Part shown: positions 1 to 64,000 of the stretch, piece by piece
Position numbering within the stretch: the stretch's first letter is position 1
How the letters are laid out: each line of letters begins with the position of its first letter
NCBI RefSeq assembly: GCF_030814715.1
Contig: NZ_JAUSVO010000003.1
Location: forward strand, 248,001 to 312,000
Source of the DNA: Kaistia dalseonensis
GTDB lineage: Bacteria > Pseudomonadota > Alphaproteobacteria > Rhizobiales > Kaistiaceae
Length of the DNA: 64,000 bases
Direction of reading: 5' to 3'
Translations under genes and position numbers: made by a program
The notes under the pieces: model-generated
The model's database searches: none
The model's input: the letters and a program-made list of their open reading frames with translations, nothing else
Told to the model about the DNA's origin: nothing

Positions 1-1366
1 TGGCCGCTGTAGCGACGCCGCCCAAGGCCGCAGCGTCCTGCTGTCCCCAGTCGCAGATCGCGATCGTGCGACGATTCTTCGTCGCATAGGCCGAGACGGC
101 GTTATAGGCGGTCGTTCCATTCGGTCCGCGACCTGGCGCGCCGGCGACGAGCGGATAGACGCGCCAGTAGTTCGACGCGCTGCCGGTGTCGACCGAACCT
201 TGCTGGGAGGCCGAGCCGCCAAAGGCGGTGAAATTGTTGGCCTGCGTCGGTATGCGGTGAACGGCCGGAGATCCGCCCAGAAGGCTGGCCAACTCCGCGC
301 GCAGCAGCGACCAGCCATCCTGTTCCAGCCAGCCGATTTCCGACTGCCCCCAGAGCAGGAGGTTCGTGTCGAGCGTTTCAATCGGCCCGCCCAGCGCGCC
401 CCAGAAGGTCCCGACCTCCTTCATGATGCTGAGGATTTCATTGTCCGACAGGGCAGCGTTATAGACGATCGCCTCCTTGATCTCCGCATTGGCCGAGGCC
501 ACCGGCCCGGAGGCGCAGCCGAGCCAGAGCCGGACGCCGGTAAGAGCGCTGAACGACATGGTGTAGGAGAAGCACTTCGTCTGCCCCATGTAGCCCGTGA
601 CCTTCTGGCCTTCGAACTTCAGGGCGATCGTTCGCAGACGGTTCCACGACGTGGACCGTTCGAACATCGCGTTGATCTCATCGCGGAGGATGCAGACGCT
701 GCCATAGACGGCTTCGCCGCTGTTGATGTCGTCGGTCTCCGCAAGGCTCAGGAATTCGGAGGTCGACGCGCCAAACCCCAGCGCCGTTCCGGCCGCATTG
801 GACGCGCTGCCCGGCGTCGATGTCCCGAAGGGTGCTGCTGCGCCCCAGCCGCAGATCGCCAGCGACAGGATCACGGTGAGATTGTCCGTGGCGCCGCCGA
901 TATTGAACGGGCCCGTCGAGGCCGCGGAATTGGTCGTCAGGCCCTGCGTCTGGGCGAGCGCGCGCAGGCCGGGCGATCCGCCGACGCCCTCTGAAACGCG
1001 CTTGACCCGCTGGCCGGTCGTGGATGCGGTCGAGACGAGATTGTAGGGCCCGACCGTCGCCTGGTCATAGAGCGTCCGGCACCGAAGCTCGGTGTTCGTC
1101 GGGTTCGCCGTATAGAGCGCGTCGAGCGCGGCGCCGTTGATCAGCGCGTCCTTGCCGGCGGCGGCGAAGCCATAAGCCACATTGGTCGTGGCGACGTCGC
1201 CGCTCGCCATCAGGCAATTGCCCGCATAGCTTGGGTTGACGCGGCGCAGCGACCAGCACGCCATCGGCGCCACGGTCGCCGCGAACGGGGCCACGGGCGT
1301 AATGACGGGTGTGGAGAGGACCGTCGATGATAGCCAAAGACCGAGGCCAAGTCCGATGCCGGGCAT
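1..1366 (-). CDS. Tail spike/receptor-binding protein with esterase-like domain (3' end beyond window)
   Basis: The frame stays open from an ATG at 1366 to position 1, giving at least 455 residues with the C-terminus cut by the window edge. The ATG lies 3 bases past the stop of the preceding gene. Residues about 25-110 resemble the arabinofuranosidase-like module of phage tail proteins (WSLRRVNPSYAG, then RTLYDQA). A beta-rich LamG-like stretch follows. Around residue 340 there is LLLWGQSEIGW and near the cut end CDWGQQDA; these resemble the GQS and QGExDA blocks of sialate O-acetylesterase (SASA, SGNH-type) domains. I infer a receptor-binding spike that modifies surface polysaccharide. It lies at the distal end of the tail operon, where host-range proteins usually are. 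The esterase assignment rests on motif recall. Confidence 0.6.
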   Translation of the reverse strand, partial: MPGIGLGLGLWLSSTVLSTPVITPVAPFAATVAPMACWSLRRVNPSYAGNCLMASGDVATTNVAYGFAAAGKDALINGAALDALYTANPTNTELRCRTLYDQATVGPYNLVSTASTTGQRVKRVSEGVGGSPGLRALAQTQGLTTNSAASTGPFNIGGATDNLTVILSLAICGWGAAAPFGTSTPGSASNAAGTALGFGASTSEFLSLAETDDINSGEAVYGSVCILRDEINAMFERSTSWNRLRTIALKFEGQKVTGYMGQTKCFSYTMSFSALTGVRLWLGCASGPVASANAEIKEAIVYNAALSDNEILSIMKEVGTFWGALGGPIETLDTNLLLWGQSEIGWLEQDGWSLLRAELASLLGGSPAVHRIPTQANNFTAFGGSASQQGSVDTGSASNYWRVYPLVAGAPGRGPNGTTAYNAVSAYATKNRRTIAICDWGQQDAAALGGVATAA

Positions 1367-1369
1367 GGT

Positions 1370-1633
1370 TCAGTACAGCGCGATCAGAGTGCCGGAATAG
1401 CCGGCCGCCAAAATGCGAACTGGCTGGATATCCACGATTGCTCCGGCCGGGATCGTACATGGCACTTCCGTGCCGGTCTCGTCGCGCATCGTCGCCATTG
1501 CGGCAACCGAACAATAGAGCGCTCGTGGGCGGATCGGCAGATCGGCGCTATCGGAGGGCACAACAAGATAGAACCGGCGTGCCGGACCAATGAGGCCCGA
1601 CTGGTACTCTTTTGTCGGATCGATTTGGGGCAT
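1370..1633 (-). CDS. Small conserved phage tail-region protein, function unknown
   Basis: An 87-residue protein with no signal peptide or membrane segment. The sequence (MPQIDPTKEYQ at the start, then CTIPAGAIVDIQPVRI) resembles small proteins that accompany tail spikes in Rhizobiales prophages, with a beta-rich composition suggesting a structural or adaptor role. Its stop almost touches the start of the spike gene (3 bases apart), so the two are translationally linked. No catalytic motif is visible. Confidence 0.6.
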   Translation of the reverse strand: MPQIDPTKEYQSGLIGPARRFYLVVPSDSADLPIRPRALYCSVAAMATMRDETGTEVPCTIPAGAIVDIQPVRILAAGYSGTLIALY

Positions 1634-1706
1634 GGATCGTGCTCCTGCAATGCGTCATGGCCCCGCGCATCGGCAGGGTCGTCCGGAATGATGGGCGGCT
1701 AGTGGC

Positions 1707-1835
1707 CTACTTGCCGTAGGCCTGCCCGACGCCCTGAGCCAGTTCGCCCCAATAGGGCGCATTGCGGCCCTCTTGCGGTGGCGTGGCGCAAGCCGCGAGG
1801 GCAAAGACGGCGAGGAAGAGAGTGATGCGGATCAT
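1707..1835 (-). CDS. Small lipoprotein (possible spanin-type lysis protein)
   Basis: A 42-residue product starting at ATG 1835, overlapping the preceding stop by 4 bases. The N-terminus MIRITLFLAVFALAAC is a lipoprotein signal with the cysteine at residue 16. The mature part is about 27 residues and begins CATPPQEG. A small phage outer-membrane lipoprotein directly after a membrane protein recalls i-spanin/o-spanin pairs. The upstream partner lacks an obvious periplasmic coiled coil, however, so the lysis role is only a possibility. Confidence 0.55.
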   Translation of the reverse strand: MIRITLFLAVFALAACATPPQEGRNAPYWGELAQGVGQAYGK

Positions 1836-2269
1836 GCCTTGGTCCTCCGCAATGCGATGCCGGGCCGGGCCTGGAGCGCATCGCTCCCGCGCCAGCCGAA
1901 ATAGCCTTCCCACTTCGGGCCTCGGAACGCGGCATAGGGCCGGAGGTCATAAAGCGCGAACATGTGGCCCGGCGTCTTGCGAGGCCATTGCCGCGTCACC
2001 ACGGCGCCGGGCTCGTCACTGACCCAGATCGATTTGACATGGTCGACGTTGAGGACGTGCCACACGAGATTGTGGAACGGGTTCCGGATCCACCACGCGA
2101 CGGCAAGGGTCCAGCGGCGCCGAGCCCACCATTTATGGGCATTCGCCACCTCCCAGCCGGGATCGCCGTAGAGGCCGTCATCATCGTTGCCGAAGATAGC
2201 CCATCGCCATGAGGGGATGACCACGCAGAGGATGGCGAGCGCCGCCAGAACACAAAGGATGATGATCAT
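1832..2269 (-). CDS. Single-pass inner-membrane phage protein, function unknown
   Basis: A 145-residue protein whose ATG at 2269 overlaps the preceding stop (TGATG). Residues 1-20 (MIIILCVLAALAILCVVIPS) form one membrane segment. The rest is Trp- and Arg-rich with WWIRNPFHNLVWHV, a pattern I recall from small membrane proteins near phage tail-fibre genes. It could belong to the lysis cassette together with the lipoprotein downstream. No holin or endolysin signature is visible. Confidence 0.55.
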   Translation of the reverse strand: MIIILCVLAALAILCVVIPSWRWAIFGNDDDGLYGDPGWEVANAHKWWARRRWTLAVAWWIRNPFHNLVWHVLNVDHVKSIWVSDEPGAVVTRQWPRKTPGHMFALYDLRPYAAFRGPKWEGYFGWRGSDALQARPGIALRRTKA

Positions 2270-2793
2270 CAGGACGGCCAAGCCGCGGCGTCGATTTCAG
2301 CGATCGTCGTGATGGTGCCGGCATCGATATCCGCCTGCACCACCTTGAGAGCCGAGAAACACGCCTGCACGTGCCGGCCGACTGCGATGCCGATCGCCTT
2401 CATGGTCGCGGCCGGGACTTCAATCCAGACGCCAGGCTGTGCCTCCCAATCGATCGTGGCGAGGTCCGGGTCGCTGATGGCGAGGAGCGCCGCTCCGGAG
2501 ACCCGGTTCTGCGATTTCTCGTCCGTGCGGATGTCGACGCCATCGACCATGACCCCGCCGGTCTCGACCTGCCAGCGTTTTGCCGCTGCATAGGCCTTGA
2601 GTTCACTCGTGCTCGGCACTGGAGCCGTCGGCGCGGCGAAGGAGCCGCCGTCATATGACCAGCCCTCGGCGACGTCGTCCCCGCATTCAATCAGAGTTTC
2701 GACGATCGCCGCGCTGAACCGTTCCACGATCGGCACGCCGATGTCAGGGATAATCTCGACAACGGCGCCAGACTGGATACGTGCAAACTGCAT
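2269..2793 (-). CDS. DUF4376-type tail-fibre assembly protein
   Basis: A 174-residue protein. The C-terminal two thirds (ELKAYAAAKRWQVETGGV, then ALLAISDPDL, then ADIDAGTITTIAEID) follow the DUF4376 pattern of proteins encoded next to tail fibres, probably assembly factors or fibre-tip proteins. It starts 10 bases after the fibre gene and runs into the membrane-protein gene with an overlapping stop and start. Confidence 0.7.
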   Translation of the reverse strand: MQFARIQSGAVVEIIPDIGVPIVERFSAAIVETLIECGDDVAEGWSYDGGSFAAPTAPVPSTSELKAYAAAKRWQVETGGVMVDGVDIRTDEKSQNRVSGAALLAISDPDLATIDWEAQPGVWIEVPAATMKAIGIAVGRHVQACFSALKVVQADIDAGTITTIAEIDAAAWPS

Positions 2794-2803
2794 GATGCGG
2801 CTC

Positions 2804-4066
2804 CTACCAGCTCACGATGATTTGGCCGGCAGTGCCAGCACCGCCAATGTTTCCGCTCGCCGCCGCGCCGCTACCGCCGCCACCAGGGGCTTGCCCCGGA
2901 TATCCGGCAGTACCGATCGTACCGAGCGTGATCCCGCCGCCACCGCCCGCCGCCGGGCCGCCGGCCCCGCCGACGTTGCCAGTGCCGCAGTTGAAACCAG
3001 TCCAGCCACCAACGCCCGTGAGATTGAGATCGCCGCCAGACCCCACCCCAGGAGATGCAGTCGGCGTCGGGAAGTTGTTCGACGCGCCAAGACCGCCCTG
3101 CCCACCCGTGGCGGAAATCGTACCAAACGACGACGTGCCACCGTTGCCACCGGGAAGGCCCGTCGATCCGTTGTAGGACCCGGCGGCCCCGGCCGCGCCA
3201 ACCGTGTAGGAGATCGACGCGCCTGGTGTCGTGCTCAACCAGCCCTCAGAGTATCCGCCGCCACTTCCACCGCAGGCGCCCATATTGGTCGGGGACGTTG
3301 CAAATGCGCCGCCGCCGCCACCCCCGGCGCCCCAGACGCGTACGAAAATCTTGTAGACACCGGCGGGCACCGTGAATGAGCCAGAGCCGGGCGTTGCGGT
3401 GAACAAGGACCCGCCCGGCGACCTGTTCGTGAGGCCAGCAAGCGAGAATGATGTGCCATTGTAGATCAGCAGGGCTGGAGCCCCTGCCGTCAGGTCTCCC
3501 GCAGTCAATGCGATACCGGACGGTTTCACGATCGATTTGGCGCCAAGGCCGTTGACGTTGATCGTCGCGGCTCCAGTGTTCGTGGTGCCGATAATGACCG
3601 GGATGATCATCCCGCTCGTATAGGCTGTTGGGGCCGGAGCGAGCGTCAGGGTCAGAGCGTTAGCGGTGCCGCCAGCGATTGCGGAGCGCCACGTTCCAGC
3701 CTGAACCGCAGCCGCCAACTTGGCCGGATCGACGGCCTTGCCAGTGATGGTTCCAGCCGTGACCTCGGCGAGCGTGGCGAACGGCGTCGCACCACTTGCA
3801 ATCAGCACTCCAAGAGCGCTGATGAAGTTGTTCTTCAGTGCGGTAACGTCCGCATTGTCGAGCGCGTCGTAACCTTCCTGAACAATGAAGGCCGCAATCG
3901 CCGCCGCCATATTGGCCGCCTGGCGCTGTGCCTTGTTGTAGAGCAGGGACGACGCCGTACCCGCAACAACGCCGCCGGTGCGCGCGCTCGACCCGGCATA
4001 GGTCGCCTGGTCCATGACATTGGGGCTCGTGCCGCTGGCCCACGGCAAGAAATCATTCGTTGGCAT
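2804..4066 (-). CDS. Tail fibre with glycine-rich tip
   Basis: A 420-residue fibre. The N-terminus has the PWASGTSPNVMDQATYAG form of baseplate-attachment regions, followed by an alpha-helical segment and repeated short beta segments. The last ~190 residues are a glycine-rich domain (runs such as GAGGGGGGAF and GGGGGITLG), typical of receptor-binding tips built from polyglycine helices. It lies between the DUF2612 baseplate gene and the DUF4376 gene. Glycine-rich tips are often the fast-evolving host-range part of a fibre. Confidence 0.8.
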   Translation of the reverse strand: MPTNDFLPWASGTSPNVMDQATYAGSSARTGGVVAGTASSLLYNKAQRQAANMAAAIAAFIVQEGYDALDNADVTALKNNFISALGVLIASGATPFATLAEVTAGTITGKAVDPAKLAAAVQAGTWRSAIAGGTANALTLTLAPAPTAYTSGMIIPVIIGTTNTGAATINVNGLGAKSIVKPSGIALTAGDLTAGAPALLIYNGTSFSLAGLTNRSPGGSLFTATPGSGSFTVPAGVYKIFVRVWGAGGGGGGAFATSPTNMGACGGSGGGYSEGWLSTTPGASISYTVGAAGAAGSYNGSTGLPGGNGGTSSFGTISATGGQGGLGASNNFPTPTASPGVGSGGDLNLTGVGGWTGFNCGTGNVGGAGGPAAGGGGGITLGTIGTAGYPGQAPGGGGSGAAASGNIGGAGTAGQIIVSW

Positions 4067-4085
4067 ATGATGCTCCGGTGAAGGG

Positions 4086-4787
4086 CTACGGCACTAGGTC
4101 GTGCGTCAGCGCGTATTCCGGGGAGACGGCCCAAGCGGCCTCATCCCATCCGGCGATCGGGACACCGTCCTCAGACGGGACATCGAACCCGAAAATCGGG
4201 TCTCCCATGACAGAGGTCAGGTAATAGTTGACCTTGACGCCGGCCGGCTTGAGCGGGATGTACCCGCCGATCAGGATCGACAGAAACAGCGCGGACGGGA
4301 TGACGCCGGCAATGCCAACCGTCATCGTCATGTCCTGCGGGTCTTCGACGAAGACGATCGTGCCGGTATCGGCAAAGATGTAATCGAGCGCGTTCTGAGC
4401 GCCGTCGACCGTGCCGTCCCAAGAATTCGCGGCGATCTTGGCACGGAGAAGAAGCCGGTAGGTCTCGTCATCGAGCCGCGTCAGGCCCGTCGTGGAGTCG
4501 TACGGACCCTTCCAGACGCCCTGCTCCCAGCCGAGGCCGGCTGTGTCCCACGAGAACCAGACGTTATCGAGCGGCGTGCTGATGTATCGGTTGCGCCCAA
4601 TCCATTCGCCGTCAACGTCGAGTTGGGCCCCGATCGAGACATCGAGGTCAAACGCCTCAACGATGCTCCGGATCATGTCCTGTTGAGCGACGGAGGCATC
4701 CGCGCTGACTTCGATCGTCGCGGTGAACTTCGGCTTCCCGCGATGGTAGGACGTGATCAGTCCGACATAGTCTTCAGACGTCGCCAT
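4086..4787 (-). CDS. DUF2612 baseplate protein (P2 I-like position)
   Basis: A 233-residue protein of the DUF2612 type. Diagnostic parts are the N-terminal YVGLITSYHRGKPKF, the central LGAQLD/GEWIGRNR region with a W-rich segment, and the AGVIPSALFLSILIGGYIPLKPAGV block. This family occupies the place of P2 gpI at the baseplate edge and connects the J protein to the fibres. Its ATG overlaps the J stop by one base. Confidence 0.8.
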   Translation of the reverse strand: MATSEDYVGLITSYHRGKPKFTATIEVSADASVAQQDMIRSIVEAFDLDVSIGAQLDVDGEWIGRNRYISTPLDNVWFSWDTAGLGWEQGVWKGPYDSTTGLTRLDDETYRLLLRAKIAANSWDGTVDGAQNALDYIFADTGTIVFVEDPQDMTMTVGIAGVIPSALFLSILIGGYIPLKPAGVKVNYYLTSVMGDPIFGFDVPSEDGVPIAGWDEAAWAVSPEYALTHDLVP

Positions 4788-5956
4788 TACGTCACCACGA
4801 GCGTCACATCGGCCGGGTCACAGATCGCGGCTTCGTTGAAGGCCAGGACCAGATCGGCGGTGCCGAGCACGTCGCCATCAAAGGCGATCGTCAGGGCGGT
4901 GATGTTGTATTTCGTGCCGTCGGCCGCGCCATTGAGGTTGGCCGGCAGATAGAGGCGGTGCAGGTAGACATCCCCGCCAATGGCGAGCGCCGTGATGTAG
5001 TCCGCCACGGCTGCCGCGATTTCGTCGCCGATCCCGGACGTGTAGCCGATCATGGATGTGAGAGCGATGCGAACCTTGACGCGCTTCGCCGTCGGCCGGA
5101 AGAACCGGATCGTGTGCGCCAGACCATACCGGTCGACGACAGTTTGCGCCGTCGTCCCATAGGTATAGGCGCCGGGCGTCTTCTTGGCCGCAATGGCATT
5201 GGCGATCAGTTGAGCGTCACCGCCTTCAACCACCATCGAAATGGAGTGCGCCGGCACACCATCGCCGTCGGTGACATCCGTGTCGTTCTCATAGGGTGCA
5301 TAGCGCGTGACGCCCTCGATCGTCGCCACGGCGCCCGTGATGCCCTCCAAGACGGTCAAGGACGGCAATGCGGTCGATACACGCTGCCGGCGCCGCAAAT
5401 CTGCGTCTTTCTCGACAGGAGCGCCCGGATCGGCCGCTAGAACATTGGTGACGGTCTGCCATCCGCGCGTCGGCGTCGCGATCGTCGTGATGGTGCCAGA
5501 CGCTGCCGTGATCGCCCCTGCGTCCTCAGCCGTCGCGGTCACAACGATTTCGCCGCCTGGGGGGACCGTTACGGAGGCCGGCAGGAACCAGCGGTTCGTC
5601 CCATCAGAGGCGATGCCGGACGTGATGATCGTCCCGGCCTGCCCCACAATGGTCAGGTCGACCATGGAATTGGTCGGGATGGCGCGAGAAATGCCGTTCA
5701 ACTTGACATTGCTCGATAGGCCGGCGCCCTGCCCCGTGGATGGCGAGAACGAATTGTAGACCGCCGCGGCCATCGTGCAGGCGTCGTAATGACCGAGCGC
5801 GAGGATCGCCACCCACTGGCCGTCCTGCGTATCGTTGCCGAGGTCGACGTCGCTGCCGTAGATGGTGCGGAATTCGGTCTGGAAATAGGCCAGAACGCTG
5901 TCGTATGACGGCACGTGGATGCCGGTTTCATCGATCGTGCAAACCGGAGCGGCCAT
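4787..5956 (-). CDS. Baseplate J/gp47-family protein
   Basis: A 389-residue baseplate wedge protein. The start (CTIDETGIHVPSYDSVLAYF) and the following FRTIYGSDVDL belong to the J/gp47 family, which forms the wedge arms of contractile tails. The TSGIGDEIAAAVADYI region and the C-terminal AALTIAFDG region also fit. It abuts the gp25-like gene upstream and the DUF2612 gene downstream, the usual order in Pam3/Mu-like baseplate operons. Confidence 0.88.
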   Translation of the reverse strand: MAAPVCTIDETGIHVPSYDSVLAYFQTEFRTIYGSDVDLGNDTQDGQWVAILALGHYDACTMAAAVYNSFSPSTGQGAGLSSNVKLNGISRAIPTNSMVDLTIVGQAGTIITSGIASDGTNRWFLPASVTVPPGGEIVVTATAEDAGAITAASGTITTIATPTRGWQTVTNVLAADPGAPVEKDADLRRRQRVSTALPSLTVLEGITGAVATIEGVTRYAPYENDTDVTDGDGVPAHSISMVVEGGDAQLIANAIAAKKTPGAYTYGTTAQTVVDRYGLAHTIRFFRPTAKRVKVRIALTSMIGYTSGIGDEIAAAVADYITALAIGGDVYLHRLYLPANLNGAADGTKYNITALTIAFDGDVLGTADLVLAFNEAAICDPADVTLVVT

Positions 5957-6309
5957 CAGAAAGTCCCCGTGACGACGGTTTGCCCATAGACGGTCGTGAT
6001 GGTGGACGCGACCTTGAATTCCCGCGTTTCGCGGTTCAGGTTGCTGTCATAGGCATCGATTGACACGACGCCCTGGGTGCCAAGAATGCGTGCGCGAATA
6101 ACCGGGTCGCGCGTGTCGCCGGTATACTTCCCGAGCACCTGCGTCTTCCACGCAGTGCCATCGGTGATGTCGAGAAAGAATTCGCCCTCGAACAGATAGA
6201 GTCGCGACATGACGGCATGAGCCGGGGCCTCCGGAACGTCGCGCCAATAGTCGCGCTGCCCATTGCCGAAGAGCATGTCTCCGTTCTCGTCAACCTTGCG
6301 ATATCTCAA
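5956..6309 (-). CDS. gp25/W-like baseplate wedge protein
   Basis: A 117-residue protein with MRYRKVDENGDMLFGNG at the start and RIRARILGTQGVVSID in the middle. Length, position between spike and J genes, and the ARILGTQGV segment indicate the wedge initiator equivalent to T4 gp25 or P2 W. It overlaps both neighbours by 1-4 bases. Confidence 0.72.
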   Translation of the reverse strand: MRYRKVDENGDMLFGNGQRDYWRDVPEAPAHAVMSRLYLFEGEFFLDITDGTAWKTQVLGKYTGDTRDPVIRARILGTQGVVSIDAYDSNLNRETREFKVASTITTVYGQTVVTGTF

Positions 6310-6968
6310 GAGACCGGCCCGCCTGTGTTGTCGCCGCCCGTCGTGACGCCGGTATGCTTGTGGGTCTTGAGGCTGATCCCGTTCAGGACGATGTCGCCCG
6401 TGACGTTGATCGTGCCGGTGTAGTTGACGTCCGAAGCCGCCGCGATGTTGATCGCGCCGGGCGTGTTGATGTCCATTTGCCCGTTTGGCTTCAGCGCTAT
6501 CGACGCCAATCCGTCATCGGAGCGAAGCTGCACCGCGTCCGACGACATGCCCGAAAGCGCTTTTGGATTGCTGCGGAACCCGACCATCACGAATGCATCG
6601 GATAGGTCGTGCATCCGGCGCGCGTTCTGCTGTTGCTCCCCACCGGACTGTTGCCAGCTATCTGTGGGACGCGAGGCGATGATCGCCAGCGCTTCATCAC
6701 CGGCTTTCACCGGGAACGTCAGCGATACGCCGCCGCCGCCTGGGAAGTGCAGCGGGGCATCGGGGAGGACCGGCAGAGATTGCCATTCCTGCGACCCGTC
6801 CGGTTTACGCACCGCGACCTTCTGCGTGGGCTGCACGGAGCATGTCTGCTTGCCGTAATCGACGCTGACGATGGTACAGGGGACGGCGGTCCACATGCCG
6901 GCCTGGAGCCCCCGGCCGGCTGCGTCTTGCTGCTCTGTCGGGTCGGCGAACCGCTGGCGAAGATCCAT
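6306..6968 (-). CDS. Gp138-family baseplate spike (membrane-puncturing tip)
   Basis: A 220-residue spike. The N-terminal OB-fold region (WTAVPCTIVSVDYGKQTCSV) is the Gp138/gp5-N pattern. The middle has GDEALAIIASRPTDSW. The C-terminal third (MDINTPGAINIAAASDV, then HKHTGVTTGG) looks like a triple beta-helix tip; the HKHTG histidines could bind the metal found in such tips. It sits directly after the hub gene. Confidence 0.85.
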   Translation of the reverse strand: MDLRQRFADPTEQQDAAGRGLQAGMWTAVPCTIVSVDYGKQTCSVQPTQKVAVRKPDGSQEWQSLPVLPDAPLHFPGGGGVSLTFPVKAGDEALAIIASRPTDSWQQSGGEQQQNARRMHDLSDAFVMVGFRSNPKALSGMSSDAVQLRSDDGLASIALKPNGQMDINTPGAINIAAASDVNYTGTINVTGDIVLNGISLKTHKHTGVTTGGDNTGGPVS

Positions 6969-7912
6969 TAATGGTCACTCGGGTCAAGCACGATGCCGCG
7001 CGAGGCCAAGCCGATCGGGGCAACGCCTTGCCCATCGGCCCGGATGCAGATCACGGTCGTGTAATAGGGGTTGCCTCGGGTATCGCCGGCATGGTCCACG
7101 ACCAGAACCCGATAGACGCCGTCGTCCGCCGTGCTCGGAATCATCGAATTCGCGACTTCGGCCGTATAAGCCGGGCTCAAAGCGGCCTGTTGAATGCTGG
7201 CCTGGTCGATCTTGATGCGCCGCCCCGGCTGAACCATCGGGTTCAAGAGCATCATCACCTCGATCCCGTCGATAGTTTGCGTCGGCAGGCCGATCATCCC
7301 GGTTCGGCTGTTAACCACGATCGCGTCACCGGGCGCATAGGACCCGTTCTTGATCATCTGGAACGTACCGTTCTGGATTGACCAGCTCGTATTCGTCGAC
7401 TGCGCAATGTTGCGGAGGCAGTCCCGCGCCATCCCGAAAAGCACCGTCCCGCGGGGCATTTTTGCCGAGCCGAGGTCCGCGATATAGCCGACCTTCACGC
7501 CCATGGCCTTCATCGGTTCCAGACAGGCGTCGACCTGCTGCCGGAAGGTATTGCCGGCCGCCAGTGTCTTGTTGACCACGGCGTAGTTGTGAGCCTTGCC
7601 GCCATCGGTCGCGAGGATGGTCAGGTAGGTATCGGTCGGGTTCTCGCGCCCGCTGCGGATCTGCCGGACTTCGCCCTCGAAGATCGTGCCGAAATTCTCG
7701 GCATAGCCGGCCTGGAGCGCGACCTTCGTGTATTCCTTCTTCGCCTTCGCGATCGTATTCGGTGACGGATTGGTCACCGTGATCTCTGCCCAATTGGGGG
7801 TCTGAAGATCGCCTTGCCTGACTTGGAACCTGATCCGCAACGCGGACAGGTCCATCTCCTCGCTATCATCTCCGACCGTCAGCTTGACGGCGCGAATCCA
7901 CTGCTGAGCCAT
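6968..7912 (-). CDS. Baseplate hub protein
   Basis: A 314-residue protein starting at ATG 7912, one base inside the preceding stop. A longer frame runs upstream to 8113, but that part is low-complexity and overlaps the plug gene, so I reject it. The sequence (IRFQVRQGDLQTPNWAEITVTNP, shortened here to IRFQVRQGDLQTPNW) and the GYAENFGTIFEGEVRQI region match hub proteins of the T4 gp27/Pam3 hub class, which join tail tube and spike. Confidence 0.75.
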   Translation of the reverse strand: MAQQWIRAVKLTVGDDSEEMDLSALRIRFQVRQGDLQTPNWAEITVTNPSPNTIAKAKKEYTKVALQAGYAENFGTIFEGEVRQIRSGRENPTDTYLTILATDGGKAHNYAVVNKTLAAGNTFRQQVDACLEPMKAMGVKVGYIADLGSAKMPRGTVLFGMARDCLRNIAQSTNTSWSIQNGTFQMIKNGSYAPGDAIVVNSRTGMIGLPTQTIDGIEVMMLLNPMVQPGRRIKIDQASIQQAALSPAYTAEVANSMIPSTADDGVYRVLVVDHAGDTRGNPYYTTVICIRADGQGVAPIGLASRGIVLDPSDH

Positions 7913-8226
7913 CAGTCGACCTGAAAATAGAGATGGCTGGACGTGCCCAAGTTCTCGAAGGTCGGGACCGCGTCCAGATCGGCATCCGTCGCGACGTAGA
8001 GCGCTCCGGCGAAACCGAGATAGGCATACTGTTCGAGCAGGTCGTGGCCGGTCACGAGAGGAACGCCAGCAAGAATGCTGTTGCCGTCCGTGTCCGAGAT
8101 ATTCAGGATCCAACTGCCCTCGATCGTGTCGAGATAGGCCAGCCCCAGCCGATATTGCGTTGTCCCGAGCGTGATGGAGAACGTCTGCGGCGTTGCCGAA
8201 AGCGGGATTTCATAGGTTGTGGTCAC
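7912..8226 (-). CDS. Baseplate plug protein (Pam3 gp18-like)
   Basis: A 104-residue beta-rich protein. LGTTQYRLGLAYLDTIEGSW, WILNISDTDGNSIL and GVPLVTGHDLLEQYAYL follow the family of the cyanophage Pam3 baseplate plug. The family is thought to close the tail tube near the spike. It is followed by the hub gene with a one-base overlap and is separated from the next upstream tail gene by the inserted toxin-antitoxin pair. Confidence 0.72.
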   Translation of the reverse strand: MTTTYEIPLSATPQTFSITLGTTQYRLGLAYLDTIEGSWILNISDTDGNSILAGVPLVTGHDLLEQYAYLGFAGALYVATDADLDAVPTFENLGTSSHLYFQVD

Positions 8227-8254
8227 ATTAATTCGCTTTCAGAGAACATTTCTC

Positions 8255-8287
8255 TTGCGTATAAGTTCGCTAATAGCTATAGTTAGC
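8255..8287 (+). promoter_or_regulatory. Toxin-antitoxin promoter with overlapping inverted repeat
   Basis: TTGCGT at 8255-8260 and TATAGT at 8278-8283 are separated by 17 bp, a good sigma-70 pair. The arms GCTAA (8269-8273) and TTAGC (8283-8287) form an inverted repeat over the -10 box, a likely operator for the antitoxin. The predicted start of transcription falls on or next to the toxin ATG at 8290, so the mRNA would be leaderless. Confidence 0.6.
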
Positions 8288-8289
8288 CC

Positions 8290-8544
8290 ATGAAACAGAT
8301 CGCATTCAGCAAAGACGCCCTGCGGACTCTCCGGAAAATCCCGGCGAACGTCGCCAAGACGATCCGCGCGAAAATCGATCTCTATGCCGCCAACCCCGCC
8401 GCGCTCGCCAACAACGTGACTGAGTTGAAAGGTGAGGCCGGCATCCAGCGCCTTCGCGTTGGCGACTGGCGCGTGATCTTCAGTGAGGATGGCTCCGTGA
8501 TCGCCATCATCCGAATTGCCCCGCGAGGGGAAGCATACGACTAG
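8290..8544 (+). CDS. RelE/ParE-family toxin
   Basis: An 84-residue product with the RelE-superfamily layout: MKQIAFSKDALRTL at the start, ELKGEAGIQRLRVGDWRVIF in the core and a short basic/acidic C-terminus. RLRVGDWRVIF is the most diagnostic stretch. RelE-type members cleave mRNA on the ribosome. It is the first gene of a toxin-then-antitoxin pair, 17 bases before the antitoxin, on the plus strand inside a minus-strand tail operon. It is probably an accessory gene that stabilises the prophage. Confidence 0.85.
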   Translation: MKQIAFSKDALRTLRKIPANVAKTIRAKIDLYAANPAALANNVTELKGEAGIQRLRVGDWRVIFSEDGSVIAIIRIAPRGEAYD

Positions 8545-8561
8545 GCCAAGGAGGGCCGCCC

Positions 8562-8933
8562 ATGTCCTATCAGGTCATCACCACGCCGGCTGGCGAGCGC
8601 CTTGCCGTCATCCCAGAGGCCGAATACCTCGCAATGGTTGAAGCCGGCGAAAGCGCGGCCGACGTTGCCGCCGTTCATCGCTTCCGTGCCCGTATGGCGG
8701 CTGGTGAGGAAGAGCTTATCCCTGCTGCTGTCGTTGACCGCTTGCTAGCCGGGGAAAGCCCTGTCCGCGTTTGGCGCCAATACCGCAATATGTCGGCTCG
8801 CGACCTAGCGTCATCTGCCGGAATAGGCCCCCCCTATCTGTCGGAGATTGAGACAGGAAAGAAAGAAGGCAGCATTGGCGCCATGAAAGCGATTGCTCAT
8901 GCGCTCGGTGTAGCGATCGATGATCTTGTCTAG
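8562..8933 (+). CDS. HTH-type antitoxin (XRE family)
   Basis: A 123-residue protein. Residues 1-60 contain MSYQVITTPAGERLAVIPEAEY, like the N-terminal strand of antitoxins that bind RelE. The C-terminal half is an XRE helix-turn-helix (RNMSARDLASSAGI, then PPYLSEIETGK). It should neutralise the toxin and repress the promoter at 8255-8287. AAGGAGGGC at 8547-8555 upstream is a strong Shine-Dalgarno sequence, in contrast to the leaderless toxin. Its stop overlaps the stop of the convergent tail gene by 4 bases. Confidence 0.87.
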   Translation: MSYQVITTPAGERLAVIPEAEYLAMVEAGESAADVAAVHRFRARMAAGEEELIPAAVVDRLLAGESPVRVWRQYRNMSARDLASSAGIGPPYLSEIETGKKEGSIGAMKAIAHALGVAIDDLV

Positions 8934-9460
8934 GCACCGTTGCCGGCATAGCCATTCGATGGCTTGACCTGCTTCGTCCCGGCCGAAACTGATGTCGTGG
9001 TCTTCTGCGGGATCGCCTGAGAGCTTTTCGCGTTGCCGATCGACGCAACCTCGGTCGAGACGATAATCACTTCTCGCATGCCGACGCGGAGCAAGAGGGC
9101 ACCCGGCGACCGCTCATCCGTCGTGCGCTCCAGAGCGGAGATGAGCATGTTCGGATAGGCGCGATATGGCGTGTAGACCGTAAACGGCTCGCGCATCGCC
9201 TGGAGACTAAGCATCTCCTGGTAGACCAGATCGATATAGCCCACATAGCCGGCCGTGCTATTCGACCAGCCGCATTGCATCTCCAGTTCCACCGGCATGG
9301 AAAAGGCATGGTCGGAGATGGAGGCGCCCTGCTCGACCGGGTGCTGCGTGACGAACAGGTTGTCGCGAGCCACCTCCTCCACCACAACGTCCGGGATGAC
9401 CGTGCCGATGATCCGGCGCGGCTTGATCATGATGGCAACGGCGTCGTCGAGGATAGTCAT
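8930..9460 (-). CDS. Dit-like/baseplate tail protein
   Basis: A 176-residue protein. RRIIGTVIPDVVVEEVARDN, DHAFSMPVELEMQCGWS and PFTVYTPYRAYPNMLI recall the Dit-like phage tail proteins that connect the tape measure end to the baseplate hub. It starts 4 bases before the tape-measure stop. The C-terminal ~25 residues are Ser/Thr/Lys-rich and probably disordered. Confidence 0.65.
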   Translation of the reverse strand: MTILDDAVAIMIKPRRIIGTVIPDVVVEEVARDNLFVTQHPVEQGASISDHAFSMPVELEMQCGWSNSTAGYVGYIDLVYQEMLSLQAMREPFTVYTPYRAYPNMLISALERTTDERSPGALLLRVGMREVIIVSTEVASIGNAKSSQAIPQKTTTSVSAGTKQVKPSNGYAGNGA

Positions 9461-11421
9461 TGAACGGCGCCCTGCACGTTGCTCAGGATGTTGTTGTTGA
9501 TCCGACCCTGAGCCTTCTCGACCTGCAACCCGGTGATGGTCGGGTCCGAACTGCCGTAGACGTTGATTTCCGTCTTCTGGTGCAGCGTTGCGGACTTGCT
9601 CGATGCACTGTTGTTGACAACGCTATCAGGCAGCAAGGGCGCCGACGTATGCGGGGACCAATAGTCGTCGGTGGATGGCTTGTAGTTGTCCGGCCATTTT
9701 GTCTTAGGTGGCTCCGGGGCTGGTGCCGGCTTATTGGCGGCTTCACGCGCGCGCTCCCGTTCGAGCGCCGCATTGAAGTTGCCGATCATGGTTCCTTCGC
9801 CCTGCCCCTGCTCTATTCCGCCGGGCAGAGATGTCCACGTTCCGCTTAGGACACGGCCGGCATTGGCGATTACATCCTTGTCGCCGCTCTTCAGATCGGT
9901 CTCAAGATCGCGGCCCGTCATCTTCTTGTACTGTTTCTGCGCCAGGTACCATGCGGCCTTGTCTTGGCTTTCTGGGCTGAAATCCGGCAATCCGGTCTCG
10001 TTCTTGATCTGGTCCCACGTCGATGCGAGAAACTGATAGCGGCCCGCTGCGGTGCTCGTCCTTCCGGCGTTGGGGCCGGAGGTGATGACCTTGGGCTGAC
10101 GTGGATGGTCGGAAAAGTCGGTGAACTTGCCACCGCCATACATCACGTCATAGCCGGGGGATTCGGTCGCCCCAATCGTATCGAGAAGCGCGCGGCCTTC
10201 CGGCGAGATGGATAGGTCCGTCGCGCTGATCGGCTTGCCAGACTTCCCACCGCTCTTGCTGCCGAACCAACCGCCGCTACCACCCATCCATTGAGGCCGG
10301 CGCGACCACCAGCTTTCGCCGCCGCCGCCGTTTTGCGGCTGGCTTGAATACCCGTTGTAGTAAAGACCCGTCGCAGGGTCCTGCTTGATATCGCGGGGAA
10401 TGTCCTTCGTCAGCCATTCGGCCCCGGCCACAAGCGCCATTGCCGCGGCCAACTGGATATTGACCTTCCCGAGGACGCCGAGCATCCCGAGAAGCCACTT
10501 CCCGGTCATGTAGAGCAGGACAATCTCAAGAGCTGCCTGAAACCCGTTCTCGCCGATAAGCGACTGCGTCAGGTCGTTGAATCCCTGAAGAAGAGGCTGG
10601 AGAGCCCCAACCGCTGGAGGGATAGCCTTTGCGAGAGCAACGAACGCATCCGAGATATTCTTGACCGCCTGAATGATCTCGTCTTTGTGTTTGGCGATCC
10701 ACAGGCTGAGTTCGTTCATGTAGCCGGTGATCGTCGGCCCGAGGTCGAGCGCGATTTTGTCGATGACCAACCCGATCTGCATTTGCAGGTCGCGGAAGTT
10801 CGTCATCAGCTCGTTCGCGGCCTTCGCGGCCTTGTCCGGGTCCACGCCCATCTCGGCGGCGCGCTTGCGGTACTCCTCCTGGTACTTCTTGATCTCTTCC
10901 GCGCGGGTGCGGATGACATAGAACGTCTGCTCGTCAAGCCCGAGCGCGGCGGCATACTGTGCCGCGACATAGTAAGGCTTCTTTTCCAAAGCCTTGTTCA
11001 TGTCGATAAGGATATCGACCGTGTCGCGCAGGTTGCCCGATGCGTCCCGCGTATCGACGCCGAGAGACCGCACGAGGCTTTCGGTTCCGGGGTTGGTCCG
11101 CAAAGCGCGGGCAATCCCCTCGATCGCTCCAGTGGCCTGAGATGCCGTGCCGCCGATCTGCGACAGGGCATAGGTCAGCGACTTGATCTGCGTGACGGAC
11201 GTGTTGGTCCGCTGGGCAGAGAAGTAGAGGTCGTCGAACCCACTGGCGATCTTGACGACGGTTGCCGCGATGGCTGTCGCCGCCGCCGTTAGGCCAGCCG
11301 CAACGGCCGCTGCCGTCTTCGCCGCCGCCTCAAGCGACCCTTGGAACCGCTTTTCACTCTGCGCGTCGACCTTGAAGCCGAGCGCGATCAGATATTCGCG
11401 GAGGACGTTTTCGTCAGCCAT
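9457..11421 (-). CDS. Tape-measure protein with embedded lysozyme-like domain
   Basis: A 654-residue protein. Residues 1-60 are a coiled coil, 32-55 an Ala-rich hydrophobic helix, and the region up to about 360 is helical with hydrophobic stretches near 300. From about 395 to 520 there is a lambda R-like lytic domain: LDTIGATESPGYDVM contains the likely catalytic Glu, followed by FTDFSDHPRQ and STAAGRYQFLASTW. It would cut peptidoglycan during DNA injection. The remainder is a Pro/Asn-rich tail. No separate endolysin gene is visible in the window. Confidence 0.85.
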   Translation of the reverse strand: MADENVLREYLIALGFKVDAQSEKRFQGSLEAAAKTAAAVAAGLTAAATAIAATVVKIASGFDDLYFSAQRTNTSVTQIKSLTYALSQIGGTASQATGAIEGIARALRTNPGTESLVRSLGVDTRDASGNLRDTVDILIDMNKALEKKPYYVAAQYAAALGLDEQTFYVIRTRAEEIKKYQEEYRKRAAEMGVDPDKAAKAANELMTNFRDLQMQIGLVIDKIALDLGPTITGYMNELSLWIAKHKDEIIQAVKNISDAFVALAKAIPPAVGALQPLLQGFNDLTQSLIGENGFQAALEIVLLYMTGKWLLGMLGVLGKVNIQLAAAMALVAGAEWLTKDIPRDIKQDPATGLYYNGYSSQPQNGGGGESWWSRRPQWMGGSGGWFGSKSGGKSGKPISATDLSISPEGRALLDTIGATESPGYDVMYGGGKFTDFSDHPRQPKVITSGPNAGRTSTAAGRYQFLASTWDQIKNETGLPDFSPESQDKAAWYLAQKQYKKMTGRDLETDLKSGDKDVIANAGRVLSGTWTSLPGGIEQGQGEGTMIGNFNAALERERAREAANKPAPAPEPPKTKWPDNYKPSTDDYWSPHTSAPLLPDSVVNNSASSKSATLHQKTEINVYGSSDPTITGLQVEKAQGRINNNILSNVQGAVQ

Positions 11422-11563
11422 TCGACTTTGTCGCCTCGCGGTATCGGGCTGCGTTTTCGTCCTGAACGTCGAGGGCGTCGTTCATGCGGGCCACGTCGAC
11501 GAGGTCAATCGATCCGTCGATCAGGCTTTCGTAGCGGCAGAGATTTCGGAGCACCGGCCGCAT
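11414..11563 (-). CDS. Short tail protein after the chaperone (DUF6889-like)
   Basis: A 49-residue product from ATG 11563 (MRPVLRNLCRYESLIDG). The sequence resembles small proteins between the chaperone and tape-measure genes in contractile phages. GGGGAGG about 8 bases before the ATG is a strong ribosome site. The frame is also open upstream across the end of the chaperone gene, so a fused product from a -1 frameshift is possible. It overlaps the tape-measure start by 8 bases. Confidence 0.6.
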   Translation of the reverse strand: MRPVLRNLCRYESLIDGSIDLVDVARMNDALDVQDENAARYREATKSNG

Positions 11564-11610
11564 GATCCAGTCCTCCCCGTCTGGGAGCCTGGCAAAGTCG
11601 ATTTTCGGCC

Positions 11611-12048
11611 CTACCGGCCCGCGGTGCTCAAGACTGACGGAAGGGCGCGTGAAAAAGACCCGACGTTCTCGCGGATCACCTGAGCGGCAATGGCGAGCAT
11701 CGCCGTCATGTCGATATCGTCGAACATGAACACCTTGGCGTCCTTGTTCCACACCGGCGCCCATCCACCGCCGCCGGCCTGCTTGCGGCTCACCACCGAA
11801 AGACAACTCTGGACGATGAAGTCGCAGTCATCGGCCGGCATGTCCGAGATGGCCTGCATGAGGGGGAGAAGACTTTCGACCAGTGCGGCCGGCTGCGTTT
11901 CGGCCGCCTGACTGGCGACCAGCATAGGGCCGATCGCTTTCATGAACGGCGCCACGGCCGGCGCCAGTTTGCGCGCGACGTGGAACTGCTGGAAGGCGTC
12001 CATCTTGCGGGAATTGTACTGAACGCCCGCGACTTCGAATTCAGCCAT
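11611..12048 (-). CDS. Tail assembly chaperone
   Basis: A 145-residue protein starting MAEFEVAGVQYNSRK. Features typical of this class are the short beta-start, an acidic-helical middle (DMPADDCDFIVQSCLSVV) and its place between tube and tape-measure genes. The family binds the tape measure before tube polymerisation. A run of five T residues lies at 11656-11652, about 40 bases before its stop, where a -1 shift could occur. Confidence 0.72.
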   Translation of the reverse strand: MAEFEVAGVQYNSRKMDAFQQFHVARKLAPAVAPFMKAIGPMLVASQAAETQPAALVESLLPLMQAISDMPADDCDFIVQSCLSVVSRKQAGGGGWAPVWNKDAKVFMFDDIDMTAMLAIAAQVIRENVGSFSRALPSVLSTAGR

Positions 12049-12247
12049 GGGGACCCTCCACTGGTTCATATCGCAAGGTGATGACTCGGCAAATTGGATG
12101 GCTGATGAGCGCGACGCGGCACTTGATGGTCAGATACTCGCCACTTATGGCCATGGCATCCACACCGTGGCGGCCCAAAGCATAATCGACGAATTTGTCG
12201 GCGCCCTCATCCACGCGAGCGAATACCAGCCTGACTACGGTTCCCAT
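12041..12247 (-). CDS. Small phage tail protein, function unknown
   Basis: A 68-residue product beginning MGTVVRLVFARVDEGADKF. The ATG at 12247 overlaps the tube-gene stop (TAATG) and the end overlaps the chaperone start by 8 bases, showing that it belongs to the operon. No family recognised. A longer frame to 12427 overlaps the tube gene and is rejected. Confidence 0.55.
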   Translation of the reverse strand: MGTVVRLVFARVDEGADKFVDYALGRHGVDAMAISGEYLTIKCRVALISHPICRVITLRYEPVEGPHG

Positions 12248-12702
12248 TAGAGTTCCGGCGTGCCGCTGCCGAGAATGGTATCGATCGCGATGGCATCGAA
12301 CACCCACTGGTGCGTGTTGCCGTCCTTCGCGTAGGTGAGGTCCGGGACCTTTTTGAAGGCACAGGCCTTGGCGGTCGTTCCGTCGCCGGAAATGTAATTC
12401 CGGATCGAGATGAAGTTCTGGCCCCAATTCGCCGAACTGGTCTGCTGGAAATTGTACATCGTCATGAGCTGCTGGTTCCTCGGAGAGGTCTTGAGCAGCG
12501 TGATCGTCACCGTTCCATGCCGGCCGGCGTGCAGCGAATGCATGCCGGAACCATCGGCGCCCATAGTGAGGGTGTTCTTGTCTTCGGCGCGGGCGATCGT
12601 GATGCCCTCTTCCGCATTGCCGGATCCCGAACCAAGCTCAAATTTCCCTCCGGGCCCCTCGATGGCCGCCTGTACGTCGAGAAAGCTATACGTGCCGCTC
12701 AT
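12247..12702 (-). CDS. Tail tube protein (DUF3277)
   Basis: A 151-residue protein. MSGTYSFLDVQAAIEGPGG, the AEEGITIARAEDKNTL segment and LLKTSPRNQQLM match the DUF3277 tube family of contractile phages. It polymerises into the inner tube through which DNA passes. It follows the sheath gene after 11 bases, the standard order. Confidence 0.88.
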   Translation of the reverse strand: MSGTYSFLDVQAAIEGPGGKFELGSGSGNAEEGITIARAEDKNTLTMGADGSGMHSLHAGRHGTVTITLLKTSPRNQQLMTMYNFQQTSSANWGQNFISIRNYISGDGTTAKACAFKKVPDLTYAKDGNTHQWVFDAIAIDTILGSGTPEL

Positions 12703-12713
12703 GAGCCTGGCCC

Positions 12714-14195
12714 TTACCGATTGACGTTGATGGTGATGTCAGACGAATGCACGGCGCCAGCGAGCTTGATTGCGCTCTGGATGGGGACCGACTTGCGCGC
12801 CTCACGATCGGCCTGCGACTGAGACGAGACCGGCGGGGCATAGACGTAGTAGCCCTTGGTCAGGGTGTCGCCCTGCGCGAGTTGGCCGAAGCCGGCCGCG
12901 TTCCAGACGCCCGGCGCGACGAGGCCATTCGTGACCGCCTGTTCAAGAGCCGCCTCGACCGTGATGACGATCAGGTGGGTTCCCGCGTCGGTCTGCGGGA
13001 TCTTCGTCGAGCTGGTATAGAGCAGGTTCCAGACATCGGTCTGGATGCGATTTTCCAGCCAGTCGGTGCCGTGCACTTCATCGAAGAAGTAGCCGTTCGA
13101 CATGACGCCTTCCTGGATGATGGCGGCGCCGTTGTCGTAGTTGACGAAGACGTTGATGTGCTTGGCTTTGAGCGCGGCGGCTTGCGTCTCGGTGATCGTT
13201 TCCGCAACGATGCCGGGCTCGGTCTTGAACTTCATCGTCAGGGTCGTGTTGGACCCATCAAAATTCACCGTGGCGGCACGGCCGAAGAAGGATGCGACCG
13301 CATAGGCGTCCGACGTGCTGTACTGCACGAATGTCCGCTTGTAGTTGCCGACCTTCAGCAGATAGCCGATATCCGTGGTCGACGAGCCGTCGATGGCCGT
13401 GGTGGCTTGCACTGTGATACCGAGCATGCGCTTCTTGGCGCTGGCCTCGATATAGGAGGCCGCCGCCAGAACGTCAGAATTGCTCGGCAGCGTCGCCGCG
13501 ATCAGCGCCGCGTACCAATCCCCCGAAACATTCGCGAGCGCCTGAAGGGCCGTCACAAGCGTTTCTGCGACGATGCCATCGACGGGCGCCGAGGCAAGGC
13601 CGGAGGTCAACTTGAGCTGCGCCGAAATGTCGGTGCCGGAGCCGGCCGCTGTGGCATAGGTCAGGGTCGACGATGCGCCCGTGGTCGGGCTGGTCACCTC
13701 GAACCGACCATAGATGGCGTTCCACACCACCGTCGCGCCGGACAGCGCCGTGGTCAGGACAGTCGCGACGCCGTTGAGATTGGTCTGGGCTGAGAAATCG
13801 AGCCCGGTGAGCGTCTTCAGCGTGCCGTTGACCGTGATCTTGAGCGATCCGGTGGTGATCGCGGTCCAATTGCTGATGACCTGTTCGGACGCCGTCAGAA
13901 CGCCGCCCTTGAGCGTGCCGGCCGTCGCCGTGGCGGCCCATTTGCCAATGTAGAGGAGATCGGGCTGGGGGCTCTGGGAGAAGAACCGCAGCGCGGCCTT
14001 GTACTCGGGGTCCGTGGTCGAGAAGTCGCCCGAAACGCCGTCGATCGTCGCATAGCTGCGGATGCGCTCGCGCGTATCGATTGCATTGGTCGAGCCCACG
14101 ACGAGGCCGGCGCCGAAATTGCGGTACGGCGTCGCCAGTGGGGACATGACGATGTCGACATTGACGACATCGCTGACGGAAAGGCCTGCGGTCAT
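12714..14195 (-). CDS. Tail sheath protein (DUF3383)
   Basis: A 493-residue sheath protein. The first residues [15 protein letters not shown] and the C-terminal [17 protein letters not shown] and GYYVYAPP segments are typical of DUF3383. The middle has an inserted Ser/Thr-rich beta domain (about 100-200). It contracts to drive the tube into the cell. This, together with the tube gene, defines the phage as a myovirus. Confidence 0.9.
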
Positions 14196-14815
14196 GTGGA
14201 TGGCTCCGTTGCCCAGGATTGCATGTGGCCGGAATCGGCTTCGATGGTACCTTCAGCCGAAAGCAGGTTGAGGACGGGGTAGACCCGATCGACACGACGG
14301 CGGAAAACGAGGGGGAGGTCGCAGCGGCGAAGCCACGTTTGATTGACGAGATCGGGAACGGAGATGACCGTCCCGCATTCGATGAACGACATGCCGATAT
14401 CGACGCCCGCATCGGTCGTTGCGGTTCGGATCATGTCGCGGTTCTGAGGCAGCGCGAGACCGTCGCGGAGTCGGGCGGCATTGGCCGAGGCGGACGGGCC
14501 GTAGAACGAAGCCAGTGCCTCGATCGTCTCATGCCGCTGCATATGATCGGCACCATCCCCGCCGGCATCGGATGGGATATGCATGATCGACGCGTTGGCA
14601 TCGGGTGTGGCGCGGACAATACCTACGGCTGCCCACGTCATATCGGCGGCCGGCTGTTGTGGCGGGATCGGTTGCCAACGCGGACGGACCAAATCGCCGG
14701 GCAATCCGGTGATGCCGGCCACGGCGGCTTGCAGCGCCTTCGCCAGATCGAGGTCTTCAGCCGGGGGCGTTCCGGTCGGAACCAGATAGCCGCCCGTGGC
14801 GCTCGTGTTGCTCAT
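14192..14815 (-). CDS. Neck/tail terminator protein (LIC_12616-like)
   Basis: A 207-residue protein. Segments such as [24 protein letters not shown], shortened to [15 protein letters not shown], and [10 protein letters not shown] follow the LIC_12616/gp12-like neck family. It lies directly before the sheath gene, with a 4-base overlap, where the tail terminator is encoded. A terminator role is inferred from order and length. Confidence 0.65.
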
Positions 14816-15177
14816 GTCAGTTGCAGCAGCTCGCAGCCCGCGACGACGAAGCCGGCGCCATAGGACGAATAGTCATTGAGCACCGACACCGTGTAATCGC
14901 GGCCCTGCCAAGTCAGCCGATCGGCCTCCGTGGGGCCATCGCTCGCCACGAGACGGGCCGTGGTGTGGACGAGGATCGAACCGCTGACCCTCGCCATATC
15001 CGGGAAGCGCTTCAGGACATCGCCGCTGTTCGAAGTAACGACACCGGAAATGGTGCTCACCACCTCGGCTCGAGTCGCGATTCCGTCTGATCCGACCGAT
15101 TGCGTCGCGCGCGTTAGGGTGAGCGTGTCCGCGAAATCCGGGTCCGCGAGCACATCGGATACGTCCAGCAAGGGCAT
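14812..15177 (-). CDS. Neck protein, function unknown
   Basis: A 121-residue protein beginning MPLLDVSDVLADPDFADTL. The pattern (short N-terminal helix, TRATQSVGSDG, then beta strands with YTVSVLNDYSSYGAGF) is common for head-tail connector proteins of this phage group. It overlaps the terminator gene by 4 bases. No precise family assigned. Confidence 0.6.
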   Translation of the reverse strand: MPLLDVSDVLADPDFADTLTLTRATQSVGSDGIATRAEVVSTISGVVTSNSGDVLKRFPDMARVSGSILVHTTARLVASDGPTEADRLTWQGRDYTVSVLNDYSSYGAGFVVAGCELLQLT

Positions 15178-15178
15178 G

Positions 15179-15670
15179 CTATTTCTTCCTCACCACATAG
15201 GTGATGCTGCGCTGCATCTGGGCCGTGTCGATCAGGGGCTTTTCACCCGATCGGCCGCGTCGCCTGCGATTGGCGAGCGTGGCCGGCGCCAAGGGCGTAA
15301 ATGGCCCATCGTCGATCTTGCTGCGGATCGAGTTCTGGGCGATGAGCCCGGCCCGGTTCAGCGCGATATCGGCCGCATCCACTTTGCCGAGCAAAGCGTT
15401 CTTGGCGCCTGCCTTGAGCCGGCTCGCGATGGCGTCCTTGGCGTTTTCGATTCCGGGGATCATGAACTGCCGGGCTGGGATGTTCGCCTCCGGCGCGCCG
15501 TTGTCGTGGATATAGGCGAGGGCCGCATTGTTGATCGGGCCTTCGTCTTCATCGCCGGGCTGGCGTTCGCCCTTGTCGGCCGGGACGCCCACGAGCACCC
15601 GGTCCTGCGTCAGGCTCTTGATGGCCTTCATCAGGTCGTCGACGCGATCGACAGTGATCTTGATGGTCAC
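15179..15670 (-). CDS. HK97 gp10-like neck/tail completion protein
   Basis: A 163-residue product from a GTG at 15670 that overlaps the upstream stop (GTGA). The sequence VTIKITVDRVDDLMKAI starts a gp10-like fold. ARQFMIPGI, ALNRAGLIAQNSIRSKI and PLAPATLANRRRRG are the repeated marks of these proteins. A longer frame to 15742 overlaps the DUF4054 gene and lacks similarity. Confidence 0.65.
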   Translation of the reverse strand: MTIKITVDRVDDLMKAIKSLTQDRVLVGVPADKGERQPGDEDEGPINNAALAYIHDNGAPEANIPARQFMIPGIENAKDAIASRLKAGAKNALLGKVDAADIALNRAGLIAQNSIRSKIDDGPFTPLAPATLANRRRRGRSGEKPLIDTAQMQRSITYVVRKK

Positions 15671-16056
15671 AACTGGAGGCCTCCGGCACCGATCATCCGC
15701 GCAAGCTGGATGTAGCGCGTGCCATAGGTCGTGAGGTTCCACGCACCCGCGCCCTCAATTGCAGCGGCGCCGGTGTCATAGGACACGCTGACCTTGTCGA
15801 CAGCCTTGGAAGCAACAAGGCCGGCCGATGATCCGCCGATGCCGCCGGCCACCGCTGCCTTCTGGTCTCGCGCGCCGAGCGCCAGATTGTGAGCGATGAA
15901 CAGTTCGGTGCCCAGATCGAGCAATTCAGCCCATCGGTCGATCGACAGGAGCTTGGCCGCCGTGGTCAACCAGAACGCCACCATGGCATCCGGATAGGTC
16001 ACGATGCTGGCGAACTCTGGGAAGTCAGCTCGGAACGATGAGACGGTGACGGTCAT
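15667..16056 (-). CDS. DUF4054 head-tail connector protein
   Basis: A 129-residue protein starting at ATG 16056. FRADFPEFASIVTYPDAMV and LFIAHNLALGARDQ are diagnostic for DUF4054, a head-completion protein family (gp6-like). It overlaps the preceding stop by 4 bases and lies between capsid and neck genes as expected. Confidence 0.82.
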   Translation of the reverse strand: MTVTVSSFRADFPEFASIVTYPDAMVAFWLTTAAKLLSIDRWAELLDLGTELFIAHNLALGARDQKAAVAGGIGGSSAGLVASKAVDKVSVSYDTGAAAIEGAGAWNLTTYGTRYIQLARMIGAGGLQL

Positions 16057-16442
16057 GCGGCGTTCTTCTTGGCCTCGATCTCGGCCATCAGCCGCGCGAC
16101 ACCCCAACGGCCGTCAACCTCGATCCCGAGACCTTCGGCTTCCGCCTTGAGAGCGGTCTTCTCATCGACATCTTCCGGCGTGTCGACATGCGTCGATCCA
16201 TCATCCTCAACGGCGACGGATGACTCTTCCGGATGAGCGCCGCGGTCAGGCTCGGGCGCGCCCTGAGCTTCATCCGATGGCGCCGGGGCTTGGGGCTCCG
16301 GCTCGGCAACTTGTTCCGAAAACAGCTTGACGTACCAGTGCGAGGCGACCTCTTCATCCACCTCAACAACGCCGGCTTCGAACTTCCTGATCGTGCCGCC
16401 GAGATTGAGCAGAAACGGCGTCAGGACGGTGATTTGCGACAT
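16053..16442 (-). CDS. Capsid-region protein with C-terminal SAP/HeH-like motif
   Basis: A 129-residue protein. The N-terminal 45 residues are beta-rich (VLTPFLLNLGGTIRKFEAG). Residues about 50-95 are acidic and Pro-rich. The last 35 (KAEAEGLGIEVDGRWGVARL) resemble a HeH/SAP helix-extended-helix motif that binds DNA or protein. Such proteins often follow the major capsid gene. Confidence 0.6.
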   Translation of the reverse strand: MSQITVLTPFLLNLGGTIRKFEAGVVEVDEEVASHWYVKLFSEQVAEPEPQAPAPSDEAQGAPEPDRGAHPEESSVAVEDDGSTHVDTPEDVDEKTALKAEAEGLGIEVDGRWGVARLMAEIEAKKNAA

Positions 16443-16502
16443 TCGGGCTCTCCGGCAAAGGGAACGGGACCGGCACGCCTACGCGCCGGCCCTGGGACGG
16501 CC

Positions 16503-17567
16503 TCAGAGGCCGTCGCGATATCCTGCCGTCTCGGGATAGACGAACTCGACGACGCCGAGGCGCCCGAAATAGGTCGTCATCTGATAGAGCGACCGGTATT
16601 CGAGCGGCGTGCGCTGCAGCGGGGTCATGGGATAGCGGACGCGCTGCGGGTCCTTGGTGTAGGCCATCATGCGGCTGGTCGTGGTTTCATCGCCCGCCGT
16701 GCCACCGGAGCCGTAGCCGTTCAGCCACTTCAGCGGCTGGATATTCAGCTTCTGGCCGTTCGAGGCAGCGAGGTTGTTCTCGCGGAGGTAGTTCAGGATC
16801 GAAACGTTACCGGCGTTCGACACCTTGTTGGCGACGATGTAGCTGTAGCGGGCCGGCGGCAGGCGGAGCTCCGTCGGGATCACCGCCCAGGCGGAAGCAG
16901 CCCAGACGCTGGACAGAAGCTCGTTCACGTCCTGAAGGATTTCATCCGGGGTCTTGTTCGCCCAGAGCGGCGAGCCGCCGGCGCCATTGGCGACGTTGGT
17001 CACGTTCGTGACGGCGGTCGAGTTGACCAGACCGTATTTCGTGAGCGTCGTGTCGCCCACATAGACCATCTCGTCGATGTCCATGTTGTTCTTGAGGCGC
17101 ATCGCCTCGAACTTCTGCGCATCGACCGGACGGCCGAGCTTCATCGCCGATTCGAGCTCGGGCAAGGTCCACGATACCTCGGTGCCCCAGAGGTACAGAG
17201 GATTGGCCGTCTTGCCGATATCGATCGAGACGCCGGAGATTGCGTTGGCGTCCTTGCCGATCCACGACTTGCCGCCGGGATTGATGCCGCCTGCCGCCGC
17301 GAACGAGGAGTTCGTGAAGGACGACGTTTCATCGGCGATCGACACATCCTCGCGGAGGTCGATATCGCGGGACCAGGTGACCGACACCAGCGGCATATGG
17401 AGGGTCTGGTCCAGACGCTCCAGTTCGCCGATGAGGAAGGCGCCCGTGCTGTCCACGGTGCGACGGTCATAGGTAAGGGCCGCGTCGCGGGTGCGAGCAC
17501 GGATCAGCGCAGGGCGGGACGGGGTGAGCGCCGTCGACCCTGCGAAGCTGCGGGCATGGAATGACAT
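16503..17567 (-). CDS. Major capsid protein (DUF2184)
   Basis: A 354-residue protein. Key parts: TLHMPLVSVTWSRDIDL, YLWGTEVSWTLPELESAM, NMDIDEMVYVGD and PQRVRYPMTPLQRTP. These match the DUF2184 family, HK97-fold capsid proteins that lack cleaved delta domains and use a separate scaffold. It follows the decoration protein and protease-scaffold genes. Confidence 0.88.
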   Translation of the reverse strand: MSFHARSFAGSTALTPSRPALIRARTRDAALTYDRRTVDSTGAFLIGELERLDQTLHMPLVSVTWSRDIDLREDVSIADETSSFTNSSFAAAGGINPGGKSWIGKDANAISGVSIDIGKTANPLYLWGTEVSWTLPELESAMKLGRPVDAQKFEAMRLKNNMDIDEMVYVGDTTLTKYGLVNSTAVTNVTNVANGAGGSPLWANKTPDEILQDVNELLSSVWAASAWAVIPTELRLPPARYSYIVANKVSNAGNVSILNYLRENNLAASNGQKLNIQPLKWLNGYGSGGTAGDETTTSRMMAYTKDPQRVRYPMTPLQRTPLEYRSLYQMTTYFGRLGVVEFVYPETAGYRDGL

Positions 17568-17671
17568 GAAGGAGGCTCCATCAAGGGACGGGCCCGTCGT
17601 GATGACGCGCCACTTGCCTTGCCTAAGGGCGGTTCGAGGCGGGGGAAGGACGGCCGCTTTGGGCCGTCGGA

Positions 17672-18169
17672 TCAGATGTTGTAGGCGATCTCGACAATGC
17701 CGCCGGCATCGGCCGGGCCCGTGAAGAACGCGTTGGTGACCGCCACGCCGGTGCCGCCGCCAGCCGGCGACGCGGAGGTGACGATATCACCGACCACGAC
17801 CGAACCGCCCGCGGTGGTGACCGCATAGACCTGGCCATCCTTGGCGGCGGTGCCGAGCTTTAGCGTCGCCATGATGTAGCCACGACGGAGCACGTCGCAG
17901 ATACCGGATGTCGGAGGGGTCGATGTTCCAAGACCGTCGGTGCCGTTTCCGGAGGTCGGGAACGGGCGGACGAGAAGGCCCTTGGCGACGGTGCCGGCAT
18001 CGCCGGAGGCCAACGGCTGGATCTTGCCGGTGACGACCTTCACGAAGGCACCATAGACGGTCGGAGGCGTACCGGAATCGATGACCTCGGGGGTGATCGT
18101 CGCGTGTTCGACACGGTTCACGGCGCCGGGCACTCCGGCCGCCATGCGGTAGGTGATTGCATTACCCAT
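17672..18169 (-). CDS. Capsid decoration/structural cement protein
   Basis: A 165-residue beta-rich protein beginning MGNAITYRMAAGVPGAVNR. The repeated Gly/Thr/Val pattern (KGLLVRPFPTSGNG, RRGYIMATLKLGT, GGSVVVGDIVTSASP) is typical of structural cement proteins that stabilise capsids after expansion. It lies between the scaffold and capsid genes. Confidence 0.72.
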   Translation of the reverse strand: MGNAITYRMAAGVPGAVNRVEHATITPEVIDSGTPPTVYGAFVKVVTGKIQPLASGDAGTVAKGLLVRPFPTSGNGTDGLGTSTPPTSGICDVLRRGYIMATLKLGTAAKDGQVYAVTTAGGSVVVGDIVTSASPAGGGTGVAVTNAFFTGPADAGGIVEIAYNI

Positions 18170-18198
18170 GGTTCAGTTTCCTTGGCTGCGGGAGTGCT

Positions 18199-19005
18199 TC
18201 AGGACCGGGCGGCCCAGAAATCGCGATGCGCCTTATTGATGTCGGCGATACTCTTGACCCCGACATTGCTAGCGTCTCGGGTCGCCTTGTCGGCGCCGAT
18301 CGCCGAGAAGTTGTTCGTGACGCTGGCAACTTCGGACGCCGCGATGAAGGCGGTTTTCGCGGCATCGCACGTCATGGCCTTGATGGCGGCGGCGTCCTTC
18401 GCGAACGGCTTCACGAACGCCGAAGCGCGGCTGTCATCGAGCGCCTGGGTCATGGCCCTGCGGCGGAGGGCGCACAGATTGTCGCGCACCTTCTTGGCGT
18501 CGGCCTTGGCATCGAAGGTCGGAACGCGCGTGCCGGGCAGAAGGATTTCGATCCGTGCGATGGTATCGGTGAATTCGGAGGCGAGCCCGGCGGCATCGGC
18601 GGTCTTGGCCGGCGTGACGTCGCCTTCCTCGAGCACGTCCTCATCCTTGGTCGCGTCGTCGCCTTCCTTCTTCTCCGGGTCTTCATCGGCATTGGTGACT
18701 TCGGCTTCGGCCTTCTCAGCCTGGACCAGCTTGCCGACCTGTTCGGCGATGGCGGTGATCGCGGCCTCGATCTTTCCAAAACGGGCTTCGATCGGGTCTG
18801 CCGGCTCACCCTCGTCCGCGGCCTTCTCGGCTTCGACAGCCTTGGTTTCGCCGCCGTTGAGATGAACATGCACATGCGTTGCGCCATTGGCCTCTTCGCC
18901 GGCGGGGACGCCTTCCTTCAGCGCCTCCTCCAACTCTTCTTCGGCCACGTCGCGTGCCTTGAACGCGGCCCGGATGCGGTCCGCGAAGCTCTTCTTCGCC
19001 GTCAT
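18199..19005 (-). CDS. Nested scaffold protein (internal start)
   Basis: In-frame ATG at 19005 (MTAKKSFADRIRAAFK) is preceded by AGGAGA 8 bases upstream, a near-perfect Shine-Dalgarno sequence inside the protease gene. The product would be 268 residues, matching the scaffold half exactly. It parallels lambda C/Nu3, where the scaffold is made in excess from an internal start. The boundary between domains (residue 176 of the full protein) coincides with this start. Confidence 0.65.
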   Translation of the reverse strand: MTAKKSFADRIRAAFKARDVAEEELEEALKEGVPAGEEANGATHVHVHLNGGETKAVEAEKAADEGEPADPIEARFGKIEAAITAIAEQVGKLVQAEKAEAEVTNADEDPEKKEGDDATKDEDVLEEGDVTPAKTADAAGLASEFTDTIARIEILLPGTRVPTFDAKADAKKVRDNLCALRRRAMTQALDDSRASAFVKPFAKDAAAIKAMTCDAAKTAFIAASEVASVTNNFSAIGADKATRDASNVGVKSIADINKAHRDFWAARS

Positions 19006-19533
19006 GGATTTGTCTCCTATGGAGCATCTGGGACCGCACCGGCCGTTCTCGACCAGGGCGACATGATTGCCGATGATGTTGTGCTGGCGCCCTCGGCCGG
19101 GGGCGATCTGCTCATAATCGGCGTCATAGCCGCACGAGACTTCAACCTTGCCGTCGAGGACGATCTGGATCGCGTTCTCGTCCTTGATGAAGAGGTCCGC
19201 CACGAGACAATCGGACCAGATCCCATCGCCGCGCCGTGGATTGTGGATTTCGCCCTTGGCGAGCTGTGACCAGTTAGCCGGGGTCACATCCTCGTCAGGA
19301 TGATCGTCGGTCACCGGCTTGCCGGCGAAAGATGCGATCGTCTTCGGGTCGAACACATCGCTCTCAGAGCGCTCGATCCGGATAATGCCGTCCGTACCCG
19401 GCTCGATCGGGATTTCTCCCGGCCCGTAAGCCATGATGCCGGTGCGCGCGATCGGGACGGACTCGCAGACCAGGAACCCCTCCGGCGTGCGATATCTGGT
19501 GAGGCCGATCTTTTCCTCCGGCAGGAACCACAT
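18199..19533 (-). CDS. Prohead protease fused to scaffold (DUF2213)
   Basis: A 444-residue protein. Residues 1-175 are a DUF2213 protease domain: ARTGIMAYGPGEIP, PVTDDHPDEDVTP with a possible catalytic His, and KVEVSCGYDADYE with a possible catalytic Ser. Residues 176-444 are an acidic, helical, Ala/Glu-rich scaffold with KAADEGEPADPIEARFGKI. The order protease-scaffold-decoration-capsid is standard. A strong ribosome site inside the gene indicates a separate scaffold product from 19005. Confidence 0.82.
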   Translation of the reverse strand: MWFLPEEKIGLTRYRTPEGFLVCESVPIARTGIMAYGPGEIPIEPGTDGIIRIERSESDVFDPKTIASFAGKPVTDDHPDEDVTPANWSQLAKGEIHNPRRGDGIWSDCLVADLFIKDENAIQIVLDGKVEVSCGYDADYEQIAPGRGRQHNIIGNHVALVENGRCGPRCSIGDKSMTAKKSFADRIRAAFKARDVAEEELEEALKEGVPAGEEANGATHVHVHLNGGETKAVEAEKAADEGEPADPIEARFGKIEAAITAIAEQVGKLVQAEKAEAEVTNADEDPEKKEGDDATKDEDVLEEGDVTPAKTADAAGLASEFTDTIARIEILLPGTRVPTFDAKADAKKVRDNLCALRRRAMTQALDDSRASAFVKPFAKDAAAIKAMTCDAAKTAFIAASEVASVTNNFSAIGADKATRDASNVGVKSIADINKAHRDFWAARS

Positions 19534-19548
19534 GGCGGTTCTTCCGGG

Positions 19549-20019
19549 TCAGGCCGACAGAACGCGGTACCATTTGCCCGCGACCGGGCAGATGTAGACG
19601 GCCGACTTGCCCGCTGCCTGGGCAACGCCCGTGGCGGTGGCGACGTCATTGATCGTGTCGGTTCCGGCACCGAAGACCTGCATCGAGTTCGATGCGGCGC
19701 CGTTGATGACGAACACGACCATGCCGGCGACGCTTGCGGGCAGTTTCACGGAGTCCGCCGCCGTCGCGACGGTCGAGATGCGGTTGACGCCCTTGGCCAG
19801 TTGCAGCGCATTGGTCTGGCCGCCGCCCGCATAGGCCGTGAGCGCGTCGGCTGCAGACTGGACCTCGAATCCGCCGATGGCGAGATTCGCGGTGGCCGTG
19901 AGCAGGCCGGTAACGGTGGCCATGCCGCCGACTGTCGCGCCGCCCGTGACGGCAAGGGAGGCGAAATCGCCAACCGCAGCGGAGGCCTTGCCCTTGCGGA
20001 CGTATGCGGGAAGAACCAT
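19549..20019 (-). CDS. Structural protein, function unknown
   Basis: A 156-residue protein from ATG 20019 (MVLPAYVRKGK). The sequence is beta-rich with Ala/Gly/Thr repeats (VGDFASLAVTGGATVGGMATVTG). The C-terminal half (VNRISTVATAADSVKLP, then VYICPVAGKWYRV) resembles short beta-helix modules of virion proteins. A longer frame to 20130 enters the divergent gene region and is rejected. It may be a capsid fibre or decoration protein. Confidence 0.6.
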   Translation of the reverse strand: MVLPAYVRKGKASAAVGDFASLAVTGGATVGGMATVTGLLTATANLAIGGFEVQSAADALTAYAGGGQTNALQLAKGVNRISTVATAADSVKLPASVAGMVVFVINGAASNSMQVFGAGTDTINDVATATGVAQAAGKSAVYICPVAGKWYRVLSA

Positions 20020-20057
20020 GGTGCATCCTCCAATGGATGAGCAGAGCCGCCGCGCCC

Positions 20058-20348
20058 ATGTCGAGCACGCCGTATGATGTTGACGATTTGCTGGAAGAAC
20101 TGCGGGATATGGCGGCCTCAGCCGCCTCATTCATGAACGAGGGCAATAGGCCGCTCGGGAAGGTGATCGCCGTCCCCACCTGCGTTCCCGAGGAAACGAC
20201 AGAATGGGAGGCAGCCGAAGTCATCGTGCACTACCGGGATGCGCTCAAACGCATTGCAGCCGGTGAAGATCCTGCGTCAGGCATTGCCGAATCCGCGCTC
20301 GATTTCGAGCCGCCGGCATCGCGCCTTATCAACGGGCAGCAGTTCTAG
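20058..20348 (+). CDS. Accessory plus-strand gene, function unknown
   Basis: A 96-residue product from ATG 20058 (MSSTPYDVDDLLEELRDMA), opposite in strand to all neighbouring virion genes. Helical and acidic, with a conserved-looking C-terminal ALDFEPPASRLINGQQF. A terminator-like hairpin follows at 20603. No homologous family recognised. Probably a moron gene expressed from the prophage. Confidence 0.55.
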   Translation: MSSTPYDVDDLLEELRDMAASAASFMNEGNRPLGKVIAVPTCVPEETTEWEAAEVIVHYRDALKRIAAGEDPASGIAESALDFEPPASRLINGQQF

Positions 20349-20397
20349 GGTCTTCTCTCTCAATCGCCCAAGGCGACACCCTGGGGTCGGCTATGAA

Positions 20398-20568
20398 CTA
20401 CCTGACGACTTCCCCGCCCGAAAGAACCGGGCCATTGAAGACGACGGTGATACCCGTACCGCCATCGTCAAGGTCAACGGCGACCAACGTCGCCTTGAGA
20501 AGAATGAGTGCCACGGCGGCGGCGGCCTTGGTCGAGCGTCCATGCGTGATAGACTGGTGAGCAGCCAT
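20398..20568 (-). CDS. Short virion-associated protein, possibly a remnant
   Basis: A 56-residue reading frame from ATG 20568. AAAVALILLKATLVAVDLDDGGTG resembles the start of small phage structural proteins (LLKATLVAVDLDDG is the recognisable core), but the protein ends after VVFNGPVLSGG where family members I recall continue. It may be truncated. Plus-strand accessory genes flank it on both sides. Confidence 0.35.
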   Translation of the reverse strand: MAAHQSITHGRSTKAAAAVALILLKATLVAVDLDDGGTGITVVFNGPVLSGGEVVR

Positions 20569-20602
20569 TAGTTCGATCCTCATATGATCGGCTTCGGTTA
20601 GG

Positions 20603-20646
20603 GCCGAGATTGAGGTTGCACCCTCATCTCGGCTCGTTTATTTTTA
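20603..20646 (+). terminator. Rho-independent terminator
   Basis: GCCGAGA at 20603-20609 pairs with TCTCGGC at 20627-20633, and TGAGG at 20611-20615 pairs with CCTCA at 20622-20626. The loop is 6 bases. TCGTTTATTTTTA follows. It would end transcripts of the 20058-20348 gene. Confidence 0.65.
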
Positions 20647-20687
20647 TGCTCATAAATTCGATGCACGTCAATTGATGAGCACAAAAA
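20641..20687. repeat. Inverted repeat over the RHH gene start (putative operator)
   Basis: TTTTTATGCTCAT at 20641-20653 and ATGAGCACAAAAA at 20675-20687 are inverted copies matching at 12 of 13 positions, separated by 21 bp. The right arm includes the start codon of the ribbon-helix-helix gene. I infer an autoregulatory operator. Confidence 0.5.
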
Positions 20688-20875
20688 TTCCGAAGGTCGG
20701 TCGCCCTCCTATCGATTCCGAGCTTGTCAGATCACGCCTTCAACGGCTTGACTTAGATGGCATTGACGCTTTTGCGGCGTCCGAGACCGATAAACCTTCC
20801 CGATCCGAGGCCATCCGTCGAATCATCCGGGACTGGCTTGTCGGGCATGGGTATCTGCCCCCGCCCGAAGACTAG
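20675..20875 (+). CDS. Ribbon-helix-helix DNA-binding protein
   Basis: A 66-residue protein from ATG 20675. VGRPPIDSELVRSRLQRLDL forms the ribbon and first helix and SRSEAIRRIIRDWL the second, the classic RHH/CopG arrangement. Such proteins are repressors, often of their own genes or as antitoxins. It is encoded between two accessory genes with no obvious toxin next to it. The inverted repeat at 20641-20687 is a likely binding site. Confidence 0.72.
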   Translation: MSTKIPKVGRPPIDSELVRSRLQRLDLDGIDAFAASETDKPSRSEAIRRIIRDWLVGHGYLPPPED

Positions 20876-20925
20876 ACTTCCGGTTGAGGCGATGCGATCG
20901 TGCCGGCTTCCTCTGGAAGAGCACC

Positions 20926-21345
20926 ATGATCGTCGCCATACTGGTTTTGATCCTTTTCGCGATCCTGTTCCCAGGCTTCCTGCGCGGCGTCTTTGTCGTG
21001 CTGGCCTTGATCGTCTTGTTCGCGGTCGGATCCACCCATCATGCCGCGGCAAGCGAATTGCCAATTGTCGATGTCGACCGCGCATGCAGTTGGCGGTTCG
21101 ATGACAACCGCTACGCGTACAATCGATGCATCAGCATTGAGCAGGCAACCTACAACATGCTCGTCGGCCTATGGCCGAACCTATCGGGCGAAATACGTGC
21201 CCAGGCGTCTGGAATGATCGGGAGGCTCATGGATGAGCACAACCCGTATGTGTACCAGAACACCTACGATCTCGTGCTGATGCTCATAGATCAGCAAGCG
21301 ATTAAGGACCAACTGACAGCGCCAAAGCGCCAGTTCCAGCCCTAA
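20926..21345 (+). CDS. Membrane-anchored or secreted accessory protein
   Basis: A 139-residue protein from ATG 20926. Residues 1-35 hold a long hydrophobic stretch (MIVAILVLILFAILF, then GVFVVLALIVLFAVG) that could be one or two membrane helices or a signal. AAASELPIVDVDRAC looks like a cleavage region. The exported part has cysteines in RACSWRF and YNRCISIE that could pair. No family recognised. It overlaps the stop of the convergent head gene by 4 bases. A surface role in the lysogen is possible. Confidence 0.6.
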   Translation: MIVAILVLILFAILFPGFLRGVFVVLALIVLFAVGSTHHAAASELPIVDVDRACSWRFDDNRYAYNRCISIEQATYNMLVGLWPNLSGEIRAQASGMIGRLMDEHNPYVYQNTYDLVLMLIDQQAIKDQLTAPKRQFQP

Positions 21346-22163
21346 TCCTCCGGCACCACCACCTCAGGCCAGCACCTGCAGTTCCAGATCGCGCCCGGCA
21401 ATGCGTGATAGCCGGGGTCGCATTCCGGCGGATCATCCCATCGGAACGCCTTGCCGTTCAGGGCCCGGTGCGTCGGCCGGACATCGCTATCCCCCGCCGT
21501 CCGCCAGATGAAATGTGTCGACCCAACATGCTCCGCTCGAGCCTTGGTCAGTTCGGTCGTCGTGCGGCTCACCTCGGTTCGAGCAATCGTATTTGCCCGG
21601 CCCTGCGTCACCTCTCCGGTGCGCATGATCTCCGCAGCGATCTCAGAGGCTCGCGTGCCTTTGGTGATGCCTTCCAGAGTGATCTGGCGCACCCTATCAG
21701 CGGCTTCCGTGGGCAGGCTGGTGATGAGCCTCGTCTGTTCGTTCAGCGCCTTCCGCATTGCCTGCCCTGTCGGGGCGTTCGCGATCTCCTGTCGCAACCT
21801 AGAGCCCATCTCCTTCGAAATGCTGTTCCACGCTTGCAGGTCGCGCGCCGCGACTTCCGCCACCATGGCGCTGCCGGCAGCTTCGGCCCATCCTGAGATG
21901 ACGCCGGCATACCGCCGCAACGCTTCCTCGATCAGCGGCGCCGATGACAGGTCCTCGACATCGAACCCACTGACGATATCTCCGACGTGCCGTGCCACCT
22001 TGCGAAGCTGCTTCGCATAGTTGGTCTCAGCCTTCCGAGCCCGGATCCAGACTGATTTCGCCCCTGCCCGATCCGCCGTCAGCACCGAGGTCAGCGACAA
22101 TTGCGGCAAGGTCAGGCAGTTCTCGCACATCGCCGCCCTCGCTAGGCTCTGGCGGGTCGTCAT
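21342..22163 (-). CDS. Minor head/morphogenesis protein (Mu F / SPP1 gp7 type)
   Basis: A 273-residue protein. The C-terminal third has the family signature: RANTIARTEVSRTTTELTKAR, then HVGSTHFIWRTAGDSDVR, then HALPGAIWNCRCW. It is injected or stays at the portal in relatives. The annotated ATG overlaps the portal 3' end by 137 bp, so translation may begin at an internal non-ATG codon. N-terminal cysteines MCENC lie in the overlap part. Confidence 0.85.
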   Translation of the reverse strand: MTTRQSLARAAMCENCLTLPQLSLTSVLTADRAGAKSVWIRARKAETNYAKQLRKVARHVGDIVSGFDVEDLSSAPLIEEALRRYAGVISGWAEAAGSAMVAEVAARDLQAWNSISKEMGSRLRQEIANAPTGQAMRKALNEQTRLITSLPTEAADRVRQITLEGITKGTRASEIAAEIMRTGEVTQGRANTIARTEVSRTTTELTKARAEHVGSTHFIWRTAGDSDVRPTHRALNGKAFRWDDPPECDPGYHALPGAIWNCRCWPEVVVPED

Positions 22164-23493
22164 CCGCCGCCTGGATTTCCTCGTCCGTTATGTTCGTCCA
22201 GACACCGGTCACATCGGCGGACTGCCGTAGCTCGCGCATGGCCGTCTCGCGGTCGACGATCCCGGCTTCGTAAGCCTGCGCGACGGCGCCGGTGACGCCA
22301 ACGGCAATCGTGGCCTTTTCTGTATCCGACATCAGCCAGAGCGAATTGAATACGAAACTGTAGCTCGACGGCGGGTTCCCACCGATCGACGACCGCCAGG
22401 CGAGATCGAGGATTTTCGAAACACCGCCGCGAAGCTTGGACTTTTGCTGCGCTGCGATGCCATCGTAATAATTGCGGATGTCGCTTTCGCCGGTGGCGTT
22501 CAGCCCGGCCGGCGATTGTCCGAACAGCCTAACGAGCGGGATCTGCAAGGCGCCGGACAATTGCTGTGCGAACTGCAGCAGCACGTCTGACAGGCCCGAG
22601 AATGTGTAGTTGTGCGCCTCGAACGTGTCCTTCGCGTCGATCAGGGTTAGGCCCTCATTCGACTGCATCAGGCGGATCATTTCGAACTGCTTGATCAGAG
22701 CGGCTTCCGGCGCGCCGCCTGCCGCGAGGATTTCACGAAGTCCATCGACGGATACTGTCCGCAGGTGCGCTTTGTAGACCAGTTGCGCGACGCCGGTCGA
22801 CGTGCTGTCGAACGCGACCATCCGGTCGTAGAGCCGTTCGAGGACCGAAATCCCCCAGCCGTTCTCTGAAATCCGCTGCCAGTATGGTAGTTCGACGCCA
22901 TCCAGACGGATGACGCGGCTGTAGTGGATCTTCTTTCCGCGATATGCCGGCGCGTTCGCCGTGACGGTGTAGAATGCTGGGCGGCCAAGATCGGGTCCGA
23001 GTTCCTTGACCTCCTCAGCCAATTCCGGGGTGACCATCCATCGATCGAGGACGAGGAGGCCCTTGAACTGACCACGCTTGATCGTATCGAACCTGAGTGG
23101 AGTTCCCACGTCCTGCCCATCGATAAGTAAGACCGCCAGCGCACCGCCGTAGAGACGCGACCACTTGATGGTTTCCGAGAGCCTTTCCCAGATACCGAGA
23201 TCGACAAACGCCTCATTGACCTTGCCGAGGTCATCCGGGGCGCCGTCCGACACGATGTCGATGCCAGCCCGCGTCATGTCCTCCGCGACGCAATCGACGG
23301 CCTGGCCAACGAGCCACGAGCCCCGGTACATGAACTCCAACAGCACGCGGTTGCGCGTGATCGGGTTGAAGCCATAGTTCGCACTGGACGAGACATTCTC
23401 CGCCCCGATGCCGAGGCGCGCTGCGAAATTCTGGAACGAATCTGCCGTCTGGTGCTGGGCGGCCTGGACCCGATAGCGAGGCTTCTTGGTCAT
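22027..23493 (-). CDS. Portal protein (DUF1073)
   Basis: A 488-residue portal. The DUF1073 signature includes NPITRNRVLLEFMYRGSWLVG, KWSRLYGGALAVLLIDG, RVIRLDGVELPYW and LSGALQIPLVRLFGQSPAGLNATG, cited here as LSGALQIPLVRLFGQ. The portal forms the dodecameric DNA gate bound by the large terminase. The last 40 residues are acidic and disordered. Confidence 0.9.
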   Translation of the reverse strand: MTKKPRYRVQAAQHQTADSFQNFAARLGIGAENVSSSANYGFNPITRNRVLLEFMYRGSWLVGQAVDCVAEDMTRAGIDIVSDGAPDDLGKVNEAFVDLGIWERLSETIKWSRLYGGALAVLLIDGQDVGTPLRFDTIKRGQFKGLLVLDRWMVTPELAEEVKELGPDLGRPAFYTVTANAPAYRGKKIHYSRVIRLDGVELPYWQRISENGWGISVLERLYDRMVAFDSTSTGVAQLVYKAHLRTVSVDGLREILAAGGAPEAALIKQFEMIRLMQSNEGLTLIDAKDTFEAHNYTFSGLSDVLLQFAQQLSGALQIPLVRLFGQSPAGLNATGESDIRNYYDGIAAQQKSKLRGGVSKILDLAWRSSIGGNPPSSYSFVFNSLWLMSDTEKATIAVGVTGAVAQAYEAGIVDRETAMRELRQSADVTGVWTNITDEEIQAADDDPPEPSEGGDVRELPDLAAIVADLGADGGSGRGEISLDPGSEG

Positions 23494-23510
23494 GATGCCT
23501 CGTCAGTCGA

Positions 23511-23849
23511 CTACGATGCAGCCAGGACGGCGATCTTTTGCCCTGCGTAGAGGATAAGATCGATCGACGTTCCCGCCGCCAAATAGCGCTTTGCATCCGT
23601 TGCAGATGTGGCCGTGGTGGCGGACGCGTCCGGCGTCGACCCCTTCGCGACGAACGCGGCTGCATCCACGGTCACGCGGACCGAATTCTTGCCGGCGCCA
23701 CCAGTCACGGTGCCGACCACCTGCGACGCGCTCAACGTCAGCACCTCGGTAGCGGCGCACTTTCCATAGACAGAGCTGCCCGCCCCACTCGAAAAGCCTG
23801 TCGGGGCGGGAAGGGCCACGACGCCGTACTCGACATATGCGCTAGCCAT
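23511..23849 (-). CDS. Small beta-rich virion-region protein
   Basis: A 112-residue protein between portal and terminase genes, Ala/Thr/Ser-rich with YGVVALPAPTGFSSG and LAAGTSIDLILYAGQ. Short beta strands suggest a structural role, such as head decoration. Its ATG overlaps the terminase stop by 8 bases. No family assigned. Confidence 0.55.
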   Translation of the reverse strand: MASAYVEYGVVALPAPTGFSSGAGSSVYGKCAATEVLTLSASQVVGTVTGGAGKNSVRVTVDAAAFVAKGSTPDASATTATSATDAKRYLAAGTSIDLILYAGQKIAVLAAS

Positions 23850-25335
23850 CGGCGAAGGCCTTTATCCATGTTTCCGGGTTGTGAGCGTTTGGGTCCAGAA
23901 GCCGCCCGAAAGCGCCCGAGCTCGCGTCGACTTGGTCTTTGAACGACCCTCCTGGGAACAAGCAGATCTCGTCCAGATAAGGGTCATTCCATTCGGCACG
24001 CACGAGGTAGACATTTCCCGCCTCGCACTGCGACGAGAACGGTTCGGCTCTGGTCACCTTGTCGCCCGTCTCCGGGTCCGCGCGAACGACGAAGCCTTCG
24101 AGCATCGCCACCAGATCGGCCTTTTGGACCTTGCCCGCTTGCCCCGGGTCCTGAGGAAGGCTGATGCGGACGTCGCGGCCGTCGGTTTCTGCCGTGGCGC
24201 GGATGATCTTACGAACTTCGTGCCCTTCGGACTGTGTCGTGATGACATGGCCGACGATGATCCTGCCGTCCGGCGCCTTGCCGATCTTGACGCCGGCCGT
24301 TCTTGCCGATGTCTTCTTGGCCGTCGCAGCCAGATCCCAATGGCGCCACCAGCGCGTGCCGACTGGCGCCACCTGAATGATCTTGCCGTCGAACCAGGCG
24401 CGTTTGAACAAGCCACCTTCGCGAGGCGTCGGGCGCTGCTGATATTGGCCGGAATAGGCAACGGAGCCCTTGACGACCTTCAGCTTCTCGACTGCATCGC
24501 GACTGAACCGCTCGGGCAGAAGAAGCTCGCCATCCTGCGTCCTCGGATCGATGAAGCCGATTGAAGTCGCCTTCCGCGGCGCCTCGAATTCCATGGGCAG
24601 GCAGAGGTGCTCGTAGGGAAGCCCCAACCTCTGGATTGTTCCGGAGACGTCATCAGCATGCAGGCGCTGCATGATGATCACAATGGCCGACCGGTCGAGA
24701 TCATTGAGGCGATCGGAGATCGATTCCCGGAAGATGCGGATCGTGTTGGCCCGTTCGATCGCGCTTTCGGCCGTTTCCGTCGAATGCGGGTCGTCGATGA
24801 TGACGCGGTCACCACGGCCGCCCGTCATGGATGCGAACGGGCGCCCTTCCCGGCCGCCAGACTTCGTATTCTCGAATTTGCCTTTTGCGTTCTGGTCCGG
24901 CGACAGCGCGACTTCCGGCCACAGCGTTCGGTACCACTCGCTTTCGACCAGCCTGCGCATCTTCGTGTTGTCGCGCATCACGTTGTCCTGGCTGTAGGAC
25001 GATGCGAGATAGCGCATATGCGGAAGGCCGGCCGCGCCCCATTCCCACGCCGGCCAGAACACCGACGTCAACAGCGATTTCATCAGGCCCGGCGGGCAGT
25101 TCGTCAGGAGGCGCGTGATCTCCCCGCGCGTGACCGCCTCGAGATGATCTGCCATTGCATCCAGAGCCCAACCCCAGACCAGGTGGGCCTTGGGCTCCAG
25201 CACATGCCACGCCTCATGAACGAACCCGGCCAGCGTCTGGCAACGCGCCCGGATCTTTTCGATATCGCGAGCAAGGCGCTCGCGCTCGGCCTCAGCCTCC
25301 CGCTTCCGCCTCTCCGCTCGGATCGCCGTCATCAT
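23842..25335 (-). CDS. Terminase large subunit
   Basis: A 497-residue protein from ATG 25335; a further 20 residues are possible upstream. The ATPase has a Walker A variant NCPPGLMKS (79-87) and Walker B VIIDDP (178-183). The nuclease domain has WRHWDLAAT with a likely metal-binding Asp334 and a later LPQDPGQAGK. It packages DNA with the small subunit, whose gene it overlaps by 44 bp. Confidence 0.92.
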   Translation of the reverse strand: MMTAIRAERRKREAEAERERLARDIEKIRARCQTLAGFVHEAWHVLEPKAHLVWGWALDAMADHLEAVTRGEITRLLTNCPPGLMKSLLTSVFWPAWEWGAAGLPHMRYLASSYSQDNVMRDNTKMRRLVESEWYRTLWPEVALSPDQNAKGKFENTKSGGREGRPFASMTGGRGDRVIIDDPHSTETAESAIERANTIRIFRESISDRLNDLDRSAIVIIMQRLHADDVSGTIQRLGLPYEHLCLPMEFEAPRKATSIGFIDPRTQDGELLLPERFSRDAVEKLKVVKGSVAYSGQYQQRPTPREGGLFKRAWFDGKIIQVAPVGTRWWRHWDLAATAKKTSARTAGVKIGKAPDGRIIVGHVITTQSEGHEVRKIIRATAETDGRDVRISLPQDPGQAGKVQKADLVAMLEGFVVRADPETGDKVTRAEPFSSQCEAGNVYLVRAEWNDPYLDEICLFPGGSFKDQVDASSGAFGRLLDPNAHNPETWIKAFADG

Positions 25336-25777
25336 CGCCGCCGGATCCACCGGCAATCTTGCCGAAGAGGGCTTCCAGCGCGTCGAGCTGTTCATTCGAG
25401 ACCTTCGAGAGGTCGATTTCGACCGGGATGGCGCCTCCGCCTGGGCCGGAGATGCGCTTGTTCTCGACGCCGAAGCCGAACAGTTTTGCCTTGCCCATGG
25501 TGGCAGATACGGCCGCAGCCGCCTGCTTTTCTGCGATGGCGATCAATCTGGCTTCTTCGAGTTCCTTCGCGAGGGAATCGATGGTGACTTCCATCCGCTT
25601 CGCGGCCACGGCCTGCAACTCGGCAACCCGTTCGGCCACGTCTGGGAGCCCGGCAAGGCGGCTGCCGGCTGCGCGGCTGCGCTTGTAGCCTGCCTGCTCC
25701 TGCGCGTCGCAGATCGAGGCGCCCGTGGCGAGCGCCCGGGCAAACGCCTCACGGCGTGCGTTTGGGAGGACGGACAT
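25292..25777 (-). CDS. Terminase small subunit
   Basis: A 161-residue protein; ATG 25777 has AAGAAG at a suitable distance, and a GTG at 25783 is an alternative. The N-terminal HTH (FARALATGASICDAQEQAGY, then GSRLAGLPDVAERV) binds the packaging site. A coiled coil follows at about 50-95. The C-terminal tail is Gly/Asp-rich and may contact the large subunit. It is the first gene of the late operon apart from the tiny gene upstream. Confidence 0.78.
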   Translation of the reverse strand: MSVLPNARREAFARALATGASICDAQEQAGYKRSRAAGSRLAGLPDVAERVAELQAVAAKRMEVTIDSLAKELEEARLIAIAEKQAAAAVSATMGKAKLFGFGVENKRISGPGGGAIPVEIDLSKVSNEQLDALEALFGKIAGGSGGDDDGDPSGEAEAGG

Positions 25778-25892
25778 CGACACGCTTCTTGAAGGCGATG
25801 ACGCGCGTCACGGCCTGGTTGAGGGTGGCGCCGGCCTTCGAGGCGGCGGCCTTGATGGCCTTACGGCGACGGCTGCAGGCGATGCAGGTCAT
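25749..25892 (-). CDS. Tiny Lys/Arg-rich protein with CxxC, overlapping terminase start
   Basis: A 47-residue product from ATG 25892 (MTCIACSRRRKAIKAAA). The CIAC motif and basic composition suggest a nucleic-acid or zinc contact. It ends 29 bases inside the terminase small subunit gene. Small basic proteins at this spot are known in related phages, but I cannot name a family. Confidence 0.42.
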   Translation of the reverse strand: MTCIACSRRRKAIKAAASKAGATLNQAVTRVIAFKKRVDVRPPKRTP

Positions 25893-26127
25893 GCTGGTCA
25901 CCAGATCTTGGAGAGGCTTCGACGCGGGCCGGCGATCCCATCCACCAGCGTTGCCATGACCACTGCTCGGGTCCTCACCGGCGCAAACCCCGGCTGTGTT
26001 GGGCGAGACTGACGTGGGCGCACCGCGCCGAACTGCCAGTGGGCCGGACTTTTACCGGCCGGGACGCCGTTACCGAGCGCTACGTCGCGAACGTCCCCGC
26101 ATCATCCTGATGCCCAAGGGCCTCTGT

Positions 26128-26145
26128 AGCCCTATCGGGCTTTTT
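26128..26145 (+). terminator. Possible terminator next to phage tRNA (orientation puzzling)
   Basis: AGCCC (26128-26132), loop TATC, GGGCT (26137-26141), then T26141-T26145: a compact intrinsic terminator reading on the plus strand, against the tRNA and late genes. No plus-strand gene lies upstream, so it may block antisense transcription or serve as a hairpin in the minus-strand late leader. Confidence 0.4.
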
Positions 26146-26221
26146 GGTTGCGGGAGGTGGCTTCGATCCACCGGCCTTCAGGGTATGAACCTGACGAGCT
26201 ACCTGGCTGCTCTATCCCGCA
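26145..26221 (-). tRNA. Phage-borne initiator-type tRNA-Met (CAT)
   Basis: A 77-nt complete cloverleaf with encoded CCA (26147-26145). The anticodon loop TTCATAC carries CAT. The D stem has A11:T24, a bacterial initiator mark. The anticodon stem is A29:T41, G30:C40, G31:C39, the variant I recall for Rhizobiales initiators. The acceptor ends T1:A72, a weak pair where most bacterial initiators have a mismatch. The T loop is ATCGAAG, with A54 instead of T54. It lies between the NusG-like gene and the late genes, on the same strand. Confidence 0.85.
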
Positions 26222-26366
26222 GAATTTTGGTCGAGTTTTTGATGACGGGGAGCGACGAAGCTCTCCCCTGATGGGCCGGCGTATTGCCATCCAAGCGTTC
26301 GCTTGGGTCCGCACTGGCGCCCCGATGTCGTCTGGCGCCAGATATGGGACGTGTTCGCGGGCGATG

Positions 26367-27014
26367 TCAAGATGCAGATCGCAACGCCTCCAACTGGTTA
26401 TCGGCAAACTCAACGGGCGTTGCACGACCGAATATCTCAATCGCGACCTTGATCAGGCCCTGCCCGACGACATCCTCGACGAGCCCGCTGAAGCCGGCGA
26501 AGGGTCCGTCTTTCGCCCGGACCGGTGTGCCGACGGCGAAACGGTGCCGCGCAAGGTGGCGTTTGGCGCGGCCGCTCTCCGCGTCGGTCACGATGTCGTC
26601 GCGATCGAACCGGCCCGCCGCTTGTGCATCCTGCATCTTCTCGACATAGCCATTCGGGCAGGTCAGCACCCATCCGTCCATTTGCAGCGGTTTGCCGATG
26701 CCGTCGCAGGCCCTGAGCCGAAGCCAATCCATGCCACCGCGCGGTTCGGCGACGAAGACATAGCCCGTGAACAGGATGCGTTTCCGCTCCACGATCTTGC
26801 GCGACCGGGGATTGCGAAAGCGATGCTTCATCCGCGGCACATAGCTCGTGAAGCCGGCCTCGGCCATGGAAAGCTCAACCACCGTTTCGTGCTCGGATGG
26901 TTCCCCACCGCGCAACGGCGCCTTTCTGGTGGCCCCGAACCCAAGCGCGCAGACGAACCAGCGCCCTGCGGGATTTGTCGTCTGTGCTGACATTTTCGGC
27001 CCTATCGCTGACAT
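26367..27014 (-). CDS. NusG-family transcription factor (phage paralogue)
   Basis: A 215-residue protein from ATG 27014, 8 bases after the preceding stop. The NGN domain has RWFVCALGFGATRKA, AGFTSYVPRM and KRILFTGYVFVA. The KOW part has VGTPVRAKDGPFAGFSGLVEDV. Compared with host NusG it carries an insertion in the middle (about residues 100-140). A longer frame to 27416 overlaps the replication gene and is not NusG-like. It is the last gene of the early operon, before the tRNA and late genes, so a late antitermination role like RfaH is plausible. Confidence 0.82.
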   Translation of the reverse strand: MSAIGPKMSAQTTNPAGRWFVCALGFGATRKAPLRGGEPSEHETVVELSMAEAGFTSYVPRMKHRFRNPRSRKIVERKRILFTGYVFVAEPRGGMDWLRLRACDGIGKPLQMDGWVLTCPNGYVEKMQDAQAAGRFDRDDIVTDAESGRAKRHLARHRFAVGTPVRAKDGPFAGFSGLVEDVVGQGLIKVAIEIFGRATPVEFADNQLEALRSAS

Positions 27015-27022
27015 TTGTTGAT

Positions 27023-27934
27023 CTAAACCCGCTCGTTTTTTGGCTGCCCGTATCCAAATTCGATAAGGATATCGGCCGGGACCTGGCATCCTGCTGATCC
27101 GGGCCGCTCTCCCCAGTCGGCGAGCCATAGGCCGGAGCGCTTGAACTCGAGGATCTTGTTCCGCCACGCCTGGTCGGCCGGGATCTTCGAGGACGGCGGC
27201 GGCCGTCCGATTGCGTCGTTCTTCGCCTTCGCTTCCTCGACCATTCGAACGTAGTAGAGCCAAGTTCGGCCACGCTTTCCCCGCGCTTCGGCTGAACGCA
27301 GAACCGGCAAAATGTCGGTTTCTAGCGACCACCCTTTGTCGAGCAGGGTCCTGATCGGCGATAGATCGAGCAAGCTTGGCGATGCGTCGTCGACGAGGCC
27401 GGCAGCCTGCCGACATCGCGCTTCGATCCCATCGAGCTCCTGCTTGCCGCGCGGCGCGGATGCTGAGCGCAGCGAAGCATCTTCTTTCTGGATTCTGGAC
27501 TCTGGCTTCTGGGTATTAGGTGGATGCGTAGGTACCCTATTAGGTGACCTATTAGGTCCGTCTTTTTTTTCTGTGGTTTCAGTGACTTGCGACCAGCGCT
27601 TATTGACCGCGTTGGTGCCCTTCTGAGCCTTGGAAAAGTCCTTGATCATGCGGCGAGAGGTTATGATGCCCTTGCGTGTCACGCTCAGAACTCCGGCTTG
27701 TCGAAGCTCCGCTAAGTGCTCGCGGAGTTCGTCCACCGATGTTCCTGTCATGCGCGCTAATGCGTCATCTCCAGGTATCTCGCCGTTGAGCAGGAGGTGC
27801 CCATACGGCTCTGCCTCGTGCATGATGCAGAGGCATTCCATCCAAAGACCGCGGGCGCCAATGGAGACGGCACGAAGTGCCTGATCCCCGCGCCAGTCTC
27901 TCGGGTAGAATTTCATCCAGGGGGAGCCGCTCAT
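27023..27934 (-). CDS. Phage replication initiation/replisome organiser-like protein
   Basis: A 303-residue protein from ATG 27934 (GGGGA just upstream). The N-terminal winged-helix region (PWMKFYPRDWRGDQALRAVS, MECLCIMHEAEPYGHL, LAELRQAGVLSVTRKG) is typical of phage replication initiators. A hydrophilic linker follows (about 110-160). The C-terminal part has SLLDLSPIRTLLDKGW and AWRNKILEFKRSGLWL. It is encoded directly after the helicase and probably loads it at the origin. Confidence 0.7.
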   Translation of the reverse strand: MSGSPWMKFYPRDWRGDQALRAVSIGARGLWMECLCIMHEAEPYGHLLLNGEIPGDDALARMTGTSVDELREHLAELRQAGVLSVTRKGIITSRRMIKDFSKAQKGTNAVNKRWSQVTETTEKKDGPNRSPNRVPTHPPNTQKPESRIQKEDASLRSASAPRGKQELDGIEARCRQAAGLVDDASPSLLDLSPIRTLLDKGWSLETDILPVLRSAEARGKRGRTWLYYVRMVEEAKAKNDAIGRPPPSSKIPADQAWRNKILEFKRSGLWLADWGERPGSAGCQVPADILIEFGYGQPKNERV

Positions 27935-27946
27935 GCCGATCCCCAA

Positions 27947-29371
27947 TCACATCTGTCGGTCTGATACAGCGGAGAGCGAGACGTCGCACCAGAGGGGCAC
28001 GTTCCCGGTCGGGCCGAGGCGGTTCTTGCCCAGATCGAGATCCAGCGTGTTCTGGCAGTCGGCGAGCTCCTGCATCGCTTCCGGGTCGCCGGCCTTCACG
28101 CGCGCGTCCTGCGCGAGATAGTAAGCCGGACGGTAGAGCAGCCCGACGACATCTGCGTGCTCCTCGATGTTGCCGCTGTCGCGAAGATCGGACATGAACG
28201 GCCGCTTGACATCGCGTTGCTCGACGGAGCGCGACAGCTGCGCCAGCAGCACGACAGCGATCCCCAGGCGCTTCGCCATCGTCTTCGCGTGCAGCGCCAT
28301 CTCGCCCATCTCGTGGACCTTGTTGCCCTTGTAGCGGTCCGTCGCCTTGATGAGCCCGAGATAGTCGATATAGACGACACGGAGCGGCGTGCCGGCGCGT
28401 TCGAAGCGGTCCTTGACGATACGGACGCGAGATTCGATCTCGTGCATCGACAAGCCGCCGGCCGCGTCGATATGCAATGGCGCTGCGGCAAGGTTGTCGC
28501 GCGCCCAACGGATGTTCTCGTACCCACCCGATTCGAGATTGCCGGTAAGGATTTCGGCATAGGTCATCGGCCGTGACGACATCGACAATTCCGATGCCAT
28601 GACACGGGCGCCGATTTCCATCTGATCGAGCTCGAGCGAGTAGAAGGCTGCGCCGCCGCCCTTACGCGCCACACGGCGACTGGACGCTACGCCGAAGACC
28701 GATTTTCCCATGCCGGGCCGGCCGGCGATCACATAGAGCCGCCCAGGGCGATAGCCGCCGCTGATACGGCGATCGAGGTTATTGAAGCCGGTCGGAGTGC
28801 AGACGTCGCGCGAAGCAGCATCTTCGTTCTCGACATTCTGGACAATCCGATCGGCAATATCACCGATCGCGGCATCAGTTCGCTCCCGCGTCGCCGAGCC
28901 AGAGAGGAGCTGCAGGAGGCGAGCCTCCGCGTCCTCGATCTGGGATCGTGCCGTCATGTCGACGGGCGCGTCATAGGCGATATTGACGACGTCCTCGCCG
29001 ATCTTGATCAGCGAGCGACGGACGGCGAGATCATAGATCGCGCGGCCATAATCCTCCGCGTTGATGATCGTCGTCGCCTCGGCGGCCAGGCGCGCGAGAT
29101 ATTGCGGCACGTTCAGATCGCCAATGGCGAGATCGGGCGGCAGGAAGCTCTTCAGGGTGACCGGACTGGCGACCCGATCGGACCGGATCAGCTTTGTGGC
29201 GATGTCGAAGACCTGACCATGCACCGGCTCGGCGAAATGCTCCGGCTCCAGAAACCCGGCAACGCGATCGAGCGCTTTGTTGTTGAGCAGTATGGCCCCA
29301 AGCAGCGCCTGCTCAACATCGATATTCTGCGGCAACAAGCGCGACGCGGTACCGGGCTGGCCTTGGTTCAT
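27947..29371 (-). CDS. Replicative DNA helicase (DnaB family)
   Basis: A 474-residue hexameric helicase. The N-terminal domain has NIDVEQALLGAILLNNKAL (20-33). The RecA core has Walker A GRPGMGKS (217-224) and Walker B RVVYIDYLGLI (331-341), then VVLLAQLSRSVEQR. No intein or insertion is seen. It unwinds phage DNA and probably replaces host DnaB. It overlaps the upstream small gene by 4 bases. Confidence 0.94.
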   Translation of the reverse strand: MNQGQPGTASRLLPQNIDVEQALLGAILLNNKALDRVAGFLEPEHFAEPVHGQVFDIATKLIRSDRVASPVTLKSFLPPDLAIGDLNVPQYLARLAAEATTIINAEDYGRAIYDLAVRRSLIKIGEDVVNIAYDAPVDMTARSQIEDAEARLLQLLSGSATRERTDAAIGDIADRIVQNVENEDAASRDVCTPTGFNNLDRRISGGYRPGRLYVIAGRPGMGKSVFGVASSRRVARKGGGAAFYSLELDQMEIGARVMASELSMSSRPMTYAEILTGNLESGGYENIRWARDNLAAAPLHIDAAGGLSMHEIESRVRIVKDRFERAGTPLRVVYIDYLGLIKATDRYKGNKVHEMGEMALHAKTMAKRLGIAVVLLAQLSRSVEQRDVKRPFMSDLRDSGNIEEHADVVGLLYRPAYYLAQDARVKAGDPEAMQELADCQNTLDLDLGKNRLGPTGNVPLWCDVSLSAVSDRQM

Positions 29372-29658
29372 GCTGCCCGTTCCTCGCGAGGGGCGGCGAC
29401 GGGCTGCAGCGCCTGAACAGCCGACCGAATGGCCGCCTCGTGCGGGATCATCGCCTTGACGAAGCGATACATCTGCCCTGCCCGCTCGGCGCTGGCCTTG
29501 GTATCGGTAAGCGTTATGGTCGCGGCCGTGCTCGGCCAGCGCGCCGCGAAGACCTCAAGCTGCGAGACGATCCCCGCCAGATCCCGCGCGATCAGGAAGA
29601 GGTCGACGGCGACCTCGGCGAAGCTGGCATCCGGAAGGGTGAAAGTGTCATCGGCCAT
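29368..29658 (-). CDS. Small helical early protein, function unknown
   Basis: A 96-residue acidic helical protein (FAEVAVDLFLIARDLAGIVS) encoded between the GcrA-like gene and dnaB, with a 4-base overlap into dnaB. No family recognised. Constant linkage with the helicase could mean a loader or regulator, but this is a guess. Confidence 0.55.
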   Translation of the reverse strand: MADDTFTLPDASFAEVAVDLFLIARDLAGIVSQLEVFAARWPSTAATITLTDTKASAERAGQMYRFVKAMIPHEAAIRSAVQALQPVAAPREERAA

Positions 29659-30462
29659 CTAGGCGACCCTCCGGCGCGCATCCCGGGCCGTCGCCAATTC
29701 CTCGGCCAGCTTGACGGTGACGCGGGAGAAAAACCAAGTCGAGCACGCATCGCAGACGCGATTCTTGCGACCCGGCGGCACTGGGTTGCCACAGACCATG
29801 CCGTAATGGGTCACCGGCTCTTCGGGCAGCAATACCTTGCAGACGAACTCGCGCGACTTCAAAAACGATACGCGGTGCGTTCCCGTGGGCAGCACAGGCG
29901 ATGCTGGCAATACGGCCGCGCGCCGCGGCGCGGGTACAGGGGTCACGATTGAGGGGGCGGCAACGCGCTTGGTCCGCGCCGGTCGCCTGACCTTCTTCGT
30001 AGCGGGCAGGCGCGCAGCGGGCGCTCGTGGGGGACGAGGCGCTGGCGCTTTCGACCCGGCTTCGCGCTTCTCGACGCCGATTGCGTCCCGATTTCGCATG
30101 ACGAAGCCGGAGACGGCGCTCCGTGTCGCGCCGTGTCTTGCGCCGATTGCTGCAAAGCTCAGGCCTTCGGCCAGGCCGGACTGGATGGCCGCGATGGTGG
30201 CGGCGGTCGACATGTCGCCCCAGGGGCGATGGTTGGCGGAGGAAGGCGCCGGCGTTGGACGGCTCCCCTCCTCCGCCCTTCCGGCCGGCGCCGAGGCGAC
30301 GACCAGGTTCAAAGGGGGCGATGCCGGGATTCCGACCTCGGCAAGCTTCGCCTCGACCTCGCCGCGCAGGCGGCCGGTCTCGGCTATGATCTGGTCCAGC
30401 GGATAGCCGAGGCCGACATAGTCCCGGAGGTCGGCGACCTGGTCTTCGGTCCAGCCGGTCAT
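29659..30462 (-). CDS. GcrA-like cell-cycle regulator
   Basis: A 267-residue protein from ATG 30462 (ATGA overlap with the upstream stop). The N-terminus MTGWTEDQVADLRDYVGLGY is a GcrA HTH; a second HTH-like part occurs at IQSGLAEGLSFAAIGARHG. After a basic Ala/Pro linker, the C-terminus (EFVCKVLLPEEP, GMVCGNPVPPGRKNRVCDAC) has Cys pairs like the RNAP-binding end of GcrA. GcrA acts with sigma-70 at GANTC-methylated promoters, so this homologue could link phage genes to the host cell cycle. Twice normal GcrA length. Confidence 0.72.
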   Translation of the reverse strand: MTGWTEDQVADLRDYVGLGYPLDQIIAETGRLRGEVEAKLAEVGIPASPPLNLVVASAPAGRAEEGSRPTPAPSSANHRPWGDMSTAATIAAIQSGLAEGLSFAAIGARHGATRSAVSGFVMRNRDAIGVEKREAGSKAPAPRPPRAPAARLPATKKVRRPARTKRVAAPSIVTPVPAPRRAAVLPASPVLPTGTHRVSFLKSREFVCKVLLPEEPVTHYGMVCGNPVPPGRKNRVCDACSTWFFSRVTVKLAEELATARDARRRVA

Positions 30463-30989
30463 GCTGCGTTCGCCTTGGCACGACGGGGCGTCAGATGAAG
30501 CAAGCCCGTGGTTTGGTTCGCGGCGAAGAGCGCGCGGTTGGAAATGTGCAGGCGCCGGCATGCCTCGCGCACCCTGCTGTCCGCAGCGCCATATTCGCTG
30601 ATCAGTTCCTTGACGGTCGGACCAAGCGGAAATTCGGTCATCAGCCGGGGCAGGTCGGCCATGAGCAGGTCGGAGAATGCCTCGGCGCTACCGGGCGCAA
30701 TGGCTGGCAGGGGCGGGATGATGGCCGGCTTGGCGACGGCCTCGACGATGGTAGCCATACTGGTCTGAGGCTCGGCGGGGAGATCAACGGCCGGTGCGAC
30801 CGGGTTCACGATCTCGGCGTCGTCAGCCGGTTGCACATTGATCCTGGTCGAGCCGCGATCCTCGATCGCCTGCAGCGCGGCGAGAGCCGTATCCAGCCCG
30901 GTGACCTGCACCGTGAGCGCGGAGATTTCGGCCTGCACCGCATCGCGCTCCGCGGCGATCAGGTTCATGGCATTGGCAATGGCATTCAT
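30459..30989 (-). CDS. Coiled-coil early protein, function unknown
   Basis: A 176-residue protein. Residues 1-45 are a coiled coil (MNLIAAERDAVQAEISAL). The middle is Pro/Ala/Val-rich. The C-terminal 60 residues (MTEFPLGPTVKELISEYGA, VREACRRLHISNRAL) look like a winged helix. It may bind DNA. Four-base overlaps on both sides mark it as part of the operon. Confidence 0.55.
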   Translation of the reverse strand: MNAIANAMNLIAAERDAVQAEISALTVQVTGLDTALAALQAIEDRGSTRINVQPADDAEIVNPVAPAVDLPAEPQTSMATIVEAVAKPAIIPPLPAIAPGSAEAFSDLLMADLPRLMTEFPLGPTVKELISEYGAADSRVREACRRLHISNRALFAANQTTGLLHLTPRRAKANAA

Positions 30990-31186
30990 GCTGCATCTCC
31001 TTGTTCTGCTTTGATTTTCCGGATGGCCTCTTCATTGGCCTGAAGCCAGCGAAGCGTGGTGCCGACGGCGTCGAGGTCGGCCGCGATCATCGTTGCCTCG
31101 GCCTGCCGTGGAGCCGGGCCGCCATTCATGCGGCGGCGCGCCACGTCGACGGCCTGGATCTGACGGGAGAGCGACACCTTGGTCAT
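30986..31186 (-). CDS. Small early protein, function unknown
   Basis: A 66-residue helical protein (LSRQIQAVDVARRRMNGG, ATTLRWLQANEEAIRKIK-like end). It overlaps both neighbours by 4 bases. Short helical proteins of this form precede phage recombination or replication genes in related prophages. No family assigned. Confidence 0.52.
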   Translation of the reverse strand: MTKVSLSRQIQAVDVARRRMNGGPAPRQAEATMIAADLDAVGTTLRWLQANEEAIRKIKAEQGDAA

Positions 31187-31749
31187 TCCGCGGCCCCCGC
31201 AAAGAGCGGCGTCAATTCCGTGGCAAGCGCCGGCCGGAGTTGCGCGGCGCGCCAGTACCAGAGCGCAGCGGCGTCGCTCTCGTCATAATTCTTGGGATCG
31301 AGGCCAAGCCGCCTGCAGCGCTCCATGACGCAGAACTTCGACGCTTCGCTGTCGAGATTGCCGCTCCCACGAAGAGCATGACCCTTGTAGATGAACTGGT
31401 GTCCGCCGATGAAGAAAGCGCGCACGGTCGATGGATGCACAATAATTGGCGGGGGAATCCCCTTAAGCCTGCAGACGAGAGCGGCAGTCGTTGCAAGGCC
31501 AATCAGCCTCATTCCTTCGTCTGCCGGATTGCGCTGGCGCATCATCGGCGCCTCAATGACCACATAGCGGGGCGGGAACGCGCTGAACCGATCCCAGAGG
31601 TGCCGGAACAGGGCAAGATGGAGATCAGTGTAGTGCGCGCCCTCCGGCGTTAGCCGAACGGTCCCAAGCCGAGGGAACCTGTCGAGCTCGCCCTCAGCCC
31701 AGCCCGTTTGACGGGCCAGGTCCAATGTGAGCAGCGTTGCGTCCGCCAT
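31183..31749 (-). CDS. RuvC-like Holliday junction nuclease
   Basis: A 188-residue protein from ATG 31749 (GTG 31758 is an alternative). The RNase-H-like fold shows LLTLDLARQTGWAEG with the first Asp, RYVVIEAPMM with the Glu, and YDESDAAALWYW with the C-terminal acidic pair. These match phage RuvC-family junction resolvases that trim branches before packaging. Located in the early operon between replication and regulatory genes. Confidence 0.78.
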   Translation of the reverse strand: MADATLLTLDLARQTGWAEGELDRFPRLGTVRLTPEGAHYTDLHLALFRHLWDRFSAFPPRYVVIEAPMMRQRNPADEGMRLIGLATTAALVCRLKGIPPPIIVHPSTVRAFFIGGHQFIYKGHALRGSGNLDSEASKFCVMERCRRLGLDPKNYDESDAAALWYWRAAQLRPALATELTPLFAGAAE

Positions 31750-31758
31750 GTCAGGCAC

Positions 31759-32328
31759 TCAGTTCGGCCGCAGCGTGGCGTCGATCTCGTCGGAGAGCGC
31801 CTGATCAGCCGCCCCGGCCCGCCCGGCCTTCTTGCGCGCGGCCGCTTCCTTCGCCTTGGCGACCTCGCTGGCGCTGTCCCACTGCTCCTGTTCGGCGAGG
31901 CGCTCCGTCACCGTCTTGTCAACGGCCGGGATATCCTCCGCGAGCTCGGCCTCGGTGCGCGCCTTGCGCTCGGCGTCGTTGCCGATCGCCGCATCATCGA
32001 TGACGTCTCGAACAGCCGAGCCGAGATCGTCGAACGCGTCCGCCTGGTCGAAATAGCCCAGGCGATCGGCAAGGATCATCGCGTCCCTAAGGCACGATTG
32101 CCGCTTCTGATCGTCCATCTTGTCGAGGCCGGCGATGAAGCCGAAAGCCTTGCGATGAATGCCGTAGCGCTCGGTGAAGGTCTTCGTAGCCTGCCCCGCC
32201 AGGCCACCATATTCGGAGGCGTGCGCCTTTTGCCGCGAGACCTCGGCGACGGCCGCCTTGACCTCCTCCACCGACGGCAGGCGCTTCGGCCCCGTCGATT
32301 CCTGCTTCTTCTTCCGGCCTCGTGCCAT
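31759..32328 (-). CDS. Helical phage protein of the replication region
   Basis: A 189-residue protein. The N-terminus is strongly basic (MARGRKKKQES). The middle (SEYGGLAGQATKTFTERYGI, MDDQKRQSCLRDAMILADRLGYF) is recurrent in Rhizobiales prophages. The C-terminal 60 residues form a charged coiled coil. DNA binding is possible from the basic end. I do not recognise a named family. Confidence 0.58.
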   Translation of the reverse strand: MARGRKKKQESTGPKRLPSVEEVKAAVAEVSRQKAHASEYGGLAGQATKTFTERYGIHRKAFGFIAGLDKMDDQKRQSCLRDAMILADRLGYFDQADAFDDLGSAVRDVIDDAAIGNDAERKARTEAELAEDIPAVDKTVTERLAEQEQWDSASEVAKAKEAAARKKAGRAGAADQALSDEIDATLRPN

Positions 32329-32330
32329 GG

Positions 32331-32831
32331 TCAGAGCTTCCTTTCCGGTTCGGCGCCCGATCGCATGATCAGCAGCGCCTGCTTGAGACCGGCGAGCCGT
32401 TCGATCGCCTGGTCGATTTCGGGAATGGTCAGGTCGATGTCGCGCGCGTCGAAATCGCCATCGGCAAGGCCGCCGGTGACCGCGATGACGACATCCGATG
32501 TCTCCTGCGTGATCTGGCCGATCGACTGCACCAGCGTCGCCCCGGTCGCCTGCGCATGGGCGCGGACGATGGTCCAGCCCTGCCGAGCCGCCAGTTGGCG
32601 GGTTACGATCGGGTCGCCCGCGTCGGCCTCGAGGTCGAGCAGCACATCGGCCGGGATGAAGTCTTCGGCGCGATCGGCGAGACGATAGCGGCTGATCGTT
32701 TGATGCGAAACGCGCGTGATCGACGCCGCGCTCTCCTGCCCGCCGCAGGCATCGACGAGACGGCGCGTTGCCGCCTTCAGCGCCTGCAGGTCATCGACAT
32801 TCGTCTTGCGGCCAAGGGGAGCTGGGCTCAT
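32331..32831 (-). CDS. CII-like phage regulatory protein
   Basis: A 166-residue protein. LKAATRRLVDACGGQESAA followed by VSHQTISRYRLADRAEDFIP is the HTH pattern of P2 CII/CP76-type regulators. The C-terminal half is a helical bundle (FDARDIDLTIPEIDQAIERL). It may promote lysogeny or replication choice. It is followed 2 bases later by the preceding helical protein gene. Confidence 0.65.
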   Translation of the reverse strand: MSPAPLGRKTNVDDLQALKAATRRLVDACGGQESAASITRVSHQTISRYRLADRAEDFIPADVLLDLEADAGDPIVTRQLAARQGWTIVRAHAQATGATLVQSIGQITQETSDVVIAVTGGLADGDFDARDIDLTIPEIDQAIERLAGLKQALLIMRSGAEPERKL

Positions 32832-33022
32832 GTGCAGGAAACCTCTGCTTGCGCGGTGACGCCCGCGTCACGGCATTGCAAATTCGCGTCGACAGGACGG
32901 GGACGGGGCAACCACGGAAATGAAGGCAGGACGAAATCGGCCGGCTCGGCGCGCAGCGACGCGTCGGCAGCGGCGAGGAGCCGCGCGATGAACGACGTCT
33001 CGGACGGCGCCGGGGCGTTCAT
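32828..33022 (-). CDS. Small early protein, function unknown
   Basis: A 64-residue product from ATG 33022 (MNAPAPSETSFIARLL). A TTG at 33049 could add 9 residues. Helical N-terminus and a Pro/Arg-rich middle (PSFPWLPRPRPVD). The stop overlaps the CII-like start by 4 bases. No family recognised. Confidence 0.48.
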   Translation of the reverse strand: MNAPAPSETSFIARLLAAADASLRAEPADFVLPSFPWLPRPRPVDANLQCRDAGVTAQAEVSCT

Positions 33023-33143
33023 GGCCGCGCGCCCGGTTGAAATGGCCAACGGCGCCCCTCGGCTGGGGTCAGGAAGCCGAGAGGCGCCGCCACCACACGC
33101 GGGGAGGATGTCGCGCGCGGAAGGGGAAAAGAGCGAGAGGCCA

Positions 33144-33275
33144 TTACAGCAGCCTCCAGACGACGAAGATGATGGCGACCCAGGCCGCGACCGTGCCGAT
33201 GACGGTGCCGATCCAAACGCGCCGAACGAACCGCTGCATCTTCATGAATTCATGATCGAAATGGTTCTGGCTCAT
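33144..33275 (-). CDS. Small single-pass membrane protein
   Basis: A 43-residue protein from ATG 33275, which overlaps the preceding stop (ATGA). MSQNHFDHEFMKMQRFVRR is a charged N-terminus and WIGTVIGTVAAWVAIIFVVW a single membrane helix, written here in part: TVIGTVAAWVAIIFVV. Too short for most gene finders. It could be a superinfection-exclusion or regulatory peptide. Confidence 0.58.
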   Translation of the reverse strand: MSQNHFDHEFMKMQRFVRRVWIGTVIGTVAAWVAIIFVVWRLL

Positions 33276-33370
33276 GTCAGCGCCGTCCATAAGAGGCAGG
33301 TCAGGGTGAAGAGCGCGGCGGCCTTGAGGGTGACGGACAGCCAGAAGGTCGTTGAAAGCCAGAGGGTCAT
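33272..33370 (-). CDS. Very small membrane protein
   Basis: A 32-residue product from ATG 33370, which has GAGG 8 bases upstream. An in-frame ATG at 33409 lacks a ribosome site. Sequence LSTTFWLSVTLKAAALFTL is one membrane helix. Overlap with the next small membrane gene by 4 bases indicates coupled translation of the pair. Confidence 0.45.
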   Translation of the reverse strand: MTLWLSTTFWLSVTLKAAALFTLTCLLWTALT

Positions 33371-33481
33371 GATGCTGGCCTCATTGATGCCGAGCGACGA
33401 AACCGCCATGCTGAATATGTGCGGCGGGCCACTGGCATGGCGCCGCCGCGATCCACACCGATCGGATGGAGGTCGACCGAC

Positions 33482-33760
33482 ATGGAAACGAAGGAAGCCG
33501 AAGACCGGCTCATCGTTCTCGAACTCATCGTCTTCGCTGTTGTCGCCGCGCTGCGTCGCCGCGAAATTGCGGATGACGACTTTCTGGAAGAGGTCCACAT
33601 GCTCGTCGGCAACCGTGTCGCCGGAAACGATGAGCAGACCGCAATCATCCGCGAATGGATTGACCGACAGTATGGCGGCCAAAGCGGGTCAATCGGGGAA
33701 ATCCTCGGCGATCTCGTCGCGGCCGCCAAGCGCAGGCAGGCCAGCAAGGAGGACGAATAA
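33482..33760 (+). CDS. Plus-strand accessory protein, function unknown
   Basis: A 92-residue helical protein (METKEAEDRLIVLELIVFA, then DDDFLEEVHMLVGNRV). It is on the plus strand within the leftward operon and converges with the 33765-34121 gene. It could be expressed in the lysogen. No family recognised. Confidence 0.5.
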   Translation: METKEAEDRLIVLELIVFAVVAALRRREIADDDFLEEVHMLVGNRVAGNDEQTAIIREWIDRQYGGQSGSIGEILGDLVAAAKRRQASKEDE

Positions 33761-33764
33761 GCGA

Positions 33765-34121
33765 TCATCGCCGCAGATCCGCAAGGAACATCAAGGCGCG
33801 CTGCCCGGCGTTCGCGCCAGCCAGACCGAACGCCATCAGCGCATTGCCGCGAATGCGAATGCCGTGGCGTCGTGCGTAGCGGAAGACTTCCGCGTAATGC
33901 TTCCGGTGGATCGTGTTGCGGATGGGCCGGCCGTTTTCGTCATGCGGTCCACCAAGCGATGCCCACTCGGCGCGGATCATCGGTCCGATGCGCCGCAGCG
34001 CGGCACCGCTATTGATGGGTGTCTCGCCGACCATGTTCGATTGCCGGATACGGAGCATCTCCTGGTAGAGCGCACCGCCATTGGGCAGCGACAGGAGAAG
34101 GGTAACGGGGCCGAGGGTCAT
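33765..34121 (-). CDS. Early protein, function unknown
   Basis: A 118-residue protein directly downstream of the Cro gene, with a 4-base overlap. Helix-rich with RRIGPMIRAEWASLGGPHD and a basic second half (NTIHRKHYAEVFRYARRHGI). It may bind nucleic acid. No named family. Confidence 0.55.
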   Translation of the reverse strand: MTLGPVTLLLSLPNGGALYQEMLRIRQSNMVGETPINSGAALRRIGPMIRAEWASLGGPHDENGRPIRNTIHRKHYAEVFRYARRHGIRIRGNALMAFGLAGANAGQRALMFLADLRR

Positions 34122-34333
34122 GATGCGGCGCGCTCCTCGCGCGGGTAGAGGTCCGGGCGAAGGTCGTGGCGGGAGATCCCGGTGATCCGCTCCACTTCAA
34201 GGACGCGTTCAGCCGGCACGTGCTTTTGTGCCCATCGGGTCACAGTGGCCTTGTTGACCGATACGGCTCGAGCCACGTCGATCAACCGAAGCCCGCGCGG
34301 GGCGAGAAGAGAGGCGAGATTGATGTCGGTCAT
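34118..34333 (-). CDS. Cro-type regulator (YdaS family)
   Basis: A 71-residue HTH protein from ATG 34333. LRLIDVARAVSVNKATVTRW is the helix-turn-helix and VLEVERITGISRHDLRPDLYP the diagnostic YdaS/Cro C-terminus. As first gene of the leftward early operon it should repress the repressor gene and start lytic growth. The promoter at 34370-34342 ends 9 bases before the ATG, so its mRNA has almost no leader. Confidence 0.85.
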   Translation of the reverse strand: MTDINLASLLAPRGLRLIDVARAVSVNKATVTRWAQKHVPAERVLEVERITGISRHDLRPDLYPREERAAS

Positions 34334-34341
34334 GACGACAG

Positions 34342-34370
34342 ATGTTGCATGAAACACAACTCGTCGTCAA
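34342..34370 (-). promoter_or_regulatory. Leftward early promoter with operator
   Basis: Reading leftward: TTGACG (34370-34365), a 17-bp spacer, CAACAT (34347-34342). The 17-bp operator GTTGTGTTTCATGCAAC (34360-34344, GTTG-N9-CAAC) fills most of the spacer and the -10 box. An identical unit is found at 36927-36955. A related GTTG-N7-CAAC sits at 34423-34437 over the start codon of the repressor gene. Confidence 0.72.
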
Positions 34371-34429
34371 CGGGCAGGTTTGCATTTGACGATGACGACG
34401 GCTACGCCGCACCGCGCATAGAGTTGCGC

Positions 34430-34774
34430 ATGGCAACAACAACTCGCATTCACACCGACAAAACGCCGCCTCGCACCCATTACATTGTCGAGTGGGCGGA
34501 GCGACGCGGTAAGAAACAGGCCGATATCGTGCGCGGCACGGGAGCAGACAAAGGGCTCGTGTCTCGTTGGTTTGATGGCGTCATTCCGAGCGAGAAGTAC
34601 CTGCAGCCGCTTGCCGAGTTTCTACAGGCCGGAGACCCGCCAGAGCCAGCCGCTCTTTTTCGGCACCCCGATGATGACTGGCTCGCGCGATTGTTCAGGG
34701 ATCGCTCTGATGAAGAGCGGGAGCGCATGATCCGTGTGATCGAGACCGCATTCCCGATCCGCCGCGCATCGTGA
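34430..34774 (+). CDS. Prophage repressor (XRE HTH, no peptidase domain)
   Basis: A 114-residue protein from ATG 34430, divergent from Cro. Residues about 20-60 form an XRE helix-turn-helix (RRGKKQADIVRGTGADKGLV, RWFDGVIPSEKYL). The remainder is a short acidic helical tail (DRSDEERERMIRVIETAF). It lacks the S24/LexA-type peptidase domain of lambda CI, so induction should not depend on RecA-driven self-cleavage. Its start codon lies inside a GTTG-N7-CAAC palindrome, suggesting autoregulation. Confidence 0.75.
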   Translation: MATTTRIHTDKTPPRTHYIVEWAERRGKKQADIVRGTGADKGLVSRWFDGVIPSEKYLQPLAEFLQAGDPPEPAALFRHPDDDWLARLFRDRSDEERERMIRVIETAFPIRRAS

Positions 34775-34786
34775 GGGCTCAGATTC

Positions 34787-34978
34787 TCACTCCGGCCCTA
34801 AAGCCTTGATCTGCGCCCATTCCTCCGCCGTCAGCGCAGCTTCGAGAACGGCATCAACCTCGTCGAGGTAGCTCATCCACATCGGGCGACCCTCGAAGCG
34901 AGTGTCTTCCGGATTGCCGGCGCGGAGGCATAGCGCGCGGGCAGCGCGCTCGCGGGGAGACTTGGGACGCGGGGCCAT
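34787..34978 (-). CDS. Small early protein, function unknown
   Basis: A 63-residue protein with basic N-terminus (MAPRPKSPRERAARALCLRAG) and acidic helix (MSYLDEVDAVLEAALTAEEW). Its pattern CLRAGNPEDTRFEG is recurrent in Rhizobiales prophages. It converges with the repressor gene and is last in the ParB operon. Confidence 0.55.
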   Translation of the reverse strand: MAPRPKSPRERAARALCLRAGNPEDTRFEGRPMWMSYLDEVDAVLEAALTAEEWAQIKALGPE

Positions 34979-34980
34979 GT

Positions 34981-35307
34981 CTACCGCTCAGCCTCGAATT
35001 GCCGAAGAAGCTCGATCGCGAGGGAGTCGCCAAGCCTGGCCTTACGGGCCGCGACCTCGCCGACGGTAGCATCCTCATGTTCTCCGGCCATCAGCGTCTT
35101 GATCCGCTCGAGTTTCTTCACCTCGTCCCGTTCGATCGCAATCCATTCGGCGAGCCGATCACGCACGTCGATCATGATCGCGTCGATCTGGTCGCTCGTG
35201 ATGTCCGGGAAACGGCTGGACATCTCGCCAATATCGATTTCCTGCCCAGCCTGAAGCTGGTCCATGACCCATCCAACGACGGCGTTGTGGCGCTCAGCGT
35301 TGTTCAT
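34981..35307 (-). CDS. Helical protein of ParB operon, function unknown
   Basis: A 108-residue acidic helical protein from ATG 35307 (MNNAERHNAVVGWVMDQL). The ATG overlaps the preceding stop. The longer frame to 35484 enters that gene and is rejected. It may bind another operon product. No family recognised. Confidence 0.55.
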   Translation of the reverse strand: MNNAERHNAVVGWVMDQLQAGQEIDIGEMSSRFPDITSDQIDAIMIDVRDRLAEWIAIERDEVKKLERIKTLMAGEHEDATVGEVAARKARLGDSLAIELLRQFEAER

Positions 35308-35819
35308 CAAGATCCGGTCTCCTTTCGGTTCCCGCTCTCTTCTGCGAGCTTCGCGGCTACCGCATCTTCCAGCGTGTCGTCGATGTTCTTCATGTAGGGG
35401 CGATGATCGTCGAGGAACTTCCGGAAACCTTCGTTTTTCACTGTCCCGTCCGGTATCACCTTGGCCTCGTGTGCGATGAGCCAAAGATCAGCCTCCCGGA
35501 ACGACGACTTGAGCGTGTTCCGCTTTTTGCCTCTGGCAATAGAGATCATCTTGGGCACGCCCGGATAGGCGCCGAATAGATCGGGGCCGCTTGTCGTCAT
35601 CGTCGCGCGCCGTTTGCGGCCGCCAACCTCGTTCGCGAGCTTGATCAGTGCGATATTGATCAACTGCGGAGCGAGCGCCTTGATGTCGTCTGCATTACGG
35701 GCTTTCAGCCCAGCGATTGCATCGGCATTGGAGACTTCTCCGTCGACCTTTGCCCCTATTTCCATCATGATCTTTTCGAGAGCATTGCGAAGACTGCTCA
35801 GTGTCGAGCTATTTGACAT
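35307..35819 (-). CDS. ParB-operon protein, function unknown
   Basis: A 170-residue protein from ATG 35819 (MSNSSTLSSLRNALEKIM), overlapping the ParB stop by 11 bases. Basic centre (EVGGRKRRATMTTSGPD) and acidic C-terminus. Helical. Because it is always translated with ParB here it may be a partner, but no ParA-like ATPase motif is present. Confidence 0.52.
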   Translation of the reverse strand: MSNSSTLSSLRNALEKIMMEIGAKVDGEVSNADAIAGLKARNADDIKALAPQLINIALIKLANEVGGRKRRATMTTSGPDLFGAYPGVPKMISIARGKKRNTLKSSFREADLWLIAHEAKVIPDGTVKNEGFRKFLDDHRPYMKNIDDTLEDAVAAKLAEESGNRKETGS

Positions 35820-36861
35820 GGACGCGCCACTCCTTTGCAAAGCGATTCAGCCAATCTACAGCATTTTCGAGGTTAGCCAGGATGGTTGGAGCCTGCCACC
35901 GATCGATATTTCGGGCGACTTCCGCAGGCGAGAGCTTGTTCGCTCCAAGATTAGCGATGGCATAGGTCGCGCGGCTGCACTCCCCGGCGATGAGGCTCCG
36001 TTCCTTCCGCCCGTCCCGTTCATCTCTCTCCGCAGCTTTCTGACTTGCGCTCTTAGGAGGCTGCATCGATCCGTCGTCGGCGCGCACCTGGCCGCCGAGC
36101 AGCGCGCCGATGGTGGCGGCCGTCTCCCTATCCGGCCGCCTTCCATGTTTCAGGACATAGTCGGTGTAGGCGCTGCTTCCGTAAACGGCGACGGAGTGCT
36201 CGGTGTCGGCAATGAGCTGGCGCGTGGCCTCTTCACGCTTCTCTGCAGCATCGGCTTCGGTGGGGCCGGTGACCGCCGCGACCTGTTCTCTGGCCGGGAG
36301 GTTGACCAGTTCGGCAGCCTTTGAGATCGAGATCTCACCGGCATCCATCTTCTCGACGACTTTGGGGGCGCCGAATTGCACGACCTTGGCGGTACGCTCC
36401 ATTTGCTGGTGCGATGAAAAGCCCGCGGCCTTTGCAGCGATATCTCGAGACTTGGTGCCGGTTGGAAATTGTGCCCGATTGGGCACATTTTCTTTCCCTT
36501 GCAGTTTTGAAATTGCTGGCCTAGGTCGCCCGCGGCGCTCACCAAGCTTGCGCTCAACCGCCTCGGCAATCGCTATCCGCTCGCTCGGCGTGAACGCCCG
36601 CCGCATCTCGTTTTCGGCATATTCGCCTTCGAGGATGCTGGTGACATTGACGATCCGGCAGTCGATCTCATTCCATTTCAGATAGGCCTCACAAGCGCGC
36701 ATGCGGCGCTCGCCGAAGACGAGAACCTTGTCCTCCGTGATGCCGATCGGCTGCAAGAGACCCTGTTCCCGAATGTTTTCAGCCAGCGCTTTCAGGTCCC
36801 CCATATCCTTGCGGTGGCGCTCGCCGACGGCGATTTCCGCGATCTTCACCATCATGCCCAT
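35809..36861 (-). CDS. ParB/Spo0J-family DNA-binding protein
   Basis: A 350-residue protein from ATG 36861, which has GGAG at good spacing; a GTG at 36888 is weaker. Residues about 10-100 are the ParB/Srx domain (MGDLKALAENIREQGLLQPIG, VFGERRMRACEAY). NEMRRAFTPSERIAIAEAV continues it. The HTH part is about 140-180. No parA is next to it. It may silence or segregate phage DNA, or act as a regulator. A palindrome at 38722-38747 could be a binding site. Confidence 0.8.
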   Translation of the reverse strand: MGMMVKIAEIAVGERHRKDMGDLKALAENIREQGLLQPIGITEDKVLVFGERRMRACEAYLKWNEIDCRIVNVTSILEGEYAENEMRRAFTPSERIAIAEAVERKLGERRGRPRPAISKLQGKENVPNRAQFPTGTKSRDIAAKAAGFSSHQQMERTAKVVQFGAPKVVEKMDAGEISISKAAELVNLPAREQVAAVTGPTEADAAEKREEATRQLIADTEHSVAVYGSSAYTDYVLKHGRRPDRETAATIGALLGGQVRADDGSMQPPKSASQKAAERDERDGRKERSLIAGECSRATYAIANLGANKLSPAEVARNIDRWQAPTILANLENAVDWLNRFAKEWRVHVK

Positions 36862-36902
36862 GGCTATCTCCGGCGTTGGTTTCGTCACTCAAGTAGCACT
36901 GC

Positions 36903-36955
36903 GTTGTTTTTCATGCAACTTTCGACTTGACGGATAGTTGTGTTTCATGCAACAT
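36903..36955 (+). promoter_or_regulatory. Rightward early promoter with two operators
   Basis: TTGACG (36927-36932), 17-bp spacer, CAACAT (36950-36955). Operator O1 GTTGTGTTTCATGCAAC (36937-36953) is identical to that at 34344-34360, and O2 GTTGTTTTTCATGCAAC (36903-36919) differs at one base. The two are 34 bp apart, about three helical turns, so bound dimers could cooperate. O2 may also cover a promoter for the ParB operon on the other strand. Confidence 0.7.
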
Positions 36956-36994
36956 ATTTTCCATCAGCCGCCCACCGGCGCGATGGAGCCTCGA

Positions 36995-37741
36995 ATGACC
37001 AACTCCCCCGAAACTGATTGGCTTACCGACGCGAATGGCAACCGCTGTTCGATCTCATGGTTTGGCAGCCGTGAGGCAGCGCAGGCCGCACTCGATAGCC
37101 TGAAGAACTGTCGCGATTGCACCAACTGCTCGTACTGCTCGGGCTGCTCGGACTGCTCGGACTGCTCGTACTGCTCGCGCTGCTCGGACTGCTCGGACTG
37201 CTCGCGCTGCTCGGACTGCTCGGACTGCTCGTACTGCTCGCGCTGCTCGGACTGCTCGGACTGCTCGGACTGCTCGGACTGCTCGTACTGCTCGCGCTGC
37301 TCGGACTGCTCGGACTGCTCGGACTGCTCGGACTGCTCGGACTGCTCGTACTGCTCGCGCTGCTCGGACTGCTCGGGCTGCTCGGTCTGCTCGGGCAAGA
37401 AAGGCAAGTCCAGCGATTTTGCGCCGCCTGTCATCCCGGCGATCGAAAACATCCATGCTCGCGTTCTGGAGGCCGTCTCGCAACCCAATGCGCTCGATAT
37501 GGGTAGTTGGCATACCTGCAACACGACGCACTGCCGGGCAGGATGGGTCGTGCATCTGGCCGGCGAAGCCGGATATGCGCTGGAGCGGTTCCACGGCACG
37601 GCCCTTGCCGCCCAACTGATCTATCGGGCCAGCAACCCTGACCTGCCTGTAAGCCCGACGCGGTTCTACGAGACCAATGATGAGGCTCTGGCCGACATGC
37701 GCCGCATGGCGGAGGCCGAAGCTGCGCAGAAGGTGGTCTGA
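36995..37741 (+). CDS. Cys-x-x triplet-repeat protein with C-terminal HCRAGW domain
   Basis: A 248-residue protein from ATG 36995 (GGAG 6 bases before). Residues 1-38 are ordinary. Residues 39-134 are 32 consecutive Cys-x-x triplets: mainly CSD with interspersed CSY-CSR pairs, then CSG-CSV-CSG. Residues 135-248 form a separate domain with WHTCNTTHCRAGWVVHLAGE, which recurs in phage proteins without known function. One third of the repeat is Cys, so metal or Fe-S binding, disulphide ladders or a beta-solenoid are possible. It is the first gene behind the repressed rightward promoter, so it should be expressed at once on induction. Confidence 0.78.
   Translation: MTNSPETDWLTDANGNRCSISWFGSREAAQAALDSLKNCRDCTNCSYCSGCSDCSDCSYCSRCSDCSDCSRCSDCSDCSYCSRCSDCSDCSDCSDCSYCSRCSDCSDCSDCSDCSDCSYCSRCSDCSGCSVCSGKKGKSSDFAPPVIPAIENIHARVLEAVSQPNALDMGSWHTCNTTHCRAGWVVHLAGEAGYALERFHGTALAAQLIYRASNPDLPVSPTRFYETNDEALADMRRMAEAEAAQKVV
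37109..37396 (+). repeat. 9-bp tandem repeat within the Cys-triplet gene
   Basis: Thirty-two 9-bp units, all but the first few reading TGCTCGnnC. Cys is always TGC and Ser always TCG after unit 2. Units group as CSY-CSR followed by 2, 2, 2, 4, 5 or 1 CSD copies, showing expansion of a larger unit. All six frames are open through the repeat. Slippage should change length in 9-bp steps without frame loss. Confidence 0.9.
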
Positions 37742-37743
37742 TC

Positions 37744-38142
37744 ATGACCGCTCTCCCCCGCAACCTTCTCAGCCTACCGCAGGTCGATCTCGAAAGAGCG
37801 CTGGCCTCCCGCGCCCACCAATCGTGGTGCCAGGTGTTCAAGGCAGGCGCCCGCCGCCTGCTGGCGCAGCCGAAGCGGATCGAGCGCGCGCTCTATCCCG
37901 ATCTCTACGGCCCGGTTCCCGTCTCGATCGCAGACCGTCTGCAGCGCTGCGAAGCGCGGATCGATTGCGAGCGGCAGCTCGGCCGCGCCGGACATTTCGC
38001 CTACAGCCCAGACCGTCTAGTCGACCTTCGTCAGGCCCGCATTGCGCTTCGCTATCAGCGCCGGTTCACGCGGATCGAGGTCGTGCCGATCGACGAGGTC
38101 GAGAACTTCGCCCCCGACATTTCCTGGAGAATTTCGGCATGA
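37744..38142 (+). CDS. Early protein, function unknown
   Basis: A 132-residue basic protein (MTALPRNLLSLPQVDLERAL, RIDCERQLGRAGHFAYSPDR). Repeated Arg/Gln and four cysteines without pattern. It starts 2 bases after the Cys-repeat gene and its stop overlaps the ProQ-like start. It may bind RNA or protein. No family recognised. Confidence 0.58.
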   Translation: MTALPRNLLSLPQVDLERALASRAHQSWCQVFKAGARRLLAQPKRIERALYPDLYGPVPVSIADRLQRCEARIDCERQLGRAGHFAYSPDRLVDLRQARIALRYQRRFTRIEVVPIDEVENFAPDISWRISA

Positions 38143-38534
38143 AGACCAAGCCGCTCTGGAAGCCGGCGCGACATCTGCGCCGCTACGCCAACAAGACACG
38201 CGCCATCCTGATCGAGCGCTTTCCAGCCGCCATCGTTCCGCACGGGGCGCCGAAGCTGCCGCTGAAGATCGGCATTGCCGACGATATCGCGGCTGCCATG
38301 CCGGAGATGATGCGCGGCCATATCGCGCTCTTCCTGAAGGACTACACGCTCGGCCCGACCTATTTCCTTGCCGTCGTGACCGGAACGCACCGGGTCGACC
38401 TGGATGGCCAGCCTGCTGGCGAGATCAGCGCCGAACACCGCGCCTATGCCGCGGCGATGCTGGCGAAATGGGAGGCGTGCGGCTTCAGGCGAGACAGCGC
38501 GCTCCGGCCGGATGAAATGGCGAGGGTGGCGTGA
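38139..38534 (+). CDS. ProQ/FinO-family RNA chaperone
   Basis: A 131-residue protein from ATG 38139 (ATGA overlap). The FinO domain covers nearly all of it: ILIERFPAAIVPHGAPKLPL, KIGIADDIAAAMPEMM, ALFLKDYTLGPTYFLAVV and HRVDLDGQPAGEIS. Members bind 3' hairpins of small RNAs and mRNAs. In a phage it could control an antisense RNA or mRNA stability. It is in an immediate-early operon. Confidence 0.82.
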   Translation: MKTKPLWKPARHLRRYANKTRAILIERFPAAIVPHGAPKLPLKIGIADDIAAAMPEMMRGHIALFLKDYTLGPTYFLAVVTGTHRVDLDGQPAGEISAEHRAYAAAMLAKWEACGFRRDSALRPDEMARVA

Positions 38535-39049
38535 TGCGGTCGTGCGTCATCTGCGGGGTTGGGATCGAGCATCGTGATATGCAGTGCACGACCTGCGGCC
38601 CTGAGTGCCGAACCCGGGCTCGCTATGCAAGGCGAGCTTTGCCACGGTCTGCGACGCATCTGACCTTGTCCTGCAAGGGCTGCGGGCGCCCCGTGGTCGA
38701 TCGTGGCTGCGCTGCGAAGTTTTGCTCTCATGCATGCATGAGAGCAACGACGAACGCCCGTGAACGGAGCGTCCGTGAGGCGCGCAAAGTAGCAGTTCGT
38801 CGACCTTGCAAAGAGTGCGGCGAGATCATTTCGCCCAGCCGCATCGCGACTGCCAAATACTGCTCTGACGACTGCCAATATCATGCGCAAAAGCGCCGCG
38901 ATCGCCAAAAGATCGCGATCTACCGCGAAGCCGACCCCGCCCGATATCAGCAGCACCGCGCTCGCGAAAATGACCGACGCGCGCTGGCTCGCGCCGCACT
39001 CACGCTCGTCCGAGAACTTGAAACTAAAGGCATGGAGGCACTGCTATGA
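38534..39049 (+). CDS. Multi-zinc-finger phage protein
   Basis: A 171-residue protein from ATG 38534 that overlaps the preceding stop. Three Cys modules: SCVICGVGIEHRDMQCTTC, LSCKGCGRPVV with KFCSHAC, and RPCKECGEII with KYCSDDCQYHAQKRR. The last 60 residues are basic and helical. It probably binds nucleic acid through zinc ribbons. The perfect palindrome at 38722-38747 lies within the coding sequence. Confidence 0.7.
   Translation: MRSCVICGVGIEHRDMQCTTCGPECRTRARYARRALPRSATHLTLSCKGCGRPVVDRGCAAKFCSHACMRATTNARERSVREARKVAVRRPCKECGEIISPSRIATAKYCSDDCQYHAQKRRDRQKIAIYREADPARYQQHRARENDRRALARAALTLVRELETKGMEALL
38722..38747. promoter_or_regulatory. Perfect 26-bp palindrome (putative protein-binding site)
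   Basis: The half-site TTGCTCTCATGCA (38722-38734) is followed immediately by its exact reverse complement (38735-38747). It lies inside the zinc-finger coding sequence. A 13-bp perfect arm without loop is unlikely by chance and suggests a dimeric binding site such as a ParB centromere, origin or regulator site. Confidence 0.6.
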
Positions 39050-39630
39050 CGAAGCCGCTTTTTGATGTGTTCCGCGCCACGATGATGGAGATCGCGGCCG
39101 GATCTCGCAAGGAAGCGCAGGACGCTTTCGTGGCCAAGATGAAGGCCGACCCGGCCTATCTCGATCTTCTTGCCGTCGACTATTTCGAGCGCATGGCGGC
39201 CGTCCACACCGTCCATACCGAAGTGCCTGACAGTGTCGCATTCGGACGCACGGGCGTGTCGCAGGACAAGGTTGAGCGCCTGAGCCGTCCGCGCGGCGAG
39301 CCTGTTGCCATTGCTCTGGTACGGAGGAACAGGGAGGAGACGGCCGCCCGCACAGCCGCCGTCATCGCCGAGGTGCGGGCCAACATCCGCAGCGTCATTT
39401 TGCTCGATCTTGTGCTGCCCAACGGCAAGGCGCTTCGCGACTGTACTGGCGCCGAGTGCATCAAGGCTGGCGGCTTCTTTGAGGCTGTCGGCAAGTCGAT
39501 CAAGGGATCGCAGGTCGTCGACAAGCACCTGACTGAGGCCGACCTCCAGAACATCAAGGCGCGCTTCTTCCAAGCCAATATCTCCGATCGTGGCAGCAAG
39601 CGCTCCGACGACAAGCGGAAACGGGCGTGA
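39046..39630 (+). CDS. Conserved early protein, function unknown
   Basis: A 194-residue helical protein (MTKPLFDVFRATMMEIAAG). The middle (IRSVILLDLVLPNGKALRDC, GAECIKAGGFFEAVGKSIKG) is recurrent in Rhizobiales prophages. Basic C-terminus KRSDDKRKRA. It overlaps its neighbours by 4 bases. Recombination-related function is possible from its position. Confidence 0.6.
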   Translation: MTKPLFDVFRATMMEIAAGSRKEAQDAFVAKMKADPAYLDLLAVDYFERMAAVHTVHTEVPDSVAFGRTGVSQDKVERLSRPRGEPVAIALVRRNREETAARTAAVIAEVRANIRSVILLDLVLPNGKALRDCTGAECIKAGGFFEAVGKSIKGSQVVDKHLTEADLQNIKARFFQANISDRGSKRSDDKRKRA

Positions 39631-39632
39631 CC

Positions 39633-39860
39633 ATGACTGGCGATACCCTCATAACCCTGGTCATCTTCGGTTCGCTCTGCGCCCTCGCCCTCGCCATCGT
39701 GCTCCGCATCCATGGCGATTTCACCGCCGCGCGCGCCGAAGACGAGCCGACCAGCGAGATCATCGAGGACGAAGACGAGGCCGATCCCGTCTATCCGTTC
39801 CGTCGCATCGGCCCGGTTGCGGCCGATGTCGTGGAAGATCTCGGCGGGAGGCGGTCATGA
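39633..39860 (+). CDS. Small membrane protein
   Basis: A 75-residue protein from ATG 39633. One N-terminal membrane helix (TLVIFGSLCALALAIVL) and an acidic cytoplasmic or periplasmic tail (EIIEDEDEADPVYPF). Overlaps the exonuclease start by 4 bases. No family recognised. Confidence 0.55.
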   Translation: MTGDTLITLVIFGSLCALALAIVLRIHGDFTAARAEDEPTSEIIEDEDEADPVYPFRRIGPVAADVVEDLGGRRS

Positions 39861-40843
39861 GGTTCCGCGTTCCCGCCTCCGTCGAGATCGTCAAGCCGAA
39901 GAGCCGCGATGCGTGGCTTGCCGCGCGCCGGCCGAATATCGGTGCCAGCGCTGCAGGTGGTCTGCTCGGCGTCCACTCCTACTACACGCCGTTCCAGCTT
40001 TACGGCCTCAAGAGCGGCACGATTGCGGATGACCAGAGCGACAATCCGGCGATGGAGCGCGGACGAGATCTTGAAGAGGTCGCCCTTAACCGCGTCCGCC
40101 GCGCGAACCCGCTATGGAACGTTATCAGCAATCCGATGCCAGGCGGGAAGATGTTCGTCGATCGGATGGCCCGGCTATCATCGACGCCAGACGCGTTCGT
40201 GGTTGACCCGCAGCGCCCCGGCACCGGGGTCCTGCAGATCAAGACGGTCTATCCGCACATCTTCCGCGATCAGTGGCTTGACCCGGACACGAGAGACGTC
40301 ATCCCGCCCCTTTGGGTGAGCGTCCAGGCCATCCTTGACGGCTATTTCAGCGGCGCATCATGGGCCGCTGTCGGAGCCTTAGTCGGCTTCGATCTGGATC
40401 TCTACGTCGTCGATGTCCCGATCCATACCGGGGTGGTTCAGCGCGTCTATGACGCCGCCGCCCGGTTCTGGCGCATGGTCGAGGCAGGCACCGCGCCCGA
40501 TCCCGACTTCGCCCGCGACGGCGAGGCGCTCGCCGCAATGTTCGGCCAGGACGATGGCCAGACGATCGATCTTTCCGGCGACAACGCGCTGCCTGTGCTG
40601 GTCGACGAGCATGAACGTCTTGTCGGCGAGAAGAGCGCCGCCGATCGCCGCCTGAAAGAGATCAAGGCCGAATTCATTTCCAAGCTCGGTACGGCCGCCG
40701 CCGCGCGCCTCGCCGACGGCCGCGTCATCACCGCCAAGACCGTTCACCGCGACGCCTATGCGGTGGCGCCCTCCTCCTACCGATCCATCCGCATCAAGGC
40801 CGCGCCGATCCATTCGGTCGCCGCATACCAGGGAGAATTCTGA
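39857..40843 (+). CDS. YqaJ-type phage exonuclease
   Basis: A 328-residue PD-(D/E)xK nuclease. Motifs: AAGGLLGVHSYYTPFQLY, NPAMERGRDLEEVAL, STPDAFVVDP with the metal-binding Asp, and LQIKTVYPHIF, where the usual E-x-K is Q-I-K. SVQAILDGYFSGA is the later Q/Y motif. The C-terminal 80 residues form a coiled coil with EHERLVGEKSAADRRLKEI. It resects dsDNA for annealing by the 41618-42847 product. Confidence 0.82.
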   Translation: MRFRVPASVEIVKPKSRDAWLAARRPNIGASAAGGLLGVHSYYTPFQLYGLKSGTIADDQSDNPAMERGRDLEEVALNRVRRANPLWNVISNPMPGGKMFVDRMARLSSTPDAFVVDPQRPGTGVLQIKTVYPHIFRDQWLDPDTRDVIPPLWVSVQAILDGYFSGASWAAVGALVGFDLDLYVVDVPIHTGVVQRVYDAAARFWRMVEAGTAPDPDFARDGEALAAMFGQDDGQTIDLSGDNALPVLVDEHERLVGEKSAADRRLKEIKAEFISKLGTAAAARLADGRVITAKTVHRDAYAVAPSSYRSIRIKAAPIHSVAAYQGEF

Positions 40844-41574
40844 TGTCCGCAGTGCTTGCCTCGAACCCGCGCGAACATGCTGGCGCGAACAATCCCCCGC
40901 TCGCCGATCGGTTGGCGCTCGATCATGCCGAGCTCTTTGCCGAGGTCGAGCGTCTTGCGGCCCGCGCCAACGAAGCGCCGCGCAAGATCATCGACGAGGC
41001 AACCGGCGAGGCGGTCGCCAAGATTCGCAAGGATGCGGCGGCCTTCTTCAAGCAGGTCGACACGATCCGGACGGACGAGAAGGATCCTCACCTTCAGGCC
41101 GGTCGCACGGTCGACGACTTTTTCCGGCCGTTGCTGGAGCGGTCCGAGAAGATGCGCAAGTTCTTCGTCGGCGTCGAGGATGACCGCGCCCGCGAGTTGG
41201 CCGCCGAAGAGCGCCGCCGGCGCGAGGAAGCACTCCGTAAGCTGCGCGAGGAAGAGCAGCGCCAGCGTGAGATCGCCGAGCGTCAGGCGGCAGCGGCCCG
41301 CCCGGTCGCCGCCGCCAAGGCCGAAGACAAGGCCGAAGCCGCAGCGGAGCGCGCCGAGCGCCTCGAAGTTGCCCCGGTGACCCTCGACGGCGCCAAGGCC
41401 GAATGGGCGTTTCGCATCGTCGATCCGGACGCGGTGGATCTGAATGCGCTGCGGCCCTTTATCCCCGCCGAGGCGGTCGAGAAGGCGCTGCGCCAGCACA
41501 TGCGCATCCACAAGGGCTCGCGCGCGATCGCCGGTGTCGAGTTCTTCCAGGATTTCAAGGCCAAGCGTCGCTGA
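40843..41574 (+). CDS. Recombination-module coiled-coil protein
   Basis: A 243-residue protein with a long central coiled coil (about 95-160, RRRREEALRKLREEEQRQRE). The C-terminal 60 residues (RIVDPDAVDLNALRPFIP, HMRIHKGSRAIAGVEFFQD) resemble the end of DUF1351-like phage proteins that accompany exonuclease-annealing pairs. It overlaps the exonuclease stop by one base. Confidence 0.65.
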   Translation: MSAVLASNPREHAGANNPPLADRLALDHAELFAEVERLAARANEAPRKIIDEATGEAVAKIRKDAAAFFKQVDTIRTDEKDPHLQAGRTVDDFFRPLLERSEKMRKFFVGVEDDRARELAAEERRRREEALRKLREEEQRQREIAERQAAAARPVAAAKAEDKAEAAAERAERLEVAPVTLDGAKAEWAFRIVDPDAVDLNALRPFIPAEAVEKALRQHMRIHKGSRAIAGVEFFQDFKAKRR

Positions 41575-41617
41575 GGCGCCGGCAGGCTTCCCCCTTCACT
41601 CTCAGGAGCACAACGAC

Positions 41618-42847
41618 ATGGCCGGACAGGCGATCGAAACCATCAACGAAGTCGGCGACGTCGCGTCCGGCCTGCCGGCTGGCTATGCGGCCGGTAACCA
41701 GAGCCTGGCGGTGAGCCTCGCCCGTGCCGAAGTCGATCAGCAGATCACCACGGCGCATGCCTATCCTCGCAGCGTCACCCGCGCGGTGCAGAACATCATG
41801 AGCCTCGCGACGATCGACGATGACAGTGCGGAGGAGTGCATCTATGCGCTGCCGCGCGGCGGGAAGCCGATCAAGGGTCCGAGCGTCCGTCTTGCCGAGA
41901 TCATCGCGAGCCAGTGGGGCAATTGCCGCGTCGGCGCCCGCGTGGTTCACGTCGACCGGATCGAGAAGTATGTCGAGGCCGAAGGCGTCTTCCATGACCT
42001 GGAGACCAACGCGGCGACGACGGCCCGCGTGCGGCGCCGGATATCGGACAAGCACGGCAAGCTGCTCAACGACGACATGATCGTCGTCACAGGCAACGCC
42101 GCGTGCTCGATCGCCAAGCGCAATGCGATCCTCGGCGCCGTCCCCAAGGCGGTCTGGCGCAAGGCTTATGCCGCTGTCGAGCAGGTGATCGCCGGGGACG
42201 TGAAGACGCTTGCCGAGCGGCGCGACCGCGCGATGAAGGCATTCGCAGCGTTCGGCGCGACGCCGGAGCAGGTGTTCGCCGCGCTCGGGATCGGCGGCAT
42301 CGACGATCTGACGCTGGAACACATGACCACGTTGATGGGCATGCACTCGGCGCTGAAGAGCGGCGAGGCCACGGCCGAGGAGATGTTCCCGAAGCAGCCG
42401 GCTCCCGGCGAGAAGCCGAAGAACCTCGCCGAAGGTCTCGACAAGCTCGCCAATGCCGGCAAGGTCGATAAAAAGCCGACCGCCCACGACGCCGATGGCG
42501 TGGTCATCGAAGACGAACAGCAATCCGCCGCAGCCGCCTCCCAGGCAGTGCCGGAGAAGGCCGAGGCCGGCGCGAAAGCCCCCCAGCGCCGCGCCTCGGC
42601 CGCCCCCGCCAAGACACAGCCGAAAGAGAGCGTGACCGCAGCCGCCGCCATGGATCGCGGCCGCGCCGATGCGCAGTCCGGCAAGGAGCGCAGCGAGGTT
42701 CCCGACGACATCATGGCCGCCGGTCGCGAGATCGTCGCCGCATGGTTCGCCGGCTTCGATGAAATCGCCGATGCGGCCGTCGACGAAGTGGTCGAGGCCG
42801 AAGATGCGGCTGCGGAAGCGAGCTTCGACTTTCCGGGAGATCGCTGA
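41618..42847 (+). CDS. Putative single-strand annealing protein
   Basis: A 409-residue protein from ATG 41618. The core (residues 20-220) is strongly conserved in Rhizobiales prophages: RSVTRAVQNIMSLATIDDDS, CIYALPRGGKPIKGPSVRLAE, ASQWGNCRVGARVVHVDR and GNAACSIAKRNAILGAVPK. The GPSVRLAE-WGN part recalls RecT/Rad52-like proteins. Its place after a YqaJ exonuclease is that of an SSAP. The C-terminal 130 residues are Ala/Glu/Lys-rich and low in complexity. The SSAP label is mainly inferred. Confidence 0.62.
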   Translation: MAGQAIETINEVGDVASGLPAGYAAGNQSLAVSLARAEVDQQITTAHAYPRSVTRAVQNIMSLATIDDDSAEECIYALPRGGKPIKGPSVRLAEIIASQWGNCRVGARVVHVDRIEKYVEAEGVFHDLETNAATTARVRRRISDKHGKLLNDDMIVVTGNAACSIAKRNAILGAVPKAVWRKAYAAVEQVIAGDVKTLAERRDRAMKAFAAFGATPEQVFAALGIGGIDDLTLEHMTTLMGMHSALKSGEATAEEMFPKQPAPGEKPKNLAEGLDKLANAGKVDKKPTAHDADGVVIEDEQQSAAAASQAVPEKAEAGAKAPQRRASAAPAKTQPKESVTAAAAMDRGRADAQSGKERSEVPDDIMAAGREIVAAWFAGFDEIADAAVDEVVEAEDAAAEASFDFPGDR

Positions 42848-42849
42848 TC

Positions 42850-43125
42850 ATGGCCGAACAGATCGATGATGGCGGCTCCGCGTTTCCGTTGGCCGCAACT
42901 GAGCATACGGTCGACCATCACGGCATGAGCCTGCGCGATTGGTTTGCTGGGCAGGCGCTGGCCGGTATCGGCGTGTGGATACCTCCTGCAGATTATGGGC
43001 CGTTTGATTGGGCCGATCGCACGGAGGTCACTGCGCTAAAGGCGAGATGGGCATATGCGCAGGCCGACGCCATGCTTGCCGTCCGCGCCGCCCTCTCCCA
43101 AGCCGAGGGAGGCCAGCATGAGTGA
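42850..43125 (+). CDS. Small phage protein with GMSLRDWFAGQAL motif
   Basis: A 91-residue protein. HHGMSLRDWFAGQALAGIGV is a motif seen in many phage early proteins without known function. The C-terminus is helical (KARWAYAQADAMLAVRAAL). It follows the annealing-protein gene after 2 bases. Confidence 0.65.
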   Translation: MAEQIDDGGSAFPLAATEHTVDHHGMSLRDWFAGQALAGIGVWIPPADYGPFDWADRTEVTALKARWAYAQADAMLAVRAALSQAEGGQHE

Positions 43126-43543
43126 CCTGCTGGGCGATTACGTCGCCATGCTCGAAGTGGAGGAAGAGCGAATTGGCCACCCGCCGACCGTGGCGGACAT
43201 GATCAGTGGGTGGAAAGCCGAGCGCACCGCCCGCCAAGAGGCCGAAGCCAAGCTCGCGGCGGCGGAGAATGAGCGGGACACGACGGCAACCGATAATTTC
43301 GACCGCATCTTGGACTTGGGCAAGGAGTTGGCCGAAGCCGAGGCGGAGATCGTACGGTTGCGGGAGGCGCTGAAGCCGTTCGCGGCGGAGGCCGCAGAGT
43401 GGGGCGACGGCGTTCCTGATGATCACCGGCCCGTCTTTGTCGAAATGGGCCACTGGGATGCGCGCTACTACGGCAGCGCGGCCAAATTCACGGTTGGCGA
43501 TCAGCGCCGTGCCCGCGCCGCCCTATCGGAGCCCAAGCCATGA
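43118..43543 (+). CDS. Coiled-coil phage protein, function unknown
   Basis: A 141-residue protein from ATG 43118. Coiled coil between about 30 and 90 (RTARQEAEAKLAAAENERD). The C-terminal FVEMGHWDARYYGSAAKFTV part looks folded. Overlaps its neighbours by 4-8 bases. Probable operon filler conserved in related prophages. Confidence 0.55.
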   Translation: MSDLLGDYVAMLEVEEERIGHPPTVADMISGWKAERTARQEAEAKLAAAENERDTTATDNFDRILDLGKELAEAEAEIVRLREALKPFAAEAAEWGDGVPDDHRPVFVEMGHWDARYYGSAAKFTVGDQRRARAALSEPKP

Positions 43544-43686
43544 ACGCGCACGCCTCCATCGCCCGCGCCATTGGCGAGACGACCTTGACCGAGGTCATCG
43601 ACCGCCTTCGGCACGGCACGATCTACGAGGATTACGACTGGCTAGCCGGTCTTGCAGGGCCGCTGTTCCGGGAGGCCGCAGAATGA
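43540..43686 (+). CDS. 48-residue phage protein
   Basis: ATG 43540 overlaps the preceding stop (ATGA) and its own stop overlaps the next ATG (43683). Sequence MNAHASIARAIGETTLTEV and IYEDYDWLAGLAGPLFRE. Helical and acidic. Too short for many gene finders, but the overlaps on both sides support translation. Confidence 0.55.
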   Translation: MNAHASIARAIGETTLTEVIDRLRHGTIYEDYDWLAGLAGPLFREAAE

Positions 43687-44156
43687 CGCAGCCCTTCCTG
43701 ATCGGCGAAGGCTGGATCGAAGTGCGCGACGGGGACGCCAGCGCCCGCGCGATGTTCGAGCGCCACTACAGCGCGCAACGCAATCTTCTGCGCCGACGCG
43801 CGCGACGGACGAAGCTGATTGTCGGCCCGGGCTTCAAGCTGGTCTTAATCCGAGCTGATGCGGCTTCCGTGTGCGCTTGGCGCAAGGCCATCCGTGACGA
43901 TGGACAGACAGGCGTGGAATGCACGGTCTATCGCCGCGAGCAAGGCGAACTGGCGAGCGACCTGCTCCGCAGCGCCATGGCGATCGTGTGGGACCGGTGG
44001 CCCGGCGAAAGGCTGTTCACCTTTGTAGACCCGATGCTGGTGAAGCCGACCATTCGTACCGGCCGTCCGACCTGGGGCCACTGCTTCTATCTCGCCGGAT
44101 GGCGCTTCGCCGGCATTAGCAAGAAGCGCTTTCACATCCTCGAGGCGACGCCATGA
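43683..44156 (+). CDS. GNAT-fold protein, Mom-like
   Basis: A 157-residue protein from ATG 43683. ARAMFERHYSAQRNLL begins the fold and WPGERLFTFVDPMLVKPTI with GHCFYLAGWRFAGISKKRF ends it, resembling the final strands of phage GNAT proteins related to Mu Mom (YVNP...CFKKAGWR). Mom modifies adenine in DNA. If this is similar, it could protect phage DNA. The link is based on the pattern only. Confidence 0.52.
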   Translation: MTQPFLIGEGWIEVRDGDASARAMFERHYSAQRNLLRRRARRTKLIVGPGFKLVLIRADAASVCAWRKAIRDDGQTGVECTVYRREQGELASDLLRSAMAIVWDRWPGERLFTFVDPMLVKPTIRTGRPTWGHCFYLAGWRFAGISKKRFHILEATP

Positions 44157-45871
44157 CCAGCCCCATTCCCGCCGCAGCTCTGGACGAGGCTCTTTCGATC
44201 ATCGGCACCACCGGAGCCGGGAAAACCTATGTTGCCAAAGGCATCGTTGAGCAACTGCTGTGGCAGGATCATCGCATCTGCATCATCGACCCGCTCGATG
44301 TCTGGTACGGGCTGCGCACCACCTCCGGCGGCGACCAGCCGGCCTTCCCCGTCGTCGTCTTCGGTGGAGAACATGCCGACATACCGATTGAAGGCGTTGA
44401 TGGCGGCGACCTCGGCAGGCTGATCGCTGGCGGTAGCGTTCGAGCGTCGATCATCTGCACCGCCGAAATGACCGGCGGCGAGACGGCCAAATTTATGACG
44501 CCGTTCTTCGAAGCACTTTACTCGCGAAACAGGATCGCTCTGCATCTCGTGGTCGATGAGGCTGACGCCTTTGCGCCGCAAAACCCGATGCCTGAGCAGG
44601 CGCGAATGAAGGGCGCGATGGACAAGATCGCGCGCCGTGGCCGAGTGAGAGGCTTTCGTCTGCTGACAATCACGCAGCGGCCGGCTGTGCTCGACAAGAG
44701 CGTCATGTCGATGAACAAGTCGCTCGTCGCGATGCAACTGACCAGTCCCCAGGATCGCAAGGCGCTTCAGGATTGGGTCAAAGGTAACGCCGACGAGGAT
44801 GCAGCAAGAGACGTGCTCCGGAGCCTGCCGAAACTCGCGCGCGGTGAAGGCTGGATATGGTCGCCGCAGCTCGACGTGCTCGATCGCGTCACCTTTCCAT
44901 CGATCACGACGCTCGATACCAGTCGCACGCCGGAGCACGGCGAGGCGGTCGTCGAGGCGCGCGCGGCGGCCGCCGTCGATATCGAGGCCATCCGGAGGGC
45001 CATGTTAAGATTTTCGACCATCCCGGATGGCGAGAAAACTTCACATGGCGCTCGCGACGCCTTGAAGGCCGTTGGCGAGACCGCAGCCGGCATGGCGCAG
45101 CAGGTGAAGGACGCCGAGGAGCGGGGCTATCAGCGCGGGCTCGCTGAGGGCGAGGCGCTGGGCTACCGGCGCGGCCAGGCGCTGCAGCTGACACGCATGC
45201 GCTCGGCGCTCGACGCGCTGCGAATCGATGAGATACCAGCGGGCTCGCCCGTCCCCGATGCCGGTCTGTCGGATCAGGTTGCGGTGACTGCCGCCGCCCT
45301 GACGCGGCATCGCAAGGACGCAGGCCCCGCGGGGAACGACCGTCAACAACCCGACCGCCGGCCCCATCCCTCCGCAGAGGCGAGCGCGGAGGGAACCCTC
45401 AACAGCGCGGCGCGCAAGATGCTTGCCGTGCTCGACACCAGCCCGCCGGTGCGGCGCACCTGGACCCAAGTCGCGACGCTAGCTGGCCTGAAGGCGCGCG
45501 GCGGCCACTACAACGCCGGCCGGAAGGCACTTATCGACGGCGGGATGATCCGCGACGTCGGCGGCCTGATCGAACACGCCGCGCCGACGCCCGGCGCACG
45601 GCCTCCTGCGACAGCGGCTGAGGTCGTCGACATCTGGGCAGGCGTGTTGTCAGGGGCGGCGCCGAAGATCCTGCGGTTTCTGTTCGGCGAGACGAGCGAC
45701 GGCCTTGGAACGCGTCAAGGCTCGCGCGAATGGATCGCCGAACAGCTCGGCATGCAGCCGCGCGGCGGACATTGGAACGCCGCATGGAAAGAGCTTCGCG
45801 ACAACGGCCTAGTCGAGATCAACGGCACCACAGTGCGGCTGCACCCGGCAATCTTCGGAGGCCGCTCATGA
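44153..45871 (+). CDS. HerA/DUF87-like ATPase with two winged-helix repeats
   Basis: A 572-residue protein. Walker A GTTGAGKT (18-25), Walker B HLVVDEAD (131-138) and the sensor-like LLTITQRP. The ATPase is a HerA/FtsK-like motor for DNA. A coiled coil lies around 300-345. The C-terminus has two related winged-helix modules, one with LKARGGHYNAGRKALIDGG, the second with MQPRGGHWNAAWKELRDNG, so an internal duplication. No NurA nuclease is encoded beside it. A role in DNA processing or host takeover is possible. Confidence 0.75.
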   Translation: MTSPIPAAALDEALSIIGTTGAGKTYVAKGIVEQLLWQDHRICIIDPLDVWYGLRTTSGGDQPAFPVVVFGGEHADIPIEGVDGGDLGRLIAGGSVRASIICTAEMTGGETAKFMTPFFEALYSRNRIALHLVVDEADAFAPQNPMPEQARMKGAMDKIARRGRVRGFRLLTITQRPAVLDKSVMSMNKSLVAMQLTSPQDRKALQDWVKGNADEDAARDVLRSLPKLARGEGWIWSPQLDVLDRVTFPSITTLDTSRTPEHGEAVVEARAAAAVDIEAIRRAMLRFSTIPDGEKTSHGARDALKAVGETAAGMAQQVKDAEERGYQRGLAEGEALGYRRGQALQLTRMRSALDALRIDEIPAGSPVPDAGLSDQVAVTAAALTRHRKDAGPAGNDRQQPDRRPHPSAEASAEGTLNSAARKMLAVLDTSPPVRRTWTQVATLAGLKARGGHYNAGRKALIDGGMIRDVGGLIEHAAPTPGARPPATAAEVVDIWAGVLSGAAPKILRFLFGETSDGLGTRQGSREWIAEQLGMQPRGGHWNAAWKELRDNGLVEINGTTVRLHPAIFGGRS

Positions 45872-45907
45872 TCCGCGCGCGCGACGAGGCATTGAAGGAG
45901 ATCGGAA

Positions 45908-46558
45908 ATGGCTGACGACATGAGCACGGATCAGAAGAGCGCGTGGAAGCGGGACGACCGGCCATCTCGCCACGGTTGGGCGCCGGGCGACTATCTCAGC
46001 CAATGCCGGCGTTGCGCCATTGCATTCCTTGGCGCCAAGCGCGCGTGGACCTGTGCGGACTGTGCCTACGCGGAGCCGGACGCCGCCCCAGAGTGCCCAA
46101 TATGCGGCGCCAGCGACAGCCGCGCTCTCGAACCCGACCCCCGCATTGCCGAGCTTGAGGCCCGCGCCGAGAAGGCTGAAGCGGAGCGAGATAGGCTGGC
46201 CGGCCCGACCGAGGCCATCAATGCGACGCTTGACCGTCTTGCCGCCGAGTACGCCGTTGCGGCCGTAGACGCGACGCCAGCCCATCTTGAGCGGTGTGTG
46301 GCGCAGCTTCGCAACATCATGCTCATGACGGCTGTGGTTCTGGCGCAGCCGTACAAGAAGAGCGCCGAGGCCGCCGAAGCCGACCTCGCCCTTCCCGCCC
46401 TCCTGAAGTCGATCGACGCGCTGCTTGACGCGATCACCTATGACGATAGCGGATCGATGGGCCGGGGCGGCAATGGCGGCCTGATCTCGCGCGAGACCAT
46501 CCGCAAATGCGACGAGCTGAGGCTCGCGCGGCTGCCATTCAGCAGCTCGGCCGGCTGA
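45908..46558 (+). CDS. Zinc-ribbon and coiled-coil phage protein
   Basis: A 216-residue protein. The N-terminus (RHGWAPGDYLSQCRRCAIAF, WTCADCAYAE, ECPICGASD) has three Cys pairs typical of zinc ribbons in phage regulators. Residues 75-105 are a coiled coil. The C-terminal half is helical. A 15-codon reading frame at 45868-45915 overlaps its start and may couple translation to the ATPase gene. Confidence 0.6.
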   Translation: MADDMSTDQKSAWKRDDRPSRHGWAPGDYLSQCRRCAIAFLGAKRAWTCADCAYAEPDAAPECPICGASDSRALEPDPRIAELEARAEKAEAERDRLAGPTEAINATLDRLAAEYAVAAVDATPAHLERCVAQLRNIMLMTAVVLAQPYKKSAEAAEADLALPALLKSIDALLDAITYDDSGSMGRGGNGGLISRETIRKCDELRLARLPFSSSAG

Positions 46559-46740
46559 TGTCTCTTCGCCAACCCTTGCAGGATCCGGCGAAGGAGGCGT
46601 TAATCACCTTCGTTCGAGCCTTGGCGAGACGCCAGGCACGGCTGGATGCGATAGAGGCCGGCGAGGCGACAGAGGAAGATTTCCATGAGCGGGCGGCGGG
46701 CGGTAACCTACGCCAGATTTTCAACGGAGCTGCAAAGTGA
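46558..46740 (+). CDS. Small helical protein upstream of the integrase
   Basis: A 60-residue protein from ATG 46558 (TGATG overlap). EALITFVRALARRQARLDAI is a basic helix and ATEEDFHERAAGGN an acidic end. It overlaps the integrase start by 56 bases, so both are translated from one RNA. Proteins of this kind precede serine recombinases in other Rhizobiales prophages; a recombination directionality factor is possible but untested. Confidence 0.58.
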   Translation: MSLRQPLQDPAKEALITFVRALARRQARLDAIEAGEATEEDFHERAAGGNLRQIFNGAAK

Positions 46741-48280
46741 TCGCTCGATCGAGGATCAACAGGCACTCTGCCATGCTTACGCCACCCGGAACAGCCTGAC
46801 GGTCATTGCCGACTATGCCGATCGCGCCCGCTCCGGCGCATCGATTATCGGCCGCGAAGGCCTGATCGCCATGATGGAGGCAGCCCGCGACCGGCACTTT
46901 GACGTGCTGGTCGTCGAAGCGCTCGACCGCATTTCCCGCGACATGGAGGATCTGGCGGCGCTGCATAAGCGACTGAGCTTCGCCGGCATTGACATCGTGG
47001 CCGTGCATGAGGGCAAGGCCGATACGCTGACGATCGGCCTGCGCGGCCTCATTGGCCAGATGTTTCGTGAGGACAATGTCCATAAGGTGCGCCGCGGTAT
47101 GGCTGGCGTGGTCCGCGATGGCCGCCACGCTGGCGGTCGCGCCTATGGCTATCGGCCGATCGCGGGGCGCCCCGGCGAGCTCGAGATCGTCGAGACCGAG
47201 GCTGCTATCATCCGCCAGATCTTCGAGGCCTATGCGGCAGGGGAATCGCCCCGCGCGATTGCCGGCCGGCTCAATGCGGAGGGCGTCCCGCCGCCGCGCG
47301 GCCAGCGCTGGAACGCATCGACGATCAACGGATCGCGACAGCGCGCCACGGGCATTATCCAGAACGCGCTCTATGGCGGCGAGATTGTATGGAATCGCGT
47401 GCGCATGGTGCGTGATCCGGAAACGGGGCGTCGCGTCTCTCGCATGAATGCCGAGGACGAATTCCAGCGCGCGCCGGCTCCGCATCTGAAGATCATAGAC
47501 GACGACATTGTCCGCTTGGCACGCAATCGGAAACTGTCGCGGTCGACGCAACAGCCGCGCGGCCGACAGTCAAAGCGCCTCCTGTCTGGGCTGCTGCGCT
47601 GTGGCGCATGTGGCGGCGGCATGACGTCGGTTGGCAGCGATCGAGTCGGCCATCGCGTCATGTGCTCGACGCATAGGGAGAGCGGCGCATGCGAGAACAG
47701 CGCGCGCTATTACGTCGAGAAGATCGAGGCGGCAGTGCTTCGCGGGCTCGGCCATGCGCTGGCGGATCCAGAGCTCGTGCGCGCCTATGTGGAAGCCTAT
47801 CGCGAGGAGCGGCAGCGGGCGGCGGCCCATGCGCGCAATCGCCGGGCAGGGATCGAGCGGCGCATTGCCGACGCCGGCAGCGCCCTCGCGCGCCTCGTTG
47901 ACGCCGTAGCGGATGGCATGCTGACCAAAGAGGATGTTGCCGATCGAACAGCGGCGTTGCGTCAGCAAAAGCGCGAGGCAGAGGCGGAACTTGCCCTTGC
48001 GGCCGAGCCGACCAAGGTTGTCGAGCTTCATCCCCAGGCCATTCGGCGCTTTGCCGAAAATATCCAGACGCTCGGCGATGTCCTGACGGCGCGAGGCCAA
48101 CCCGATCAGGCCATGATCGCGCAGTTCCGACAACTTGTTGAGAGTGTCGTGGTCTCGCCACGAAAGGCCGGAGAACCCTACGAAGTATGGCCCATGGGCC
48201 ACCTCGCCGCCCTGATGGGGCTGTCGGCCGAATTGGTGGTAGCGGAGGAGGGACTTGAACCCCCGACACGCGGATTATGA
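46685..48280 (+). CDS. Large serine recombinase (phage integrase)
   Basis: A 531-residue protein. The catalytic domain (1-150) has TYARFSTELQSDRS with Ser13 and DRISRD. A recombinase domain follows (about 155-260; GRAYGYRPIAGRPGEL, INGSRQRATGIIQNALYGG). The zinc ribbon has Cys306, Cys309, Cys327 and Cys336. A coiled coil covers about 370-430. The last ~14 residues (VVAEEGLEPPTRGL) are encoded by the antisense of the tRNA-Met gene, with the stop inside the anticodon arm. It catalyses integration at the tRNA and, with a partner, excision. Confidence 0.92.
   Translation: MSGRRAVTYARFSTELQSDRSIEDQQALCHAYATRNSLTVIADYADRARSGASIIGREGLIAMMEAARDRHFDVLVVEALDRISRDMEDLAALHKRLSFAGIDIVAVHEGKADTLTIGLRGLIGQMFREDNVHKVRRGMAGVVRDGRHAGGRAYGYRPIAGRPGELEIVETEAAIIRQIFEAYAAGESPRAIAGRLNAEGVPPPRGQRWNASTINGSRQRATGIIQNALYGGEIVWNRVRMVRDPETGRRVSRMNAEDEFQRAPAPHLKIIDDDIVRLARNRKLSRSTQQPRGRQSKRLLSGLLRCGACGGGMTSVGSDRVGHRVMCSTHRESGACENSARYYVEKIEAAVLRGLGHALADPELVRAYVEAYREERQRAAAHARNRRAGIERRIADAGSALARLVDAVADGMLTKEDVADRTAALRQQKREAEAELALAAEPTKVVELHPQAIRRFAENIQTLGDVLTARGQPDQAMIAQFRQLVESVVVSPRKAGEPYEVWPMGHLAALMGLSAELVVAEEGLEPPTRGL
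48237..48280. other. Prophage attachment site (right end)
   Basis: The 3' part of tRNA-Met overlaps the last codons and stop of the integrase gene. The phage lies on the left side, so crossover must have taken place in this segment or just left of it. The matching copy of the core should be left of position 1. The exact crossover point cannot be seen from one end. Confidence 0.7.
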
Positions 48281-48313
48281 TTCCGCTGCTCTAACCAGCT
48301 GAGCTACTCCGCC
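48237..48313 (-). tRNA. tRNA-Met (CAT), elongator type
   Basis: A 77-nt cloverleaf with encoded CCA (48239-48237). Anticodon loop ATCATAA carries CAT and the stem is GCGGA/TCCGC, not the GGG/CCC of initiators. The D arm GCTCAGCTGGTTAGAGC and T arm GGGGGTTCAAGTCCC, read without break, are canonical. Its own promoter lies at 48396-48367. The prophage joins at its 3' side and leaves the gene intact. Confidence 0.93.
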
Positions 48314-48366
48314 CCAAGGCCTGCGGCCTGACAACGACCCGTCACCGGATCGTTGTGGACGCGCAG

Positions 48367-48396
48367 CTTATAGGAAGCGCGGGGAAGGCCTGTCAA
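48367..48396 (-). promoter_or_regulatory. tRNA-Met promoter
   Basis: Reading leftward: TTGACA (48396-48391), 18-bp spacer, TATAAG (48372-48367). A near-consensus sigma-70 promoter about 55 bp before the tRNA 5' end. The leader between contains an inverted repeat (CAACGA ... TCGTTG, about 48330-48353). Confidence 0.8.
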
Positions 48397-48435
48397 GCAT
48401 GGTGGCGCAAATGCCCACCATGACGTGATCGTTCC

Positions 48436-49131
48436 TCAGACCCGCTCGAAGACGAGCAGGGTGAAGAAACCGATCGGGCCGATGCGGCGACGATCCACGA
48501 GGCGCAGGTCGCTGCGGCCGAGAATGCGATCGACCGAGAAATCCATGTGCCAGCCGAGCGAGGACGAGAGCGGCGCCATCTTCTCGCCGAACCATTTGCG
48601 CCAGCCCTTCTGGTCGGCGAAATGGCTGACCAGCACCACGGCGCCGCCGGGCTTCGTAACGCGGGCGAGCTCCGACATGACGGCCTGCGGATCGGGCACG
48701 ACGGTCAGCACGAACATGGCGACCGACGCGTCGAAGCTGGCATCGGCGGCGCTCAAATCACCGGCATCGGCTTCTTCGAGCGCGACGATATTGGTGAGCC
48801 GGTCCTTGCGGACGCGTTCGCGCGCGACATCGAGCATGTCCGGGCTCAGATCGATGCCCGTGATGCGATGGTCGGTCTTGTAGTGCGGCAGCGATATGCC
48901 GGTGCCGACGCCGCATTCGAGCAAATGGCTCGGCGGCAGTTCATTCAGGAATGCCACCGCCGCGCGGCGGCCGGAATCGAAGACATAGCCGAAGACCCAG
49001 TCATAGACCGGCGCCCAGCGCGCATAGGCCGTCTTCACGGCCGTCTCGTCGATCCGCGAGGACTTGCGGCTCGCACGCCCCGTGGAAAACGACTTCCACT
49101 TTCGCGCCACGTCTTCGAAAAAATCCGGCAT
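48436..49131 (-). CDS. Class I SAM-dependent methyltransferase
   Basis: A 231-residue enzyme. Motif I LLECGVGTGISL (70-81), then ITGIDLSPDML, post-motif ASVAMFVLTVVPDP and LARVTKPGGAVVLVSHF. The layout is close to the bacterial PmtA phosphatidylethanolamine N-methyltransferases (Rhodobacter type), which make phosphatidylcholine. The family is too similar to ubiquinone methyltransferases for a firm choice. It is first on the chromosome side of the attachment site and is downstream of mnmA. Confidence 0.72.
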   Translation of the reverse strand: MPDFFEDVARKWKSFSTGRASRKSSRIDETAVKTAYARWAPVYDWVFGYVFDSGRRAAVAFLNELPPSHLLECGVGTGISLPHYKTDHRITGIDLSPDMLDVARERVRKDRLTNIVALEEADAGDLSAADASFDASVAMFVLTVVPDPQAVMSELARVTKPGGAVVLVSHFADQKGWRKWFGEKMAPLSSSLGWHMDFSVDRILGRSDLRLVDRRRIGPIGFFTLLVFERV

Positions 49132-49140
49132 GTCTCTCCC

Positions 49141-50331
49141 TCAGATAGCTACGCCTTGAGGCTCAACGAGCCGCCGCAGCGCACGTTCCGCTTCGCCCGC
49201 GCGCTCGGTGCGGCCGATCCAGCCACCGCCCAGCACGCGCGCGCCCTCGCCTTCGCCCGCATAGAACACGCAGGCCTGACCGGGCGCGACGCCCGTCTCG
49301 CCGCCGAGCAGATCGACCAGCGTTTCCCCATCGCGCCGCATCAGCAGCGCCGCCTGGGGCGCGCGCGTCGAACGCACGCGGGCGTAGATCTCGAGCCCAT
49401 CCTCGCCGATCGCGTCGAGCGGCTGGTCGCCCAGCCAGTTGACGTTGCGCAGCACCAGACGCTTGGCGGCCAATGCCTCGCGCGGACCGACGATGACGCG
49501 GCTGCGCTCGGCATCGAGATGGATGACGTAGAGCGGTTCGCCGAACGCCACCCCAATGCCGCGACGCTGGCCTACCGTATAATGGATGATGCCTTCATGA
49601 CGGCCGACGACCCGGCCATCGATGTGGACGATATCGCCCGCTTCCGCCGCGCCCGGCTTCAGCCGCTCGATCACGTCGGAATATTTGCCGCTCGGCACGA
49701 AGCAGATGTCCTGGCTGTCGTGCTTGTCGGCGATCTCGAGCCCGAGATCGCGCGCGATCGCCCGTGTCTCCGGCTTGGTCAAGCCGCCGAGCGGAAAGCG
49801 GATGAAGTCGAGCTGTTCCGGCGTGGTCGCGAAGAGAAAATAGCTCTGGTCGCGGTCGAGATCGGCCGGCCGATACATGGCGCGCCCGCCGCCGACCAGC
49901 GGCCGGGTCGTGACGTAATGGCCTGTCGCGAGCGCCGCAGCGCCCAGTTCGCGCGCGGTCGTCAGCAGGTCAGAGAACTTGACCGTCTGGTTGCACGAGA
50001 CACAGGGGATCGGCGTCTCGCCGGCGATGTAGCTCTCGGCAAAGCTGTCGATGACGGCCTTGCGGAAGCGCTCTTCATAATCGAGCACATAATGGGGAAT
50101 ATCGAGCCGCTCGGCGACGCGGCGGGCATCATGGATGTCCTGGCCGGCGCAGCAGGCGCCCTTGCGATGCGTGGCGGCGCCATGGTCGTAGAGCTGGAGC
50201 GTCATGCCGACGACATCGTAGCCTTGCCGCTTCAGCAGCCCCGCGACGACGGACGAATCGACACCGCCCGACATGGCGACGACGATGCGCGTATCTTCTG
50301 GGCGTCCGGGAAGATCGAGGCTGTTGAACAT
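49141..50331 (-). CDS. mnmA: tRNA-specific 2-thiouridylase MnmA
   Basis: A 396-residue enzyme from ATG 50331. PP-loop [11 protein letters not shown] (19-29), catalytic Cys110 in [15 protein letters not shown] at 137-139 and the second catalytic Cys210 in [13 protein letters not shown]. Spacing matches E. coli C102/C199. It thiolates U34 of tRNA-Lys, Glu and Gln. A longer frame to 50388 lacks family similarity. Confidence 0.95.
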
Positions 50332-50647
50332 GACGCTACTGCTTTGTCGCGTTGTCGCGCCAAGACGATCGAGGGCACGACGACACAAGGCGATGCGGCC
50401 CGAGCCGCGAAGGTTGAGCGGAATATAACGGCGATCTTAGCATCTTCAAGGCGAAGCGTCTGTGATCCCAGCCATAGGCCGCCGACGCGTCCCCACCCGG
50501 GGCAGTCGCCGCTCGTTGAAGAAACACATCACCGATTGCCGGAAATAGCTGCAACTCTTACCGAATTGCAATGACGCGCTTAGCCAAAATTTAAGGGGCG
50601 CTCCGTAATCTCTCCTCCGACAAGGTCAGGTTGAGTGTGAGAGTAGA
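50332..50647. other. Intergenic region between mnmA and sciP
   Basis: A 316-bp non-coding gap between divergent genes. The last 70 bp hold a CtrA-like box (listed separately). The left part contains the mnmA leader and TATAAC-like sequences near 50424 but no clear -35 pair. No small gene is supported. Confidence 0.6.
50580..50594 (+). promoter_or_regulatory. CtrA-like box upstream of sciP
   Basis: TTAG-N7-TTAA (50580-50583 and 50591-50594) is one base from the CtrA consensus TTAA-N7-TTAA. It lies 53 bp before the sciP ATG. In Caulobacter sciP is transcribed by CtrA, so the site fits the expected regulation. Confidence 0.55.
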
Positions 50648-50923
50648 ATGACCGAACAGATTCGTCCGCGCGTCAAATACGTGATCGGACCTGACGGCAG
50701 CCCGCTGACGATCGCGGATCTTCCGCCGCGCGACACGAAACGCTGGGTCATCCGGCGTAAGGCGGAAGTCGTGGCGGCCGTGCGCGGGGGACTGCTGAGC
50801 CTCGAGGAGGCATGCCAGCGCTATACGCTGACCGTCGAGGAGTTCATCTCCTGGCAGCAATCGATCGACCGTCACGGTCTCGCGGGCCTTCGCACCACAC
50901 GCATTCAACAATATCGTCAGTAG
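50648..50923 (+). CDS. sciP: CtrA inhibitor SciP (DUF1153)
   Basis: A 91-residue protein with VKYVIGPDGSPLTIADLPP and RWVIRRKAEVVAAVRGGLLS, then EEACQRYTLTVEEFISWQ, the whole DUF1153 domain. The HTH binds CtrA and blocks its promoters in G1 phase. It is conserved across alphaproteobacteria. Followed by a strong terminator. Confidence 0.92.
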   Translation: MTEQIRPRVKYVIGPDGSPLTIADLPPRDTKRWVIRRKAEVVAAVRGGLLSLEEACQRYTLTVEEFISWQQSIDRHGLAGLRTTRIQQYRQ

Positions 50924-50952
50924 TTCGCGTCGAATATACGAGTTCAACTTCG

Positions 50953-50984
50953 AAAGGCCGGCACAGCGCCGGCCTTTCCTTTTT
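50953..50984 (+). terminator. Intrinsic terminator after sciP
   Basis: AAAGGCCGGC (50953-50962), loop ACAGC, GCCGGCCTTT (50968-50977), then CCTTTTT. A 10-bp GC-rich stem with a T-run. It sits between convergent genes and could serve both. Confidence 0.88.
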
Positions 50985-50997
50985 GGCCGACGAGACG

Positions 50998-51699
50998 TCA
51001 GAGCGTCAGGATCTCGCCCACGGCCGGCACCAGCACCGCCGTATCCGAACCCTGCATCGCGTCGACAAAGGCGTCAGCAGTGGCGTCGATCATCGGGAAC
51101 GTGCCGTAATGGCACGGCAGCACCGTCTCGAAGTGGAAGAAGCGCCGGGCCGCCAGCGCCGCCACGGCGCCGCCCATGGTGAAGCGGTCGCCGATCGGCA
51201 GAATGCCGATCTTGGGTTGGTAGATCTCGTCGATCAGCGCCATGTCGGAGAAAATGTCGGTGTCGCCCGCGTGATAGAGCGTCCGTTCGCCCGGCGCACG
51301 GATGACTACGCCATGCGGGTGGCCGAGAGAATGCAGCACGCCGTTCTCGTCCAGAAAGCCCGACGAATGATGCGCGACCGTCAGCGAGACGCGAAAGGCG
51401 CCCTGGTCCGTGGTGCCGCCGGAATTCATCGGATCGACAGCCGGAGCGCCACGGCTGGCAAGAAAGCTGGCGAGATCGGCATCGGCGACGATCTTGGCGC
51501 CGGACGCCTTCGCGATTGCCACGGCGTCACCAACATGATCGCCATGGCCATGCGTCAGCAGAATATGGGTCACGCCCTCGCCCACAGCGGCGACATCGCC
51601 CTTGAAGCTGGGATTGCCCGTGAGAAACGGGTCGATCAGAATGGTCGCGCCGGCGATTTCGATGCGGAAGGCGGAATGGCCGAGCCAGGTCAATTTCAT
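50998..51699 (-). CDS. UPF0173 metal-dependent hydrolase
   Basis: A 233-residue metallo-beta-lactamase-fold protein from ATG 51699 ([15 protein letters not shown]). Metal-binding motif [12 protein letters not shown] (49-60), later [10 protein letters not shown], and CHYGTFP near residue 200. UPF0173 members are widespread; substrate unknown. It diverges from the YqaA-like gene. Confidence 0.86.
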
Positions 51700-51824
51700 G
51701 AATGTCATCCTGCTGGTTGTTTTGCATTGCAATATGGCGTGCTATGCCGGTTTGGACAGCCCCCGCGCGGGCGCAAATCACGCTTGATGCAAGCGCCATT
51801 TATGCCGAACTCGTTGGAGGCCAC

Positions 51825-52448
51825 GTGACAGATCTGGAAGCAACCGCGCCGCGATCGGAAAAGCGTGGCTTCATGAAGCGCCTTTTCGACAAGGTCATGG
51901 AGCTTTCCGCAGGCAAGCACGCGCTCTGGCTGCTCGCCGTCGTATCGTTCGCCGAGGCTTCCTTCTTCCCGATTCCGCCGGATCCGGTGCTGGCGGCGAT
52001 CGTGCTGGCCAATCGCAAGCGCGCCTGGGTCGCGGCCCTCGTCTGCACGGCGGCCTCCGTGCTGGGCGGGCTCGCGGGCTATGCCATCGGCGCCGGCCTC
52101 TATGACGTCATCGGCGCGCCGGTGATCGCCTTCTATCATCTGGAGGACGCGTTCCACGCCTTCCAGGCCCGGTTCGAGGAATGGGGCGGATGGATCATCC
52201 TCGCCAAGGGCCTGACGCCGATCCCCTTCAAGCTCGTCACCATCGCCTCGGGCGTGGTGCACCTGAACCTCACCACCTTCGTGTTGGCGAGCCTCCTGAC
52301 ACGCGGCCTGCGCTTCTTCATCGTGGCCGGGCTGTTCTATGCCTTCGGCCCGCAGGCGCGCGCGATCATCGACAAGAATTTCCCGCTGGTGATGCTGATC
52401 GGGACGATCCTCGTCATCCTCGGCTTCGTCGCGATCATCTATATCTGA
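51825..52448 (+). CDS. YqaA/DedA-family membrane protein
   Basis: A 207-residue protein. The GTG at 51825 has GGAGG 4 bases before it; ATG 51873 is a second choice. Membrane helices at about 35-55, 60-85, 100-125, 145-165 and 180-205. [18 protein letters not shown] and [16 protein letters not shown] are DedA/SNARE-associated motifs; the family flips lipids. Followed by ruvX after 7 bases. Confidence 0.82.
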
Positions 52449-52455
52449 GACCGGA

Positions 52456-52953
52456 ATGGCGGGAACCAACGTTACACTGGCCGAGCTGTCGCTGACCCTT
52501 CCGCCGGCTGCGGCGCTGATCGGTCTCGACCTCGGCACCAAGACCATCGGCGTCGCGATATCGGACCTGAGCCGCAACATCGCCTCGCCGCTGGTGCTCA
52601 TCAACCGGCAGAAATTCACCGTCGACGTCGAGGCGCTGCTGAAGATCATCGCCACGCACCGCATCGCGGCGATCATCATCGGCCTGCCGCTCAACATGGA
52701 CGGCTCCGAAGGCCCCCGCGCGCAGGCGACGCGCGCCTTCGTGCGCAACATGCTGCCGAAGATCGAGATCCCGGTCGCCTATTGGGACGAACGGCTCTCG
52801 ACGGTCGCGGTGACGCGGACGCTGATCGAGGCCGACACCAGCCGCAAGCGCCGAGGCGAGCTGGTCGACAAGATGGCTGCGGCCTTCATCCTGCAGGGCG
52901 CGCTCGACCGCCTCGGCCGGATCGAGCGCGATCGCGACGAAGAGGCCGATTAG
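52456..52953 (+). CDS. ruvX: RuvX/YqgF family pre-16S rRNA nuclease
   Basis: A 165-residue RNase-H-like enzyme. [15 protein letters not shown] has the first Asp, [16 protein letters not shown] the GLP motif, [10 protein letters not shown] the Glu and [12 protein letters not shown] the last Asp. It processes the 16S rRNA 5' end in E. coli. It is the last gene of a two-gene operon with the YqaA homologue. Confidence 0.92.
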
Positions 52954-53048
52954 AGCATCGGACCGAAAAGTGGAGTCCGGTTTTCGGATCGATCCGATGC
53001 GAAGACAAAGAGATAGATCGCCACGCATCCGGCAGGACGCAGGGCGAT

Positions 53049-54692
53049 TCAAGCGCGTGGGCAGACATAATCCACGAAGGCGCGCGCATCGAAGCGCGCA
53101 TCCAGCATGCCATAGGTCGAGCGCCACGGCTTGCCGAGGCGTGATTCCAGGAACGCATCGGCGATGACGGCCGGGAAGCGGCGCCGCAGGGCGGCGGCCG
53201 CGACGGTCATGGCCAACTGCTCCGTCAGGATGCGGGCCGAGCCCTCATCGGCCAGCGCCACGGCGGTGGCCGCGCGCAGCACGTTCAGCGTCGAGCGGGC
53301 GGCCTGGCCGAGCCCGTCCTCGATCACGCGCAGGACGGCCTCCAGCGGATCGGAGGAGCGGCGCAGCACGCGCATCACGTCGAGGCCGAGAATATTGCCG
53401 GGGCCATCCATCAGCGGCAGCGCCATCGCATCGCGATACATCCGCGCCAGCGGGTTCTCCTCGACATAGGCATTGCCGCCGGCGCATTCGATCGCCTCGG
53501 CGATGATGGACGGCGTGACCTTGGTGATCCAGTATTTGACGACGGGCGTCATCAGCCGGGCAAATGCCGCCTCGACCGGATTATCGTGGCTGCGATCAAT
53601 CGCCTCGGCCAAGCGGAAGACGAGCGCGGTTGCGGCCGTCACGTCGAGCGCCATGTCGGCCAGCACGCGCGTCATCAGCGGCTGGTCGATCAGCGGCGCG
53701 CCGAAGGCACGGCGATGCCGCGCCGCATGGACCGCATCCGCCAGCGCCGCGCGCGCTAGGCCAGCCGACGTCATGGCGGCATCGAGGCGGGTGAGCGTCA
53801 CGGTCTCGGCGATGGTCGAGACGCCACGCCCGACCTCGCCGACGAGATAGCCCGTCGTGCCGGGAAATTCGATCTCGGCGGCCGCGTTGGAGCGCATGCC
53901 GAGCTTGTCCTTGAGGCGGATCAGCCGGATCGGATTGCGCTTGCCGTCCGGCAGGAAGCGCGGCACGAGGAAGAAAGAAAGCCCCTCCAGCGTCTGGGCC
54001 AGCACGAGAAGGGCGTCGCTCATCGGCGCGGAGACGAACCATTTATGGCCGATGATGCGATGCGTGCCGTCGCTGGTCGGGTCTGCCCGCGTCGAACTGG
54101 AGCGAAGGTCTGAGCCGCCCTGCTTCTCGGTCGTCGCGAAGGCGAAGAGCGCCCCCGTTTTCTGCGCGGTCGGCAGCACGCGCGAATCATAGCGCCGCGA
54201 GCGCACCATCGGCAGCCAGGTCTCGGCGAGCGCCGGGGCATGGGCGAGTGCCGCGACACCAGCGCTCGTGGTCGACATCGGGCCGAGATGGCCCGCCTCG
54301 ACCTGCGCCGTCATGTAAATGCGCGCGCCACGCGCGACCGAACGCACGCTCGATTCGTCGCCGCTCGCATCCCAGATCGAGGCCTGCAGGCCGGCCGCGA
54401 CGCTCCGGCGCATCAGCGCGTGATAAGCGGGGTGGAACTCGACGAGATCGGCGCGCCGGCCGAGCGCGTCATGCGTCTTCAGCGTCGGAGACGCCGTATT
54501 GGCGAGCCGCGCGAGATCGCTCATCTCGGCCGTTCCCCACTGGCTGCCATGGGTCGAAAGACCATCGACAACCGGCTGCGGCAATCCCTCAACCAGCGCC
54601 GCGAGCACGGGATCGGACGCATAGAGGTTCACACCGACGCGCGGCGAAACCTGATTGCCGACCTCATGCGTCTCGAAATCCAGCGAAACCAT
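53049..54692 (-). CDS. aidB: AidB-like acyl-CoA dehydrogenase
   Basis: A 547-residue protein from ATG 54692. Marks of AidB: FHPAYHALMRRSVA, TTEKQGGSDLRSSSTRA, IIGHKWFVSAPMSDAL, LVPRFLPDGKRNPIRL and GGNAYVEENPLARMYRD. The C-terminal part is the AidB DNA-binding region, with basic residues. AidB binds FAD and DNA and protects against alkylation. Length is near that of E. coli AidB (541). Confidence 0.88.
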   Translation of the reverse strand: MVSLDFETHEVGNQVSPRVGVNLYASDPVLAALVEGLPQPVVDGLSTHGSQWGTAEMSDLARLANTASPTLKTHDALGRRADLVEFHPAYHALMRRSVAAGLQASIWDASGDESSVRSVARGARIYMTAQVEAGHLGPMSTTSAGVAALAHAPALAETWLPMVRSRRYDSRVLPTAQKTGALFAFATTEKQGGSDLRSSSTRADPTSDGTHRIIGHKWFVSAPMSDALLVLAQTLEGLSFFLVPRFLPDGKRNPIRLIRLKDKLGMRSNAAAEIEFPGTTGYLVGEVGRGVSTIAETVTLTRLDAAMTSAGLARAALADAVHAARHRRAFGAPLIDQPLMTRVLADMALDVTAATALVFRLAEAIDRSHDNPVEAAFARLMTPVVKYWITKVTPSIIAEAIECAGGNAYVEENPLARMYRDAMALPLMDGPGNILGLDVMRVLRRSSDPLEAVLRVIEDGLGQAARSTLNVLRAATAVALADEGSARILTEQLAMTVAAAALRRRFPAVIADAFLESRLGKPWRSTYGMLDARFDARAFVDYVCPRA

Positions 54693-54813
54693 GCCGCTCC
54701 CAGCCCCGTCCAAACATCGCGCGACTATGTCCCGCTCAGGTTAATAGGGGGAAAAGGCGCAAGTGTCTCTCTCCTCACGCACAATCGGCGGATTTGGCAT
54801 CGATGCGGCGGTT

Positions 54814-57177
54814 TTACCGCCGCTTCGGCCCGGGCCGGCCCTTGGGCGGCAGCGACGGACGGCCGGGTGGACGGCGAAATCCGCGCTCGGTGACCTTGCG
54901 CGCGCCCTTGGGCAGGATCTTGCCATCCGACAGCAATTCGAATCTGAGCGCGCCTGCGACCGGGGCGACTTCGACGAGCTTGACCTCGACGCGGTCGCCG
55001 AGCTGGTACATCTCGCCGTAGCGTGCGCCGATCACGGCGTGGCGCGCCTCGTCATATTCGTAGAAATCCGAGCCGACGCCGCTCATCGGCACGAAGCCAT
55101 CGGCATTGGTCTCGTCGAGCTTGACGAAGAGGCCCGAACGAGTGACGCCGGCGATGCGGCCCTGGAAGCTCGCGCCGATGCGATCGGCGAGCCAATGCGC
55201 CACGAGACGATCGATCGTCTCGCGCTCGGCCGCCATGGCGCGGCGCTCGGCGCCCGAAATCTCCTGGGCGATCGCCTCCAGCTCGGTCTCAATGCCGTCC
55301 TGCAACCCACCCTCGCCCATTTCGAGCGAGCGGATCAGCGCGCGATGTACGATGAGATCGGCATAGCGACGGATCGGCGAGGTGAAATGGGCGTAGCGGC
55401 GAAGATTGAGGCCGAAATGGCCGATATTCTCCGGGCTGTAGACGGCCTGGCTCTGCGAGCGCAGCACGACCTCGTTCACGACAGCGGCGTGCTCGCTCTC
55501 CTTCACCTTCTCCAGGATCAGGTTGAAATGGCTCGGCCTGAGATTGCCGCTCTTCGGCAGGTTCATCTCGATCGAGGTGAGAAACTGCCGCAGGGCTTCG
55601 AGCTTGGCGAGCGAAGGCGCGTCGTGGACGCGATAGACCAGTGGCGATTTCCGCCGCTCCAGCGTTTCCGCCGCCGCGACATTCGCCTGGATCATGAACT
55701 CTTCGACGAGCTTGTGCGCGTCGAGGCGCTCCGGCACGATGATCTTCTCGATCGCGCCATCCGCGCCGACGATCACCTTGCGCTCGGGCAGATCGAGATC
55801 GAGCGGCTCGCGATTGTCGCGCCCGCGCTTCATGATCTCATAGGCGGCCCAGAGCGGCTTCAGGACGGGTTCGAGCAGCGGGCCGGTCTTGTCGTCGGGC
55901 CGGCCGTCGATCGCCGCCTGCGCCTGCGGATAGGCGAGCTTCGCGGCCGAGCGCATCATGATGCGCTGGAACCAGTGGAACTTCTTCTTGCCTTCGGCGG
56001 TGAACTGCATCTTCACCGCGATGGCCGGACGATCCTCGCCCTCGCGCAACGAGCAGAGATCGTTCGAGATCCGCTCCGGCAGCATCGGCACGACACGGTC
56101 GGGGAAATAGACCGAATTGCCGCGCCGCAAAGCCTCGCGGTCGAGGGGCGAATTGGGGCGGACGTACCAGGCGACATCGGCGATCGCCACGGAGACCAGA
56201 TAACCGCCGGGATTCTCCGGATCGGGGTCCGGCTCGGCAAAGACCGCGTCGTCATGGTCCTTGGCGTCGGCCGGATCGATGGTGACGAGCGGGATATGGC
56301 GCCAGTCCTCGCGTCCCGCGAGCGGCGCCGGCCTGGCCTTTTCGGCGGCTTCGAGAACCTGGGTCGGGAAGATGTAGGGAATGTCGTGCGCGTGAATGGC
56401 GATCATGCTGACCGCCTTCTCGCTCGTCATCTCGCCGATGACTTCGCCGACCCGGGCGCGGGCGAGACCATAGCGCCCGAGGCGCTTCACCTCGACGGCG
56501 ACGAGATCGCCATCCTTGGCGCCATTCATGTCGTCGGGATCGACCAAAAACTCTTTCTGCTTGCGATCGACCGGCTCGACCCGCGCGCCACCGCCCGGCG
56601 TCACACGGATCACGCCCAGCGTCGAAGCGGGCCGCTTCTCCAGGACCTTTATGATCCGCCCGGTATAGGCGAATTCGAGCTCGTCCTTGGTCGCGGGATC
56701 GACATGGGCGAGGATGCGGTCACCAATGCCGGGTGCCGGCACGATCGGCTTGCCCTTGCCCTGCACGAGCAGCACGCGCGGCGGACCGGCATGGTCGGCA
56801 TCCCAATTGACCGGCTGGGCGACGAAATCGCCATCGGCATCGCGATCGACGATGTTGAGCACGCTGACGGCCGGAAGGTCGCCGACGCGGGTCAGGCGCT
56901 TCTGGCGCTTTTCGACGAGGCCATCCTCGCCGAGTTCCTTCAGCATGCGTTTGAGCGCGATCCGCGCGCCGCCGGAAATGCCGAAGGCCTTCGCGATCTC
57001 GCGCTTTCCGGCCTGGCCGGGATGTTCGGCGATGAAGGTCAGGAGCTGTTCGCGCGTCGGCATCCCGTTGGCGGGCGGCGGCTCGACGGGCGCGACGACC
57101 TTGGAACGCGTCGCGTGTCGCGCGCCGGGCGTCCTGGTCTTGGTGGGCTTTGTGGGAGTGTCTGGCGTCTTGGCCAA
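54814..57177 (-). CDS. rnr: Ribonuclease R
   Basis: A 787-residue exoribonuclease. I chose a TTG at 57177 (MAKTPDTPTKPTK); ATG 57063 is another possibility, and no strong ribosome site decides. N-terminal winged helix (REQLLTFIAEHPGQAG), cold-shock domains with IVPAPGIGDRILAHV, catalytic RNB domain with TIDPADAKDHDDAVFAE (metal-binding Asp cluster) and ALRRGNSVYFPDRVVPM, then the S1 domain and a basic tail. It degrades structured RNA. Confidence 0.92.
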   Translation of the reverse strand: MAKTPDTPTKPTKTRTPGARHATRSKVVAPVEPPPANGMPTREQLLTFIAEHPGQAGKREIAKAFGISGGARIALKRMLKELGEDGLVEKRQKRLTRVGDLPAVSVLNIVDRDADGDFVAQPVNWDADHAGPPRVLLVQGKGKPIVPAPGIGDRILAHVDPATKDELEFAYTGRIIKVLEKRPASTLGVIRVTPGGGARVEPVDRKQKEFLVDPDDMNGAKDGDLVAVEVKRLGRYGLARARVGEVIGEMTSEKAVSMIAIHAHDIPYIFPTQVLEAAEKARPAPLAGREDWRHIPLVTIDPADAKDHDDAVFAEPDPDPENPGGYLVSVAIADVAWYVRPNSPLDREALRRGNSVYFPDRVVPMLPERISNDLCSLREGEDRPAIAVKMQFTAEGKKKFHWFQRIMMRSAAKLAYPQAQAAIDGRPDDKTGPLLEPVLKPLWAAYEIMKRGRDNREPLDLDLPERKVIVGADGAIEKIIVPERLDAHKLVEEFMIQANVAAAETLERRKSPLVYRVHDAPSLAKLEALRQFLTSIEMNLPKSGNLRPSHFNLILEKVKESEHAAVVNEVVLRSQSQAVYSPENIGHFGLNLRRYAHFTSPIRRYADLIVHRALIRSLEMGEGGLQDGIETELEAIAQEISGAERRAMAAERETIDRLVAHWLADRIGASFQGRIAGVTRSGLFVKLDETNADGFVPMSGVGSDFYEYDEARHAVIGARYGEMYQLGDRVEVKLVEVAPVAGALRFELLSDGKILPKGARKVTERGFRRPPGRPSLPPKGRPGPKRR

Positions 57178-57302
57178 GTAATTAATGTCCAGTTCGGAAA
57201 TGCGGGTCGGGGGCCAATCGCCCCCGCCGCCTCTCCCCATCGGGAGAGGGTAAAGAATGGCCGGCCCTGCCTCATCTGGCAACTGCCGGCATGGGAGGCG
57301 CC

Positions 57303-57346
57303 CTATTCGGCGGACGCCTTCTTGCTATTCGGCGGACGCCTTCTTG
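57303..57346. repeat. 22-bp tandem duplication at the end of topA
   Basis: Two exact direct copies of a 22-bp unit, 57303-57324 and 57325-57346. The inner copy encodes the last residues KKASAE and stop of topA; the outer copy lies just after the stop. A simple slippage duplication that includes the stop codon. Confidence 0.85.
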
Positions 57347-60009
57347 GCGGCGGCCTTCTTGGCCGGCGCTTTCGCAGTCGTCGCCTTCTTGACCGCGGGA
57401 GCCTTGGCGGCAGTCGCCTTGGCAGCGGCCTTCGGCTTGGTGGCGCGCGCCTTGGGCGCCGGTGCCTTGCCGGCCTTCTCGGCGATCAACGCAACCGCCG
57501 CATCCAGCGTCACCGATTCCGGCGGCAGGGTCTTCGGCAATGTGGCGTTGACGGCGCCATGCTTGACATAGGGACCGTATTTGCCGGCATGCACCGTGAC
57601 CGGCCCGCCTAATGTCGGGTGGTCGCCCAGCGTCTTCAAGGGTTCGGCACCGGCGCGCGCCGGTCGCCCGCCACGCGCGGCCTTCTCGGCGATGACCGAG
57701 ACGGCGCGGTTGAGTCCGACGGTGAAGACCTCGTCGACGCTGTCGAGATTGGCATATTTGCCGTCGTGCAGAACGAAGGGGCCGTAGCGCCCGATGCCGG
57801 CCTGGATCGGCTTGCCGTCCTCCGGATGCAAGCCGACTTCGCGCGGCAGCGCCAGCAGCGACAGCGCCTTTTCAAGGTCGATGCTCGCCGCCTCCCAGCC
57901 CTTGGGCAGGCTGGAACGCTTCGGCTTTTCCTTGCCCTCGGCCTCGCCGAGCTGAACATAGGCGCCGAAGCGGCCCGAGCGCAGCGTCACGTCGAGGCCG
58001 GTTTCCGGGTCCTTGCCGAGCACCTTGGTGCCATCGACGCCGAGCACGGCGCCGTTTTCACCGCCCTCGCCGGGCGAAGCCTCGTCGCCCTGCGCCACGA
58101 GCTGGCGCGTATAGCGGCATTCGGGATAGTTCGAGCAGCCGATGAAGGCGCCGAACTTGCCGAGCTTCAGCGAAAGCTTGCCTGTGCCGCAATTCGGGCA
58201 GGCGCGCGGATCGCCGCCGTCGGCGCGTTCCGGGAAGATATGCGGGCCGAGCAGATCATTGAGCGCGTCGAGCACCTGCGTGACGCGCAGATCCTTGGTC
58301 TCGCCGACATTGGCCGAGAATTGCTGCCAGAATTCGCGCAGCACGTCCTTCCACGCAATCTCGCCGGCCGAGATCTGGTCGAGCTTTTCCTCGAGATCCG
58401 CCGTGAAATCATATTCGACGTAACGAGCGAAGAAGCTCTGCAGGAAGGCAGTGACCAGCCTGCCCTTGTCCTCGGGAACGAGACGCTTCTTCTCGATCTT
58501 CACATATTCGCGGTCGCGCAGAACGGTCAGCGTCGCGGCATAGGTCGAGGGCCGGCCGATGCCGAGCTCTTCCATGCGCTTGACCAGCGTCGCCTCGCTA
58601 TAGCGCGGCGGCGGCTCGGTGAAATGCTGGTTGGCCTCGATGGCGCGCTTCTCCAGCGTCTCGCCCTTTTCGATGCGCGGCAGGCGGCCGTCCTCCTCGT
58701 CGCCCTCCTCGTCCTTGTCCTCATTATAGAGGGCGAGGAAGCCATCGAATGTCAGCACCTGGCCGGAGGCGCGCAGATCGAGCTTGCGCCCGCCGGCCTC
58801 GACCAGAATGTCGACGCTGGTGCGCTGCAATTCGGCCGATTCCATCTGGCTCGCCACGGTGCGCTTCCAGATCAGCTCATAGAGCCTGGCCTGGTCGGCA
58901 TCGAGATGGCGCGAGACCTCGCGCGGACGGCGGCTCGGATCCGTCGGGCGGATCGCCTCATGCGCCTCCTGGGCGTTCTTGGCCTTGACCTGATAACGGC
59001 GCGGCGCATCGGGCAGATGGCGCGGCGAGAAATCCTGCCCGATCACGCCACGGAGCGCGACGACCGCCTCCGGCGCCATGTCGACACCGTCGGTTCGCAT
59101 ATAGGTGATGAGACCAACCGTCTCGCCGCCAATATCGACGCCCTCGTAAAGGCGCTGCGCGATCTGCATGGTGCGGTTCGGCGCGAAGCCGAGCTTGCGG
59201 CTCGCTTCCTGCTGCAAGGTCGAGGTGGTGAACGGCGCGAAGGGATGACGCTTGGCCGGCTTCGATTCGACATCGGCCACCGTATAGCGGCCGGCATCGA
59301 GCGCCTGGCGGAAGGCCTCCGCCTCCTCGGCCGTGCCGACATCGAGGCGGGCGATCTTCTTGCCGTCGGCGCCGACGAGGCGGGCTTCGAACTCGTCGCC
59401 GCGCGGCGTCGCGAGGCGGGCGACCAGCGACCAGTATTCGCGGCGCTTGAAGCTCTCGATCTCGCTCTCGCGATCGCAGACCAGGCGAAGCGCCACGGAC
59501 TGGACACGACCGGCCGAACGCGCGCCGGGCAGCTTGCGCCACAAGACCGGGGAGAGCGTGAAGCCGACCAGATAGTCGAGCGCGCGGCGCGCCAGATAGG
59601 CATCGACCAGCGCCTCGTCGATCGGCCGCGGATTCTTCATCGCCTCGAGGACGGCCTGCTTGGTGATCGCGTTGAAGACCACGCGCTCGACCGGCTTGTC
59701 CTTGAGGGCGCGCTTCTGCTTCAACACTTCCAGGACGTGCCAGGAGATGGCCTCACCCTCGCGATCCGGATCGGTTGCGAGAATGATGCGGTCGGCCGTC
59801 TTCGCCATGGCCGCCATTTCGGTGAGCCGCTTGGCCGATTTCGGATCGGCCTCCCAGCTCATCGCGAAATCCTCGTCCGGCAGGACCGAGCCATCCTTCG
59901 ACGGCAGATCACGGACATGGCCATAGGACGCCACGACCTGATAGGCCGAGCCCAGATATTTGTTGATCGTTTTCGCCTTTGCAGGCGATTCCACGATGAC
60001 GAGATTCAT
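57325..60009 (-). CDS. topA: DNA topoisomerase I
   Basis: A 894-residue type IA enzyme from ATG 60009 (MNLVIVESPAKAKTI). TOPRIM part with ATDPDREGEAISW (78-90) and catalytic Tyr303 in ITYMRTDGVDM. One complete zinc module (CPNCGTGKLSL ... CSNYPEC) and further C-terminal repeats without Cys. The last 50 residues are Lys/Ala-rich, a feature of alpha- and actinobacterial enzymes. It relaxes negative supercoils. dprA and rnr flank it. Confidence 0.95.
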   Translation of the reverse strand: MNLVIVESPAKAKTINKYLGSAYQVVASYGHVRDLPSKDGSVLPDEDFAMSWEADPKSAKRLTEMAAMAKTADRIILATDPDREGEAISWHVLEVLKQKRALKDKPVERVVFNAITKQAVLEAMKNPRPIDEALVDAYLARRALDYLVGFTLSPVLWRKLPGARSAGRVQSVALRLVCDRESEIESFKRREYWSLVARLATPRGDEFEARLVGADGKKIARLDVGTAEEAEAFRQALDAGRYTVADVESKPAKRHPFAPFTTSTLQQEASRKLGFAPNRTMQIAQRLYEGVDIGGETVGLITYMRTDGVDMAPEAVVALRGVIGQDFSPRHLPDAPRRYQVKAKNAQEAHEAIRPTDPSRRPREVSRHLDADQARLYELIWKRTVASQMESAELQRTSVDILVEAGGRKLDLRASGQVLTFDGFLALYNEDKDEEGDEEDGRLPRIEKGETLEKRAIEANQHFTEPPPRYSEATLVKRMEELGIGRPSTYAATLTVLRDREYVKIEKKRLVPEDKGRLVTAFLQSFFARYVEYDFTADLEEKLDQISAGEIAWKDVLREFWQQFSANVGETKDLRVTQVLDALNDLLGPHIFPERADGGDPRACPNCGTGKLSLKLGKFGAFIGCSNYPECRYTRQLVAQGDEASPGEGGENGAVLGVDGTKVLGKDPETGLDVTLRSGRFGAYVQLGEAEGKEKPKRSSLPKGWEAASIDLEKALSLLALPREVGLHPEDGKPIQAGIGRYGPFVLHDGKYANLDSVDEVFTVGLNRAVSVIAEKAARGGRPARAGAEPLKTLGDHPTLGGPVTVHAGKYGPYVKHGAVNATLPKTLPPESVTLDAAVALIAEKAGKAPAPKARATKPKAAAKATAAKAPAVKKATTAKAPAKKAAAKKASAE

Positions 60010-60208
60010 TAATGCCATTTACGAACAGGCCGGAGGAGCGACGACGCCCAAGCCAGCGGAAATTGAAAACGTGACTGCGAGGCCACCCCGCTGCCACAGG
60101 GGGCGGGATCGGGCAGGACAATCCGGGAAAGCACCCGGCCTGTCAATCAAGCGGCGGAAACACAACCTGATTGCTCCCTATGATTGTATTTATCCATAGA
60201 CGCAACTA

Positions 60209-60238
60209 TTGATGAATGTGCCCGTCAAGTCCTATAGT
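60209..60238 (+). promoter_or_regulatory. Promoter of the 60296-60538 gene
   Basis: TTGATG (60209-60214), 18-bp spacer, TATAGT (60233-60238). About 57 bp before the ATG at 60296. The rest of the gap 60019-60295 holds no gene. Confidence 0.55.
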
Positions 60239-60295
60239 GCCGATGGCTGATTCAAGCAGCCGATGGCCTTGGGCGGCGACGGGTTCGGGGGAACG

Positions 60296-60538
60296 ATGGG
60301 CGATGCTTCGAGCGACGAAGGACGGCATGCCATTGCCGGCTATATAGGTAGGATGGCCGGCGAATTGCGAGACCTCGCAAGCAATGCCGATCTCAACTTC
60401 CTCGCCTATCTCACCGCCATGCTCGAGGAAGAGGCGCTTTCCACGGCCAATCACTATGCCGTCGCCAAGCGCGACGCCACGGATCGCACGCCCCCATCCG
60501 ATGCCCGGACGCGGCGCACCTCCAGCAACGGCCGGTAG
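60296..60538 (+). CDS. Small conserved alphaproteobacterial protein, function unknown
   Basis: An 80-residue protein with GGGGG before ATG 60296. RHAIAGYIGRMAGELRDLAS and FLAYLTAMLEEEALSTANH are helical. It is convergent with dprA, with 2 bases between stops. Homologues with this helical pattern are recalled from rhizobia without function. Confidence 0.62.
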   Translation: MGDASSDEGRHAIAGYIGRMAGELRDLASNADLNFLAYLTAMLEEEALSTANHYAVAKRDATDRTPPSDARTRRTSSNGR

Positions 60539-60540
60539 TC

Positions 60541-61689
60541 TCAGCCGATCAGGGCGACACGCTGGCCGGGATGGCGCTCGATGCGGCCGGCGAGGTCGAG
60601 CTCGATCAACAGCACCTGAACCGTCGCGGCGCGAAGCCCGGTAAAGCGGATCAACTCGTCGACCTGGACCGGAGTCGGCCCCAGCGCCTCGATCAGCAAG
60701 GCGCGGTCGCGATCATCCGGCACCACCGATCCGGGCGACTGCGCGCCCTCCCCTTCGGGCTCCGACCAGTTGGGGGGAGCGACGAAGGCGTGGCCGATCA
60801 TCGGCCCGACGACCTCCAGAACGTCCGAGGCGGTCGTGACCAGATGCGCACCTTCCTTGATCAGCCGGTTCGTGCCGGCCGCGCGCGGATCGAGCGGCGA
60901 GCCCGGCACGGCGAAGACGATGCGTCCCTGCTCGCCGGCGAGTCGCGCGGTGATGAGCGAGCCCGACCGTTCCGCAGCCTCGATGACGAGCGCACCCACC
61001 GACATGCCCGAGACGAGCCGGTTCCGGCGCGGAAAATCCCGCGCGCGCGGCTCCCAGCCGAGCGGCATCTCCGAGAGATGTGCGCCGCCGCGCTCCAGGA
61101 TCGCCTCGGCGAGCGCGGCATTTTCCGGCGGATAGAGCCGGTCGAGCCCGCCGGCAAAGACAGCGACCGTGCCGCCGTCGAGTGCCGCCTCGTGAGCCGC
61201 CGCATCGATGCCCCGCGCCAGGCCCGAGGCAATGGCGAACCCGGCTTCTCCAAGGCCGCGCGCCAAGATCTGCGCCATCTTGCGCCCCGCGACGGACGCG
61301 CTTCTGGCGCCGACGATCGCGATCATGGGCTGGCGCAGCAAATCGCCGCTTCCGCCGCGAATCGAGATCAGCGGCGGCGGCGCGTCGATCTCGCGCAGCC
61401 AGGGCGGATAGTCCGGCTCGCCAATGGCGACCAGGCGGCCACCCAGGCGGGCGAGCGCCGCGATCTCCCGTTCCGCCTCCGCCTGACCGGCGATGCTGAT
61501 GCGCCGGCCGCTGCGCACGGCGAGATCGGGCAGCGCCTCGATCGAGGCGGCTGCCGAGCCGAAATGATTGAGCAGGTCCCGAAACGTCGCCGGGCCGACA
61601 TTCTCGCTGCGGATCAGCCTGAGCCAGGCGACGCGCTGTTGATCGGTGAGCCGGATGCCGCGCGGAGAAGCCATCGCCGCGCCGACCAT
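60541..61689 (-). CDS. dprA: DNA processing protein DprA
   Basis: A 382-residue protein (ATG 61674 is a possible shorter start). N-terminal HhH/SAM-like part (RLIRSENVGPATFRDLLN). Rossmann core with MIAIVGARSASVAGRKMA, ASGLARGIDAAAHEAAL, DFPRRNRLVSGMSVGALVIEA, cited in part, and GSLITARLAGEQGR. The C-terminal winged helix has ALGPTPVQVDELIRFTG. It loads RecA on single strands during transformation. It follows plsY in the operon. Confidence 0.93.
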   Translation of the reverse strand: MVGAAMASPRGIRLTDQQRVAWLRLIRSENVGPATFRDLLNHFGSAAASIEALPDLAVRSGRRISIAGQAEAEREIAALARLGGRLVAIGEPDYPPWLREIDAPPPLISIRGGSGDLLRQPMIAIVGARSASVAGRKMAQILARGLGEAGFAIASGLARGIDAAAHEAALDGGTVAVFAGGLDRLYPPENAALAEAILERGGAHLSEMPLGWEPRARDFPRRNRLVSGMSVGALVIEAAERSGSLITARLAGEQGRIVFAVPGSPLDPRAAGTNRLIKEGAHLVTTASDVLEVVGPMIGHAFVAPPNWSEPEGEGAQSPGSVVPDDRDRALLIEALGPTPVQVDELIRFTGLRAATVQVLLIELDLAGRIERHPGQRVALIG

Positions 61690-61692
61690 CGC

Positions 61693-62307
61693 CTAACCCT
61701 TCTGGCCGATGCGGCCTTCGGTCCCGGCCAGGAGCCGCGCGATATTCGGTCGATGCTTGATCCAGATGATGATGGTGAGCAGCGCGAAGGCCGCCGCCTT
61801 CGGATAATCGCCGAGCGCGAGAAAGACGACGGGGGTCAAGAGGCTGGCGAGCAGCGCCGCCAGCGACGAATAGCGACTGACGACCGCGACCGCGAGCCAG
61901 ACCACCGCAAAGGCGAGCGCCACATGCCAGGAGAGCCCGATCAGCACGCCGAGAAAGGTCGCGACGCCCTTGCCACCGCGAAAGCCGAGCCAGGCACAGA
62001 AGACATGGCCGAGAAAGGCGCCAACGCCGGCAAGAATGGCGGCTTCCGGCCCCCAATGCCCCGCGATCAGCACGGCGACCGTGCCCTTCAGCGCATCGCC
62101 GATCAATGTTCCGGCCGCAAGCCATTTGTTGCCGGTCCGGAGCACATTGGTGGCGCCGATATTGCCGGAGCCGATCGCACGGATATCACCGAGGCCGGCG
62201 AAATAGGTCAGGATCAGACCAAACGGGATCGAGCCGAACAGATAGCCGAGAATGAGCATGCCGCTCGCAATCGGAAAACCGAGATCCCAACCGAAAGCCT
62301 GCGGCAT
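61693..62307 (-). CDS. plsY: Glycerol-3-phosphate acyltransferase PlsY
   Basis: A 204-residue membrane enzyme with five helices. Motifs: [30 protein letters not shown] and [11 protein letters not shown]. It uses acyl-phosphate to make lysophosphatidate. It lies between pyrC' and dprA. Confidence 0.94.
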
Positions 62308-62364
62308 TCGCTTCCCCTAGAGCATGTCGCGCGACGAGGCCCGCCCCGGCGGCCCCGATTCCAT

Positions 62365-63687
62365 TCAATCGCCAGCGTAGGCGTAGACAGTCCGGCCCGC
62401 AACGATTGTGCGCAGCACGCGGCCCTCGAAACGGGCCCCTTCGAACGGCGTGTTCTTGGAGCGCGAATGCAGGCGGTCGGCGTCGCAGATCCACGGCATG
62501 CCGATATCGACGACGATCAGATCGGCCGGCGCACCGGCCGTCAGGCGGCCGGTATCGAGGCCGAGCAGTTCGGCCGGCCGGGTCGACAGCGCCCGCGCCA
62601 AGGCGAGCAGATCCGCATCGCCATTATGGACCAGGCGAAGCGAGGCGGCGAGCAGCGTCTCCAGCCCGACGGCACCGTCGGCGGCTTCCGCGAAGGGATG
62701 CCGCTTGGTGTCGACATCCTGCGGGTCGTGGCTCGACACGATGACGTCGATCGAGCCATCGGCGACACCCTCCATCATCGCCTGCCGGTCATCTTCCGAG
62801 CGAAGCGGCGGCGAGAGGCGGAAGAAGGTGCGATAGGGCCCGATATCGCGTTCGTTCAGCGTCAGATGCGTGACCGAGACACCGCAGGAAACGGCCAGAC
62901 CGTCCTTCTTGGCGCGACGGATGACGGCAAGCGATTCCGCGCAGGAGATCTGTGCAGCGTGGTAGCGGCCGCGCGTCAGCGCCGCGAGGCGAACGTCACG
63001 CTCCAGCATGATGATCTCGGCCTCCTTCGGAATGCCGGAGAGGCCGAGCCGGGTTGCCGTCTCGCCCTCGTTCATCACGCCCGAGCCGGTCAGGTCGGGA
63101 TCGGCGGGATGATGCATGATCAGCGCGCCGAAATCGCGCGCATAGGTCAGCGCGCGCCGCAGCACGAGCGCATTGGTGATCGAGTGCCGGCCATCCGTGA
63201 AGCCGACAGCGCCGGCCCCCTTCAGCAGGCCGAATTCAGTCATCTCGCGGCCTTCGAGGCCCTTGGTCAGGGCCGCCATCGGCAGCACGCGTACCTTGGC
63301 GGTGTCGCGGGCGCGGCGGGCGATGAAATCGACCAGCGCTACATCGTCTATGACCGGATCAGTATCCGGCATGGTCACGATGGTGGTGACGCCGCCGGCC
63401 GCCGCCGCCTGCCCCGCCGAGGCGAAGGTTTCGCGATGCTCGCCGCCGGGCTCGCCGACGAAGACGCGCATGTCGATCAGGCCGGGCATGACCACCGCGC
63501 CGCGGCAATCCACGATCTCGGCGCCTTCGGGCTTCGATTGCGCGGCCGCACCGGGGCCAGCGGCGACAATCCGGCCGTCGACGACGATCACCGAACCGCG
63601 CGCATCGAGCTTCTGCGCGGGATCGACGATGCGGGCATTTTCAAGAACGAGCGGACGGGCAGGCTCGGCGAGGCGGTCCATCGTCAT
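62365..63687 (-). CDS. Dihydroorotase homologue lacking HxH metal site (PyrC')
   Basis: A 440-residue amidohydrolase-fold protein from ATG 63687. The metal site normally reads D-x-H-x-H; here PGLIDMRVFVGEPGGEH has Arg and Phe in place of the His pair. IIVTMPDTDPVIDD-like, ISCAESLAVIRRAKKDGL and VSSHDPQDVDTKRHPF remain. This is the inactive DHOase-like type that supports PyrB in some bacteria. A functional pyrC must be elsewhere. Eight bases follow the pyrB stop. Confidence 0.85.
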   Translation of the reverse strand: MTMDRLAEPARPLVLENARIVDPAQKLDARGSVIVVDGRIVAAGPGAAAQSKPEGAEIVDCRGAVVMPGLIDMRVFVGEPGGEHRETFASAGQAAAAGGVTTIVTMPDTDPVIDDVALVDFIARRARDTAKVRVLPMAALTKGLEGREMTEFGLLKGAGAVGFTDGRHSITNALVLRRALTYARDFGALIMHHPADPDLTGSGVMNEGETATRLGLSGIPKEAEIIMLERDVRLAALTRGRYHAAQISCAESLAVIRRAKKDGLAVSCGVSVTHLTLNERDIGPYRTFFRLSPPLRSEDDRQAMMEGVADGSIDVIVSSHDPQDVDTKRHPFAEAADGAVGLETLLAASLRLVHNGDADLLALARALSTRPAELLGLDTGRLTAGAPADLIVVDIGMPWICDADRLHSRSKNTPFEGARFEGRVLRTIVAGRTVYAYAGD

Positions 63688-63695
63688 TGCGCCTC

Positions 63696-64000
63696 TCATG
63701 CGTTGGGAAGATTCTGGGCGAGCGCTTCGAGCACCGCCATGCGGACGGCGACGCCCATCTCGACCTGCTCGCGGATCAGGCTCTGCGGCCCGTCGGCGAT
63801 GGCGGAATCGATCTCGACGCCGCGATTCATCGGGCCCGGATGCATCACGAGCGCGTCCGGCTTCGCAAAGGCGAGCTTTTCGGCATCGAGGCCGAAGAAA
63901 TGGAAATATTCGCGCACCGAGGGCACGAAGGAACCGTCCATCCGCTCGCGCTGGAGGCGCAGCATCATGACGATATCGACATCCTTCAGCCCTTCGCGCA
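63696..64000 (-). CDS. pyrB: Aspartate carbamoyltransferase catalytic subunit, C-terminal part
   Basis: The frame is open to the right edge; 101 C-terminal residues are visible. [28 protein letters not shown] and [17 protein letters not shown] are the ATCase carbamoyl/aspartate-site motifs. It forms N-carbamoyl-aspartate in pyrimidine synthesis. First of the operon with pyrC', plsY and dprA. Confidence 0.93.

Follow-up and report, generated by a model that had tools for sequence, protein, structure and literature searches.

A cysteine-triplet array in a prophage gene of Kaistia dalseonensis as a candidate third class of swappable phage solenoid

What kind of protein carries a cysteine at every third residue over 32 unbroken triplets, and what might a prophage do with it? 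The question is raised by a gene in the window, i.e. the 64,000-nt stretch of Kaistia dalseonensis DNA analysed here as a whole. The gene (36995–37741, + strand; 248 aa by translation) comprises an N-terminal cap, a Cys-x-x array of 32 triplets, a linker and a C-terminal domain, D1, and is preceded by a GGAG (36985–36988, +), by its sequence a likely ribosome binding site, 6 nt before the ATG. The type A cap (residues 1–38, WLTDANGNRCSISWFGSREAAQAALDSLKN; 36995–37108, +) was delimited from an alignment of 61 sequences, window included, and D1 (residues 148–248; 37436–37738, +) from alignments A1 and A2. Between them, the array (residues 39–134; 37109–37396, +; 32 units of 9 nt) was defined by translation, unit listing and Tandem Repeats Finder. 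The run of 32 consecutive triplets reported by a first-pass annotation of this DNA was borne out: Cys stands at residues 39, 42 … 132 of the translation, and a 9-nt repeat was called at 37125–37394 (30 copies, score 414). Nearly all units had been described as CSD, CSY or CSR, and these types indeed make up 26 of the 32 (16, 5 and 5, respectively), the remainder being CRD, CTN, three CSG and one CSV.

A PHROGs profile search returned one strongly matching family of unknown function for each of the two parts that the first-pass annotation had proposed to search separately. Cap and array (residues 10–136) matched phrog_15341 (E 1.4e-21), a profile of capped Cys arrays to which PHROGs attaches no function, and the C-terminal part (residues 147–245) matched positions 149–250 of phrog_31265 (E 3.7e-32). 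The window protein is thus a member of phrog_15341 by a profile match across cap and array, and of the D1 family by its profile match and its row in alignment A2, where the motif W-H-x-C-x2-T-H-C-R-x-G-W is invariant; in alignment A1, H-x-C-x(3)-H-C is invariant and the R nearly so. The repeat is joined to a conserved phage domain (THCRAGW), as had been claimed. No Pfam family matched at E 1, which leaves the protein outside PF00132 (hexapeptide) and PF18836 (YdcK beta-solenoid); one repeat-family definition used in these Pfam-based tests was taken from PMC8145042. Likewise, no match was obtained above cut-off in NCBIfam or at E 0.1 among PADLOC defence-protein profiles, and the best match of D1 to a solved structure had an E value of 0.06. 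To our knowledge, no member of the Cys-array family has been subjected to a functional assay.

The gene is a member of a large phage family, carried by viral contigs, prophages and a few named phages. A scan of viral sequences found 166 relatives and a second one, with the C-terminal domain, 381, the best 80 of each being fetched; the best 80 of the 381 comprised 37 pentapeptide proteins, 34 Cys arrays and 9 other or cut proteins. A species-genome scan added 35 loci, many from metagenome bins; the records bear the names of Alphaproteobacteria, Bacteroidota, Acidobacteria, Patescibacteria and other groups. Homologues with Cys-every-third repeats, on whose existence the first-pass annotation had staked its reading, are numerous (133 arrays). 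Within its own genome the Cys-array protein had one match, and 0 of the 10 same-genus genomes listed in an order-wide scan matched, as fits a mobile prophage gene. That scan matched 16 of 397 genomes; by listed coordinates, four matches cover D1 (window included) and two further ones are array pieces at contig ends, and the rest were taken for low-complexity matches. A count of phrog_31265 in same-family genomes (19/28) was discarded: 8/14 control genomes matched too, and of the 11 loci (out of 30) that were read, in + frames only, one (L118) is a real relative and ten have no Cys array or D1.

Among 50,697 GenBank phage records, a BLAST search, which masks low-complexity repeats, matched the whole protein once, to Flavobacterium phage FL-1 (58%, with one third of the query covered), and a search with the cap peptide additionally found Vibrio phage 1.238. 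Pfam holds no model for the Cys-triplet repeat, and both GenBank examples are annotated otherwise. In FL-1 (KY421186.2, L082:5485–6316), the array is annotated in another frame, as Ala-Pro-Val-Ala type repeats; its Cys-frame gene is broken by a frame change inside the head domain. Gene 68 of Vibrio phage 1.238.A (NC_055735.1, L402:4001–4375), annotated as an insect antifreeze protein, is a capped Cys array without a head domain, with Lys and Glu common between the Cys. In a Bosea sp. record (L091) the array is partly N, from an assembly gap or masking, so that such arrays may be under-counted. A literature search with little coverage of subscription journals and bioRxiv yielded no paper on a Cys-every-third repeat and, in line with the first-pass annotation, there appears to be no characterised protein of this arrangement in the literature and databases searched.

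The main new result is that the array is interchangeable with known beta-solenoids. Of the 163 classified rows of D1 (..H.C..THCRAGW), 120 have a Cys array before the head, 42 have pentapeptides and 1 has a hexapeptide helix (13 further rows, two of them the same sequence, were unclassified); ratios here and below reflect how loci were fetched and are not frequencies. D2 (GSR..CGCF) follows 11 Cys arrays (in L230, L373–L376 and others), 15 hexapeptide-type arrays and 8 pentapeptides in 34 classified rows, five of which (L316, L317, L387, L397, L399) were assigned to the hexapeptide class by hand, with 2 unclassified. Of the 38 classified rows of D3 (IGCQ-H), 32 have pentapeptides before the head, 5 have hexapeptide-type arrays and 1 has a Cys array (4 unclassified); a further D3 with a Cys array, in L352, has its array cut by the contig end. 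A fourth head, D4, was seen once, behind the Cys array of L231; searches with it found nothing among phages at E 0.001 and recovered only D4 itself as a relative. Comparison of D2 with D3, D1 with D3 and D2 with D4 by hhalign, a weak test in which each side had 1 to 20 sequences, gave no support for a relation between these heads.

The partner repeats were known solenoids in all seven proteins tested with Pfam: PF00805 repeats accompany D1 in L098 and L403 and D3 in L320 and L323, PF00132 repeats accompany D1 in L227, and repeats of PF18836 (YdcK beta solenoid) accompany D2 in L314 and D3 in L321. Published PHROG profiles span such fusions too, phrog_31265 covering pentapeptides plus D1 and phrog_7964 hexapeptides plus D2. 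On trees of the heads, the minimum numbers of repeat-type changes were 3 for D1, 6 for D2 and 4 for D3. Swapping is thus infrequent on the D1 tree, and on those of D2 and D3 the starred branches require no more than 1 change for each class examined, which leaves the true number of swaps uncertain.

Several loci show arrangements of their own, among them L102 and L117, two of the unclassified D1 rows. An LRR-like repeat (ITALPDGLxVGG) precedes D1 in L102:2-424 and D2 in L378; D1 in L117:5602-6294 follows an Ala/Trp/Arg-rich repeat (WAARAARAAW), possibly a further rod type; and D3 in L350 follows a repeat of the kind AGGWIEAGEGIKAG, for which no family match was made. The hexapeptide-type array before D2 in L399 has Cys at every sixth residue and a local stretch with Cys at every third. 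In L321:1128-1441 (MG592579.1), the hexapeptide-solenoid repeats with D3 are annotated as CRISPR spacers on the other strand.

Since the Cys array trades places with two solenoids before the same heads, it is most simply a solenoid itself. We give a probability of roughly 55% to the reading that Cys-x-x arrays are a third class of swappable solenoid, forming a rod in an early phage protein that has its Cys turned inward and binds a host factor. From N- to C-terminus, the protein would run through a short cap, the rod of Cys-x-x triplets and a helical head, with the rod standing in for the pentapeptide or hexapeptide (YdcK or LbH) beta-solenoids found before common heads. The fold and its in-out-out register we infer: each triplet would point its Cys inward and the two residues after it outward, in the manner of the 12-residue beetle antifreeze coils, so that the Cys residues form a core ladder and the third residue (D, G, R, N or Y) a fast-changing surface. 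For a stag-beetle antifreeze model built on Tenebrio 1EZG, residues C2, S5, C8 and A11 of the coil are given as inward in PMC8038014.

Array composition was tabulated over two sets. In 133 arrays of at least eight units, a set without shorter arrays and without L089, which leaves the triplet frame midway, Cys is missing from 10 of 4169 triplets. In 136 arrays of at least six units, with the frame-slipped L089 counted in (4247 triplets), Ser occupies position 2 of 3407 triplets, and the residue at position 3 is D (1589), G (1071), R (796), N (276), Y (257), S (89) or H (55), with E, K and Q totalling 34. Aromatic residues stand between the Cys in this set, Y, F or W at position 2 and Y at position 3. 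An all-Val/Pro Cys frame in L008/L243 was dropped before these counts. Among complete arrays with D1, the shortest has 6 triplets and the longest 59 (L024), with 65 in L089.

Such retention of Cys might be expected of a metal or Fe-S store, in which the 32 thiols would bind zinc, copper or clusters and the H-x-C-x3-H-C of the head a metal. The Cys is kept in 4159 of 4169 triplets while the neighbouring Ser is replaced about one time in five, the H, C, H and C of the head are invariant, and there are weak PDB matches to Cys-rich zinc-type chains (E 0.2–0.4). However, no metal-protein family was matched in Pfam or, above cut-off, in NCBIfam, and the aromatic residues between the Cys are not a known feature of metallothioneins. 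Moreover, Cys-poor pentapeptide or hexapeptide rods replace the array before the same head, and the array thiols are thus not needed for the shared role; we consider metal storage unlikely. Of the three ideas put forward by the first-pass annotation, the solenoid gained from the domain swapping with known solenoids, whereas the metal store or Fe-S binder and the redox scaffold drew no positive evidence from Pfam, NCBIfam, PDB or 78 loci. That annotation had missed the swapping of the repeat, its hypervariability and its frequent location among recombination genes.

The same annotation had placed the gene under direct prophage repression, behind a promoter with the operator of the Cro promoter. 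At zero mismatches, an exact-match scan found three copies of the operator GTTGNNTTTCATGCAAC in the 64 kb, one at the Cro-like promoter (34344–34360, −) and two before the Cys-array gene (GTTGTTTTTCATGCAAC, 36903–36919, +, and, nearest the gene, GTTGTGTTTCATGCAAC, 36937–36953, +); sites with at most three mismatches numbered 5, against 0.74 expected. A TTGACG, from its sequence a possible −35 element (36927–36932, +), lies 4 nt before the nearer copy, and the spacing is equal at the Cro-like gene. The shared operator was thus confirmed; with this as its basis, and a consensus scan finding no full sigma-70 promoter before the Cys-array gene, direct repression is what we infer. The Cro-like repressor gene itself (34118–34357, −) matched phrog_35, transcriptional repressor (E 1.1e-8). 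A ParB-like nuclease-family gene (35809–36888, −; phrog_12047, E 6.8e-41) lies divergent from the Cys-array gene, and the 106-nt spacer between the two contains both operator copies. Downstream lie an HNH-type gene (phrog_1271, E 2.9e-9), a RecE-like recombination exonuclease ORF of the early gene cluster (39590–40843, +; phrog_434, E 5.2e-48), an exonuclease-family gene and an integrase that matches DNA invertases as well. An integrase ORF at 46685–48313 overlaps at its end a tRNA-Met gene (48237–48313, −), a possible attachment site; the IMG/VR provirus containing the Cys-array gene seems to end near 44156, before this ORF.

Relatives occupy comparable surroundings. Among 150 neighbours, sampled from 165 chosen genes (+ strand, 130–450 aa, no more than three per locus), the most frequent Pfam families were ERF (7), YqaJ (5), RecT (4) and a helix-turn-helix family (4), counts that make up a minority of the 150; PHROGs added RecE-like, Bet-like and Sak4-like proteins and repressors. 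A pentapeptide cousin on a Bordetella plasmid lies near YqaJ genes as well. There is no conserved partner gene, the commonest neighbour cluster occurring in 8 of 78 loci. From the ERF, YqaJ, RecT and RecE-like neighbours, the family often sits in the early recombination region, where genes for proteins that act on or protect phage DNA are commonly located. Our best guess is a binder of a host factor met early in lytic growth: once the repressor is lost, the protein would be made early, near the phage recombination genes, and would bind a host factor that threatens or limits the phage, with head and rod surface setting the partner.

One such partner could be a host DNA-binding enzyme, e.g. gyrase, occupied by a negative rod that mimics DNA. 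Pentapeptide rods are among the replacements of the Cys array, and MfpA and Qnr are pentapeptide gyrase binders according to PMC10886550; the window array carries 17 acidic and 6 basic residues (net −11), and 96 of 136 arrays are net negative. Yet 31 of the 136 are net positive and 9 neutral, as a general mimic should not be, and replacement by hexapeptide rods does not suggest mimicry. The net-positive arrays led us to reject DNA mimicry as a single cause for all arrays; for the window protein it is possible, and as an explanation of the family we rate it as improbable.

Is the array a rod at all? The structure prediction called for by the first-pass annotation answered for the ends more than for the middle. 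AlphaFold placed the N-cap with confidence (strands at 9–11 and 17–19, helix at 26–34), and the D1 block reached pLDDT 77–98 in one model and 88–98 in the other, but the array was mostly below 50 (residues 64–133 in one model, 47–132 in the other). The first model has bridges on every third residue over 37–63 (block pLDDT 78–88 at 41–60), which are absent but for residue 43 from the second, a model that was made from the gap-free alignment A3 and was no better than the first. Foldseek found nothing better than E 4 in the PDB and, among viral models, three matches at E 0.02 or lower, none with a named function: an unnamed 74-residue protein (55% identical over 69 columns), an unnamed 176-residue protein and a 69-residue Campylobacter phage protein. 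Nor is a coil length visible in the sequences, as triplet number has no preference modulo 2 to 6, and autocorrelation, found at lags 1 to 9 for position 2 and weakly for position 3, has no single prominent lag (136 arrays).

Low confidence over the array, together with a length that runs from 6 to 59 triplets (65 in L089) and varies between otherwise identical loci, would suit a disordered or polyproline-type chain, i.e. a flexible spacer for which, Cys apart, length and sequence would be of little consequence. Yet 4159 of 4169 triplets keep a Cys that a free spacer could do without, and the array exchanges with rigid solenoids. Three unrelated-looking caps, moreover, precede Cys triplets in 46/46, 34/34 and 6/6 matches (86/86) and were not seen on other repeats, in a test biased by loci mostly fetched with the family. 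We therefore think a flexible chain distinctly unlikely.

The best PDB sequence match of the window protein by phmmer was Tenebrio antifreeze protein 1ezg (E 9e-5). The real array scored 169 in this alignment and 300 shuffles at most 113, but random arrays with Cys at every third residue averaged 141 (119, 85, 61, 48 and 49 for Cys at every 6th, 2nd, 4th, 5th and 7th, respectively). As Cys spacing alone can explain the score, the match is one of analogy, not descent. An insect Cys-rich antifreeze protein was rejected as an identity for the window protein, whose translation has no TCT motif.

If the rod is real, its surface seems to change fast. Within 131 arrays, the mean diversity of the nine unit bases was 0, 0, 0.02, 0.08, 0.17, 0.07, 0.44, 0.44 and 0.06, so that it is the first two bases of the third codon (7 and 8) that vary. 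Within an array there is next to no variation at the silent bases 3 and 6, whereas base 6 differs widely between arrays (0.63). Pentapeptide arrays (36) gave the same picture, with third codon bases at or below 0.045 and variation at fixed other bases, and 11 hexapeptide arrays a similar, less clean one (third codon bases 0.04 to 0.21). Near-identical loci differ in the array alone: L270 and L215 have 1 mismatch and one gap in 5,687 columns (28 vs 25 units), and L237 and L239 4 mismatches and one gap in 3,599 columns (37 vs 42 units), with all differences inside the array and identity outside it. In a third pair (L268 and L291, 30 vs 50 units) the flanks differ too. Length differences between metagenome contigs have to be read with the errors of repeat assembly in mind. 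One phage (L013:5001-6800, same contig as L244) carries two neighbouring Cys-array genes with different arrays of 46 and 53 units and post-array DNA that is 98% identical. Rapid reshuffling among a small number of unit types can produce the pattern, whether or not a diverse surface is selected for. At position 3, purine-ending Gly codons are rare in arrays (7/1057, against 298/845 after the array in the same frames), as are non-CGY Arg codons (6/791 against 357/687). This pyrimidine bias would be explained if G and R units arose from units with D, N or Y, whose codons require a pyrimidine; a constraint on the nucleic acid itself could also be its source.

A bolder reading would make the array a writable recognition rod, in which the order of units encodes the target through one variable residue per unit and phages rewrite it rapidly. 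The small alphabet of D, G, R, N, Y, H and S per three-residue unit would serve such a code, and whole 9-nt units would be gained, lost and shuffled, as are the much larger units of TAL-effector repeats. If this were so, the same scheme would hold for the pentapeptide and hexapeptide rods with common heads. We hold it to be very unlikely.

A precursor modified after translation, like the His-Xaa-Ser protein HxsA or other thiol peptides, was suggested by a weak NCBIfam match to HxsA4 (E 0.0049). Its score, 17.7 bits against the required 55, keeps the protein out of that family (NF038313), no conserved partner gene stands beside the family at the 78 loci, and no maturase appears in the 25 commonest of the 39 Pfam families among the 150 neighbours, which makes modification a highly improbable explanation.

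Finally, all six frames are stop-free inside the GC-rich window array, and an open frame there therefore proves nothing by itself. In 61 relatives, the Cys frame has no stop whatever and each of the other five has stops in some. A DNA-level repeat that is open by chance in all frames and not translated as Cys triplets, for which one could cite the six open frames of the window array, the FL-1 annotation in another frame and a last unit base that is a pyrimidine even for Gly and Arg, where none is required, is hardly credible when only the Cys frame is stop-free in all 61 relatives and in frame with the conserved domains that flank the array.

If the solenoid reading is right, these arrays are a repeat class with a three-residue unit and a core almost wholly of Cys; two other three-residue repeats, those of collagen and snow flea antifreeze protein, have glycine as their basis. 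The comparison also brings to light a class of modular phage proteins that set any of three repeat types before the same heads, the three having a common hypervariation signature. It raises the questions of which partners the D1, D2 and D3 heads bind and why rods of this kind are retained by temperate phages close to their recombination genes.

Known systems resemble the Cys-array protein to different degrees. TAL-effector repeats, near-identical 34-residue helical units that differ mainly at one defined variable site, share with it the principle of near-identical units with mainly one variable site each; with their helical fold and no sequence relation, the likeness is an analogy and carries no claim of nucleic acid binding. 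Beetle antifreeze protein (Tenebrio, 1ezg) likewise has Cys mostly at multiples of three residues, and PMC8038014 states a coil with every third residue inward for the model built on 1EZG. It differs in its 12-residue TCTxSxNCxxAx unit, where Ser and Ala fill two out of four inner places, and in being secreted, disulphide bonded and ice binding, without such caps or head. The hexapeptide (YdcK-type) phage protein of phrog_7964 (L314) has the D2 head of some Cys-array proteins and a similar variation pattern, but a PF18836 repeat, its own cap and another unit length. The pentapeptide protein of phrog_31265 (L098, L403) differs in its ADLSG-type pentapeptides, known to PF00805, in its other N-terminal cap and in having no Cys ladder, and shares with the window protein the D1 head, an array of variable length before it, the within-array pattern of variation and, at L403, YqaJ genes nearby.
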